Origin: Thermoanaerobaculia bacterium
GTDB lineage: Bacteria > Acidobacteriota > Thermoanaerobaculia > Gp7-AA8
DNA length: 47,252 nucleotides
Assembly (NCBI GenBank): GCA_017883205.1
Contig: JADGNZ010000045.1
Coordinates: forward strand, 1 to 47,252
Reading direction: 5' to 3'
The number at the start of each line of letters is the position of its first letter. The stretch's first letter is position 1. The notes beneath the pieces were generated by a model. That model was not told the origin of the DNA, made no database searches, and was given only the letters and a program-made list of their open reading frames with translations. Of this stretch, positions 1 through 47,252 are shown piece after piece. Made by a program: the position numbers and the translations under genes.

Positions 1-187
1 CCGCGGCAGGAGGAGCAAGCTCAACTCCCGCGCCGGTACAGGTTAAAAGATTGTGCTATCCAGCACGCCCCGTACCGCCGACAGCCGCCAAAGCCGGAGA
101 CATTACGATCTTCAGCTTTGTGATGAAAGGCTAAGTCCGGTTGAGACGACTTGTCAAGTGGCGATGCGTGGACAGACCGAAGTGTAA
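1..187. other. No gene assigned (window edge)
   Basis: The left edge of the window holds no open reading frame with a recognisable product. A plus-strand frame is open from base 3 to a TAA at 132-134 and could be the 3' end of a gene that begins outside the window. Its inferred residues resemble no family I know, so I leave it unassigned. Confidence 0.4.
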
Positions 188-531
188 CGTTTGCAGCAAC
201 ATGTGCGCACGTGTGCTCCCACGGTGCAACGTTGCGTCGCAGTAGGAGCGCACGTGCGCTCCGAGGTTGCCACGTTGCGTCGCAGCAGGAGCGCACGTGT
301 GCGCCGAGGTTGTCACGTTGCGTCGCAGCAGGAGCGCACGTGTGCGCCGAGGTTGTCACGTTGCGTCGCAGTAGGAGCGCACGTGTGCGCCGAAGTTGTC
401 ACGTTGCGTCGCAGTAGGAGCGTACGTGTGCTCCGAGGTTGCCACGGTGCGTCGCAGTAAGAGCGCACGTGTGCTCCGAGCGTGTCACGGTGCGTCGCGG
501 TAGGAGCGCATGTGCGCATCGGCGGTGTAGC
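188..531. repeat. 43-bp tandem repeat array (seven full copies plus one degenerate)
   Basis: Full units begin at 231, 274, 317, 360, 403, 446 and 489, exactly 43 bp apart, with a degenerate copy at 188-230 and a ninth start at 532 that decays after about 8 bp. Each unit opens with GTTGCGTCGCAG (or GGTGCGTCGC) and ends near GTTGTCAC. The centre is palindromic: unit 1 carries the perfect 18-bp palindrome GGAGCGCACGTGCGCTCC at 245-262, and the others carry GCGCAC-GT-GTGCGC. No spacers separate the units, so this is not CRISPR. Frames that stay open through it on both strands are products of the repeat, not genes. Confidence 0.93.
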
Positions 532-655
532 GTTGCGACACGGCGGGTACATGGTGGGTGACACCGGGTACACGGTGCTGCACGGGCCGTCACAACGGTG
601 GCTCCCTCGGTACACCATGCGCGATGGGTAGTCGCGGTGGGTGACGCTCGCTCGC

Positions 656-812
656 GTAGTGCAGGCATTCTTGCCTGCTACCGACGGGCGTCCTCGCCCG
701 GCGGGGGTTCTCGAACTGGAACGACAACACGTAGTTTCCGTTGGCGGCTAGGCGCAAAAAACACCGACGGGCAGGGACGCCCGTCGGTTGCAGGCAAGAA
801 TGCCTGCACTAC
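656..812. repeat. Inverted-repeat (MITE/REP-like) element
   Basis: A perfect 23-bp inverted repeat lies at 656-678 and 790-812, with arms reading GTAGTGCAGGCATTCTTGCC and its complement. Inside, both arms continue with a second complementary block, ACCGACGGGCGTCC and its complement, so the whole 157 bp can fold into a long hairpin. Each outer arm is itself a small palindrome (GCAGGCATTCTTGCCTGC). There is no ORF of its own. Together with 532-655 it fills the gap between the 43-bp array and tRNA-Gln; I see nothing else in that gap. Confidence 0.8.
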
Positions 813-852
813 GTCGCGTCGTGCTCAGCTTGCGGCAGTCGATTCCGTGAAT

Positions 853-927
853 TGGCTGGGGAGGGAGGATTCGAACCTCCGAGTGGCGGCTCCAAAGGCC
901 GCTGCCTTACCGCTTGGCGACTCCCCA
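853..927 (-). tRNA. tRNA-Gln (anticodon UUG)
   Basis: On the minus strand the sequence folds as a standard cloverleaf. The acceptor stem is TGGGGAG paired with CTCCCCA, the D-arm includes GCCAAGCGGTAAGGC, the anticodon stem is GCGGC/GCCGC around loop CTTTGGA (anticodon TTG), and the T-arm is GGAGG-TTCGAAT-CCTCC. The discriminator is G and the 3' CCA is encoded. The TGGGGAGTCGCCAAG start is typical of bacterial glutamine tRNAs. It lies alone between the hairpin element and the acyltransferase gene. Confidence 0.96.
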
Positions 928-996
928 GTACGGTGGCGTGAGACTCCTAAAACGAAATGGTATCGCGGTCATTCCTGATGTTCAGGCGGATCGTTC

Positions 997-1033
997 CCTC
1001 CGCGTCCTCCGCGTCTCCGCGTGAACCGGTTTG
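997..1033. repeat. Half copy of the dispersed GCGGAGACGCGGAG palindromic element
   Basis: The segment CTCCGCGTCTCCGCGTGAA followed by CCGGTTT matches the right arm of the longer palindromes at 6529-6599, 24358-24411 and 37189-37257. The left arm is absent here. It lies between tRNA-Gln and the 3' end of the acyltransferase gene. Confidence 0.7.
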
Positions 1034-1047
1034 CCGTGACAAGACGC

Positions 1048-2013
1048 TCAACCCCTGAATAGCTGCCGTCGACGATTCATCCGGTCCGTTGCCCCCCACG
1101 CGTACTTGTACTCCTCGGCGCCGCGGAGGAAATCGAACGTCGTCGCGCCGTCGCGCACTGCTTCTTCGATTGCGTGGGCGACGATCAATGTTCCGATGCT
1201 CAGTTTTTCGAGATCGGGATCGTAGCCGCTCAGGTAGTAGTAGACCGTGCCGTGCAGGGCGAATCCGTAGAAGACGGCGACGATGCGGCCGGCCACGCGC
1301 GTGGCGTACATCCGCAGCATGCCCTGAGCGAGCATCCGCGGCGCCACCTCGCGATGAAAACGTTGCGCGGTTTCGTCGGCGAGGACGCCTGGAAGATTGC
1401 GGCGTTTCCAGCGCGCGGTGTGGAGATCGAAGAAAGCGGTGAGGAGATCGTCGAGCGTGTCCGGCGTTGGCGTCTCAACGATGACATCGCCGAGGCGTTC
1501 GAGCGCGCGGCGGTAGTAGCGAATCTTTTTTCGGAAGTGCGTGGAGATGAGGTTCTCCAGCTCCGGTCCTGCGCCGCTGATCGAAAGCGTCGGACAGGGC
1601 TCCTGATCTTCGACGTTCTCCGACCAGCCATCCGGAAGGGGAGTCTGAAGCACCGCCGACGACGGCCTCAGTTGTTGCAGATCCCAAAGCTGGCAATCGA
1701 TGCCGGCCAGTTCCGGCATGACCAGCGCGGCGTCGCCGAGGATGTCGAGGTAGTCGCTGATGCCGGTGCCGATGAAAAGGCCGAGCGACTCGTCCTCATC
1801 GCGGATCACGTAAAGCGGCGCCAGCGACCGCAAGCCGGCTTCGTCGCGTGCAGCGATGACGGTGAGATCGTCGGATCCGAACGCTCTCCACCACGGGAGA
1901 AGCCACATCGGCGTCTGGAATGGCGTTGCGTCCGGCGTGCGGTGGCAGAGATCGAGCCACTCCGCTTCGAGAGCGGTGAGTGCGTCGGTCTCGGTGATGA
2001 CTTCGGTCGGCAT
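1048..2013 (-). CDS. GNAT-superfamily acyltransferase (CelD/BcsL, FemAB-like)
   Basis: A 321-residue protein with the layout of the CelD/BcsL group of the GNAT superfamily. The N-terminal part carries the aromatic-rich FQTPMWLLPWWRAFG stretch around residue 33, and a basic helix follows at RKKIRYYRRALERLGD. The C-terminal half (about 170-315) is the Acetyltransf_6-type domain, ending in FDFLRGAEEYKYAWG, which is characteristic of the family. Relatives are found in exopolysaccharide and cell-envelope loci, where they are thought to acylate sugars or peptides; the substrate cannot be read from sequence. The gene is divergent from the MBL hydrolase, 61 bp away. No signal peptide is visible, so it should be cytoplasmic. 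Confidence 0.8.
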   Translation of the reverse strand: MPTEVITETDALTALEAEWLDLCHRTPDATPFQTPMWLLPWWRAFGSDDLTVIAARDEAGLRSLAPLYVIRDEDESLGLFIGTGISDYLDILGDAALVMPELAGIDCQLWDLQQLRPSSAVLQTPLPDGWSENVEDQEPCPTLSISGAGPELENLISTHFRKKIRYYRRALERLGDVIVETPTPDTLDDLLTAFFDLHTARWKRRNLPGVLADETAQRFHREVAPRMLAQGMLRMYATRVAGRIVAVFYGFALHGTVYYYLSGYDPDLEKLSIGTLIVAHAIEEAVRDGATTFDFLRGAEEYKYAWGATDRMNRRRQLFRG

Positions 2014-2074
2014 GAGCGGCGGATTGTAACTGTCAGGATGGCAGCGGTGTTTGTGTCATCCTGATGTTTGAGGC

Positions 2075-2932
2075 ATGAGCGACAAAGACTTCGTCACGAT
2101 CGACACGACGTACCTGCACATCGAGGGACGTTCCCGCGCGGGGCACGAGACCTGGTTTCGCGTTCGCGAGCTGAACGCGGCGTTCGACATCGGCCGCTGT
2201 CCCGATACGCTCATCGCCACGCCGCACATCTTCGTCACGCACGCGCATCTCGACCACGCCGTCGGCATCCCGTTCTATGCGGGGCAGCGGCAGTTGCACG
2301 GCATGACCGGCGGACACGTCTACGTTCCCGCCGATGCCGCGGACGGCATGCGCGAGATTCTGTCGATTTACGAGCGCATCACCGGCGCGTCGTTTGCGGA
2401 GATCGAGGTGATCGGTCTCGCGCCCGGCGACGTGGTACGGATCGGAAAGACGCACGAGGTGCGAACGCATCGCGCCACCCATCGCGTGGCCGCGAACGCG
2501 TACGAAGTCATCGAGGTCCGGCATCGGCTGAAGGATGAATTCGCGTCGCGCGGGGAGCGGGACATCATCGATCTGCGTCAGCACGGCACGGAAGTCACGG
2601 AGGAGTGGCGCCGGCCGATATTCTTCTACACGGGCGACACGGACCGGGGCATCCTCGAAGAGAACGATGCGCTGTTCAAAGCCGAAGTGCTGATGATCGA
2701 GTGCTCGTTCATCGTGGCGGGACATGAAGAGCGTGCCGCGAAGTACCGGCACATTCACTTCGATGACATCGCCGCCTTTGCCGGACGTTTCGAAAACGAA
2801 ACGATCGTGCTGACGCACTTCAGCAGGCGCTATTCACGGAGTCAGATCCATGATGAGATCCGGCGCCGATGCCCGGCGGTTCTTCGAGAGCGCATCCGGC
2901 TGGCGTTGCCGGATCCGTATCAGCGGTTGTAA
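2075..2932 (+). CDS. MBL-fold hydrolase, ribonuclease Z-like
   Basis: A 285-residue metallo-beta-lactamase-fold enzyme. The metal-binding motif HAHLDH is at residues 56-61, a second metal-ligand region is FFYTGDTDRG near 187, and LTHFSRRYS near 250 matches the HFSxRY signature that separates tRNase Z-type proteins from generic MBL hydrolases. Members of this group cleave the 3' trailer of tRNA precursors or act as related phosphodiesterases. The canonical exosite arm is not obvious, so true tRNase activity is inferred rather than shown. The ATG at 2075 is the first in frame. Divergent from the acyltransferase gene. Confidence 0.8.
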   Translation: MSDKDFVTIDTTYLHIEGRSRAGHETWFRVRELNAAFDIGRCPDTLIATPHIFVTHAHLDHAVGIPFYAGQRQLHGMTGGHVYVPADAADGMREILSIYERITGASFAEIEVIGLAPGDVVRIGKTHEVRTHRATHRVAANAYEVIEVRHRLKDEFASRGERDIIDLRQHGTEVTEEWRRPIFFYTGDTDRGILEENDALFKAEVLMIECSFIVAGHEERAAKYRHIHFDDIAAFAGRFENETIVLTHFSRRYSRSQIHDEIRRRCPAVLRERIRLALPDPYQRL

Positions 2933-3028
2933 TTCTGCGGTGTTGATGTCCGGATGCGTGCGCACGACACGTCCCGGAAGCACGTGCCTTGCAGAATTGC
3001 CCGGCGGCAAGAAAGGTTCCTCGTACTG

Positions 3029-4552
3029 ATGACGGTTCGACGCACGCGTTTCATCGCGACAGCGCTTCTGCTTTTGTGCTTCCAGGTTCTCACCGCAACC
3101 GGGGCTGACACCGCAAGACGGCGTCGCGGGAAATCGCGGCGGCGGAAGGCTGCACCCGCGGCCCCTGCGGATACGGCCACAGGCTCGACGCTGTCCGAAC
3201 GGCTCACGTCCCTGATGACCGGTTCGGTGGCGCGCAACTCGGACACCAGCCTGCAGGTCGTCGACGTCGAGAGCGGCAACCTCGTCGCCGAGCGCGGTCC
3301 TCGAACGCCGTTGGCGCCGGCCTCGAACATGAAGCTTTTCACGACCGCTGCGGCGATCGATCTGCTCCATCCCGACTTCGCAGTTACGACGACCGTGTAC
3401 ATGCGCGGTATCGTCGATGCCGGCGGCACGCTGACCGGCGACGTCAAGGTGGTCGGCCGAGGCGATCCGACGATCGGCGGGCGCTTCCACGACGGGCATG
3501 CCACGGCAGTCATCGATGAATGGGTTACCGATCTGAAGCGCGCCGGCGTGAAGACGGTCCACGGCAATCTCATTTTCGAGTACGGCTACATGGACACGGA
3601 GTACATCCATCCGAGCTGGCCCGTCAATCAACTGGTCAACTGGTACGAGGCGCCTGTTTCCGCATTCTCGATGCAGGAAAACTGTGTGCAGGTGCGCGTG
3701 ACGCCAACGAAGCCGGGGAAGGCGTGTCTCGTTCAGTTCGAGCCGCCGACGGCGTTTCTCGATCTGGAGACCTCGTGCATTACCGGGCGCGGACTCCCGT
3801 TCATCACGCGCTACCGCAACACGAATAAGATCGTCGTACACGGCGGAACGCCTGCGCGGGCGGGCGTCACCGAGGTCTTCGTCACGGTCGAGAATCCGGT
3901 GCAGTACTTCGCGACCGTCACCGCCGAGACGTTCGTGCGCGACGGCGTCACGGTGCAGGGGCAGGTTGTCGTCACGCCACACGACGACCGGCCGGACTGG
4001 AAAGCGGTGTCGCAACACGCTACGCCGCTCAACGTCGTCGTCTTCGTGATCAATAAGAAGAGTCAGAATCATTACGCCGAGGAGCTGGTGAAGATCATCG
4101 GCGCCGAGACGAAAAAACAGGGGACGTGGGGTGCCGGCACCGGCAGCGTGACCGAGTGGCTCACCGGCAAGCTGACCGTCCCGCCGGAAGAGTTTCACCA
4201 GGCCGACGGCTCCGGGATGTCACGCGACAATCGCGCCTCCGCCAACGCCTTCATTCACCTGCTGCGCTACATGTGGAAGAGCCCGTACCGGGAGGACTTC
4301 GTCAGCTCGCTGCCGTACTCCGGCGATCCTGACGCGAAATTCGGACGCCGCCTGCGCGGCGCGCCATACGCGCGTCAGGTGTACGCGAAGACCGGCTACA
4401 TCGTCGGCGTGGTCGGCCTTTCGGGCTACGTGCGCGGCGCGAGCGGCAAGGTCTACGCGTTCTCGTTCGTCTTCAACAATTACCACGTCGGCGTCTACGC
4501 GGTGTACCAGCTTCAGGACTCGATGCTGAAAGAGATCATTACGCGGGGGTAG
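3029..4552 (+). CDS. dacB: D-alanyl-D-alanine carboxypeptidase/endopeptidase (PBP4, peptidase S13)
   Basis: A 507-residue PBP4-type penicillin-binding protein that trims or cleaves peptide cross-bridges in the periplasm. The start at 3029 puts a basic N-terminus and a hydrophobic signal segment (ATALLLLCFQVL) at the front; an upstream in-frame ATG at 2954 would bury it. The active-site motifs are all present: SNMK with nucleophile Ser99 and Lys102, SGMSRDN at about 395-401, and KTG at 454-456. Length is slightly above E. coli PBP4 (477 with signal). A basic, Arg-rich linker follows the signal peptide. It follows the MBL gene on the same strand with a 96-bp gap. Confidence 0.92.
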   Translation: MTVRRTRFIATALLLLCFQVLTATGADTARRRRGKSRRRKAAPAAPADTATGSTLSERLTSLMTGSVARNSDTSLQVVDVESGNLVAERGPRTPLAPASNMKLFTTAAAIDLLHPDFAVTTTVYMRGIVDAGGTLTGDVKVVGRGDPTIGGRFHDGHATAVIDEWVTDLKRAGVKTVHGNLIFEYGYMDTEYIHPSWPVNQLVNWYEAPVSAFSMQENCVQVRVTPTKPGKACLVQFEPPTAFLDLETSCITGRGLPFITRYRNTNKIVVHGGTPARAGVTEVFVTVENPVQYFATVTAETFVRDGVTVQGQVVVTPHDDRPDWKAVSQHATPLNVVVFVINKKSQNHYAEELVKIIGAETKKQGTWGAGTGSVTEWLTGKLTVPPEEFHQADGSGMSRDNRASANAFIHLLRYMWKSPYREDFVSSLPYSGDPDAKFGRRLRGAPYARQVYAKTGYIVGVVGLSGYVRGASGKVYAFSFVFNNYHVGVYAVYQLQDSMLKEIITRG

Positions 4553-4554
4553 TT

Positions 4555-5089
4555 TTGCGCCGGCCTGGCGGCCGGCGCGTTGTCGGTTGTCGGTTGTCGG
4601 TTGGTCCACGGCTAGTCCGATGGTTAGTCCGATGGTTAGTCCGCATTTCTCACCCTTCTTAGCGACTCCTTTGCATCGAGCGCCTTCTCCCCTCGTGCTT
4701 TTCGAGGGGAGAAGGTGCCGAAGGCGGATGAGGGGTGTCGTGCAAGCGGCAGGCATGAAGTTCCCGCCCGCAACCTTGCCGCGACAGTCCAACGCCCCCT
4801 CCATCCGGCCTTCGGCCACCTTCTCCCCCACTGAGAAGCGTGGGGGAGAAGGCGCTCGATTGAAAGACGCTGCTTGCAATCTCCTGCAAGTGTGAGGAAT
4901 GCAGCTTGGATACGCTTCGCGCGTTGTCAGAAAGAACGCGAGATCGGCTACGATGGCGCGCCGATTGACCCAACCGACATGAATGAACTTCAAGCCGACA
5001 ACGCGCGAAGCGCAATCAACCGACAACCGAGAACGCGCGCAGCGCAATAACCGACAACCGACAACGCGCCGGCCGCCAGGCCGGCGCAA
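4555..5089. repeat. 535-bp nested inverted-repeat element
   Basis: Perfect 39-bp inverted repeats lie at 4555-4593 and 5051-5089. The outer part of each is a GC-rich palindrome (GCCGGCCTGGCGGCCGGC) and the inner part is copies of the heptamer GTTGTCG. Nested inside (about 4673-4862) is a second element built from GCGCCTTCTCCCC and its complement, with matching GAAGGTGCCGAAGGCGGATG and complementary arms. Near 4610-4643 GATGGTTAGTCC is repeated, and at 4985-5060 CCGACAAC units alternate with GCGCGAAGCGCAAT-like spacers. No credible gene lies within. It fills the whole gap between dacB and the TPR gene. Confidence 0.85.
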
Positions 5090-5093
5090 TTCA

Positions 5094-5684
5094 ATGCAAA
5101 AACAAACCCTCATCTTCACCATCTGCGGCTTTCTTCTCGGCCTGACCATCGGTGGTCTGGTCATCGGACCGAAGATTGCGCAGTCGAAGCTCGCTGGCGG
5201 GGCGCCGGTTCCCGAGACAGAAAGCGCCGCTCCGCCCGTGGCGTCTCCGATGGGCGCGGCGGGCGGCAATCCGATGGCCGCTGTTCAGCAACAACTGGCC
5301 ACTCTCAAAGCCGCGATCGAAAAAGATCCGAAGAACTTCGATGCGCTCGCGCAGCTCGGCGACATGTACATGGACGCCGCGAAGTTCCCGCAGGCGATCG
5401 ATTATCTCGAGCGCGCCTTGGCCGTGCATGATGACGCGAACGTCCGCACCGACCTCGGCATCTGCTACAAACAGACGGGCCAGCCGGGAAGTGCTCTGGC
5501 CGAATTCGAGCGCGCCGCTTCGATGGCACCCGATCAGTGGCAGCCTCTTTTCAATCAGGCACTCGTGCTGAACGATCTGCATCGCACCGACGAGGCGCGC
5601 GTCGTCGCGGCAAAGCTGCAGCAGATGAAGCCGAACGATCCTGATGTGCAGAAACTGCTGACTTCGCTCACCGCAAAGCAGTAG
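5094..5684 (+). CDS. Membrane-anchored TPR protein
   Basis: A 196-residue protein. An N-terminal membrane segment (FTICGFLLGLTIGGLVIG, residues 8-25) is followed by a Pro/Ala-rich linker to about residue 60. Three tetratricopeptide-like helical repeats follow at about 65-190 (NFDALAQLGDMYMDAAKF, then NVRTDLGICYKQTGQPGSA, then WQPLFNQALVLNDLHRTDEA). TPRs mediate protein-protein contacts, and the likely location is the periplasmic face of the inner membrane. I start it at ATG 5094, just outside the right arm of the inverted-repeat element, because the longer frame from 4983 would translate repeat DNA. No partner is evident. Confidence 0.82.
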   Translation: MQKQTLIFTICGFLLGLTIGGLVIGPKIAQSKLAGGAPVPETESAAPPVASPMGAAGGNPMAAVQQQLATLKAAIEKDPKNFDALAQLGDMYMDAAKFPQAIDYLERALAVHDDANVRTDLGICYKQTGQPGSALAEFERAASMAPDQWQPLFNQALVLNDLHRTDEARVVAAKLQQMKPNDPDVQKLLTSLTAKQ

Positions 5685-5716
5685 ACGTCGATCGCGAGCG
5701 CGCCGTATCTGCCGGC

Positions 5717-8243
<2,527 letters not shown>

Positions 8244-8244
<1 letters not shown>

Positions 8245-9537
8245 TGCTCTCCCGACTCCGGGTCCCCATTTTCTGCTCGTCCCTCCTGCTCGTGGCGGCG
8301 ATCGTTTCCGCGGAAACGATCCGTTTCGATCCGCCCAATCCGACCGGTACCCGTTCTGTTGACGCCATCATCACTGGCGTCTGGCGCGATGCGTGTACGC
8401 CCTCGGTCAAAAACGTAGCCATCTCTGGTCAGACGGTCACGCTGCACCTCGACGCCACGGTTCCGCCGGGAGTTGCCTGCGCGCAGTCCACGAGCCCGTA
8501 CACCCGGACGTTCCACATGGGCATTCTGCCTCCGGCCGGCTATACGGTTATTCTCGTCGCCGATGCGGGATCAACGTCGACCGAGCTGGCGCGCGTGCCG
8601 CTCATCGTGCGCGACGCGGAAACACTGAGCATCTCTCCGTATGCCGTTCCGACAAGCGGGGGTCCGATCGGACTGGCGAACCCGTTCTTCCTCACCGCCG
8701 CGACGTTGACGATCGGCGGAGTCACGGTTCCGGCCAACTCAGACGTGGACGGAAGCCTGTTTGCGAACGCGCCGCCACACGCGCCCGGAGTGGTCGATGT
8801 TTCCGTCAACGCGACTACTGGAACGGTGACGTCGCAAGCGGCGCTGATCTACTACGATCCGGCTGCGGCGGACCCGGCCGTCTTCGAGCCGATTCTCTTT
8901 CCGCTCTCGTTTCAGGGGCCGGGAGCGTTCGGATCGCAATGGACGACGGAGAGCTTTCTCTACTCCAACAGCTCGGCGGCGTACTTTCGTGATCCGCTTC
9001 CCTGCGCAGGATGTTCGGCGAGCATCGATATCGGCATGAAACAGCTCACCAACGATGCCAATCCCTGGGGACACCTTCTCTACGCCATGCGCGGCACGAC
9101 CAGCTCCGTCGACTTTGCCTCGCGCGTTCGCGATAACTCACGGCAGGCGCTGACCGCGGGCACCGACGTGCCGGTCGCGCGCGAGCGTGATTTCCGCGGG
9201 CAGCTTCGCCTTCTCAACGTCCCCGTCGACAGCCGGTATCGCGTCATGCTCCGGCTATGGTCACTCGGCGACTATCCGCAGTTCATCGTGAATGTCGACT
9301 CGCTCGCTCTGGATGTCGCTCCACTCTCGGTGACGAGGATTCCAGCTACAGCGATGTGGTTTGGTTCCATCGATGTTACCTCTCTGGTATCGAAGGGGCA
9401 CCAATCCCACGAGCGTGTTGGTCTACCCGTCCGGGTACGGCACGTGCTGTGGGTCGCTAGTGTTTCCTCCGATCTGGGGAATGCTGAGCATCACCAACAA
9501 CGACACGCAACAGGTAACGATCGTTTCGCCGCAATAG
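8244..9537 (+). pseudogene. Secreted GAFG-QW family protein, frameshifted near its 3' end
   Basis: The reading frame starts at ATG 8244 with a signal peptide (IFCSSLLLVAAIVSA), then an Ig-like N-terminal domain (about 20-210) and a domain homologous to the 5717-6514 product (GAFGSQW, VRDNSRQ, LLNVP, RVMLRLW). After about 9340 the frame loses its resemblance to the family. The expected C-terminus, ITNNDTQQVTIVSPQ and a TAG at 9535-9537, is present in another frame, preceded by plausible coding residues (TNPTSVLVYPSGYG). At least one indel therefore lies between about 9330 and 9420. It may be a true pseudogene or an assembly error. Staying in the first frame would fuse the protein with the next gene. 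Confidence 0.75.
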
Positions 9538-9545
9538 GATGCGAG

Positions 9546-9962
9546 ATGGATTTCAACGTCGACGAGGCAACGCCGATCGCTGATTTTTTTCTGACCCTTC
9601 GCGAAGAGGAAGAGGGCGGTCTCCACATCGAGATGATGAGCCGCTCGAAGGGTCATCTGGCCGGCTTCCCCGCCTGGGACCACGCCGACCGCGATCTCCG
9701 GCACTTCACTCCCGACGACATCCCCTTGGGCGAGGAAGAGCCATTCGAAGACGCCGGCGAGGCCTGGCGCATCGTCATCATCGCCCGCGGCAAGGACGTC
9801 TTCGTCCTAGAAGGCGATGCTCCGCGCGGTCCGCTCCCGCGCCGCTACCGCATCCCGCGCGATCAATACCTCACCGCCTGGAACGAGCTCATGGTCCGCT
9901 ATCACCCGCCGCTGGCGCTGGAAGATGTGTTGGGTGGGGGAGAGAGCGAGAGCGTTTCGTGA
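9546..9962 (+). CDS. Hypothetical acidic protein, 138 aa
   Basis: I do not recognise this family. The ATG at 9546 lies 8 bp after the stop of the frameshifted secreted protein and is in the frame that would otherwise be fused to it. The product is cytoplasmic in character: no signal peptide, strongly acidic (LREEEEGG, LGEEEPFEDAGE), with a beta-strand-rich core WRIVIIARGKDVFVLEGD and a helical C-terminus. It precedes the toxin-antitoxin cassette by 51 bp, but nothing in sequence shows that it belongs to it. Confidence 0.65.
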   Translation: MDFNVDEATPIADFFLTLREEEEGGLHIEMMSRSKGHLAGFPAWDHADRDLRHFTPDDIPLGEEEPFEDAGEAWRIVIIARGKDVFVLEGDAPRGPLPRRYRIPRDQYLTAWNELMVRYHPPLALEDVLGGGESESVS

Positions 9963-10013
9963 CCGCTGCTGGAATGCAATCCGCTGGCGTAAACTCTCAG
10001 CGAGGAGGTGCGG

Positions 10014-10268
10014 ATGACCAGCGTTGAAGTTACGTTTCCTGACAGTTTGTTCGCCGCACTTCGGAAGGCGCCGCACGAAATCGGTCCGGAGATGCGGGTT
10101 GCCGCATCGATCCACTGGTATCAGCAGGGCGCGATCTCGATAGAGCGCGCCGCAGAGTATGCGGGGTTGAGCATCCCCGAATTCCTGACGGAGCTATCCC
10201 GCCGCCACGTTGACGTGTTCGTAGTCGAGGAAGAGGATCTCGCGCAGGAACTGAGGGCCCTCTCATGA
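10014..10268 (+). CDS. UPF0175-family protein (putative antitoxin)
   Basis: An 84-residue protein. The C-terminal part, ISIERAAEYAGLSIPEFL, matches the helix-turn-helix-like signature of UPF0175 proteins, small DNA-binding antitoxin-like proteins usually paired with a PIN-domain toxin. The start is ATG 10014, chosen because GAGGAGG at 10002-10008 sits 5 bp before it; a GTG at 10008 would overlap that ribosome site. Its stop overlaps the ATG of the nucleotidyltransferase gene by 4 bp (ATGA), so the genes are translationally coupled. No PIN toxin is present here; the neighbours are MntA and HepT instead. Confidence 0.8.
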   Translation: MTSVEVTFPDSLFAALRKAPHEIGPEMRVAASIHWYQQGAISIERAAEYAGLSIPEFLTELSRRHVDVFVVEEEDLAQELRALS

Positions 10269-10594
10269 GCGTCGAGGCGCCGATCGCTGTTGATCTCGAC
10301 CGCAAGGCCATTGAGGCATTCTGCGCCAAATGGCGGATCACGGAGCTCAGTCTCTTCGGATCAGTGCTGCGGCCTGACGACTTCCGGGATGACAGTGATG
10401 TCGACGTCCTTGTTACATTCGACGACGCCGCGCGATGGACTCTGTTCGAGCTCGTCGAAATGCAGGATGAGCTCAAGGCCGTCGTCGGGCGAGACGTGGA
10501 TCTGGTCGAAAAGATCGCCGTCGAGCGCAGCCCCAACTACATCCGGAGGCGCCACATTCTCGAGAATCAAAGGACGTTCTATGTCGCGCGATGA
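10265..10594 (+). CDS. mntA: MntA-type minimal nucleotidyltransferase (antitoxin)
   Basis: A 109-residue minimal nucleotidyltransferase. The family signature is complete: LFGSVLRPDDFRDDSDVDVL gives the GS motif and the DxD metal-binding pair, with a third acidic position in RDVDLVEK. In characterised MNT-HEPN systems MntA transfers AMP from ATP to a tyrosine of the HEPN toxin and so silences it. It overlaps the upstream UPF0175 gene by 4 bp and the downstream HEPN gene by 14 bp, which indicates a tight operon. Function is inferred from the signature and the HepT neighbour. Confidence 0.88.
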   Translation: MSVEAPIAVDLDRKAIEAFCAKWRITELSLFGSVLRPDDFRDDSDVDVLVTFDDAARWTLFELVEMQDELKAVVGRDVDLVEKIAVERSPNYIRRRHILENQRTFYVAR

Positions 10595-10925
10595 CGCGTA
10601 CCTTCTCGACATGCTCCGATTCGCGCAAGAAGTTCTGGAGTTTTCGCGCGGCGTTACTCGCGAGTTCTATCTCGCCGATCAGGAGAAGAGAAGAAGCATC
10701 GAGCGGTCACTCGAATTGGTTGGAGAGGCTGCGCGTCGCATCAGCCGGCCATTCCGTGAAGAACACCCAGAGATTCTGTGGAAAGATATCATCGGTCAAC
10801 GCAGTGTTCTGGCGCATGACTATGGTGACATAAGCGACGTTCGGGTTTGGGAAACCGCAACGGAGCGCATTCCCAATCTCGTTCGAGTGCTGGAGCAACT
10901 CGTGCCGCGGGAAGAGAAGGCGTAA
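10581..10925 (+). CDS. hepT: HepT-type HEPN-domain toxin (RNase)
   Basis: A 114-residue all-helical HEPN protein of the HepT (DUF86) group. The diagnostic RX4HXY motif is present as RSVLAHDY, giving the catalytic Arg and His of the RNase and the Tyr that MntA modifies. The SLELVGEAARRIS helix is also typical. ATG 10581 lies inside the 3' end of mntA. Free HepT is expected to cleave RNA, and AMPylation by MntA should block it. The preceding UPF0175 gene makes this a three-gene cassette rather than the usual two. Confidence 0.87.
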   Translation: MSRDDAYLLDMLRFAQEVLEFSRGVTREFYLADQEKRRSIERSLELVGEAARRISRPFREEHPEILWKDIIGQRSVLAHDYGDISDVRVWETATERIPNLVRVLEQLVPREEKA

Positions 10926-11029
10926 CAGACCAGCGCCATTCGATGGTTCGAGCGCCCCGCTCGTGCGACTGTGCGAGACATGCCATGCGCCCCAGTGCCA
11001 CGAAACTCCGTCCGATACAATTCGCCGCC

Positions 11030-12484
11030 ATGCTCTTCGATCCCTCCATGCGTGCACTGGCGCACGACGCTGTTGACGCGCTTTTCGACCACGTTGGCGG
11101 CATCGCGCGGCGGCCTGTTGTCGATTGGAGGAGTGCGGATGATCTGAGGGAGCGCGTTCGTATCGACGATCGAGGCGGCGCGGCGCCGATGCCGCTCGTC
11201 CGTTTGCTGATGGAGAACGCCATCCAGCTCCATCACCCGGCCTATATGGGGCATCAGGTCTGCCCGCCATTTCCCACCGCGGTCATCGCCGACCTGGTGA
11301 TCTCGACTCTGAATCAGTCGACGGCAGTCTTCGAAATGAGTCCGATCGGAACCGTGATCGAGCAGGAAGTCATCCGCTGGCTGGCGGACCGCGTCGGTTA
11401 TCCGGCAAACGCGCTCGGCACAGCCGTCTCCGGCGGCTCGGCGGCGAATCTCACTGGGTTGATGGCAGCGAGGGCGAGATGGAATTCGAAGCGGGAGTCG
11501 GGAGTCGGGGGTGACGTAGGTCGGACTCTCAGTCCGACAGGCAAAATTAGTCGGACTGGAGAGTCCGACCTACGTAAGACGCTGCGTCCAGTCATTCTCT
11601 GCTCTGCCGATGCCCATTACTCGATCGCGCGGGCTGCTTCGATCATGGGGATCGCCGCGGAAGACGTCATCAAAGTTCCGACGAACGATCGTCACCAGCT
11701 CGACCTCGGCGCGCTGAGCGCGGCCCTGCACGACGCTGACGACGTCATGGCCATCGTTGCAACATCCGGCTCGACGGCCACCGGCGCGTTCGATGATCTT
11801 CGCGCCATTGCGGCGTTGCGTGACCGGCACGACACGTGGCTGCACGTCGACGCGGCGCACGGCGCATCGGTGCTGCTCAGCGAGCGCCTGCGCCACCTCG
11901 TCGACGGACTTGACCTCGCCGACTCGCTCGCCTGGGACCCGCACAAGATGCTCTGGATGCCGCTCTCGCTCGGCGTGATCCTCGTCCGCGACGGCGTCTG
12001 GCTGCGACGCGCATTCGAAGCCGACGCACCCTATCTCTTCAACGCCGAGCGCGCCAGCGACAACATCGGCGAGATGACGATTCAGTGCTCCAAGCGCGCC
12101 GACGCCGTCAAGCTGTGGCTGACGCTGCAGGTATCCGGCACCGCTCCTTTCGAGTCCGCGCTGGATCACGTGACGGACGTGACGACCTATCTCTATGACC
12201 GCGTCACCGCATCCGACGACTTCGAGGCCATGCACGTGCCGGAGTTCAATATCTTCTGTTTCCGGCATCGCAGCGATGACGACACGAACGCGGCACTTCG
12301 CGAGAAGTTGATCCGCTCCGGCCACGCCTGGATCACATCGACGCTGCTCAAAGGTCAGCGCGTGCTCCGGGTGACGATGATCAATCCACGCACCGAGTGC
12401 AGCGATGTGGACCGGATGCTCGCCGCGCTGCGAAAGATCGCGGTGGCGGGGGTCGCTGGTCGGGAGTCGGGAGTCGGAGAATGA
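11030..12484 (+). CDS. PLP-dependent group II (aromatic-L-amino-acid type) decarboxylase
   Basis: A 484-residue fold-type I PLP enzyme of the DOPA/tryptophan/glutamate decarboxylase family. PLP-binding Lys306 is in SLAWDPHKMLWMP, and GGSAANL and HVDAAHGA are the other cofactor-contact motifs. The likely reaction is removal of CO2 from an aromatic or acidic amino acid; the substrate cannot be assigned. ATG 11030 is chosen because the protein then opens on the family's usual N-terminal helix; earlier starts add unrelated residues. Two oddities: residues about 155-183 are encoded by a dispersed inverted repeat inserted in frame (11490-11577), and the last residues (GRESGVGE) come from another repeat that runs into trmJ. 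Its stop overlaps the trmJ start. Confidence 0.85.
   Translation: MLFDPSMRALAHDAVDALFDHVGGIARRPVVDWRSADDLRERVRIDDRGGAAPMPLVRLLMENAIQLHHPAYMGHQVCPPFPTAVIADLVISTLNQSTAVFEMSPIGTVIEQEVIRWLADRVGYPANALGTAVSGGSAANLTGLMAARARWNSKRESGVGGDVGRTLSPTGKISRTGESDLRKTLRPVILCSADAHYSIARAASIMGIAAEDVIKVPTNDRHQLDLGALSAALHDADDVMAIVATSGSTATGAFDDLRAIAALRDRHDTWLHVDAAHGASVLLSERLRHLVDGLDLADSLAWDPHKMLWMPLSLGVILVRDGVWLRRAFEADAPYLFNAERASDNIGEMTIQCSKRADAVKLWLTLQVSGTAPFESALDHVTDVTTYLYDRVTASDDFEAMHVPEFNIFCFRHRSDDDTNAALREKLIRSGHAWITSTLLKGQRVLRVTMINPRTECSDVDRMLAALRKIAVAGVAGRESGVGE
11490..11577. repeat. Dispersed inverted repeat inside the decarboxylase gene
   Basis: The segment combines a GGGAGTCGGGAGTCGG stretch (11492-11510) with an inverted repeat: the left arm 11514-11537 begins ACGTAGGTCGGACTCTC and the right arm 11551-11575 is its complement apart from one indel. 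The insertion is in frame and adds about 29 residues of low-complexity, polar sequence between the conserved ARARW and the strand starting VILCSADAHYS. Confidence 0.85.
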
Positions 12485-12562
12485 CCGTTCCGCACAATCA
12501 GGGCAGTGGCTCCGACCCCCGACCCCCGACTCCCGGTGCCCGAGCCGGCCCCCGACTCCGCA
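12456..12562. repeat. GTCGGGAG-type inverted pair at the decarboxylase/trmJ junction
   Basis: Tandem GTCGGGA units at 12461-12479 are answered by CCCCCGAC and ACTCCCG units at 12511-12562, forming an inverted pair that spans the stop of one gene and the start of the next. The same motif family occurs at 11492-11510, 19405-19510 and 41677-41822. Confidence 0.75.
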
Positions 12563-13260
12563 TCGTTCTCGTCGAGCCGCGCGAGGCCGGCAACGTCGGC
12601 GCCGTTGCGCGGGTGATGAAAAACTTCGGCTTCACCGATTTGTGGATCGTCGGCGACCATCCCGAACTGCATCCGCTTGCCGGTTGGTGGGCGAGCGGCG
12701 CCGAGGATGTCGTGGCGGCGGCTCACTTCACGCCGGCGCTGCACCATGCGCTGGCCGATGCGCACGTCACCATCGCCACCACCTCATCCCGTGGACGTGC
12801 CACACCCTCGGACATGCAGCCCGCCGGCATCGCGCAACTCTTTTCGTCGATGGATGACTCGCAGACGCTGGCTCTCGTCTTCGGACGCGAGAACAGCGGT
12901 CTCACCAGTGAAGAGGTCCGGCACTGCCAGCGCACGGCCATCATCCCGACCGACCCTGCGTTCCCGACGATGAACCTCGCGCAATCCGTTGGCGTCTTCT
13001 GCTACGAATTGTCGACGACGTCGCGCGCCGCCGCACCGCGCGACCTGGCGCCGGCCGTGATGATCGATCGGCTTCACGAACGCATCCAGGCTTTCCTCGC
13101 CGAAGTCGGCTATCTCCTCGGCGACAACCCGGACCACATCTACGACGATCTGCGCCTCATCGCCGCACGTGCCGATCTCGACGCACGAGAGGTCACGATC
13201 CTCCTCGGCATCATTCGTCAGATGGAATGGAAGCTGGCTCAGGAAAGAGGCGCAAGGTGA
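12481..13260 (+). CDS. trmJ: tRNA (cytidine/uridine-32-2'-O)-methyltransferase TrmJ
   Basis: A 259-residue SPOUT-class RNA methyltransferase that uses S-adenosylmethionine to methylate the 2'-OH of nucleotide 32 in tRNA. The TrmH/TrmJ motifs are EPREAGNVGAVARVMKNFG (near 37), LVFGRENSGLTSEEV (near 137) and PTMNLAQSVGVFCYEL (near 161), the last two forming the trefoil knot. The C-terminal helical domain (about 210-258) supports TrmJ over shorter SpoU relatives. Start 12481 overlaps the upstream stop (ATGA). The first 26 or so residues (Pro/Gly/Arg-rich) are encoded by the repeat at 12511-12562, so the native N-terminus may originally have begun near residue 27. The 3' end overlaps the convergent response regulator gene by 22 bp. 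Confidence 0.92.
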   Translation: MTVPHNQGSGSDPRPPTPGARAGPRLRIVLVEPREAGNVGAVARVMKNFGFTDLWIVGDHPELHPLAGWWASGAEDVVAAAHFTPALHHALADAHVTIATTSSRGRATPSDMQPAGIAQLFSSMDDSQTLALVFGRENSGLTSEEVRHCQRTAIIPTDPAFPTMNLAQSVGVFCYELSTTSRAAAPRDLAPAVMIDRLHERIQAFLAEVGYLLGDNPDHIYDDLRLIAARADLDAREVTILLGIIRQMEWKLAQERGAR

Positions 13261-13664
13261 GGCTTGTGCGGACCATTCAGACAGTCAGCGATCAGGTCAA
13301 TGAATTTCTCAAGGTCGAACGGCTTGAGGATGGAGTTGCAGACGGCATTCGCCGGGATCTTGTCGACGCCGCGCTTGCCGGCGGCGGTGAAGACGATGAT
13401 GTGAGGCGGCGCGCTCGAGTGTTCCTTGCGGACTCGTTCGATGAACTCGTAGCCATTGACCCGAGGCATCATGAGATCGAGGAGAACCAGGTCGTACGAG
13501 GGATCGTGCTTGAGCTTTTCCAGACCGACGGCGCCGTCCTCGGCGAGCTCGACTTCGAACTTCATCCGCTTCAAGACGGCCTGAAGCAGGACACGGATTG
13601 CGAGGTCATCGTCGATGACCAGTATCCTCCGGCCGGTTCCGTCGAGCTTCCCCACCATGAGCAC
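13239..13664 (-). CDS. Single-domain response regulator (CheY-like)
   Basis: A receiver domain of about 141 residues with no output domain. The acidic pocket is LVIDDD, the phosphorylated Asp is in LVLLDLMMPRVNGYEF, and the conserved switch Thr and Lys are in IVFTAAG and ILKPFD. It would pass a phosphoryl signal to a partner by contact; no histidine kinase lies in the window. GTG at 13664 has GGGAG 5 bp upstream and is preferred; ATG 13658 is the alternative. The 35-odd extra residues of the longest frame, from 13817, are not receiver-like. It is convergent with trmJ, with the coding ends overlapping. Confidence 0.9.
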   Translation of the reverse strand: MLMVGKLDGTGRRILVIDDDLAIRVLLQAVLKRMKFEVELAEDGAVGLEKLKHDPSYDLVLLDLMMPRVNGYEFIERVRKEHSSAPPHIIVFTAAGKRGVDKIPANAVCNSILKPFDLEKFIDLIADCLNGPHKPHLAPLS

Positions 13665-13756
13665 CAAAACTCCCTTTCCTACCTTATTATGCGAAACGCA
13701 TACCGGCCTCAAGCTTAGACGCTTCATGAGATTACGGTATCCGGCCCCGTTGCACA

Positions 13757-14257
13757 ATGCCCGACCGAACTGAGGTTTATCCGTTTCGCCCGTGGGTGGC
13801 GCGGGCCGGTTTTTCAATCGTGCTCGTGGCCGCTGCCGTCACGGCGGCGATCCTCGTGGTGCTCGTCGTGAGCCCCTCAACTCGCTACGGTTGGATCGGC
13901 GAGCATGCGGTGTGGGCGTATGTCGCGACGCTCTGGATCGGCGGCCTGAAAGTGTGGCTCGGTGCGCGGCGGGCGATTGCGGAGATCGGCGGCGAGACGC
14001 TGACCCTCCGCCCGCTCCACCAGTTCCGGTCGCGAACGGTCCGGTGGGATGCGCTCCGCGGAACCGAACAGATGCTGGGCGGCGATCGGCTGATCGTCTA
14101 TTGGGACAGCCCCCGAGGGATGCGGTTCGTGGCGCTGAATCTCAACCTCATCAAAGGCCGCCGCAACTTCCTCGCCGCCGTCGACGAACGCCTGCGGTCG
14201 ATGGGTTTTGTGGAGAAAACCGTCGAGCGTTCGCGGTATCTCTCCCGGCCAGCGTAG
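13757..14257 (+). CDS. Two-TM membrane protein of unknown function
   Basis: A 166-residue protein. After a short cytoplasmic N-terminus there are two predicted membrane helices (about 17-38, FSIVLVAAAVTAAILVVLVV, and about 52-68, VWAYVATLWIGGLKVWL). A soluble C-terminal domain of about 90 residues follows, with beta-strand character (ETLTLRPLHQFRSRTVRWDAL, then RLIVYWDSPRGMRFVALN). The layout resembles bacterial membrane PH-domain proteins, but identity is too weak to name a family. It is divergent from the response regulator gene. Confidence 0.65.
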   Translation: MPDRTEVYPFRPWVARAGFSIVLVAAAVTAAILVVLVVSPSTRYGWIGEHAVWAYVATLWIGGLKVWLGARRAIAEIGGETLTLRPLHQFRSRTVRWDALRGTEQMLGGDRLIVYWDSPRGMRFVALNLNLIKGRRNFLAAVDERLRSMGFVEKTVERSRYLSRPA

Positions 14258-14342
14258 ATCACAAGCGCATGTGATCGCTGACACAGTGACCGCGACCGGA
14301 ATAGGCGATCGTGTGATCACCTTATTGAGACACGATCTCAAT
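14257..14342. promoter_or_regulatory. Candidate operators upstream of bfd-bfr
   Basis: Two palindromes lie in the 103-bp gap before bfd. GATCACAAGCGCATGTGATC at 14257-14276 has 6-bp arms. ATTGAGACACGATCTCAAT at 14324-14342 has perfect 7-bp arms around 5 bp and ends 18 bp before the bfd ATG, close to where RNA polymerase or the ribosome would bind. A GTGATCAC lies between them (14312-14319). Placement before iron-storage genes suggests an iron- or redox-responsive repressor site; the regulator is not known. Confidence 0.5.
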
Positions 14343-14360
14343 TGATCGGATGAAATCGAA

Positions 14361-14582
14361 ATGATCGTCTGCCTCTGCCGCGCGAAGAACGAACGTGACG
14401 TCCTGCGAGCCATCGAAGCGGGAGCGGAAACGGTTGCCGACCTGCAGGAATGCGGTATCGGTACCGACTGCGGCGGCTGCCACAATTTCCTCCGCAAGAT
14501 GTTGAGCGCGAACGCGAGCCTGCCGCCCGCGGCCTTTGTGCCGATGCCAGCCACCGAAGCGTGGTCGGAGAGTGTGGCTTGA
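14361..14582 (+). CDS. bfd: Bacterioferritin-associated ferredoxin (2Fe-2S)
   Basis: A 73-residue BFD-like [2Fe-2S] protein. The four cluster ligands are visible as CLC at residues 4-6 and CGGC in GTDCGGCHNFL at about 38-41. Bfd reduces the ferric mineral of bacterioferritin so that iron can leave as Fe2+. The adjacent bfr gene, 26 bp downstream on the same strand, supports this. The C-terminal 20 or so residues beyond the cluster domain look unstructured. Confidence 0.9.
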   Translation: MIVCLCRAKNERDVLRAIEAGAETVADLQECGIGTDCGGCHNFLRKMLSANASLPPAAFVPMPATEAWSESVA

Positions 14583-14608
14583 TAGAGTAGCGGGGGAGGA
14601 GATTCCGA

Positions 14609-15085
14609 ATGAAGGGCGACCAGAAGATCATCGACATCCTCAACGACGTGCTGACCTCCGAGCTCACCGCCATCAACCAGTATTTCGTTCATGCGGAGAT
14701 GTGCGACAACTGGGGCTACCAACACCTTCACGATCGCATTCGCAAGCACTCCATCGGCGAGATGAAGCATGCCGAGAGCCTGATCGAGCGGGTGCTCTTC
14801 CTCGAAGGCGTTCCGAACGTCCAGCGTCTCTTCAAAATCACCATCGGCGAGACCGTGCCGGAGCAGTTGAACGTTGATCTCGCCCTCGAGATCGATGCCG
14901 TCAAGCGTCTCAACGCCGGAATCGAGACGTGCCGCGAGGCAGACGACAACAACAGCCGTCACCTGCTGGAAGAAATCCTCGAGGATGAGGAAGAGCACAT
15001 CGACTGGCTCGAAGCCCAGCTCTCACTGATCGAACAGGTCGGCGCGCAGAACTATCTGGCCCAGCAGATTCACGAACACGAGTAG
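14609..15085 (+). CDS. bfr: Bacterioferritin
   Basis: A 158-residue ferritin-like four-helix protein, the usual length for Bfr. The ferroxidase ligands are recognisable (Glu in LTSELTAINQYF, ExxH in GEMKHAESL, Glu in LALEIDAV, ExxH in DEEEHIDWLE). The Met in GEMKHAES corresponds to the Met52 that binds heme across the dimer interface. Twenty-four subunits form a cytoplasmic shell that oxidises and stores iron. It is preceded by bfd and probably shares its promoter and operators; GGGGGAGGAG at 14591-14600 is a good ribosome site. Confidence 0.96.
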   Translation: MKGDQKIIDILNDVLTSELTAINQYFVHAEMCDNWGYQHLHDRIRKHSIGEMKHAESLIERVLFLEGVPNVQRLFKITIGETVPEQLNVDLALEIDAVKRLNAGIETCREADDNNSRHLLEEILEDEEEHIDWLEAQLSLIEQVGAQNYLAQQIHEHE

Positions 15086-15106
15086 CGGGCAGCCATCGCA
15101 TCGTAA

Positions 15107-18566
<3,460 letters not shown>

Positions 18567-18574
18567 GCCGCTCG

Positions 18575-19399
18575 CTACATCTCTTTCCGATACTTCGGAT
18601 CGAGTGCATCGATGAGACCGTCGCCGAGGAAGTTGAGGCCCATCACGGCGAGCATGATGGCGACGCCGGGCCAGATGGCGAGGTGATTGGCAAGCCCGAG
18701 GTATCGTCGTCCGGAGGTCAGCATCGCGCCCCATGACGGCGTTGGCGGCTGCACTCCGAGTCCCAGAAACGACAGTGCGGCCTCGGACAAGATCGCGCCG
18801 GCCAGGCCGAGCGTGGCCATCACGATCACAGGATTCACAATGTTCGGCAGTACGTGCAGCAGGATCACGCGCGGCGAGCGGGCCCCGAGCGCCTTCGCCG
18901 CGACGACGTAATCCATCTCCCGCACTTTCAGCACCTGGCCGCGTCCAAGCCGCGCGTAGCCGACCCATCCCTGTGTCGCCAGCGCGATGATGACGTTGTT
19001 GAGACTCGGGCCGAGCACCGCCACCATCGCGATTGCCAGGAGGATGCCGGGGAACGAGAGGAGGATGTCGGTGACCCGCATGATGACGGTCTCCATCCAA
19101 CCTCCGAAGTAGCCGGCCATTGCACCGAGGGTGATACCGATGATCGAAGCCAGGATGACGACGCTGAAACCGACGCGCAGCGAAACGCGAGAGCCCCAAA
19201 TGATGCGCGAAAGGACATCGCGCCCGAGGTCGTCGAGACCGAGAAGGTGTTCGTGCGACGGCGCTTCGAGGCGCCGTGCCGTGTCCTGCTGATTCGGATC
19301 GAACGGCGCGATCAGCGGCGCCGCCAGAGCGACGACGATCAGGGCTACAGTCAGGATGAGCCCTGAGGTAAAGGCGAAGTTGCCGAAGAAGCGCTTCAT
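18575..19399 (-). CDS. ABC transporter permease, DppC/OppC family
   Basis: A 274-residue inner-membrane permease of the peptide/nickel importer class. Features: the N-terminal OppC-type segment with PLIAPFDPNQQD and HLLGLDDLGRDVLSR, about six membrane helices, and the EAA loop (VVAAKALGARSPRVILLHVL) that docks the ATPase. The C-terminus GDGLIDALDPKYRKEM is typical of DppC. It pairs with the DppB-type gene upstream. No ATPase or solute-binding protein lies in this window, so substrate and direction of use are unknown. The gap to the DppB gene is filled by a repeat. Confidence 0.93.
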   Translation of the reverse strand: MKRFFGNFAFTSGLILTVALIVVALAAPLIAPFDPNQQDTARRLEAPSHEHLLGLDDLGRDVLSRIIWGSRVSLRVGFSVVILASIIGITLGAMAGYFGGWMETVIMRVTDILLSFPGILLAIAMVAVLGPSLNNVIIALATQGWVGYARLGRGQVLKVREMDYVVAAKALGARSPRVILLHVLPNIVNPVIVMATLGLAGAILSEAALSFLGLGVQPPTPSWGAMLTSGRRYLGLANHLAIWPGVAIMLAVMGLNFLGDGLIDALDPKYRKEM

Positions 19400-19404
19400 G
19401 ATCG

Positions 19405-19510
19405 GTCGGGTGTCGGGAGTCGGGAGTCGGGTGTCGGATATCGAGTCTGGAGTCTTCGGCAGTCGGAGCTGAATGCTTCGGGTGGGTTCCCGACACCCGA
19501 CACCCGACAG
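19405..19510. repeat. GTCGGGAG-type inverted pair between the permease genes
   Basis: Five heptamer-like units GTCGGGT/GTCGGGA at 19405-19437 face CCCGACACCCGACACCCGAC at 19489-19508, so the 106 bp can form a long hairpin with a loop of about 50 bp. It lies wholly between the two permease genes of one operon and may lower or process the downstream message. Confidence 0.85.
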
Positions 19511-19519
19511 CCGGCACCC

Positions 19520-20443
19520 TCACTCAAGTTTGATCCTCGGGTCGACCACGCCGTAAAGCAGGTCGCTGGCGAAATTGACGAGGATGTACGTCAGCGCGAT
19601 GACCAGAATCGAGGCCTGCACTTGCGGGTAGTCGCGTGTGGAGATTGAGGTCAGGAGAAGTCGTCCCAGGCCGGGCCACGAGAAAATCTGCTCGGTGATG
19701 ATCGCGCCAGTTAGCAGCGAGCCAAACTGCAGCGCCAGGACTGTGATCACCGGAATCAACGCGTTTTTCAGCGCGTGCCGGAAGATCGCCTGCGCTCGCG
19801 TGACACCTTTGGCGACGGCGGTGGTGACGTAGAGCTGCGTCAGTTCGTCGGCGAGGGAGATACGGATCATCCGCGTCAGGATCGCGGACAGCGCGAGACC
19901 CATCGTCAGCGACGGCAGGACCAGCGACCTCAACCCGGCGTCGCGGCCGGAGACGGGGAACCACTCGTGGTTGATGGCGAAGGCGATGATGAGCAGTGGT
20001 CCGAACCAGAAGCTCGGCATCGACACGCCGATCAACGCAAAGAAGCGCGCCAGGTTGTCGATCCAGGAGTTCCGATAGATCGCGGAAATGATCCCCAGGG
20101 GGAAGGCGACCAGGAGCGCGACGAACATCGAGCCGAACGCCAGCTCGATCGTCGCCGGGTAGCGGGTCTTGATCTGTTCGGCGACGCTGGTATTCGTCTG
20201 GAACGACGTGCCGAGATCGCCGCGAAGGACGTGCGTGACGTAGTGAACGTACTGCGTCCAGAGTGGCTGATCGAGTCCCAGCGCTTTGCGAACAGCCACG
20301 ACATCCTCGGCGCGCGCTCCTTCGCCCGCGATCTGAACCGCCGGATCGCCCGGGATCATGTGGATCAGCGAAAAGACGAGCGTCAGGATCCCGAACGCAA
20401 TCGGAATCATCTGCAGGAATCGGCGGAGGATGTATTGAGACAT
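19520..20443 (-). CDS. ABC transporter permease, DppB/OppB family
   Basis: A 307-residue permease, the standard length for DppB. The N-terminus MSQYILRRFLQMIPIAFGI and the segment VFSLIHMIPGDPA are hallmarks of the family. An extracytoplasmic domain follows (about 30-95), then five membrane helices and the EAA loop (VTTAVAKGVTRAQAIFRHAL). It works as a heterodimer with the DppC-type protein to import peptides or similar solutes, energised by ATPases encoded elsewhere. It is downstream of the TldE-like gene on the same strand, separated by another repeat. Confidence 0.94.
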   Translation of the reverse strand: MSQYILRRFLQMIPIAFGILTLVFSLIHMIPGDPAVQIAGEGARAEDVVAVRKALGLDQPLWTQYVHYVTHVLRGDLGTSFQTNTSVAEQIKTRYPATIELAFGSMFVALLVAFPLGIISAIYRNSWIDNLARFFALIGVSMPSFWFGPLLIIAFAINHEWFPVSGRDAGLRSLVLPSLTMGLALSAILTRMIRISLADELTQLYVTTAVAKGVTRAQAIFRHALKNALIPVITVLALQFGSLLTGAIITEQIFSWPGLGRLLLTSISTRDYPQVQASILVIALTYILVNFASDLLYGVVDPRIKLE

Positions 20444-20448
20444 GAATT

Positions 20449-20527
20449 ACGAAGGATGAGGGCGGAGGGATGAAGGATGAAGACCGCAGTGGCCGGTTCA
20501 TCCTTCATCCTTCTGCCTTCATCCTTT
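20449..20527. repeat. AAGGATGA-type inverted pair
   Basis: Units of GAAGGATGA and GAGGGATGA on the left are answered by TTCATCCTTCATCCTT and CTTCATCC on the right, an inverted pair that fills the gap between the TldE-like and DppB-like genes. A sister copy is at 21910-21993. Confidence 0.85.
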
Positions 20528-20528
20528 C

Positions 20529-21908
20529 TCACCCTTCGAGCGAGCTTTGTGCCATACCCGCTGTCTGCTGCTTCCCCGTAAAGTTCCAACCGGCGATCTT
20601 CATCACCGGCGCGATCGTACCGCCGAAGTGGTTGTACCAGGTGCCGACGCGGCGGCGCTCGCGCGTCAGTCCTTCGATGCGCGAGAAAGCCTCGACGATC
20701 GACTGCGTCCAGCGCAGGTTTGGCAGTCGCGCGACGACTTCGCCATCGCGGATGAGGAACGTGCCGTCGCGCGTGGTGCCGGTCATGAGCGCGGTCCGCG
20801 GCTCGAGGAGGCCGTTGACGTAGTTGAAGCGGGTGATCCAGATGCCGTGTTTCGTCGAGCGGATCAGCTCCTCGCGCGTGGCGTCGCCGCCTTCGATAGA
20901 GAGATGAAGCGCGGAGCCGTGATCGGAGCCGCCGAGGCTCCAGCCGTTGGCGGTCGGCGCAAACCCGAGGCGGTCGGCATAGGCTTTGTCGACGACCGGC
21001 GTGCGGACGATGCCGCGCTCGATGATGGCAACGCGCCGCTTGGGCAGTCCTTCAATGTCGAATGGGAAGGGGAGGAACGCGTCGTCGAGCGCGTCGTCGG
21101 TGAGCGTGAAATTCGCGCCGAGGATCTGGTTGCCGATGTTGCCGACGAAGAATGACGAGCCATCCTCGTACGCCGATCCGCTGAACGCGATCATGCCCAT
21201 CCACTCGAGCACCTCGGCGGTCGCCGGTGGTTCGAGGATGACGTCGTACGCGCCGGGAGCAATGTCTTCGATGACGTCAGCGCGAAGCGCGGCCTTGAAC
21301 GCGGCTTCTTCGCCGAGGGCAGTGACATCGACGTTCGAGCGATCGACGGCCGTTGCGTAGCCGGAACCATTTGCGCCGATGGCGATGACAGTGGCGTCGG
21401 ATGCGGTCAGCGTGCAGTAGCGCCGGACACCATGAGTGTTGGCGACGGCGACCGACGAGGCGCCGGTGCCGTAGACGCCGGCGAAATGGACCCCGCTTGC
21501 AACGCCGCGGTCGAACATCGTGCGAAGGGCGCGCGCTTTCTCCGCGGGCGCGATGTTCGCGGTCGCCTCGTCGAACGTCCGGACCGAGGGCAGCGGCTCG
21601 TTCGCGCGATAAAGCCCGCTGAAGTTCGGCAGCGGATCGGCGTGACGTGCCGCTTCACGCGCCAGCGCTGCCGTGCGCTCGATCTCAGCACCATCAAATA
21701 CAGTCGTCGATGCCACGCCCATGGCGTTGTCGACGATCACGCGCAACGACAGCTCCGCGCTGATCTCCGACATGTTCTGGTGAACGTTGGAGTTGGCGAA
21801 CCGGCTGATGTTCTGGTCGGTCGAGATGAACACAGCATCCGCCTCGGCTGTGCCAGCAGCGTTCAGCGCCTGATCGAGGATGTCGAATGAGTCGTGTTCG
21901 GTACGCAT
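20529..21908 (-). CDS. TldD/PmbA-family protein, TldE-like
   Basis: A 459-residue member of the U62/TldD-PmbA family lacking the zinc-binding HExxxH motif, which identifies it as the TldE/PmbA-like partner. The conserved N-terminal domain (about 10-190) contains DQNISRFANSNVHQNM, and the C-terminal domain contains GSAYEDGSSFFVGNIG and the family's LLEPRTALMTGTTRDG segment. The TldD-TldE heterodimer is a protease that trims unfolded peptides, including RiPP leader peptides and CcdA in E. coli. The TldD-like gene lies immediately upstream, separated only by a repeat, so the two form the complex. Confidence 0.9.
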   Translation of the reverse strand: MRTEHDSFDILDQALNAAGTAEADAVFISTDQNISRFANSNVHQNMSEISAELSLRVIVDNAMGVASTTVFDGAEIERTAALAREAARHADPLPNFSGLYRANEPLPSVRTFDEATANIAPAEKARALRTMFDRGVASGVHFAGVYGTGASSVAVANTHGVRRYCTLTASDATVIAIGANGSGYATAVDRSNVDVTALGEEAAFKAALRADVIEDIAPGAYDVILEPPATAEVLEWMGMIAFSGSAYEDGSSFFVGNIGNQILGANFTLTDDALDDAFLPFPFDIEGLPKRRVAIIERGIVRTPVVDKAYADRLGFAPTANGWSLGGSDHGSALHLSIEGGDATREELIRSTKHGIWITRFNYVNGLLEPRTALMTGTTRDGTFLIRDGEVVARLPNLRWTQSIVEAFSRIEGLTRERRRVGTWYNHFGGTIAPVMKIAGWNFTGKQQTAGMAQSSLEG

Positions 21909-21909
21909 G

Positions 21910-21993
21910 GATTTAGAAGGATGAATGATGAAGGATGAAGGATGAGCCGTTCATCTCCAGGGTTCATCCTTCATCCTTCTAGATTCATCCCTC
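21910..21993. repeat. AAGGATGA-type inverted pair between tldD- and tldE-like genes
   Basis: GAAGGATGAATGATGAAGGA on the left faces TTCATCCTTCATCCTTCTAG on the right around a loop of about 15 bp. It occupies essentially the whole gap between the two subunit genes of one protease. Confidence 0.87.
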
Positions 21994-21998
21994 AAGCC

Positions 21999-23441
21999 TC
22001 ACCCCATCTCCACATCGCGAAATCTTGCCGCGGGCGCTCCGTGCGCCACGCGCATCGTCTGCATCGGATCGCCTTTTCCGCAGTTGGGGAGGCCCCAGAT
22101 CCGCCAGCTCGCGCGGTCGGCCACGGCGTCGCAGGAGCGCCAGAAGTCGGGCGTCGTGCCGGTGTAGAGCGGATTGCGCAGCAGGCGCCCGAGGCGGCCG
22201 TTCTCGATCTCCCAGGCCACTTCGCAGCCGAATTGAAAGTTGAGTCGGAGATCGTCGATCGACCACGACTTGTTCGTCTCGACGAAAATGCCGCGCTTCG
22301 TGTCGGCGATGATGTCGGCCAGCGGCGTCGTGCCGGGCTCGAGGTTGATGTTCGTCATGCGGATGATCGGAATGCGCGCCGCCGTCTCCGCGCGGACGGT
22401 GCCGTTCGACGTGCGGCCGATCGTGGGCGCCGTGTCGCGTCCGGTCAGGTAACCGACGAACATGCCTTTCTCGATGAGGTGAAAGCGCTGCGCGGGAACG
22501 CCGTCGTCATCGAATCCGAACGAGCCGATCGATCCGGGGATCGTGGCGTCGCCGACGATGTTGACGAGATCGGAACCGTAGCGGAAGTTGCCGAGCATCG
22601 ACGGCTGCAGGAACGATCCGCCGGCGAGCGAGATCTCCAGGCCCATGGCCCGATCGAGCTCGGTGGGGTGGCCGCACGACTCGTGGACCTGGAGCGCAAG
22701 CTGTGCCGATCCGACGATGAGATCGAAGCGTCCGGAGGGCGCTTTTGGCGCGGTCAGCAGCGCCAGCGCCTCATCGCGGATCTCCAGCGCTTTGCCGGGC
22801 AGGTTGAGCTGCTCGATGAACTCCCATCCCGCGGCCTGGTAGTCGCCGCCGAACGGATTGGGATAGGTGCGCCGCTGGAACTCATCGCCCTCGATGGCTA
22901 CAGCCTCGACCCCGCCACCCATCTCCGTCGTGGTCTGCTCGATGAAACTTCCGACGGTCGAGGCGAAGATCTTTTCCTGCCGGTAGCAGGAGATGTCGCC
23001 CGAGACCTGATGAATGCGCGCATCGCCGCGCATCGGCTCGGTCGACTGCAACAGATGCTCGATCTTCTTCTCCAGCGGAATCGACCACGGATCGATCTCG
23101 TACGTCGACGACCACGTCGCCACATAGGGCTCGATGTCGCTTAGCGTCACGCGTTGCGTCGACGCGATGTTGCTCGCCGCCGCTACCTCCAGCGCCCGTT
23201 TCGCCGTCTTCCGCAGCGACTCCTCGGAGGTGTCGCTGTTCGCCGCGAATCCCCACCCATTGCCGACGAGCACGCGAACGCCGATGGCCCGATCGATCGT
23301 CGAAGCCAGCGTCTCCACCTCCCCATTGCGAACGCGCACGTGCTGCTCATGCGTCGCCGTCCAGCGAACGTCCGCATAGCGCAACCCGGAACCATCGAGG
23401 GAGGCGAGAACATCCTCCAGTTGCGCGCGCGTAGGCTTCAT
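21999..23441 (-). CDS. TldD-family metalloprotease subunit
   Basis: A 480-residue TldD-type protein. The active-site zinc motif is HESCGH (near residue 253), in the context ALQVHESCGHPTELDRAMG, matching the HExxxH of TldD. The downstream zinc-ligand region is also recognisable (near WEIENGRLGRLLRNPLYTG). It forms the catalytic half of a heterodimeric cytoplasmic peptidase with the TldE-like product of the next gene. It is the first gene of a four-gene minus-strand series (tldD, tldE, dppB, dppC). A peptidase next to peptide-type permeases suggests, but does not prove, a shared role in peptide handling. Confidence 0.92.
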   Translation of the reverse strand: MKPTRAQLEDVLASLDGSGLRYADVRWTATHEQHVRVRNGEVETLASTIDRAIGVRVLVGNGWGFAANSDTSEESLRKTAKRALEVAAASNIASTQRVTLSDIEPYVATWSSTYEIDPWSIPLEKKIEHLLQSTEPMRGDARIHQVSGDISCYRQEKIFASTVGSFIEQTTTEMGGGVEAVAIEGDEFQRRTYPNPFGGDYQAAGWEFIEQLNLPGKALEIRDEALALLTAPKAPSGRFDLIVGSAQLALQVHESCGHPTELDRAMGLEISLAGGSFLQPSMLGNFRYGSDLVNIVGDATIPGSIGSFGFDDDGVPAQRFHLIEKGMFVGYLTGRDTAPTIGRTSNGTVRAETAARIPIIRMTNINLEPGTTPLADIIADTKRGIFVETNKSWSIDDLRLNFQFGCEVAWEIENGRLGRLLRNPLYTGTTPDFWRSCDAVADRASWRIWGLPNCGKGDPMQTMRVAHGAPAARFRDVEMG

Positions 23442-23475
23442 CGGGGAGGGGGATTATAGCGGGGCGCTTCCGCTC

Positions 23476-23535
23476 AAACCGTCCACGCGGAGACGCGGAG
23501 GACGCAGGGTGGTTTCTCCGGGACCGCCGCGTGCA
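23476..23535. repeat. Degenerate dispersed palindromic element
   Basis: CCACGCGGAGACGCGGAGG on the left faces a worn right arm (TTTCTCCGGGACCGCCGCGTG). It sits in the divergent gap between the TldD-like gene and the Cys-rich secreted protein. Confidence 0.7.
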
Positions 23536-23634
23536 GGCTCCCAAAAGGCTTCTTTTGACTTCTGTAATCTAGCGAGCGTATTCTACCTATCCATCCAGAA
23601 GGATGGCGTACATTCGCAACAATTTAGGAGGCAC

Positions 23635-24306
23635 ATGCGCAAGTCACTGATGGCCCTCGTTCTCGTGTTTCTCTCGACGGCTTTGTACGCCGCCAAGCAG
23701 TCGCCCGATGGCCCCCTTCCGGCCGCCGACGACTACACCGTGCTCGCAGGAAAGGTTACGATCGGGACCATCGACGCGCACTCGATCGGCGTCCTGGTCG
23801 ATGACGGCGGTGGGTATCGCCACATATTCCGGCTCTGGATGGAGGCATCGGTGAAGACGTTTCGCGCAACAAGCCAGAGCGCCAGTGTTGAGTTCCGGGG
23901 CGACGAGTTGGTGGTCATGGCGGCGGATCAGGAGTGGTTTTATTCGCTGGTAACCTCCTCGGCCGGCCGTGCGCCACGTCAGCCGATCGGGTTCACTGGA
24001 GCAAACTACGTCGGATACGGTCTGAATCATGAGATCCGCCCTGTCGTTGCCAAGCGGGCTGGCAGCGGCCGGCATGTCGTTGCGCTCGACTCCTGCGACG
24101 ACTTAGACACTTGTATTTTCAACGCCGATTTCGGCAGTGCAGGCGGCGGAACAGGCGGCGGATCGTGCAACTCTGGAGGGATTGGCTCGACCTCCTGCTC
24201 GACGTCAAACTCGTACGGCTCCTGCTCGGTAAGCTGCAGCAGTGGCTACGCCTGCTGTACATCTGCGACGAGTATCGGCAACGCAAGCTGCCGCTGCATC
24301 CAATGA
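23635..24306 (+). CDS. Secreted protein with Gly/Ser/Cys-rich tail
   Basis: A 223-residue protein I cannot assign to a family. TAGGAGG at 23625-23631 fixes the ATG at 23635; the longer frame from 23509 is rejected. A signal peptide (SLMALVLVFLSTALYAA) is followed by a soluble domain of about 155 residues with beta-strand pattern. The last 50 or so residues are Gly/Ser/Thr/Cys only, with eight cysteines in GSC, TSC, GSC, VSC, YACC and SCRC contexts; two more Cys (DSC, DTC) lie just before. This looks like a disulfide-knotted extracellular tail. A nearby TldD/TldE pair makes a peptide-precursor role thinkable, but there is no modification enzyme here. Confidence 0.78.
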   Translation: MRKSLMALVLVFLSTALYAAKQSPDGPLPAADDYTVLAGKVTIGTIDAHSIGVLVDDGGGYRHIFRLWMEASVKTFRATSQSASVEFRGDELVVMAADQEWFYSLVTSSAGRAPRQPIGFTGANYVGYGLNHEIRPVVAKRAGSGRHVVALDSCDDLDTCIFNADFGSAGGGTGGGSCNSGGIGSTSCSTSNSYGSCSVSCSSGYACCTSATSIGNASCRCIQ

Positions 24307-24357
24307 TTAGCCGGCCGCCATCGGGCGCGCGATAGCGTGTCTTTCGTCGAAATCCGT

Positions 24358-24411
24358 ATTCACGCGGAAACGCAGAGAAGCTTTCTCCGCGTCTCCGCGT
24401 GAAACGGTCTT
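24358..24411. repeat. Dispersed palindromic element
   Basis: ATTCACGCGGAAACGCAGAG faces CTCCGCGTCTCCGCGTGAAA around a short loop (AAGCTTT). It lies between two convergent genes, the Cys-rich protein and the S24-like remnant, where a bidirectional transcript end would be useful. Confidence 0.83.
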
Positions 24412-24417
24412 TGGCTT

Positions 24418-24824
24418 TCAGCTAGGCTCAAGCACCAGCGCACCCGCACGGTCGACAACGATTCCGATCACCTCGAATTCGTCGCCCGCTCCGACTTCGA
24501 TCGGCCGTGGCGTTCGTTGCGGCTGAGAAGGCGGATGTGGCCATTCCGCACGTCGAGATGCTTGACGTATTCGTCGGCGCCGAGGCGGCAGACGACGATC
24601 TTGCGTGCTGCTTCGCTGATGTTGTTCGTCGGTTTGACGAAGAGAACGTCGCGATCGGCGGTGGCGGCGCCGATCATGGAGTCCCCGGCGGCCTCTAAGA
24701 TCAGCCGTGCACCGGCGGCGGCGAAGGCGCGCGGGATCTCGCAGCGGTGACTGTTCCACGGCCCGTAGAGACGGTCGGATTTTGCCCCGGTCGGCCATCG
24801 CCGCTCGCTCGGTGGAATCGCCAT
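24418..24824 (-). pseudogene. S24/LexA-like peptidase domain, truncated and frameshifted
   Basis: The minus strand encodes the C-terminal autopeptidase domain of a LexA/CI-like protein. The catalytic Ser is in [10 protein letters not shown] and the catalytic Lys in ADEYVKHLD, followed by IRLLSRNERH. At about 24501-24513 the frame must change by one base for the usual ending (PIEVGAGDEFEVIGIVV) to continue to the TGA at 24418-24420. No helix-turn-helix domain precedes it; the residues before GDSM are not LexA-like and the frame runs into the parC upstream region. It is a remnant of a phage- or SOS-type repressor, or an intact gene broken by an assembly error. Confidence 0.72.
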
Positions 24825-24862
24825 CCCGGCCCCTTTTCGTTTACCCTTCGCGCGCTCATCCC

Positions 24863-27175
24863 ATGGCTACCCGCAAATCGAAAGATCAGACTTCTTTCTC
24901 ACCGCCGCCGCCCATCGTTCCTGAGGTCGAGCACCAGCCTGTCGCCGAGTTCGCGCGGAAGGCGTATCTCGACTATTCGATGTACGTCATCCTCGACCGC
25001 GCGCTGCCGCATGTGGCCGATGGTCTCAAGCCCGTCCAGCGCCGCATCATCTACGCGATGTCGGAGCTGGGTCTCGGGCCGAACGCGAAGCCGAAGAAGT
25101 CGGCGCGCACGGTCGGCGACGTCATCGGCAAGTTTCATCCGCACGGCGACACGGCCTGTTACGACGCCATGGTGTTGATGGCGCAGCCGTTCTCGATGCG
25201 CTATCCGCTCGTGGAAGGGCAGGGGAACTTCGGCTCGCCGGACGATCCGAAAGAGTTCGCGGCGATGCGGTACACCGAGGCGAAGCTGTCGCGGTTCGCG
25301 CAATCGCTGCTGTCGGAGCTGGAGCAGGGAACGGTCGATTGGGGACAGAACTTCGACGGCACGCTGCGCGAGCCGAAGCTGCTGCCGTCGCGGTTGCCGC
25401 ACGTGCTGCTCAACGGCGCGTCGGGGATCGCGGTCGGCATGGCCACCGACATCCCGTCGCACAACACGCGCGAGGTTGTCGGAGCGTGCCTGGAGCTGCT
25501 CGACAATCCCGACGCGACGATCGCGCAGCTCACGAAGCACATCAAAGGGCCGGACTTTCCGACCGAGGCGGAGATCATCACGCCGCTGGCCGAGATCCGG
25601 GAGATGTACAAGACCGGCAACGGCTCGATCCGGCAACGCGCGAAGTGGGAAGTGGAGAACGGCGACATCGTCATCACCGCGCTGCCGTTCATGGTGTCGG
25701 GATCGAAGGTGCAGCAACAGATCGCGGCGCAGATGAACGCCAAGAAGCTGCCGATGATCGAAGACATGCGCGACGAGTCGGACCACGAAGACCCGACGCG
25801 CCTCGTGCTCGTGCCGCGCTCGAACCGTGTCGATCTGGACGAAGTGATGGCGCATCTCTTCGCCACGACGGATCTGGAACGGACGTACCGCGTGAACATG
25901 AACATGATCGGCCTCAACGGCCGGCCGCGGCTCTATCCGCTGAAGGATCTGCTGAGCGAGTGGCTGGAGTTCCGTATCGAGACGGTGCGCCGCCGTCTGC
26001 AGCATCGCTACGATCACGTCAACGCGCGTATCCACATCCTCGACGGTTATCTGATTGCGTATCTCAACATCGACGAAGTGATCCGCATCATCCGCCGTGA
26101 AGACGAGCCGAAGCCGGTGCTGATGAAGCGCTTCAAGTTGTCGGAGCTGCAGGCCGAGGCGATCCTCGAACTGAAGCTGCGATTCCTGAACAAGCTGCAG
26201 GAGATGGAGATCCGCGGCGAGCAGGCCAAGCTCGAAGCCGAGCGCGCCGACCTCGAAAAGATCCTCGGATCCAAGGCGCGCCTCCGCAAGCAGGTGCGCG
26301 ACGAGTTGGAAAAAGATGGTGCTGAGTTCGGCGACCGCCGCCGCTCGCCGATCGTCGAGCGCGAAGCGGCCAAGGCGCTGGATGCGACGGCGCTGATTCC
26401 GTCGGAGCCGGTGACCGTGGTGTTGTCGGAGCGCGGCTGGGTGCGCGCGGGCAAAGGGCACGATCTCGATCCGACGACGCTGCAATACAAGTCGGGCGAT
26501 GCCTTCCTCCATTCGGCGCACGGCCGCAGCAATCAGCTTGCGGTGTTCATCGACTCGATGGGCCGCACGTACTCGCTGCCGGCGCACGAGTTGCCGTCGG
26601 CGAAGGGCCACGGCGAGCCGCTGACCGCGTTTACCTCGCCGGCGCCCGGCGCGACGTTCGTGGCGGTGATGATGGGCGATCCGGAAGACTTGTGGTTGCT
26701 CTCGACCGACGACGGCTATGGGTTCATCGCCAAGCTCGAGGATCTGATCACCGATCGCAAGGCCGGAAAGGCGGTGGTGAACGTGAGCGACGGGGCGTTA
26801 GTCTTGAAACCCCAGCGAATGAACCGCCAGGAAACCGACCGCATCGCCGCAGCGACGACGAGCGGAAAGTTGCTGCTGTTCGAAGCGGCCGAGCTGCCGT
26901 TGCTCGCCCGGGGCAAAGGCGTGCAGACGATCAAGCTGCACAAGACGGAGCTGTTCCCGGAGAAGGTCGTCAGCACGGCGGTGGTCGGCGAGGCGGGCAC
27001 GCTCGTCGTGCAGGCGGGCAAGCGGCACACGAACCTGAAGGGGGCCGATCTCGAGCCCTACATCGGCAAGCGCGCGCAAAGGGGACTGAAACTGCCGCGC
27101 GGGTTCCAGAGCGTGTCATCGATCCACGCGTGGAGCGATCGGGAGTTGCGCAATGCGGGCGATCTCGTGATGTGA
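24863..27175 (+). CDS. parC: DNA topoisomerase IV subunit A
   Basis: A 770-residue type IIA topoisomerase A subunit. The winged-helix region holds [15 protein letters not shown], and the catalytic Tyr137 is in [11 protein letters not shown]. The tower and coiled-coil follow (about 340-500). The C-terminal beta-propeller part is shorter and more divergent than in GyrA and has no GyrA box; that and the length near E. coli ParC (752) favour ParC. It decatenates daughter chromosomes together with a ParE not seen here. GyrA cannot be fully excluded without comparing the second type II enzyme. ATG 24863 starts just before the conserved core; the frame upstream overlaps the S24 remnant. Confidence 0.9.
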
Positions 27176-27282
27176 TTTCGCGCGAAGCGCTTTGGAGTGC
27201 TGCGGCGCCAGCCGCAGCTTTCTTGCACGTGATTCAAAAGCGGTGGCTGGCGCCACCGCAGTCCAAAGCGCTTCGCGCGAAA
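27176..27282. repeat. Long imperfect palindrome between parC and lspA
   Basis: Perfect 21-bp outer arms at 27176-27196 (beginning TTTCGCGCGAAGCGCTTTGG) and 27262-27282, continuing with near-complementary inner arms around GGCGCCAGCC and GGCTGGCGCC. It begins directly after the parC stop and ends 4 bp before the lspA start, so lspA's ribosome site must lie inside or beside the structure. It is probably a mobile palindromic element. Confidence 0.88.
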
Positions 27283-27286
27283 CAGA

Positions 27287-27778
27287 ATGAACATTCGTCG
27301 CCGCATCACGCTCGCTGCCATCATCTTCCTCACGATCGCGCTCGATCAGGGGACGAAGTTGATCGCGCGGCGGACGCTGATGAACGAGTTTCCGCGCCAC
27401 TACGCGAGCGCACTCACGCTGCTCTACACCGAGAATCCCGGCGCGTTTCTCTCGCTGGGCTCGAACCTGCCGGTCAACGTGCGGCATCTCGTGTTCGACG
27501 GGCTCGTCTCGATCGGGTTGCTTGTGGCGGCGTTCGCGCTGTTCACGGGACGGATGGGCCTGGGCGGGGACGCGGTGGCCATCGCGTTCATCATCGGCGG
27601 CGGCGCTGGCAATCTGATCGATCGATTCCGATTCGGTGGGCTCGTCACGGACTTCATCTATCTCGCTGCTGGTCCGCTGCACACCGGCGTGTTCAACATT
27701 GCAGACATGGCCATCACCGGAGGCGTGATTGCGATCGCGATCTTGTGGGCGGTCAGCGCGATGCGAAAGCGGCGATGA
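27287..27778 (+). CDS. lspA: Lipoprotein signal peptidase (signal peptidase II)
   Basis: A 163-residue aspartic protease with four membrane helices. It cleaves signal peptides of diacylglyceryl-modified prolipoproteins in the inner membrane. The catalytic pair is Asp112 in GGGAGNLIDRF and Asp140 in FNIADMAIT, close to Asp114 and Asp141 of E. coli LspA. LYTENPGAFLSLG corresponds to the conserved NxGxAF motif. Its start lies immediately after the palindromic element, so translation may be affected by that hairpin. A likely client is the lipoprotein encoded at 32058. Confidence 0.95.
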   Translation: MNIRRRITLAAIIFLTIALDQGTKLIARRTLMNEFPRHYASALTLLYTENPGAFLSLGSNLPVNVRHLVFDGLVSIGLLVAAFALFTGRMGLGGDAVAIAFIIGGGAGNLIDRFRFGGLVTDFIYLAAGPLHTGVFNIADMAITGGVIAIAILWAVSAMRKRR

Positions 27779-27780
27779 CA

Positions 27781-27838
27781 CAACCACAGAGACACTGAAG
27801 ACTCAGAGGTTTCTCTGTGCCCTCTGCGTCTCTGCTAC
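27781..27838. repeat. Second type of dispersed palindrome (CAGAGACAC type)
   Basis: ACCACAGAGACACTGAAGAC and TTCTCTGTGCCCTCTGCGTC form imperfectly complementary arms. A relative is at 33311-33378. It lies between lspA and the IS110 element and may serve as a transcript end for lspA. Confidence 0.7.
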
Positions 27839-27841
27839 GAA

Positions 27842-29441
27842 AATAAGGTAGCAAGAGGATACACGTCACCCGTTCGCGCGATGGCGCGTTGAGATGGGCT
27901 GCCCTACTTCGGATCGCTATCCGTTTGCTGCGGGTGACAGAGACACGTTGAAGCCGAGTTGCTGGAGCTTGGAGACGAATCGGTTCGCCTCTCGTTCACG
28001 ATTCACCGGGCGTGAAACAGGTAGGCCGACTTCTGCGTAGTCGGTGCCCCGGCTGATCATGTAAAAAATGGTGGTCAGGATGATGCGCGCGATGGCAACG
28101 ATGGCTCGTCTGTGACCACGGCGCTTGGCCAGTTGCTGGTACTTGTACTGGTAGTGCGCTCCGTTTTTTTTCACAGCCGCCGTCGCGATCTGGATCATGA
28201 GCCGCTTCAAGTGGGGGTTTCCTTTTCGGACGCCAACCTTGCGGCGTTTACCGGCCGACTCGTGACTGCCGGGACAGAGTCCTGCCCAGGCAGTCAGGCG
28301 GCTGGCGATGCCCCAGACGGACATGTCCACTCCGATTTCGGCGATCACGCCGATCCCGGCCAGCCAGTTGATTCCGGGAATCATGTCGAGGCGTTCGAGG
28401 AGCTTGTTGTAGGGAGATGCCGCTTCGGTCATGACCAGTTCGACTTCGGCCAGACTGGCGTCGATCTTGTCATGCATCGACATCTCCATCCGTAGCAGGT
28501 TGCGATGGTGATCGGTCATCGTTCCATCAAGAGCAAGCGTGAGCTCCGGGATCTTTTCCTTCATCTTTTGTCGAGCGAACTGCGCCATGGCTGCGGGCTT
28601 GAGCTTTCCTTCAACCAGTGCCTCAAGCATCTCGGTGCCGGAGGTCCCGAAGATGTCCGAGGCCACCGATCCTAGCTTGATGTTCCCGGTCTCGAGAACG
28701 CCGTGAATGCGGTTTTTCTGCTGCGTGGCAGTCTTGATCATGCTTTGCCGAAAGCGCGTTAGCTGACGAAGATGCCGCAGAGGCTTCGGCGGGACGAAGC
28801 TATTGCGAATGAGCCCGAAGCAGAGCAGCTTTGCCAGCCATGCGGCGTCGTTTTCGTCGCTCTTCCGTCCAGGCACGTTCTTGATGTGCTGCGCGTTGCC
28901 CACCACGATCTCCACGTGACCTTCAAGGATCTCGTACACGGGCATCCAGTAAACGCTCGTGCTCTCCATGACCACGTGCGTGCATCCCTCGCTCACCAGC
29001 CAATCGCGCAACTCGATCAAATCAGCTTTGAACGTGCCAAACCGCTTCTTGAACTTCTTGCTCTTGTTTCCGGAAAAGATCAGCAGACACACCACGAGCA
29101 GTTTTTTGTGCACATCGATTCCGGCACCTCGTTGGATCATTACCTCCATGCGACTCCTCCTTTCGATATGAGGAACCGTGTACGCCGACGTCAACAGATA
29201 GAATCTGCTACGCGTGTTCAGTCCCTGCGGACCGACAACAAAAGGTGATCACTAAATCGGCGCGGGTCAACCTGTGGTTCGGGGTCTTGCCTCCAAGGAC
29301 AGTACGACCTCTCCACGGCCCTCTGGCAGAAGATTGCCAGCGCCGGCCGCGCGAGTCACGCTTTTCGTCCAAGGTGGTCGCCGGCGCGCCCGGCGGCGTA
29401 CCTGTGGTGAAACTGATCGACTGCACTACACTCCGCCGCGC
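27842..29441. mobile_element. IS110-family insertion sequence (outer limits approximate)
   Basis: The single transposase gene lies between lspA and coaA, with 75 bp of non-coding sequence past its stop and 292 bp before its start. Elements of this family insert without terminal inverted repeats and carry a structured non-coding RNA in a flank. The true ends lie somewhere within the stated limits. The part of 29150-29441 nearest coaA must also contain the coaA promoter. No inverted repeat was found at either edge. Confidence 0.6.
27917..29149 (-). CDS. IS110-family transposase
   Basis: A 410-residue DEDD-type recombinase. The RuvC-like N-terminal domain starts GAGIDVHKKLLVV (first Asp at residue 12) and continues with VMESTSVYWMPVYE and GRKSDENDAAWLAKL. 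The C-terminal transposase-20 domain is at about 250-340 (LLERLDMIPGINWLAGIG, then TAWAGLCPGSHESAGKRR, which contains the catalytic Ser). ATG 29149 is chosen because AAGGAGG sits just upstream; a longer frame reaches 29194. It is complete, with no frameshift, so the element may be active. IS110 elements lack terminal inverted repeats, so the ends cannot be fixed by eye. Its less extreme composition differs from neighbouring genes. Confidence 0.95.
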   Translation of the reverse strand: MEVMIQRGAGIDVHKKLLVVCLLIFSGNKSKKFKKRFGTFKADLIELRDWLVSEGCTHVVMESTSVYWMPVYEILEGHVEIVVGNAQHIKNVPGRKSDENDAAWLAKLLCFGLIRNSFVPPKPLRHLRQLTRFRQSMIKTATQQKNRIHGVLETGNIKLGSVASDIFGTSGTEMLEALVEGKLKPAAMAQFARQKMKEKIPELTLALDGTMTDHHRNLLRMEMSMHDKIDASLAEVELVMTEAASPYNKLLERLDMIPGINWLAGIGVIAEIGVDMSVWGIASRLTAWAGLCPGSHESAGKRRKVGVRKGNPHLKRLMIQIATAAVKKNGAHYQYKYQQLAKRRGHRRAIVAIARIILTTIFYMISRGTDYAEVGLPVSRPVNREREANRFVSKLQQLGFNVSLSPAANG

Positions 29442-30362
29442 ATGAGCGACGTTTCGCCCTATCTCACGTTCGATCGCGCGGCCTGGTCGGGGTTGCGCGG
29501 CGAAACGCCGATGACGCTCTCGCCCGACGATGTCGCGGAGTTGAGCGGTATCAACGAAGCGCTGTCGATGAAGGAGGTCGAAGAGGCCTACCTTCCTCTT
29601 TCGCGCTTGCTCAATCTTCACGTGGCCGCCTTCGACCAGCTTCATCGCGTCTCCTCCCGTTTCCTCGGCGGCGAGACTCCGAAGGTTCCGTACGTCGTTG
29701 CCATCGGCGGGAGCGTCTCCGCTGGCAAGAGCACGACGGCGCGTGTGCTGCGAACGCTGCTGTCCCGCTGGCCCGATCACCCGCGCGTCGATCTCGTGAC
29801 CACGGACGGATTTCTCTTTCCGAACGCCACGCTGGAAGAGCGCGGCATCATGCACCGCAAAGGCTTTCCCGAGAGCTACGACCGCCCGCGTCTCATCGAG
29901 TTTGTGTCGCAACTGAAGTCGGGCGTCTCGCCGTTGACCGTGCCGCTCTATTCACACTTCGCGTACGACATCATCGGCGAAGAGCAGGTGCTCGATCGTC
30001 CGGATATCGTGATCCTGGAAGGGTTGAACGTGCTGCAGAGCGGCACGATCCATTCCGTCTTCGTCTCCGACTTCGTCGACTTCTCGATCTACGTCGACGC
30101 CTCCGCCGGCGATCTGGAGACGTGGTTTCTCGACCGCTTCCAGAAACTCCGCGAGACCGCCTTCCGCGATCCCGCCTCCTTCTTCCACTCGTTCGCGGCG
30201 ATGCCGGACGACGAAGCGACCGCGATGGCGAAGGAGATCTGGCAACGGATCAACCTTGCCAATCTGCGCGAGAACATCCTGCCAACGCGCGAGCGGGCCA
30301 CGCTGATTCTGGGCAAGGGCGCGAGCCATGTGGTGGAGCGGGTGCTGCTGCGGCGGTTGTGA
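29442..30362 (+). CDS. coaA: Pantothenate kinase, type I
   Basis: A 306-residue P-loop kinase (E. coli CoaA is 316) that phosphorylates pantothenate, the first and regulated step of coenzyme A synthesis. The Walker A motif is [10 protein letters not shown] (about 89-98); [10 protein letters not shown] and [10 protein letters not shown] are substrate-site signatures of type I enzymes, and [12 protein letters not shown] holds the conserved EG(L/I)N. ATG 29442 gives the family's usual YLTFDRAAW opening. The longer frame from 29274 would translate the IS110 flank. Insertion of IS110 just upstream may have altered its promoter. Confidence 0.95.
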
Positions 30363-30363
30363 G

Positions 30364-30436
30364 AGACGGTTTCACGCGGAGACGCGGAGATGCGGAGTTA
30401 GAAACCGCTTCGCGCCTTCGTGTCTTCGCGTGAGCG
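30364..30436. repeat. Dispersed palindromic element
   Basis: GACGGTTTCACGCGGAGACG on the left and a worn right arm (CTTCGTGTCTTCGCGTGAGCG). It begins right after the coaA stop and ends 23 bp before the amidohydrolase gene. Confidence 0.78.
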
Positions 30437-30459
30437 TGACCCCACGGTAGAATCACATC

Positions 30460-32061
30460 ATGCGGAAGCTGTTGATCGTCGCTCTCTTCTTTGTAGCCAC
30501 CACCGCCCTCGCCGCACCTCCCGCCTACGCGCCCGATCGCAAAGCGGGCGAAGGGGAGGGGCCGTTCACGCGGTTGATCATCCGGGGGGCGACGCTCGTC
30601 GATGGCACCGGCGCGCCGCCGATCGGGCCGGTCGACATCGTCATTGAAGGAAACCGCATCCGCGAAGTGCGCAGCGTCGGCTTTCCGAAAGTCCCGATCA
30701 AAGCCGACCGCAGACCGAAAGATGCGGTGAAAGAGATCGACGGCACCGGCCTCTGGGTGCTGCCCGGTTTCGTCGACATGCACGGGCACGCCGGCGGCGA
30801 GGAGCAGGGAACGACCGCAGAGTACGTCTTCAAGCTCTGGATGGCGCACGGCATCACCAGCGTCCGCGAGCCAGGCTGCGGCAACGGAATCGACTGGTGT
30901 CTGCACGAGCGCGAGCGCAGCGCGAAGAATGAGATCGTGGCGCCGCGCCTTTTTCCGTACGTCTTCACCAGTCACAATCAATGGGAGGGCGGCGCGATCG
31001 ATTCGCCGGAGCAGGCGCGCAAGTTCGCGCAGTTTGTGGCGAAGAAAGGGGCTGATGGATTGAAGATCCTCAGCAGCGGCGATCCGGTCTTCGATCCCGA
31101 GATCCTGGCCGCCCTCATCGACGAAGCCAACAAACTCCACCTCGGCACCACCACCCATCTCGCGCAGATGGGCGTGGCGCGCTCGAACATCATCGATGCC
31201 TCGCGCATGGGTCTTCGCGGCATGGAGCACTGGTACGGTCTGCCCGAGGCGCTCTTCACCGACCGCACCATTCAGGACTATCCGCGCGACTACAACTACA
31301 ACGACGAGTCGAACCGATTCGGCGAGGCGGGCCGGCTCTGGAAACAGGCCGCGCAGCCGGGCAGCGAGAAGTGGAACGCCGTCATCGACGAGCTGGTTGC
31401 GAAAAAATTCAACATCGATCCCACGCTGACGATCTACGAGGCCAGCCGCGATCTCATGCGGGCCATGCGCGCCGAATGGCACGACCGCTACACGCTGCCA
31501 TCGCTGTGGCGCTGGTATCAGCCCAGCCGCACCGCGCACGGCGCGTACTGGTTCAACTGGACGACCGCCGACGAGGTGGAGTGGAAGAACAACTACCGCA
31601 TCTGGATGCGCTTCCTGAACGACTACAAGAACCGCGGCGGGCACGTCACGACCGGCTCCGACTCCGGCTTCATCTTCAAGCTCTACGGATTCGATTACAT
31701 CCGCGAGCTGGAGCTGTTGCAGGAAGCGGGCTTTCATCCGCTCGAGGTCATCCGCTCGGCGACGATGTGGGGAGCGGAGGCGATCAACGCGCCGCGCGGC
31801 ACGAAGGTCGAGTTCGGAATCGTCCGTCCTGGCATGCTCGCCGATCTCGTTCTCGTCGATCAGAATCCGATCGACAATCTCAAGGTGCTGTACGGCACGG
31901 GCTGGATTCACGTCAATGACACCACGGGTAGCGCCGAACGTATCGGCGGCATCAAGTACGTGATGAAAGACGGCATCCTGTACGACGCGAAGAAGCTGCT
32001 GCGCGATGTCGAGACAATCGTGGAGCAGGCGAAGGCAGCGGAGGCGAAGAGCTCGAAATGA
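30460..32061 (+). CDS. Secreted amidohydrolase (metal-dependent)
   Basis: A 533-residue amidohydrolase-superfamily enzyme with a signal peptide (LLIVALFFVATTALAAP). The layout is standard: a small beta domain (LIIRGATLVDGTGAPP), then metal ligands His108 and His110 in GFVDMHGHAGG, TTTHLAQMGV and HWYG as further His positions, the late Asp in TTGSDSGFIF, and a closing beta domain (VRPGMLADLVLVDQNP). The arrangement resembles imidazolonepropionase- and prolidase-like secreted amidohydrolases; the substrate is unknown. Its stop overlaps the start of the lipoprotein gene (ATGA), so they are co-translated. Confidence 0.87.
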   Translation: MRKLLIVALFFVATTALAAPPAYAPDRKAGEGEGPFTRLIIRGATLVDGTGAPPIGPVDIVIEGNRIREVRSVGFPKVPIKADRRPKDAVKEIDGTGLWVLPGFVDMHGHAGGEEQGTTAEYVFKLWMAHGITSVREPGCGNGIDWCLHERERSAKNEIVAPRLFPYVFTSHNQWEGGAIDSPEQARKFAQFVAKKGADGLKILSSGDPVFDPEILAALIDEANKLHLGTTTHLAQMGVARSNIIDASRMGLRGMEHWYGLPEALFTDRTIQDYPRDYNYNDESNRFGEAGRLWKQAAQPGSEKWNAVIDELVAKKFNIDPTLTIYEASRDLMRAMRAEWHDRYTLPSLWRWYQPSRTAHGAYWFNWTTADEVEWKNNYRIWMRFLNDYKNRGGHVTTGSDSGFIFKLYGFDYIRELELLQEAGFHPLEVIRSATMWGAEAINAPRGTKVEFGIVRPGMLADLVLVDQNPIDNLKVLYGTGWIHVNDTTGSAERIGGIKYVMKDGILYDAKKLLRDVETIVEQAKAAEAKSSK

Positions 32062-32693
32062 AACGTCTGATCGTTCTTGTGGCACTGCTCTGCGCCGCCT
32101 GTGGCGGTGAGAAACCCGAATCGGAGACGACGACGTTGCCTGCGTCGCCGCCTCAGCGGCATACCGGCCCTGGCGGCATCATCCCTTCGCCGCTGGCGGT
32201 GGCTGTTCACAAGCCGAACCGCTCCACACCGCAACAGTGCGCAGGCGACGGCTCGTACGAGCAGGCGCTGGACTGTTTTCGGATCTCGTCGGGGTTCTCG
32301 TTCGTACTGGCCGATGGGCATGGTGTTCAGGCGCAGGGCGAGATGACGCGCAGCACGCCGGGGATGGAGCGCGTGCAATTCAAAGCTTCGGACGGCGCCT
32401 CGTGGACTGGCGAGGCGAAGGCATCCGGCGTTGTCTGGAGCCGCAACGGCAAGCACGAGCAGTCGCCGCCTGACATCACCAATCGCGTCTGGCAGCGGAC
32501 GACGATGGTGCTCGATCCGCAGAAAAAAGAGGGCGCGCCGCAGCTCATGACCGAGCAGCCGGGCGGCGAGACGCTGCACCACTACCACTTCACCAACGCC
32601 AACAGCGGCGAAGCGAACGACGTCTGGGTCAGCGCGAAGGACGGCAGGATCACGAAATGGATCGCCGGTGATTCGACGCTGCGATTGCAATGA
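32058..32693 (+). CDS. Lipoprotein of unknown function
   Basis: A 211-residue protein with a clear lipobox, LLCAAC, giving lipid-modified Cys15; it should be processed by LspA and anchored in an envelope membrane. A short Pro/Thr linker is followed by a beta-rich domain (about 65-210) with repeated strand-turn patterns such as SFVLADGHGVQAQGEM and TLHHYHFTNANSG. No named family is recognised. It overlaps the amidohydrolase gene by 4 bp and the next small gene by 4 bp. Confidence 0.8.
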   Translation: MKRLIVLVALLCAACGGEKPESETTTLPASPPQRHTGPGGIIPSPLAVAVHKPNRSTPQQCAGDGSYEQALDCFRISSGFSFVLADGHGVQAQGEMTRSTPGMERVQFKASDGASWTGEAKASGVVWSRNGKHEQSPPDITNRVWQRTTMVLDPQKKEGAPQLMTEQPGGETLHHYHFTNANSGEANDVWVSAKDGRITKWIAGDSTLRLQ

Positions 32694-32887
32694 TGGTCTG
32701 GGCGGCGGTGATCCTGCTTGCGCTGGCCGGGCTGGCGCTGATCGTCCGCCGGCAGGACATGGCGAAGGCGCAATCGCTCGTCGCCGGCGGGCGGCTGGGC
32801 GCTGGATGCGCGGTCGTTGAGGGGGCGTTGCTTCTTCTGATGGCGTTGGCGGTTGTGGTGATGAATCGTTACGGCTTGTTTGATTGA
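32690..32887 (+). CDS. Small two-TM membrane protein
   Basis: A 65-residue hydrophobic protein with two membrane helices (VWAAVILLALAGLALIV and GALLLLMALAVVVM) joined by a short charged loop. The start overlaps the lipoprotein stop (ATGA), and its stop is 8 bp before the DUF3052 start; this tight spacing is the main reason to accept it. Function unknown. Confidence 0.65.
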   Translation: MMVWAAVILLALAGLALIVRRQDMAKAQSLVAGGRLGAGCAVVEGALLLLMALAVVVMNRYGLFD

Positions 32888-32894
32888 GGTGTCG

Positions 32895-33299
32895 ATGGCC
32901 GGCTACTCCGGGACGCCACTCGCGGCAAAGCTCGGCATCAAGCCCGCCTTCTCGGTGCTTGTCATCAACGAGCCGGCGAATTACCGGCAGCTTCTGGCGC
33001 CGCTGCCTGCCGATGTGACGTTCGTCAAGAAGTTGACTAACTCCGTCGATCTCATCCACCTGTTCACGAAATCGGCCGCGGAGCTCGATGCGAAAATGGG
33101 CTCCTGGCGTCACGCGATCAAGCCCGAGGCAACGATCTGGATCTCGTGGCCGAAGAAGGCATCGAAGGTGGCGACCGACATCACCGAGGACGTCATTCGG
33201 CATGTTGCGTTGCCGATGGGATTCGTCGATGTGAAGGTTTGCGCGGTGGATGAAACGTGGTCGGGGTTGAAGCTGGTGATCCGGAAATCGCTGCGTTAA
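32895..33299 (+). CDS. DUF3052-family protein
   Basis: A 134-residue cytoplasmic protein matching the DUF3052 pattern: GYSGTPLAAKLGIKPAFSV at the start, DLIHLFTKSAAELDA in the middle and IWISWPKKASKVATDITED towards the end, with VCAVDETWSGLKLVIRK closing. The family's biochemical role is not known. ATG 32895 has GAGG just upstream and gives the family start; an earlier TTG at 32880 is less likely. It is the last gene of the amidohydrolase series. Confidence 0.85.
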   Translation: MAGYSGTPLAAKLGIKPAFSVLVINEPANYRQLLAPLPADVTFVKKLTNSVDLIHLFTKSAAELDAKMGSWRHAIKPEATIWISWPKKASKVATDITEDVIRHVALPMGFVDVKVCAVDETWSGLKLVIRKSLR

Positions 33300-33310
33300 T
33301 CGTCCGCAAA

Positions 33311-33378
33311 CAGCAACCGCAGAGGCTCAGAGATCACAGAGGTAGAGCGCTCTCCGTGTCCTTTGCGTCTCTGTAGTC
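33311..33378. repeat. Dispersed palindrome (CAGAGG type)
   Basis: ACCGCAGAGGCTCAGAGATC on the left and CCGTGTCCTTTGCGTCTCTG on the right are imperfect arms of the same element type as 27781-27838. It sits between the convergent DUF3052 gene and the secreted protein gene. Confidence 0.68.
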
Positions 33379-33390
33379 GACAGCCTTTCG

Positions 33391-34092
33391 TCAGCGACGC
33401 CAGAGCTGCCAGGCGGCAACTGCGATTCCGATGAGCGCCAGCGCGACGAGCAACTTGTTCGCGGCGAGTGTCGACCAGATCGACGTCTGCAGCTTGGTCT
33501 TCGGCACCTTCGCCATCGCGTTCATTTCCAGACGTCTCTGTGTGCCGCGCATCGATTCGTTGACTGCGGCCTTGAACGCATCGAGGGTGCGCGGTTCGTC
33601 GGCGGGAGCGACGGCCATCGCGCGCTGGGTATCGATGTGGATGACGTTCGACGGCATCGGCACGATCATCTTCTGACCGTGCTCGTCCGCGGCGACGTTG
33701 TAGGTTCCCTGGTCGAAGTAAAGCGGGCTGGGCCCGAGGCGCGTGTTGCGCAGGAAGACGACATGCTCGTCGCCCGACTGAAACACCGGCACGCCGATCG
33801 TCTCCTGATGGATTCCGTTGACCGAGCCGCCCGGAGTCACGATGGTCACCTCAGCACCGGCATTTCCCTTCATCGATTGCTCGACCGCGAACGTTGCGTA
33901 GGTGACGATCCAGCGGCCGGTTGGGTCGAAGCGCGCTTCGGTCCTGACGCACTTGCCGAGGATGATGGAGGCGGAGTGGTCGACCTTCTCGTCGAAGGTG
34001 GCAGCCTGAGCGATGGCTGCGTGGGCGGCTGGAACGGCAAGAATAACCAGCAGCAGCGCCGCGAGGAGAGCGAGTCGGTTATTTGTAGTCAT
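33391..34092 (-). CDS. Secreted or membrane-anchored protein of unknown function
   Basis: A 233-residue protein with an N-terminal signal peptide (LALLAALLLVILAVPAAHAA), a beta-rich domain (about 35-165, with ASIILGKCVRTEAR and GAEVTIVTPGGSV) and a C-terminal membrane helix followed by basic residues (LLVALALIGIAVAAWQLWRR). The VTIVTPGG and FLRN segments resemble small periplasmic OB-like proteins sometimes seen with metalloprotease loci. ATG 34092 is chosen; an upstream in-frame start at 34185 would precede the signal peptide with 31 unlikely residues. Confidence 0.73.
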   Translation of the reverse strand: MTTNNRLALLAALLLVILAVPAAHAAIAQAATFDEKVDHSASIILGKCVRTEARFDPTGRWIVTYATFAVEQSMKGNAGAEVTIVTPGGSVNGIHQETIGVPVFQSGDEHVVFLRNTRLGPSPLYFDQGTYNVAADEHGQKMIVPMPSNVIHIDTQRAMAVAPADEPRTLDAFKAAVNESMRGTQRRLEMNAMAKVPKTKLQTSIWSTLAANKLLVALALIGIAVAAWQLWRR

Positions 34093-34260
34093 CCTGAGGC
34101 TCGTGAGAAGCAATTGGGAGGCCAGTTTATTCGCGTTCCCGAGGTTGCTGGGGCTCGGAGATTGCTGGCAGACCGGCCGATTCACCGCTCAGGCCGGCCG
34201 ATTCACGGCCCAAGCCGGAAGGATTCGCCGCCCGAACTGACCGATCCACCGCGCACGCGG
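34093..34260. other. Gene-free approach to the 21-bp array
   Basis: No gene. From about 34178 the sequence shows worn units of about 21 bp (GGCCGATTCACCGCTC, GGCCGATTCACGGCCC, GGAAGGATTCGCCGCCC) that look like decayed copies leading into the regular array at 34261. Confidence 0.6.
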
Positions 34261-34501
34261 GCCGTGTCACGGCGTACACGGGGCGTGTTGCTGCGTACGC
34301 AGGGCGTGTTGCTGCGTACGCAGGTCGTGTTGACGTGTACACGGGTCGTGTTGACGTGTACACAGGTCGTGTTGATGTGTACACGGGTTGTGTTGATGTG
34401 TACACAGGTCGTGTTGACGTGTGCACAGGTCGTGTTGACGTGTACACGGGCTGTGTTGCTGTGTACACGGGCTGTGTTGCCGTGTACATAGGTTGTGTTG
34501 C
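34261..34501. repeat. 21-bp tandem repeat array, left part
   Basis: Eleven full 21-bp units start at 34261, 34282, 34303 and so on to 34471, then a 10-bp partial unit (34492-34501) ends at the IS21 boundary. Units follow a TCGTGTTGACGTGTACACGG-like pattern; the core CGTGTACACG is a perfect 10-bp palindrome of alternating purines and pyrimidines. The unit length divides by three, so several frames stay open and read like a seven-residue repeat; these are not genes. The array continues at 36952. Confidence 0.95.
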
Positions 34502-34581
34502 TGTCGGCGGCCACTCTAAAATCCCCCCATCCGGACAGTTAAAAATCCCCCCTCCTGGAGCAACGACGAGGGAGGGAGTCC

Positions 34582-35892
34582 GTGCAAGAACAGGAAGGAT
34601 CAGAGATGCTCGACGCGGTGCCAAGGGGCACCGTGGAGGAGGAACTGATTGGACAAGGGACAGCAGCAGCGATTCGAGAGATGCGGTTGCGAGGGAAGTC
34701 GAAGAAGGCCATCGCCCGGGAGTTGGATCTGGATATCAAGACGGTGCGGAAGTGGTCGAGCGAGGAGTGGGCACCGCAGCGCCGACGGTCACGTGGAGAG
34801 GAGTTGAGCGCGTACGGGGAAGTGATTGCGAAGAGGTTTCCTGAGGTTGGCTACAACGCCGAGGTGCTGCACCGCGAGCTGCAGGAAGCCGGATACGAGG
34901 GTTCAGCGCGCTCGGTACGACGGTACGTGGAAGGGCAGCGAGAGGCGGCACGGCCGGAAGTAGCGACGGTCCGGTTCGAGACGGGCCCCGGAGAACAGGC
35001 GCAGGTGGATTGGGGAATGATCAACGTCTGGATCGGAGAGCTGCGGATCAAGGTCCATCTGTTCGTGATGGTGCTCGGGTTCAGCAGGCGGATCTTCGTG
35101 CGGGCGTACGAGCACGAGCGGCTCGGGAACCTGCTCGACGGTCATCAGGCAGCCTTCACGCACTTCGGCGGCAGAACAAGGACGCTGTTGTACGACAACC
35201 CGCGAACGATCGTGCTGTCCAAAGACGAGGCCAACGGAACGGTGGAGTGGAACCGTCGTTTCAAAGAGAGGATGGACTTTTACGGAGTGGACGTGAAGCT
35301 GTGTCGCTATTACCGGGCACAGACCAAAGGGAAGGTCGAGAGCGGCGTCAAGTACGTCAAGCGGAACGCGCTGGCCGGCCGGCGCTTCGCCAGCTACGAC
35401 GATCTAAACACCTGGCTCGAGCAGTGGGCGTTGACGGTGGCCGACCAACGCATCCACGGTACTACGCACGAGCAGCCCGCCGAGCGGTTTGCACGTGAAG
35501 AGCGCGTGACGATGATCGCGGTCGACGCACGGCCGCCAACGCGCGAGTCGCGCACGATGAGCCGCCGTGTATCGCACGATGCGTTCGTCGAGGTGGAGAC
35601 CAACCGTTACCCGGTGCCGTTCGTGTGGTGCCGCGCCGAAGTCTGCGTCGAGCTGACCCCGACCGAGGTGCGCATCATTCAAGAGAACGAGCTGATCGTG
35701 TATGAACGCGAGTTAGAGCGCCATCGCGAGCTCCGATGGCAAGGGTTGCCTCGGGCAGTCCCACCAGAGGCTGCCGGCGGCACGCCAGCCGATCCGCCGC
35801 GGTTCGATCCGGCGTGGCTGGCCCGAGCAGGCCAGGTTGAAGTCCGGCCACTCGATGCCTACGCAGCGCTGGCCAGCGAGGTGTCCTCATGA
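34582..35892 (+). CDS. istA: IS21-family transposase IstA
   Basis: A 436-residue DDE integrase-type transposase. The N-terminal helix-turn-helix is KSKKAIARELDLDIKTVRKW (about 40-59). The catalytic triad is visible as Asp in EQAQVDWGMI, Asp in LLYDNPRTIV and Glu in KGKVESGVKYVKRN. A C-terminal beta-barrel follows (about 330-430). GTG 34582 is preferred because GGAGGGAG sits 5-10 bp before it; ATG 34606 is an alternative. The stop overlaps the istB start by 4 bp, as usual in this family, so IstB translation is coupled. Confidence 0.96.
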   Translation: MQEQEGSEMLDAVPRGTVEEELIGQGTAAAIREMRLRGKSKKAIARELDLDIKTVRKWSSEEWAPQRRRSRGEELSAYGEVIAKRFPEVGYNAEVLHRELQEAGYEGSARSVRRYVEGQREAARPEVATVRFETGPGEQAQVDWGMINVWIGELRIKVHLFVMVLGFSRRIFVRAYEHERLGNLLDGHQAAFTHFGGRTRTLLYDNPRTIVLSKDEANGTVEWNRRFKERMDFYGVDVKLCRYYRAQTKGKVESGVKYVKRNALAGRRFASYDDLNTWLEQWALTVADQRIHGTTHEQPAERFAREERVTMIAVDARPPTRESRTMSRRVSHDAFVEVETNRYPVPFVWCRAEVCVELTPTEVRIIQENELIVYERELERHRELRWQGLPRAVPPEAAGGTPADPPRFDPAWLARAGQVEVRPLDAYAALASEVSS

Positions 35893-36689
35893 GCGGCGGT
35901 CTGCAGTACGAACGTTTGCAGGACCAACTGCTGCGCCTTCGCCTGGTGCAGTCGGTCGAGCGCCTTCCATCGTTGCTGGAAGCCGCGGCCAAGAGAGAGC
36001 TCTCGTACAGCGACTTCCTCGAAGAGTTGCTCTCGGCCGAGCTGACCGGCAAGCAGGATCGCAACACGGCCATGCGCATTCGCATGGCCCACTTCCCCTT
36101 CGAGAAGACGCTCGAGAGCTTCGACTTCAAGTTCCAGCCCTCACTCGATCCGAAGATCGTGCGTGAGCTGGCCACCTCGCGTTACATCGCCAACGCCGAG
36201 AACGTTCTGCTACTCGGACCACCCGGCGTAGGCAAGACGCATCTGGCCGTGGCCCTGGGTATGTCGGCTTGCGCCGCTGGTTACCGGACCCTATTTACGT
36301 CGGCGGCAGCGATGGTGGCCCTGCTCACCCGCGCCCAGAGCGAGAACCGTCTCGAAGAGAAGCTCCAGGTGTTGTCGCGCTCGAAGCTGCTGATCATCGA
36401 CGAGATCGGCTACCTCCCGCTCGGTCCCTCGGGCGCGAACCTGCTGTTCCAGCTCATCGCCAAGCGTTATGAGCGAGGGTCAATCATCCTGACTTCGAAC
36501 CAGAGTCTGACCGGCTGGGGTGATGTCTTCGGCGATCCCATCATCGCCACGGCCATCCTCGACCGGCTGCTGCATCACTCCACGATGCTGAACGTGAAAG
36601 GAGAGAGCTACCGGCTCAAGGAGAAGCGCAAGGCAGGCATGTTCGGTCGCCCCGCGAGCGCGCCACTCTTGAGCGCAACCGACGACTAA
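35889..36689 (+). CDS. istB: IS21-family helper ATPase IstB
   Basis: A 266-residue AAA+ ATPase of the DnaC/IstB type. An N-terminal helical domain (about 1-80) is followed by Walker A (LLGPPGVGKTHLAVALG) and Walker B (LLIIDEIGYLPLG), then sensor 1 (IILTSNQSLTGW) and a C-terminal segment with the usual HHSTMLNVKGESYRLKEKR. IstB assembles on target DNA and presents it to IstA, fixing target choice; here the target was a 21-bp repeat with a palindromic core. Complete, no frameshift. Confidence 0.97.
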   Translation: MSGGLQYERLQDQLLRLRLVQSVERLPSLLEAAAKRELSYSDFLEELLSAELTGKQDRNTAMRIRMAHFPFEKTLESFDFKFQPSLDPKIVRELATSRYIANAENVLLLGPPGVGKTHLAVALGMSACAAGYRTLFTSAAAMVALLTRAQSENRLEEKLQVLSRSKLLIIDEIGYLPLGPSGANLLFQLIAKRYERGSIILTSNQSLTGWGDVFGDPIIATAILDRLLHHSTMLNVKGESYRLKEKRKAGMFGRPASAPLLSATDD

Positions 36690-36946
36690 AAAGCGGGGAA
36701 CCGGGCTATGGAAGCTGCCGTCCTATGGAAAGCCGCGATGAGGCCGCGCCTTCCCACAGGACTTGGGAAACGCCGGCAAGAAGCCGCCGGCGTTTCCCAC
36801 AGCTCCCACAGCCCCTGCTACTGGAAAAAGAAAGCCCCAGGCAGAGACGAAGCAAAACCACGCTCCGTCTCACACGACTAATAACCAACTCCAAGGGGGG
36901 GATTATTAGCTGGCCAACCGGGGGGAAAGTTGGATGGCCGTTGACA
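36690..36946. other. IS21 right-end non-coding segment
   Basis: The stretch between istB and the right terminus has no gene. It contains an inverted pair, CCGCGCCTTCCCACAGG facing a GAAACGCCGG/CCGGCGTTTCCC hairpin at about 36768-36800, and the right-end repeats at 36895-36946. The hairpin may stop transcription leaving istB. Confidence 0.6.
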
Positions 36947-36951
36947 GTTGC

Positions 36952-37067
36952 TGCGTACACAGGCCGTGTAACGGCGTACACGAGCTGTGTAACGGCGTAC
37001 ACGGACCGTGTAACGGCGTACACGGGCTGTGTCGCCGTGTACACGGGCCGTGTCACCACGTACACGG
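36952..37067. repeat. 21-bp tandem repeat array, right part
   Basis: An 11-bp partial unit (TGCGTACACAG, 36952-36962) continues the half unit that ends at 34501. Full units follow at 36963, 36984, 37005, 37026 and 37047; copies beyond 37068 decay. The units here favour GTGTAACGGCGTACACGG, a slightly different sequence type from those on the left, with the same palindromic core position. I see no gene from here to 37178. Confidence 0.93.
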
Positions 37068-37178
37068 GCCGCGTCACCGCGCAAATCGGGAGAGTCACCG
37101 CGCGCATGGGCAGATTCGCGAGCAAGCTGAAGCGCAGTCATCGGCACTCAGTCGCGGATCGTCCGCTCGCGACTTGGG

Positions 37179-38342
37179 TCAGAGAGCATTGTCACGCGGA
37201 GACGCGGAGAGCGCGGAGCTGGTTTCTCCGCGTCCCCCGCGTCTCCGCGTGAAACGGTACCTCTCTCTCCCACGCACCGCATCACGCCTCTCGGGCCGCC
37301 TTCTCCGATCGGCAATCGTCTCCCGCAGGAACTTGAGCAGGGCTCGCTCTTCCTTCGACTTGCCGATGCGGACCACGGGCGAGCCTTTCTGTTTCCTGCG
37401 CAGCATCTCGAACGGTTTGCCTGCCATGTACTCGTCGAGCAGGCGCGGGCAGATGTAGGACGCGCGGCAGACGGCGGGCGTGTTGCCGAGTTGTTCCGAC
37501 GTCGCCTGCACGGCTTGCTTGATTTTGCGCTTGCGCTCGGTTTTGCTCGCTCCCTGTCCCTGCATGGCCAGGGCGATCGAGCAGAGGAGCGTGCCGGCCC
37601 AGGTGCGGAAGTCTTTGGCGGTGAAGTTCGCGCCGATGATCGACTGGATGTACTCGTTGAGGTGCCGGTCCTTGACGCGGCGAACCTTGCCGTTATCGAT
37701 GAAGGCGAAGAGTTTCGGCTCGCGCAGCCGGCGCAGTTGCTCGATCACCGCGGCGACCTCCGCGTCTTCGATGGCGCGCTTCTGCGACTTGCGCCATTTG
37801 CCGACGTAGTCGAACGAGATCATGCTCCCTTCGACCTTGACGTGCTTCCCGTGGATCGTCGTCAGACCGTATGTCGCTTCCGACTTTGCTTCCGACTTCG
37901 CGCTCTTGTCGTTGCCGACGCGGAAAAAGCCCTGATCGATGAGGCGGACGATCGAGGCGAGCACATGCTCTCGATCGAGCTCGGTCCTCTTCAGGTCGGC
38001 GCGCACGCGGCGGCGCAGCGCGGGAAGCACTTCGCCGAATTCGACGACGCGCTTGAACTTCTCTTCTTCCCGTTGCGCGCGGAAACACGGGTGGTAGAGA
38101 TACTGGGTGCGCCCTTTCTTATCGAGGCCCACGGCCTGCAGCGGTGCGGATTCACCGCGAGCGATTCGCACTTCCTGCCACGCCGGCGGAATGCGCAGCT
38201 TGCGGATGCGTGCCAGCGACGTTTCCTCGCCGATCAGAGAGCCTGATGCGTTGCGATAGATGAAGCCGGCTTCTTTGGTTCCCTCGCGCCGGATGCCGTG
38301 ATTATCGAGGTACCAGCGTCTGGGGATGCCCTTTCCCGGCAT
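37179..38342 (-). CDS. DNA topoisomerase IB (poxvirus/bacterial type)
   Basis: A 387-residue type IB topoisomerase, which relaxes supercoils by a transient 3'-phosphotyrosyl link. The N-terminal domain contains ARIRKLRIPPAWQEVRI. The catalytic domain carries Arg in LDREHVL, Lys in KVRRVKDRHLNEY, the KDFRTWAGTLL motif, and nucleophile Tyr296 in CRASYICPRLLDEY (the family usually has SYVHP or SYIHP, so Cys at the His position is unusual). ATG 38342 is preferred; GTG 38387 is possible. The last 25 or so residues (from about GRERYRFTRRR) are translated from the palindromic repeat at 37189-37257 and are unlikely to be functional. Confidence 0.93.
   Translation of the reverse strand: MPGKGIPRRWYLDNHGIRREGTKEAGFIYRNASGSLIGEETSLARIRKLRIPPAWQEVRIARGESAPLQAVGLDKKGRTQYLYHPCFRAQREEEKFKRVVEFGEVLPALRRRVRADLKRTELDREHVLASIVRLIDQGFFRVGNDKSAKSEAKSEATYGLTTIHGKHVKVEGSMISFDYVGKWRKSQKRAIEDAEVAAVIEQLRRLREPKLFAFIDNGKVRRVKDRHLNEYIQSIIGANFTAKDFRTWAGTLLCSIALAMQGQGASKTERKRKIKQAVQATSEQLGNTPAVCRASYICPRLLDEYMAGKPFEMLRRKQKGSPVVRIGKSKEERALLKFLRETIADRRRRPERRDAVRGRERYRFTRRRGGRGETSSALSASPRDNAL
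37189..37257. repeat. Dispersed palindromic element overlapping the topoisomerase gene end
   Basis: TGTCACGCGGAGACGCGGAG faces CCGCGTCTCCGCGTGAAACG with TTTCTCCGCG copies between. It supplies the topoisomerase stop codon and its last 23 or so codons, so the original C-terminus was replaced or extended by insertion. Confidence 0.88.
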
Positions 38343-38400
38343 GATGGGCGCGATTTTGCGAGAATGGTGCCGCTTGGGGGATAGCACTCATGCAAACGTG

Positions 38401-40233
38401 ATGATCAGCAGCGACGCGATCGAGCCGCTCACGCCTCGACAACGGCTCCTCGTCCTCACGCTGGCGATCATCGTTGCCGTGACGCGCTTCCTCGCGGTCT
38501 CGCATTCGATGTGGGATTGGGACGAGGCGCTCTTCGCCACGTCGCTTCATCACTACGATGTTTCGCAGCATCATCCGCACCCTCCCGGCTTTCCCCTCTT
38601 TTTCGCGCTGGCCAAGCTCGCGCGCTTCGTCATTGACGATGACTTTCACGCGTTGCGCGCGATCAGCGTTCTGGCTGCGCTCTTCGTCTTTCCGGCGATG
38701 TTCGCGTTGGCGCGATCGCTCCGCTTTCGCTTCCGAACGTGCCTCATCGCAGCGTTGCTCTTCTCGTTTCTGCCGAACGTCTGGTATTGGGGCGGGACAG
38801 CATTCACCGACGAGCTTGCGATGGTCACGTCGCTGGCCGGCGCGGCGCTGCTCCTTCGCGATGACTGCAAGCGTCGCACGTACCTCGGCGGCTGCGCCTT
38901 CTTCGCGGCGACGATGCTCGTGCGGGCACAGAACGTCCTTCTGGCCTGGCCGTGGATCATCAGTTCGTGGCGCCGGTGGCGCGAGCGACGAGCGCAGGTC
39001 GTCGCCGGAACCGTGCTGATCGTCATTCTCGTCGTGACCGGCTACGGGATTGCGGCGAAGCTCAGCGGCGTCGGCGCGTACATCTCCGCCACGAAGGCGC
39101 ATCAGCGTTACGTCGCGACCGTCGATGGATTGCTGAATCCGGAGCGTCCTCCGATGCGGAATCTGTTCTTCGATTTCGCATTTGATCCATTCCAGTCGTA
39201 TGCGTTGACGTGGGGATCGCGCGCCGTCTCGATTCTGCTGATCGTGTTCATGCTCGTGGCCTTTGCGCGTCCGAAGCGAGCACACCTTCACATCATCCTG
39301 ACGTTCGTGCCGAACTTTCTGCTGGCTTGGTGTTTTCTGAGCGCGACGGGAATCAGCCGGCTCTCGCTCGGGTACATCGCCCTCAATGCGCTCCTCGCCG
39401 CCGACGGAATGGACGTCATCGCGAGCTTCGTGGCGTCGCGCGTGCGTGCGTTTCCGCGCGAGCGGCTGGCGACGGTACTGCAAGTGTTCTTCGCGGCAGT
39501 CGTCATCGGGCGCTACATCTTCTGGGTCTGGCCGGCGCTGGAAGAAGTTCGCACGAATGACTCGCCGCCGGTGATGGCGATGCAATGGATCCGGCAACAC
39601 GTTCCGCGCGGTACGACGATTTATCTGAGCGGTGCACTCGAACCATTTCCCGAATACTTTCTTCCCGACTACACAGTCGTTTCCGTCGACGGGGATTTCG
39701 ATGCATCGCGGGTGGCGCTGCGGACTGGCGCGTATGTCGTGTCCGATGCTCCGAGCAGGTTGGCCAGTGCGGTCAACTTCCAGCGTCCGCACCGGCGTCT
39801 GTGGGCGCTCTTCAATCAGCGCTACTTCGAGACATCCGTCGTCCCGGCCACCGGCTGGATCAAGTTCGGCGATGGCTGGTACAACGAAGAGGATAACGGG
39901 CAGGGGGGTTGGTGGCGATGGATGCGCGGTGAAAGCCACACGCTGCTCGGACCGCTCGGCCGCCCGGCGCAGCTGGCAGTGACCGTCGCGTATCCGGACG
40001 AGCTCGAGCCCGCGCCGGCGGTGGTGATTGCGCTCGACGGCAACGTCATCGACCGTTTCGTCGCTCCTCGGGGAAACATAAAGCACATGTACGCTGTGCA
40101 GTCCCGCTCCGGCGCGCCTGACGAGCTCGTGATCTCCGTTGATCGAACGGTCAACCTTCTCCGCTCGCATCGCGGACCCGATCCCCGCGACCTCGGGCTG
40201 CGCCTTCTTGCGCTCACATGGAAAGCGCGATGA
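38401..40233 (+). CDS. Polytopic membrane glycosyltransferase-like protein (full-length copy)
   Basis: A 610-residue protein with about ten membrane helices in the first 420 residues and a soluble C-terminal domain (about 420-610). The first loop has DWDEALFATSLHHYDV followed by HPHPPGFPLFFALAK, the acidic pair and His/Pro motif of GT-C enzymes related to ArnT/PMT that use lipid-linked sugars. The C-terminal domain includes a beta-rich part (GEPSH-like turns, FGDGWYNEEDNG) that may bind the acceptor. The substrate is not known. ATG 38401 is preferred over 38326. The next gene is a paralogue at about 70% identity by eye. Confidence 0.8.
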   Translation: MISSDAIEPLTPRQRLLVLTLAIIVAVTRFLAVSHSMWDWDEALFATSLHHYDVSQHHPHPPGFPLFFALAKLARFVIDDDFHALRAISVLAALFVFPAMFALARSLRFRFRTCLIAALLFSFLPNVWYWGGTAFTDELAMVTSLAGAALLLRDDCKRRTYLGGCAFFAATMLVRAQNVLLAWPWIISSWRRWRERRAQVVAGTVLIVILVVTGYGIAAKLSGVGAYISATKAHQRYVATVDGLLNPERPPMRNLFFDFAFDPFQSYALTWGSRAVSILLIVFMLVAFARPKRAHLHIILTFVPNFLLAWCFLSATGISRLSLGYIALNALLAADGMDVIASFVASRVRAFPRERLATVLQVFFAAVVIGRYIFWVWPALEEVRTNDSPPVMAMQWIRQHVPRGTTIYLSGALEPFPEYFLPDYTVVSVDGDFDASRVALRTGAYVVSDAPSRLASAVNFQRPHRRLWALFNQRYFETSVVPATGWIKFGDGWYNEEDNGQGGWWRWMRGESHTLLGPLGRPAQLAVTVAYPDELEPAPAVVIALDGNVIDRFVAPRGNIKHMYAVQSRSGAPDELVISVDRTVNLLRSHRGPDPRDLGLRLLALTWKAR

Positions 40234-41705
40234 CGGCGGCGGCGGATTCGGTTCCCGCGCAGGCAGTAGAGCCGCTCACGCATCGGCAACGCCGTATCCT
40301 CCTCGCGCTTGCGATCGCCGTCGCTGCGACGCGTTTCCTGGCGGTTTCTCATTCGATGTGGGACTGGGACGAGGCTCTCTTCGCGTCTGCACTCCAGCAT
40401 TACGACGTCGCGCAGCACCATCCGCATCCGCCGGGCTTTCCGCTGTTCTTTGCGCTGGCGAAGATCGTCCGTCTCATCGTTCACGATGATTTCCATGCTC
40501 TGCGGGCCGTGAGTGTGTTTGCATCGCTGTTTGTCTTTCCCGCGTTTTTCGCCCTCGCGCGCTCGTTGCGCTTCCGCATCCGGACCTGTGCTGTGGGTGC
40601 CACTCTCTTTTGTTTTCTGCCCAACGTCTGGTACTGGGGAGGGACGGGTTTCACCGACGAGCTGGCACTCGTTACCGCGCTCGCCGGTGGCGCGTTGCTG
40701 CTTCGCGAGGATCAACGCCGCCGCTCGTACATCGGCGGCTGTCTTTTTCTCGCTGCGACGATGCTGGTGCGGGCACAGAACGTACTGCTGCTGTGGCCAT
40801 GGATCGAGGCGTCGTGGCGGCGCATACGCGCGAAGCGCGCTTCGGAAGTCATCACCGGCACCGCGCTCATCGTGGTCCTCGTCGTGACCGGATACGGCAT
40901 TGCCGCAAAGCTGACCGGATTCACGGAATTCATCTCCGTCACGAAAGAGCACCAGCGCTACATCGCGACCGTCGATGGGGCGCTCAACCCGGGGCGGATT
41001 CCGATGCGGAATCTCCTGCAGGACTTCCTGTTCGATCCGTTCGAGTCACGCGCCGCTTCGACGGTGTTGTTCGGGTTCGCACTTCTGTCGTTCGCTCGCC
41101 CGAGGCGCGCTCATGCCGTCATTCTGCTCACGTTCCTGCCGAACTTCTTTCTGGCCTGGTTCCTTCTGAGCCCGACCGGTATCAGCCGCCTTTCGCTCGG
41201 CTACATCGCGTTTGACGTGCTTCTGGCGGCCGATGGGATGGATGTCGCGGCGGCGTTTCTGGCTTCACGCATTCGCGCCGTTCCGCGCGAACGTTTCGCG
41301 GCGGCATTGCAGATGCTCTTTGCCGCAGTCGTTATCGGCCGCTATGTGTTCTGGGTATGGCCGGGACTGGAAGAGATCCGGCTGCACGATTCTCCGCCGG
41401 TGCAGGCGATGGGCTGGATCCGGCAGCACATCCCGCGTGGAGCCACGATTCAAGTCAGCAGCGGACTCGATCCGTTCGCGGCGTACTTCCTGCCGGACTA
41501 CAAGATCGTTCCTGAACAGAAGGGGCTCGATCTCTCGAGAGGAGCGGCGCTGAGCGTTGCCTGCATCGTTGCGGATCACACCGATCCTTCTCCGCAGGCA
41601 ATCAACTTCCAGCGGCCGCGCCAGCATCTTTGGGCGTTATTCAACCGCCGCTACTTCGAGGCGTCTGTGGGGGTGTCGGATGTCGGGAGTCGGGTGTCGG
41701 AGTAG
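40230..41705 (+). CDS. Paralogous membrane glycosyltransferase-like protein, C-terminally truncated
   Basis: A 491-residue tandem duplicate of the preceding gene: SHSMWDWDEALFASALQHY, HPHPPGFPLFFALAK, SPTGISRLSLGYIAF and FNRRYFEAS all match it closely. ATG 40230 overlaps the previous stop (ATGA); 40218 is also in frame. The similarity ends at about 41665, where GTCGGGAG-type repeat DNA begins. The last ten residues (VSDVGSRVSE) are translated repeat, and about 130 residues of the soluble C-terminal domain seen in the first copy are missing. The membrane part is complete, so it might still be made, but its acceptor domain is lost. Confidence 0.85.
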   Translation: MTAAADSVPAQAVEPLTHRQRRILLALAIAVAATRFLAVSHSMWDWDEALFASALQHYDVAQHHPHPPGFPLFFALAKIVRLIVHDDFHALRAVSVFASLFVFPAFFALARSLRFRIRTCAVGATLFCFLPNVWYWGGTGFTDELALVTALAGGALLLREDQRRRSYIGGCLFLAATMLVRAQNVLLLWPWIEASWRRIRAKRASEVITGTALIVVLVVTGYGIAAKLTGFTEFISVTKEHQRYIATVDGALNPGRIPMRNLLQDFLFDPFESRAASTVLFGFALLSFARPRRAHAVILLTFLPNFFLAWFLLSPTGISRLSLGYIAFDVLLAADGMDVAAAFLASRIRAVPRERFAAALQMLFAAVVIGRYVFWVWPGLEEIRLHDSPPVQAMGWIRQHIPRGATIQVSSGLDPFAAYFLPDYKIVPEQKGLDLSRGAALSVACIVADHTDPSPQAINFQRPRQHLWALFNRRYFEASVGVSDVGSRVSE

Positions 41706-41822
41706 GGAGTGGGGAGTGGGGAGTGGGGAGTGGGGAGTGGGGACATTGGAGTGCGGGACGCGGGAGCCCGGAAGTCGGAGTGATCATTTCTCCGACCCCC
41801 GACCCCCGAAAACCGACCCCCT
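41677..41822. repeat. GTCGGGAG/GGGAGTG short-tandem repeat with inverted partner
   Basis: GTCGGATGTCGGGAGTCGGG at 41679-41698 is followed by GGGAGTG repeated five times in tandem (about 41705-41740) and then by the complementary CCGACCCCCGACCCCCGA near 41792-41809. It fills the gap before the pseudokinase gene and supplies the stop of the truncated paralogue. Confidence 0.88.
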
Positions 41823-41828
41823 CGACCG

Positions 41829-43688
41829 CTACATCTTGAACGTGATGGACTGCGGCCTCCACGTCTTCACGCGTTTGCCATCTTTCATCGGCGGCGTGAA
41901 TCGCACGGCGCGTATCGCGCGCGTCGCCGCGTCGTTGAAGCCGAAGCGCGCATCGCCGCGCAGGATCTTCACGTCGGTCACGTCGCCCGTTTCGGAGATC
42001 AATGCGGAGAGGATGATCGTCGTTTGTACGCGCTGCTGCGCGGCGAGCGGCGGATAGAACGGACGGATCGCCGAGAGAGGCTCAGGAACCTTATCGAGCT
42101 CGGTGACATCGACCACGTCTCCCTCGTGAATGGTGACGGCCTGCGCCTGGGCTACTGGCGGGACGACTGCCGGCTGGGATTGCGTCAGCGCCGGAGTCTG
42201 CTGAGCGGCCGTTTGCGCCGGCGGCTGCGCTTCCTGACGAGCGGCGACACGGCGCTGATCGAGGGCGGCAGCGGCACCGCGGTCCTCAGGCTGCGACACC
42301 GGCGCCGTCGAGATGACGCTCGCGGTCTGAACGGGCGCGTTCTTGGACTGCTGTTGTTTGAGCTGCTTGTTCATGTCCGACTGCAGCTTCATCATCTCTT
42401 CCTGCATTTTCTGTTCGACCGCTGCCTCGAACGCTTTCTTCTGCGCCGAAGGATCGATCGTCGATGTCGCGGTCGATGCCGGCGCGGCGGCGATGACCGG
42501 CTGCGAGATGATTTTTGGTTTGGAAGGCACCACGGCGGTGCGTACGGCTGGAGGTTGCGGCTTTGTCTTCGGCTTCAGGAAGAAGAACGCTCCCGCGGCC
42601 ACGGCGATGACCGCGGCGGCTGCGATTGCGATCAGCGGCACGCGGCTCTTTGCCTGCGGAATCGTCGAGAACATGTTGTCTGCCGGAGCAGGCGAGGGTG
42701 CCGGCGCGGCGGCGTATGCGGCGACGTTGACCTTCAATTCTTTCTCGATCTCGAGCGGCTCTCCTTCCAGCTCCTTCTTGAGCAGATTGCTGAGATAGAA
42801 AGCGAGATTGAAGGTCGATGCCGAGTAGCTGCCGCCGTGCACAAGAGCGGAGAGGACCTGCTTCATATCGCCGATCGATGCGTACCGGGCATTGGGATCG
42901 ATGGCCAGCGATTTCTCCAGAATCGTGCGGAGATCGTCCGGAAGCGGCTGTCCCGAGAACGTCCGGGCGGCACGGACCGTTTGCGTGAAGGCGCTGGCCG
43001 TTGCGGCGTCGGGCGGTTCGTTGCCGGTGATGAGAAGATAAAGGATGGCTCCGAGCGAGTAGACGTCCGTCGTCTTCGTGATCTCACCCGAGGAGCGGTA
43101 CTCGGCGGGGAAGTAACGGCCCAACTCGGCGGCGACTTTCGAGTCGGCCATCGATGCGACGATTCCTTTGCCGAGCTGTTGACCGGCGACGCGGATCTCT
43201 CCCTCGTCGGTGATCCAGACGAACTGCGGGATGAGCGCTCCGTGACTCAGGCGATTGCCCAGGTAGCGAAGGTCGGCCGTCGTTGCCAGCGATAGTGCGA
43301 TCTTCTCGGCGATGACGATGGCCTGATCGAGCGGCACGGGGTTCGGCGTCGTGCCGGCTTCGCCGCGGGCGCGATCGACGATGTGGCGCAGGGAGCGGCC
43401 TCCCGAATATTCGTGAGCGACGAAAGGGATGCCGTCGATGACGCCGATGGTTTGATCTTTCGCGAATGTCGTTCCGCTGAGAAGAGGCACCAACTGGCTC
43501 GCCTCGGACGCGCTTTGCGTCATCGCCGGACGGTTGCCGCCGCTCATCCGCCGCAGAGCGAGCATCGGACTGAGGGTTGATCCATCGAGGCGGGCAGCGC
43601 GCCAGAGCTCACCGAGCGAATCGGTGTCGAGTTTCTTGAATAGGATGAACGTTCCGAACTGCTCGTACGGACGGTTTTTGGCAGCCAT
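41829..43688 (-). CDS. Pseudokinase-TonB hybrid membrane protein
   Basis: A 619-residue protein. Residues about 10-290 follow a Ser/Thr protein kinase fold (VYSLGAILYLLITGNEPP and TILEKSLAIDPNARYASIGDM are kinase C-lobe landmarks), but catalytic residues are gone: LALRRM replaces the lysine strand, LSHGALIPQFVWI the HRDLKxxN loop, and RVAGQQ the DFG. One membrane helix (IAIAAAAVIAVAAGAFFFL, about 337-355) leads to a Gln/Ala/Pro-rich, partly coiled-coil periplasmic stretch. A TonB-type C-terminal domain ends it (about 540-619, with FYPPLAAQQRVQTTIILSAL and VRFTPPMKDGKRV). It may signal from the cytoplasm to the outer membrane without phosphorylation; function is inferred. Confidence 0.85.
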   Translation of the reverse strand: MAAKNRPYEQFGTFILFKKLDTDSLGELWRAARLDGSTLSPMLALRRMSGGNRPAMTQSASEASQLVPLLSGTTFAKDQTIGVIDGIPFVAHEYSGGRSLRHIVDRARGEAGTTPNPVPLDQAIVIAEKIALSLATTADLRYLGNRLSHGALIPQFVWITDEGEIRVAGQQLGKGIVASMADSKVAAELGRYFPAEYRSSGEITKTTDVYSLGAILYLLITGNEPPDAATASAFTQTVRAARTFSGQPLPDDLRTILEKSLAIDPNARYASIGDMKQVLSALVHGGSYSASTFNLAFYLSNLLKKELEGEPLEIEKELKVNVAAYAAAPAPSPAPADNMFSTIPQAKSRVPLIAIAAAAVIAVAAGAFFFLKPKTKPQPPAVRTAVVPSKPKIISQPVIAAAPASTATSTIDPSAQKKAFEAAVEQKMQEEMMKLQSDMNKQLKQQQSKNAPVQTASVISTAPVSQPEDRGAAAALDQRRVAARQEAQPPAQTAAQQTPALTQSQPAVVPPVAQAQAVTIHEGDVVDVTELDKVPEPLSAIRPFYPPLAAQQRVQTTIILSALISETGDVTDVKILRGDARFGFNDAATRAIRAVRFTPPMKDGKRVKTWRPQSITFKM

Positions 43689-43754
43689 CTATCGGGACCC
43701 TCTCGGATTGTTTGCGGTCCGCGGAGGATAGCACGAAAGGTTATTGGCAGTAAG

Positions 43755-44792
43755 TTATTTGGTAGTTTGCGACTGCGCCTGTTGCGCTGCGCGCTGATCG
43801 CGATACCACTGGATCTGGTAGATCTGCACGTTGCGGTCGTGATCCGCCAGGTTCGTGGCGAATGCGTGCGTCCCGTCGTGTTTGGCGACGAAGTAGAGGA
43901 AATCGCTCTTCGCCGGCGCAGCGGCGGCTTGAAGCGACGCCAGCCCCGGATTGGCGATCGGACCAGGCGGCAGGCCGTGGAAACGATAGGTGTTGAACGG
44001 CGAATCGATCTGCAGATCGGCTTTGCGGATGTTTCCGTCCCAGCGGCCGGCGAGCTTGAGGGCGTAGATGACGGTGGGATCGGCGCCGAGGAGCATGTGG
44101 CGATTGATTCGGTTGAGGTAGACCGAGGCCACGAGGGGGCGCTCCTGCGGCATGCGGGCCTCGGTCTCGACGATGGAAGCCAGCGTGACCGTTTTGTGCA
44201 GATCGAGACCGGTGGTGATGTAGCTCATTTCGCCGCCGAAGTGCTTGCGGAAGTTGCTGACCATCGCCGCGATGATTTCATGCGGGGGCGTACCGGGATT
44301 GAACTTGTAGGTGTCGGGGAAGAGGTAGCCCTCGAGCGTTTTCGCATCGGGGGCGATGTCGCGGATCAGTTCGGGATCCGCGGTCAGCTTGTCCCACTCG
44401 GCGTCGCGTCCAAATCCCTCTTGCACGAAGATGTGTGCAGCCGCAAAGCGGTCCAGACCTTCGCGGATGGTCACGCTCTTGGCGATGACATCGCCGCGGA
44501 TCAGTTTGTCCAATACTTCTTCGGCCGTCATCGGCTTCGAAAACTCGTAGATCCCCGCCTTGATCTTGTCGTTGTGCCGGACGATCTTCATGTAAACGAG
44601 AGGAAGGTACTCGTCGCGAATGATCCCTTCGGTCTGCAGGTGCTTGAGGATCGTTGCGGTACGAAGTCCATGGCGCACCTCGACGTCTTTGTGTGGCTCC
44701 GTGTAGCCTCGGAACGGCGAGCGCATCGCTCGGATGAAGAACCAGCCGCCGGCGACGGCCAGGAGGGCGGCGAAGAACCCGATGGTCAACAA
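43755..44792 (-). CDS. mltG: Endolytic murein transglycosylase
   Basis: A 345-residue YceG-type enzyme that cuts nascent glycan strands at the inner membrane and so sets strand length. An N-terminal membrane helix (LTIGFFAALLAVAGGWFFI) is followed by a LysM-like domain (about 40-110) and the YceG catalytic domain. The catalytic Glu is in LASIVETEA, and DSPFNTYRFHGLPPGPIANPG is the diagnostic family block (20-residue core). The start is uncertain: the listed codon is TTG, no in-frame ATG lies between it and the ruvX coding region, and the ends of the two genes nearly touch. Downstream of ruvX on the same strand, as in many bacteria. Confidence 0.93.
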   Translation of the reverse strand: MLTIGFFAALLAVAGGWFFIRAMRSPFRGYTEPHKDVEVRHGLRTATILKHLQTEGIIRDEYLPLVYMKIVRHNDKIKAGIYEFSKPMTAEEVLDKLIRGDVIAKSVTIREGLDRFAAAHIFVQEGFGRDAEWDKLTADPELIRDIAPDAKTLEGYLFPDTYKFNPGTPPHEIIAAMVSNFRKHFGGEMSYITTGLDLHKTVTLASIVETEARMPQERPLVASVYLNRINRHMLLGADPTVIYALKLAGRWDGNIRKADLQIDSPFNTYRFHGLPPGPIANPGLASLQAAAAPAKSDFLYFVAKHDGTHAFATNLADHDRNVQIYQIQWYRDQRAAQQAQSQTTK

Positions 44793-44839
44793 CGACTGCA
44801 GGATCTTCCTGCAGCCGCCTCGCTGGCGTGCGCGGCGAG

Positions 44840-45247
44840 CTATGACGTCCTCCGGGCAACGTCGTCGAGCCAGGACTGGAGAATCACTGCCGCGGCATGC
44901 ATGTCGATCTCTCGCTGGGCCTCACGCCGTTTCATCCCATTGTCGCGCAATTGCCGTGAGGCCTCGGCCGTCGTTAGCGCTTCGTCCCAGAGCACGACCA
45001 CTTTGCACGTTTTCTGCCGCAGCCGCTCGGCGAAGTCGCGGAACTTCTGCTCGCCGCTGCTGCTGTTGGGCCGCCGCGGCACGCCGAGCACGATTGTCTC
45101 GGCCTCCAGATCCCTGGCCAGACCGGCCAGCTTTTCGATGACGTCTCCCTCGTTCTTCACGACGGAATGCGGTCTGGCAATCGCGCCGGAGTCGCTGACC
45201 GCCACGCCGATGCGGCGGCCTCCGTAGTCGATGGCGATGATGGACAT
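44840..45247 (-). CDS. ruvX: RuvX/YqgF Holliday-junction resolvase-like nuclease
   Basis: A 135-residue RNase H-fold protein (E. coli YqgF is 138). Motifs: AIDYGGRRIGVAVSD with the first Asp, IVLGVPRRPNSSSGEQ, LWDEALTTAEAS with the conserved Glu, and EIDMHAAAVILQSWLD with the last Asp pair. Members process 16S rRNA ends and are linked to junction resolution. ATG 45247 fits the family start; the much longer antisense frame to 46453 is the shadow of pilT. The 5' end is divergent from pilT, with 54 bp between. Confidence 0.94.
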   Translation of the reverse strand: MSIIAIDYGGRRIGVAVSDSGAIARPHSVVKNEGDVIEKLAGLARDLEAETIVLGVPRRPNSSSGEQKFRDFAERLRQKTCKVVVLWDEALTTAEASRQLRDNGMKRREAQREIDMHAAAVILQSWLDDVARRTS

Positions 45248-45301
45248 CTTCGGGATTGTACTTGGCCGTACAACGTACAATGGCGGAACCCGAGGGGGCA
45301 G

Positions 45302-46450
45302 ATGAAGAACTTCAACCTGGACGCCATTCTCGAGGCGATGCTGAAGATGTCGGAGCGGGTGTCCGATCTCAACTTCTCGGTCGGCCGTCCGCCGCAGGTC
45401 GAGATCGACGGGCAGCTCGCGCCGGTCAATTTCCCCGGACTGCCGCGGCTGACGCCGTACCAGACGGAGATGATCGCCATGCACATGCTGCGCGGCGACC
45501 GTGAGCTCACGCGTACGCTGCTGGCGAACGGATCGGTCGATCTCTCGTACTCGATTCCCCAGAAGACCCGATTCCGCGTCAACATCTTTGCGCAGCGCGG
45601 CACCTACGCGATCGTCCTTCGCGTCATTCCGGAAGGGATTCCGTCGCTGGAGTCGCTGCACCTGCCCGCGGAGCTCGGGAACATCTGCAAGCTGAAGAAC
45701 GGCATCGTCCTGGTGACGGGACCAACCGGCTCGGGCAAGTCGACGACGCTGGCCGCGCTGATCAACAAGATCAACAACGAATACGCGTATCACATCATCA
45801 CGATCGAAGATCCGGTCGAGTACATGCACAAGCACATCAAGTCGACCGTGAATCAGCGGGAGTTGGGTGCCGATACGAAGTCGTTCTCGCTTGCCCTGCG
45901 CTCCGCGCTGCGTCAGGCGCCGAAAGTGATCCTCATCGGCGAGATGCGCGACGTCGAGACGATCGAGATCGCGATGGAAGCCGCCGAGACCGGACATCTC
46001 GTTTTGTCGACGCTGCACACGATCGATGCGGCCAAAACGATCGACCGGATCGTGGGCGTCTTTCCGAAGGATCAGGAGTCGCAGGTGCGGACGCGGTTCG
46101 CCCAGTCGTTCCGGTATGTCGTCTCGCAGCGCCTCCTGCCGAAGAGGGGTGGCGGCCGGCTGGCGGTGATGGAGATCCTCAAGTCGACGATGCGGACTCG
46201 GGATTACGTGCTCCGAGGAGAGACCGATGGACGCTCGCTCACCGACGCCATGCACGATGGTCTGGTTGACGGGATGCAGACCTTCGATGACCAACTCGAG
46301 AAACTGTGGAACGAGCGCGTGATCACGCGAGAGATCGCACTCGCCTATGCGTCGAACCCGACCAACCTTGCGCTGCGCCTCATGGACGAGCCGGACGCCG
46401 CGGCGCCGGCGGGAAGCGATGGCGATTCGATGCTGTCGATGCTGGAGTAG
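45302..46450 (+). CDS. pilT: Type IV pilus retraction ATPase PilT
   Basis: A 382-residue secretion ATPase. The N-terminal PAS-like domain (about 1-105) has the PilT pattern LNFSVGRPPQVEIDGQL. The core carries Walker A (GPTGSGKST), the Asp box (IITIEDPVEYMH), Walker B (VILIGEMRDVET) and the His box (GHLVLSTLHT). These hexameric motors disassemble pilin filaments for twitching and DNA uptake. The family's AIRNLIRE-like helix is recognisable only loosely near the C-terminus (about 310-325), so PilU is an alternative. Ribosome site GAGGGGG at 45292-45298. Confidence 0.93.
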   Translation: MKNFNLDAILEAMLKMSERVSDLNFSVGRPPQVEIDGQLAPVNFPGLPRLTPYQTEMIAMHMLRGDRELTRTLLANGSVDLSYSIPQKTRFRVNIFAQRGTYAIVLRVIPEGIPSLESLHLPAELGNICKLKNGIVLVTGPTGSGKSTTLAALINKINNEYAYHIITIEDPVEYMHKHIKSTVNQRELGADTKSFSLALRSALRQAPKVILIGEMRDVETIEIAMEAAETGHLVLSTLHTIDAAKTIDRIVGVFPKDQESQVRTRFAQSFRYVVSQRLLPKRGGGRLAVMEILKSTMRTRDYVLRGETDGRSLTDAMHDGLVDGMQTFDDQLEKLWNERVITREIALAYASNPTNLALRLMDEPDAAAPAGSDGDSMLSMLE

Positions 46451-46452
46451 CA

Positions 46453-47082
46453 ATGAAGATCGTCTGCACGTCCTGCCAGAAGCCGCTCACACTCGACGAG
46501 ACCAGGTTGCCGATGAAACCGGTCCTCGTTCCGTGTCCCGTCTGTCAGACGAAGCTGACGGTCGACCGCCGCAATCTGGAGATGGCCGGGGCAGTGGCAT
46601 CGGCGCAGCCAGCCGCAACAACGCTGACGGCGGAACCGCACACGCAGCAACATGAGGAGGACGACGGATTCGGCGCGAAGGCGTTGATCGTCGGCCTCGA
46701 TCACCCCGCTCTGCGCCAGGCCGCGAAGATGATCGGGTTCATGCCAGTTTTCTTCGCCTCGCCGCAGCAGGCGCGCGACTACTTCATGCAGGAGTATCCG
46801 CCGCTGGTCATGCTCAATCCTGCGCAGATCACGCCGCCGCCGCTCGTCGACTTCGGGCCGATCGTCTCGCTCGCGCCAACGGATCGCCGGAAGGCGTTCT
46901 TCATTCTCGTTTCCGACAACCTGCGCACGCTCGACGGCAATGCCGCGTTTCTGTACGGCGTAAACCTCGTCGTCGCCGCGAAAGACCTCGGTGCATTCCA
47001 GCAGATCTACCGCGAGGCGCACGGGTACCACGAACGGCTTTACGCGCCCCTTGCCGCGGCACTCAAGGCGATGGAGTCATGA
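46453..47082 (+). CDS. Zinc-ribbon protein of unknown function
   Basis: A 209-residue protein. The N-terminal zinc ribbon has two CxxC pairs, CTSCQKPL at residues 5-8 and CPVCQTKL at about 29-32, in the MJ0042-like arrangement. A low-complexity linker (about 45-75) leads to an alpha/beta domain (about 78-205: KALIVGLDHPALRQAAKMIG, FILVSDNLRTLDG, GVNLVVAAKDLGAFQQIY) with the look of a degenerate receiver-type fold without the phosphorylated Asp. It starts 2 bp after pilT, so it is co-transcribed and may assist pilus function; that is inference from position. Confidence 0.75.
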   Translation: MKIVCTSCQKPLTLDETRLPMKPVLVPCPVCQTKLTVDRRNLEMAGAVASAQPAATTLTAEPHTQQHEEDDGFGAKALIVGLDHPALRQAAKMIGFMPVFFASPQQARDYFMQEYPPLVMLNPAQITPPPLVDFGPIVSLAPTDRRKAFFILVSDNLRTLDGNAAFLYGVNLVVAAKDLGAFQQIYREAHGYHERLYAPLAAALKAMES

Positions 47083-47084
47083 AA

Positions 47085-47107
47085 AAGGGCGCCTTCGCGG
47101 CGCCCTT
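47085..47107 (-). terminator. Rho-independent terminator (for the minus-strand gene)
   Basis: A perfect 9-bp stem, AAGGGCGCC and GGCGCCCTT, surrounds loop TTCGC. Read on the minus strand it is followed by five T (47086-47082), which lie at the very end of the zinc-ribbon coding sequence. On the plus strand the stem follows the zinc-ribbon stop directly but has no U-run, so it serves mainly the minus-strand gene. Confidence 0.82.
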
Positions 47108-47131
47108 CGTTCGTCAACTCAGTCGTTGGCG

Positions 47132-47252
47132 TTACTGCGTCTGCACGCCGTCGGGGTACACAATGAAGCCACCCTGGGAGTAGATGATGTCGCAGTCGAA
47201 GTTCGTCGTGGGGCCGCCCGCGAAGGATGTCCCAGAGCTATTCGACACCACG
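47132..47252 (-). CDS. 3' end of a minus-strand gene (partial), possibly pilin-like
   Basis: The last 39 codons of a gene that begins outside the window end in a TAA at 47132-47134, 25 bp before the terminator stem. The inferred C-terminus reads GTSFAGGPTTNFDCDIIY followed by GGFIVYPDGVQTQ. A single Cys, aromatic-rich strands and the position beside pilT would suit a type IV pilin-like or other surface protein, but the fragment is too short to identify. Confidence 0.55.
   Translation of the reverse strand, partial: VVSNSSGTSFAGGPTTNFDCDIIYSQGGFIVYPDGVQTQ

Follow-up and report, generated by a model that had tools for sequence, protein, structure and literature searches.

A transmembrane pseudokinase with a TonB-type C-terminal domain, conserved in Acidobacteriota and often encoded beside mltG

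A family of Acidobacteriota proteins combines a degenerate protein kinase fold with a single membrane helix, a long linker and a TonB C-terminal domain (TonB_C), and its genes frequently lie directly behind the cell-wall gene mltG. The member discussed here is encoded by an open reading frame with an ATG start and exact boundaries on the minus strand of a 47,252-nucleotide stretch of Thermoanaerobaculia DNA (“the window”), which represents a whole contig from a 6.37-Mb genome. According to our best explanation, to which we assign a probability of about 0.45, the protein would be an envelope scaffold or receptor that spans the membrane once, has no catalytic activity and works with MltG. The gene and its parts are the following:

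41829..43688, minus strand: whole gene, encoding pseudokinase, membrane helix, linker and TonB_C (619 aa)
42837..43667, minus strand: bilobal pseudokinase domain, residues 8-284 (AlphaFold model, VIA fold match)
43551..43553, minus strand: Arg46, replacing the ATP-binding Lys
43218..43244, minus strand: degenerate catalytic loop HGALIPQFV, residues 149-157, in place of HRDxxxxN
43176..43184, minus strand: GQQ, residues 169-171, in place of DFG
42759..42833, minus strand: juxtamembrane signature GSYSASTFNLAFYLSNLLKKELEGE, residues 286-310 (conserved in distant loci)
42579..42635, minus strand: single membrane helix without His, residues 352-370 (AlphaFold pLDDT 61-74)
42099..42566, minus strand: Ala/Gln/Pro-rich linker, residues 375-530 (composition, model)
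42339..42452, minus strand: long helix within the linker, residues 413-450 (AlphaFold pLDDT about 76-92)
41835..42065, minus strand: TonB C-terminal domain, residues 542-618 (Pfam, fold match to 6i97)

A preliminary description of this DNA had proposed a pseudokinase joined by one membrane helix to a TonB-type domain. This observation is confirmed by Pfam profiles, AlphaFold folds and a hydrophobic peak; the interpretation attached to it is partly supported. The AlphaFold2 model of the 619-residue protein (input of 75 sequences, i.e., the window protein and 74 stretches; mean pLDDT 83.7) yields both a bilobal kinase fold and a TonB-CTD fold, which the preliminary description had wished to see checked by structure prediction. 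In the kinase part, pLDDT is mostly 92-98, with one ten-residue block at 87, and the fold matches in VIA those of MST3 (Z 24.2, 264 aligned, rmsd 3.0) and PknB (3orl; Z 23.1, 241 aligned, rmsd 3.1). At the profile level, residues 89-269 score 27.3 bits with Pfam PK_Tyr_Ser-Thr (cut-off 23.1), whereas the Pkinase model remains below its cut-off (19.9 vs. 31.7).

The C-terminal domain scores 57.2 bits with Pfam TonB_C (PF03544; cut-off 24.6) and is modelled with a pLDDT of 96-98 in the whole protein. When the last 115 residues are modelled alone (52 sequences), the best match is the TonB-CTD of Pseudomonas aeruginosa TonB bound to FoxA (6i97; Z 10.6, rmsd 1.9 Å, 88 aligned), while TolA matches reach Z 6.6 or less. 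With a TonB_C profile built from 52 sequences, mostly from the same loci, a match is found in 98 of 102 pseudokinase reading frames; among the remaining four, L048, L105 and L110 run off the sequence end and L053 carries a frame break. The entire architecture of pseudokinase, helix, linker and TonB_C is retained in relatives at 24-30% identity. The nature of the two ends suggests an N-in, C-out topology, with the kinase part in the cytoplasm and the TonB part in the periplasm.

The kinase domain had been described as having lost the lysine, HRD and DFG motifs and having kept its C-lobe landmarks, and this holds. In the window protein, β-3 reads LALR where VAIK is expected, the catalytic loop (residues 149-156) reads HGALIPQF where HRDxxxxN is expected, with Ala151 at the HRD Asp, and G169-Q-Q occupies the DFG place; Glu196 (APE), Asp208 and Arg268 of the C-lobe are present. 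These positions were assigned by sequence alignment, including a phmmer alignment to PknB-type kinases, and the alignment recovers neither the Lys nor either of the two Asp residues. Judging from these residues, ordinary phosphotransfer by the window protein would be impossible, in agreement with the design without phosphotransfer that had been foreseen.

Whether the catalytic residues are always lost, a question raised for a wider survey, can be answered from 102 family rows, obtained from 124 aligned stretches by dropping three without catalytic-loop columns and setting apart 19 with HRD (L080 and L128 are identical among the family rows). The HRD Asp is retained in 0 of the 102 rows and the catalytic-loop Asn in one; the β-3 Lys persists in four (Arg in 79) and the DFG Asp in six. 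Row L131 has both Lys and DFG Asp and lacks the HRD Asp and the Asn. The C-lobe landmarks are widely kept (APE Glu in 89, Asp208 in 93 and Arg268 in 87 rows). By contrast, the Asn and DFG are retained in all 19 HRD-bearing rows of the same loci, which represent 18 distinct sequences, two of them (L066 1-2358 and L132 8338-9612) being other kinases and not the TonB_C-tailed sister treated below. Outside the 102 rows, none of L212, L214, L215 and L218 has an HRD; L218 has a catalytic-loop Asn, like L138. As far as aligned residues can tell, loss of catalysis is a family-wide trait. Separately, Arg is kept at the ATP-site Lys in these many rows although the α-C Glu is mostly lost.

Two assignments to other kinase groups were considered and rejected, namely a PASTA kinase (NF033483; 59.6 bits vs. 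a curated cut-off of 450) and a defence-system kinase (weak NCBIfam matches to MAD6, 57.1 bits vs. 460, and PglW, 30.1 vs. 990).

Just after the kinase C-lobe, the family carries a juxtamembrane signature with the consensus [ST]TFNxAF..(L/M)xxL[FY]R. Since the best 80 of 122 matching loci were found by the pattern [AP][TS][TS]FNLA[FL][YF][LMV], the motif is conserved in these by construction, and the fair test is therefore provided by 21 loci that were fetched otherwise (and also by L212-L215 and L218). In all 21, whose kinase parts share only about 22-31% identity with that of the window, the juxtamembrane helix TTFNLAF is present with small changes. F293, which is not the common residue of active rows, is found in 101 of 102 family rows; hence, the signature is better conserved than the old active site, and it may be a main contact site of the protein; Thr292, beside the membrane, is likewise near-invariant. 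Further downstream, residues 352-370 form the hydrophobic peak of their region, albeit at the low pLDDT given above. The long Q/A/P-rich stretch noticed behind the membrane helix is likewise found (29 A, 22 Q and 18 P among the 161 residues 375-535); outside its one long helix, the linker is modelled with low pLDDT.

The family can be regarded as a conserved, broad and apparently old group of Acidobacteriota pseudokinases defined by its architecture. Among the best 80 of 122 pattern matches, the nearest named relatives are metagenome-assembled genomes of Thermoanaerobaculia or Acidobacteriota, and one locus (L099) bears a Deltaproteobacteria label, which is a label only. At a threshold of 1e-20, a pseudokinase match is present in 35 of 40 genomes (the own genome and 39 relatives); the lowest-scoring one, in G038, was read and has dead motifs together with TonB_C. 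When the phylum was sampled evenly, a 26-row profile matched 49 of 119 genomes at 1e-40; in six of the 49, the match lies solely where the active sister is encoded. The alignment A1 comprises the window sequence and 25 of 29 loci (L021, L022, L025 and L032 left out). In one relative (G019; L082 1528-5600), a tandem pair of pseudokinase-TonB_C genes lies behind mltG.

In the window, the pseudokinase gene follows two others on the same strand, with gaps of 47 and 66 bases:

44840..45247, minus strand: ruvX (YqgF), first gene of the cluster (Pfam RuvX, 114.1 bits)
43755..44792, minus strand: mltG (YceG family), upstream cluster gene (Pfam, 275.1 bits)

This arrangement is conserved among the nearer relatives. 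In the 78 loci with upstream room among the best 80 of 122 pattern matches, the order ruvX-mltG-pseudokinase occurs in 56, ruvX-pseudokinase in 12 and mltG-pseudokinase in four, so that the pseudokinase gene adjoins ruvX and/or mltG in 72 of 78; neither gene is present in five loci, and both lie farther off in one. The pseudokinase gene tends to close its cluster: of 57 loci in which the next gene is a clustered one, 49 have that gene on the opposite strand (L053's own second piece left out). In 21 distant loci, neither the window queries nor more divergent queries gave a match to ruvX or mltG; the link is therefore a feature of the nearer relatives rather than of the family as a whole, and the connection with MltG may be secondary. 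Moreover, ruvX and mltG form a common gene pair, and clustering alone is insufficient for claiming joint action with MltG. In one genus (g19; five genomes; L155-L159, L207 and L208), ruvX and mltG are present and neither the pseudokinase nor its active sister gives a match. Between positions 41600 and 45500, no sigma-70-like site was found; terminator-like sites number six, compared with 3.4 (sd 1.8) in shuffled sequence, one of them (44762-44742, minus strand) near the 5' end of the mltG reading frame.

Of the two neighbours named in the preliminary description, mltG stands as part of this conserved cluster, whereas pilT does not. The latter lies on the other strand in the window and beside the pseudokinase gene in only 16 of the 80 relative loci (best 80 of 122), and it was rejected as part of the system. 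Elsewhere in the window, two adjacent, similar membrane reading frames are located on the plus strand (38326-40233, with a weak PMT match, and 40218-41705), the second of which ends beside a G-rich 7-base tandem repeat (41699-41743); reading frames that look related by eye are clustered downstream of the pseudokinase gene in 12 other loci. The window also contains tandem arrays of a 43-base unit (205-514, 7.2 copies) and of 21-base units that are alike by eye (34274-34504 and 36953-37071, with 11 and 5.7 copies).

Based on the architecture and the gene cluster, we infer a scaffold whose steps would be as follows. The pseudokinase and the conserved juxtamembrane helix would bind a partner in the cytoplasm or membrane, which may include a sensing role in the cytoplasm. 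TonB_C would bind a partner in the periplasm or outer membrane and might do so like TonB, through strand addition; action on outer-membrane transporters, as proposed at the outset, is a candidate role in this respect. The clustering with mltG points to glycan-strand cutting in wall growth, and together with MltG, the protein could set the place or the time of this cutting during growth. An active kinase may phosphorylate the pseudokinase or pair with it. The logic of such a scaffold would be analogous to that of MviN or EssB.

The first candidate for such a kinase is a protein with an intact kinase domain and the same tail:

L002 / L150, 6001-8877, contig C11, minus strand: receiver-kinase-TonB_C sister with intact catalytic motifs

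This sister (own genome, G000:C11:94350-97190; 959 aa; receiver, kinase, helix, TonB_C) has VAIKK, HRDVSPQN and DFG, and it gives rise to another reading, in which the two proteins, each anchored by a helix and a tail of one kind, form a pair with the pseudokinase as its substrate or allosteric member. In a kinase tree of 77 rows (quick search, some long branches), 38 pseudokinase rows fall on one side of a branch with an SH-aLRT of 100, and the active TonB_C kinases sit between the pseudokinases and the other kinases of the own genome, an arrangement consistent with a single old duplication and a single loss of catalysis. The two proteins also tend to occur together. Among the 35 pseudokinase-bearing genomes of the 40 mentioned above, 34 show a strong sister match and one (G011) only an N-terminal fragment, and the five genomes without pseudokinase are also without sister. 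Outside the class, where pseudokinase and sister beyond the fetched loci were assigned by place and score, 35 of 41 matched genomes have a match at the pseudokinase place, and 33 of these 35 also match the sister.

Several observations weaken this pairing. Both proteins seem to be vertically inherited, and the five double absences all belong to one genus and, hence, probably reflect one loss. Six genomes outside the class have the sister only (no pseudokinase match at 1e-40; HRD and DFG are present in G053 and G086, which were read), and two, G112 and G121, have the pseudokinase and no sister match at 1e-95. The sister was found in none of 16 genomes lacking a pseudokinase match (16 of 70 such genomes), which is not independent evidence because the profile used to select these genomes recognises the sister as well. 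Finally, the two genes lie apart and have different neighbours in the own genome and in the relatives looked at. Taken together, a partnership with the sister is possible, though rather doubtful. In family f30 (L153, L154 and other genomes), the sister appears to stop soon after the kinase domain, without the TonB part, and the pseudokinase retains its TonB_C.

The neighbours of the sister hint at uptake. In the own genome, they include genes for a carboxypeptidase-regulatory outer-membrane barrel and a periplasmic binding protein as well as a Rho-like gene; one relative (L140) has a FecCD permease near the sister. A kinase tied by a TonB tail to uptake genes is unusual in itself. A speculative extension is that the dead kinase and its active sister both use their TonB_C tails to bind outer-membrane or periplasmic partners and signal the state of these inward, through their single helices, to the kinase/pseudokinase pair, which would couple outer-membrane uptake to wall growth. 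Such reverse TonB signalling we consider unlikely; if true, it would constitute a trans-envelope system in which the TonB fold serves as an antenna and not as the arm of a motor.

In another reading, the protein is a TonB energy transducer in which the kinase-fold head is regulatory and ExbB/ExbD supply the drive for outer-membrane transporters. This would agree with the TonB-CTD seen by profile and fold, which is nearest to TonB of receptor complexes, and with the own genome, which encodes three ExbB-type proteins and 21 TonB_C matches. In one relative (L143 of G022), the sister gene (3001-6201, minus strand) has an ExbB-type match (7139-7753, plus strand) about 1 kb off, the only such match among the loci searched, controls aside. 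In TonB, Ser-x3-His in the membrane helix is the signature of ExbB/ExbD coupling, and linkage of tonB to exbB/exbD is common, but not required. Two TonBs of the own genome adjoin ExbB- and ExbD-type reading frames and show, by eye, S-x3-H in their membrane helix, whereas 0 of 75 members of the pseudokinase family have a His in the 21-residue segment of highest hydrophobicity within the helix region. Likewise, at 1e-3, own ExbB/ExbD queries matched the control loci but nothing in the window, the 80 relative loci (best 80 of 122) or the 21 distant loci. The missing His in 75 of 75 members and the lack of exbB/exbD nearby render an ordinary ExbBD-driven TonB unlikely, and we regard the motor reading as a whole as improbable.

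Some pseudoenzymes, such as SelO or SidJ, use the kinase fold to transfer another group. In the present family, the frequent Arg in place of Lys (79 of 102 rows) and the near-invariant H-G that replaces HRD (H in 95, G in 100 of 102; the third residue is mostly F or A) might be read in this sense; however, acidic and amide residues are not generally retained at the sites of the HRD Asp, the Asn and the DFG Asp, and the pocket would be crowded by bulky side chains, namely Leu or Trp at position 44 in 71 of 102 rows and Phe at position 151 in 60 (the window protein has Ala at both positions), which leaves other chemistry very improbable.

That the gene is a decaying former kinase without function, as the lost motifs might suggest, is hardly credible and is rejected because of the full-length fold, the spread over many families and a kinase-part dN/dS of 0.13 and 0.14 against the two nearest relatives and of 0.22-0.30 against three further ones, ratios that are rough since dS is about 0.6-1.7. 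Against the same relatives, and equally rough, dN/dS amounts to 0.11-0.58 for TonB_C, which is less constrained than the kinase part against two of them (0.58 and 0.53), and to 0.16-0.47 for helix and linker. With its design kept across part of the phylum and often beside a cell-wall gene, the protein looks like a real envelope protein and not like a decayed gene.

The family comes with both a genetic lead, the ruvX-mltG cluster, and a natural control, the active-type sister with the same tail, which occurs in almost the same set of genomes. It raises the questions of whether a TonB-type domain can serve a signalling protein instead of the ExbBD motor and whether a dead kinase controls glycan-strand cutting by MltG in a phylum with little-known wall biology. 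The design had been put forward as not belonging to a characterised system, and in the open literature, we found no paper joining TonB with a kinase or pseudokinase, or MltG with a pseudokinase.

Among known proteins, MviN is a flippase-type protein, EssB/YukC consists of a cytoplasmic head and one helix, and the PASTA kinases are active enzymes with PASTA repeats outside. Bacterial pseudokinases are little studied; a 2025 review distinguishes seven families and cites a published 42-family atlas of bacterial kinases, and its main text contains neither “TonB” nor “Acidobacteri-” (PMC12599244). Once phosphorylated by PknB, the dead kinase domain of MviN (ActPs3 family, Mycobacterium) recruits FhaA and so restrains peptidoglycan synthesis (PMC12599244). 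The likeness lies in a membrane protein that takes part in this synthesis and whose dead kinase domain recruits and does not phosphorylate; as described there, however, the ActPs3 proteins are from Actinobacteria and show Lsidhpsr in the catalytic loop and VALT, and M. tuberculosis MviN has a carbohydrate-binding domain (PMC12599244). A deletion in the activation loop is a hallmark of the ActPs3 group. The window protein instead has one helix, TonB_C and, in its family, HG[FA] for HRD. EssB/YukC of type VII secretion in Firmicutes, a transmembrane pseudokinase that recruits the machine upon dimerisation, differs by its other outer domain and other machine, and no TonB_C is named in the review's account of it (PMC12599244). 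The GLW pseudokinases of Proteobacteria similarly have a fully dead kinase domain followed by a membrane helix, with GLW for HRD and Leu/Trp for Lys (PMC12599244); membership of the window protein in this group was rejected given its HGA and Arg and the prevailing HGF/HGA of its family.

The PASTA kinases PknB and StkP are the nearest solved sequences by profile (StkP, 1.9e-31) and have a similar kinase fold; unlike these, the window protein is predicted to be inactive and bears a TonB_C tail. In streptococci, PASTA kinases control wall growth, and MltG is described as a potential kinase substrate that partners with EloR and DivIVA, which are kinase substrates too (PMC10269899). With TonB, the window protein shares the TonB-CTD fold, the one membrane helix and a Pro-containing linker; it differs by its large kinase-fold head, a helix without His, its cluster with mltG and no exbB/exbD nearby. 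While transmembrane pseudokinases are of a known kind in bacteria, what is new here is the outer domain, TonB_C, that such a pseudokinase carries.
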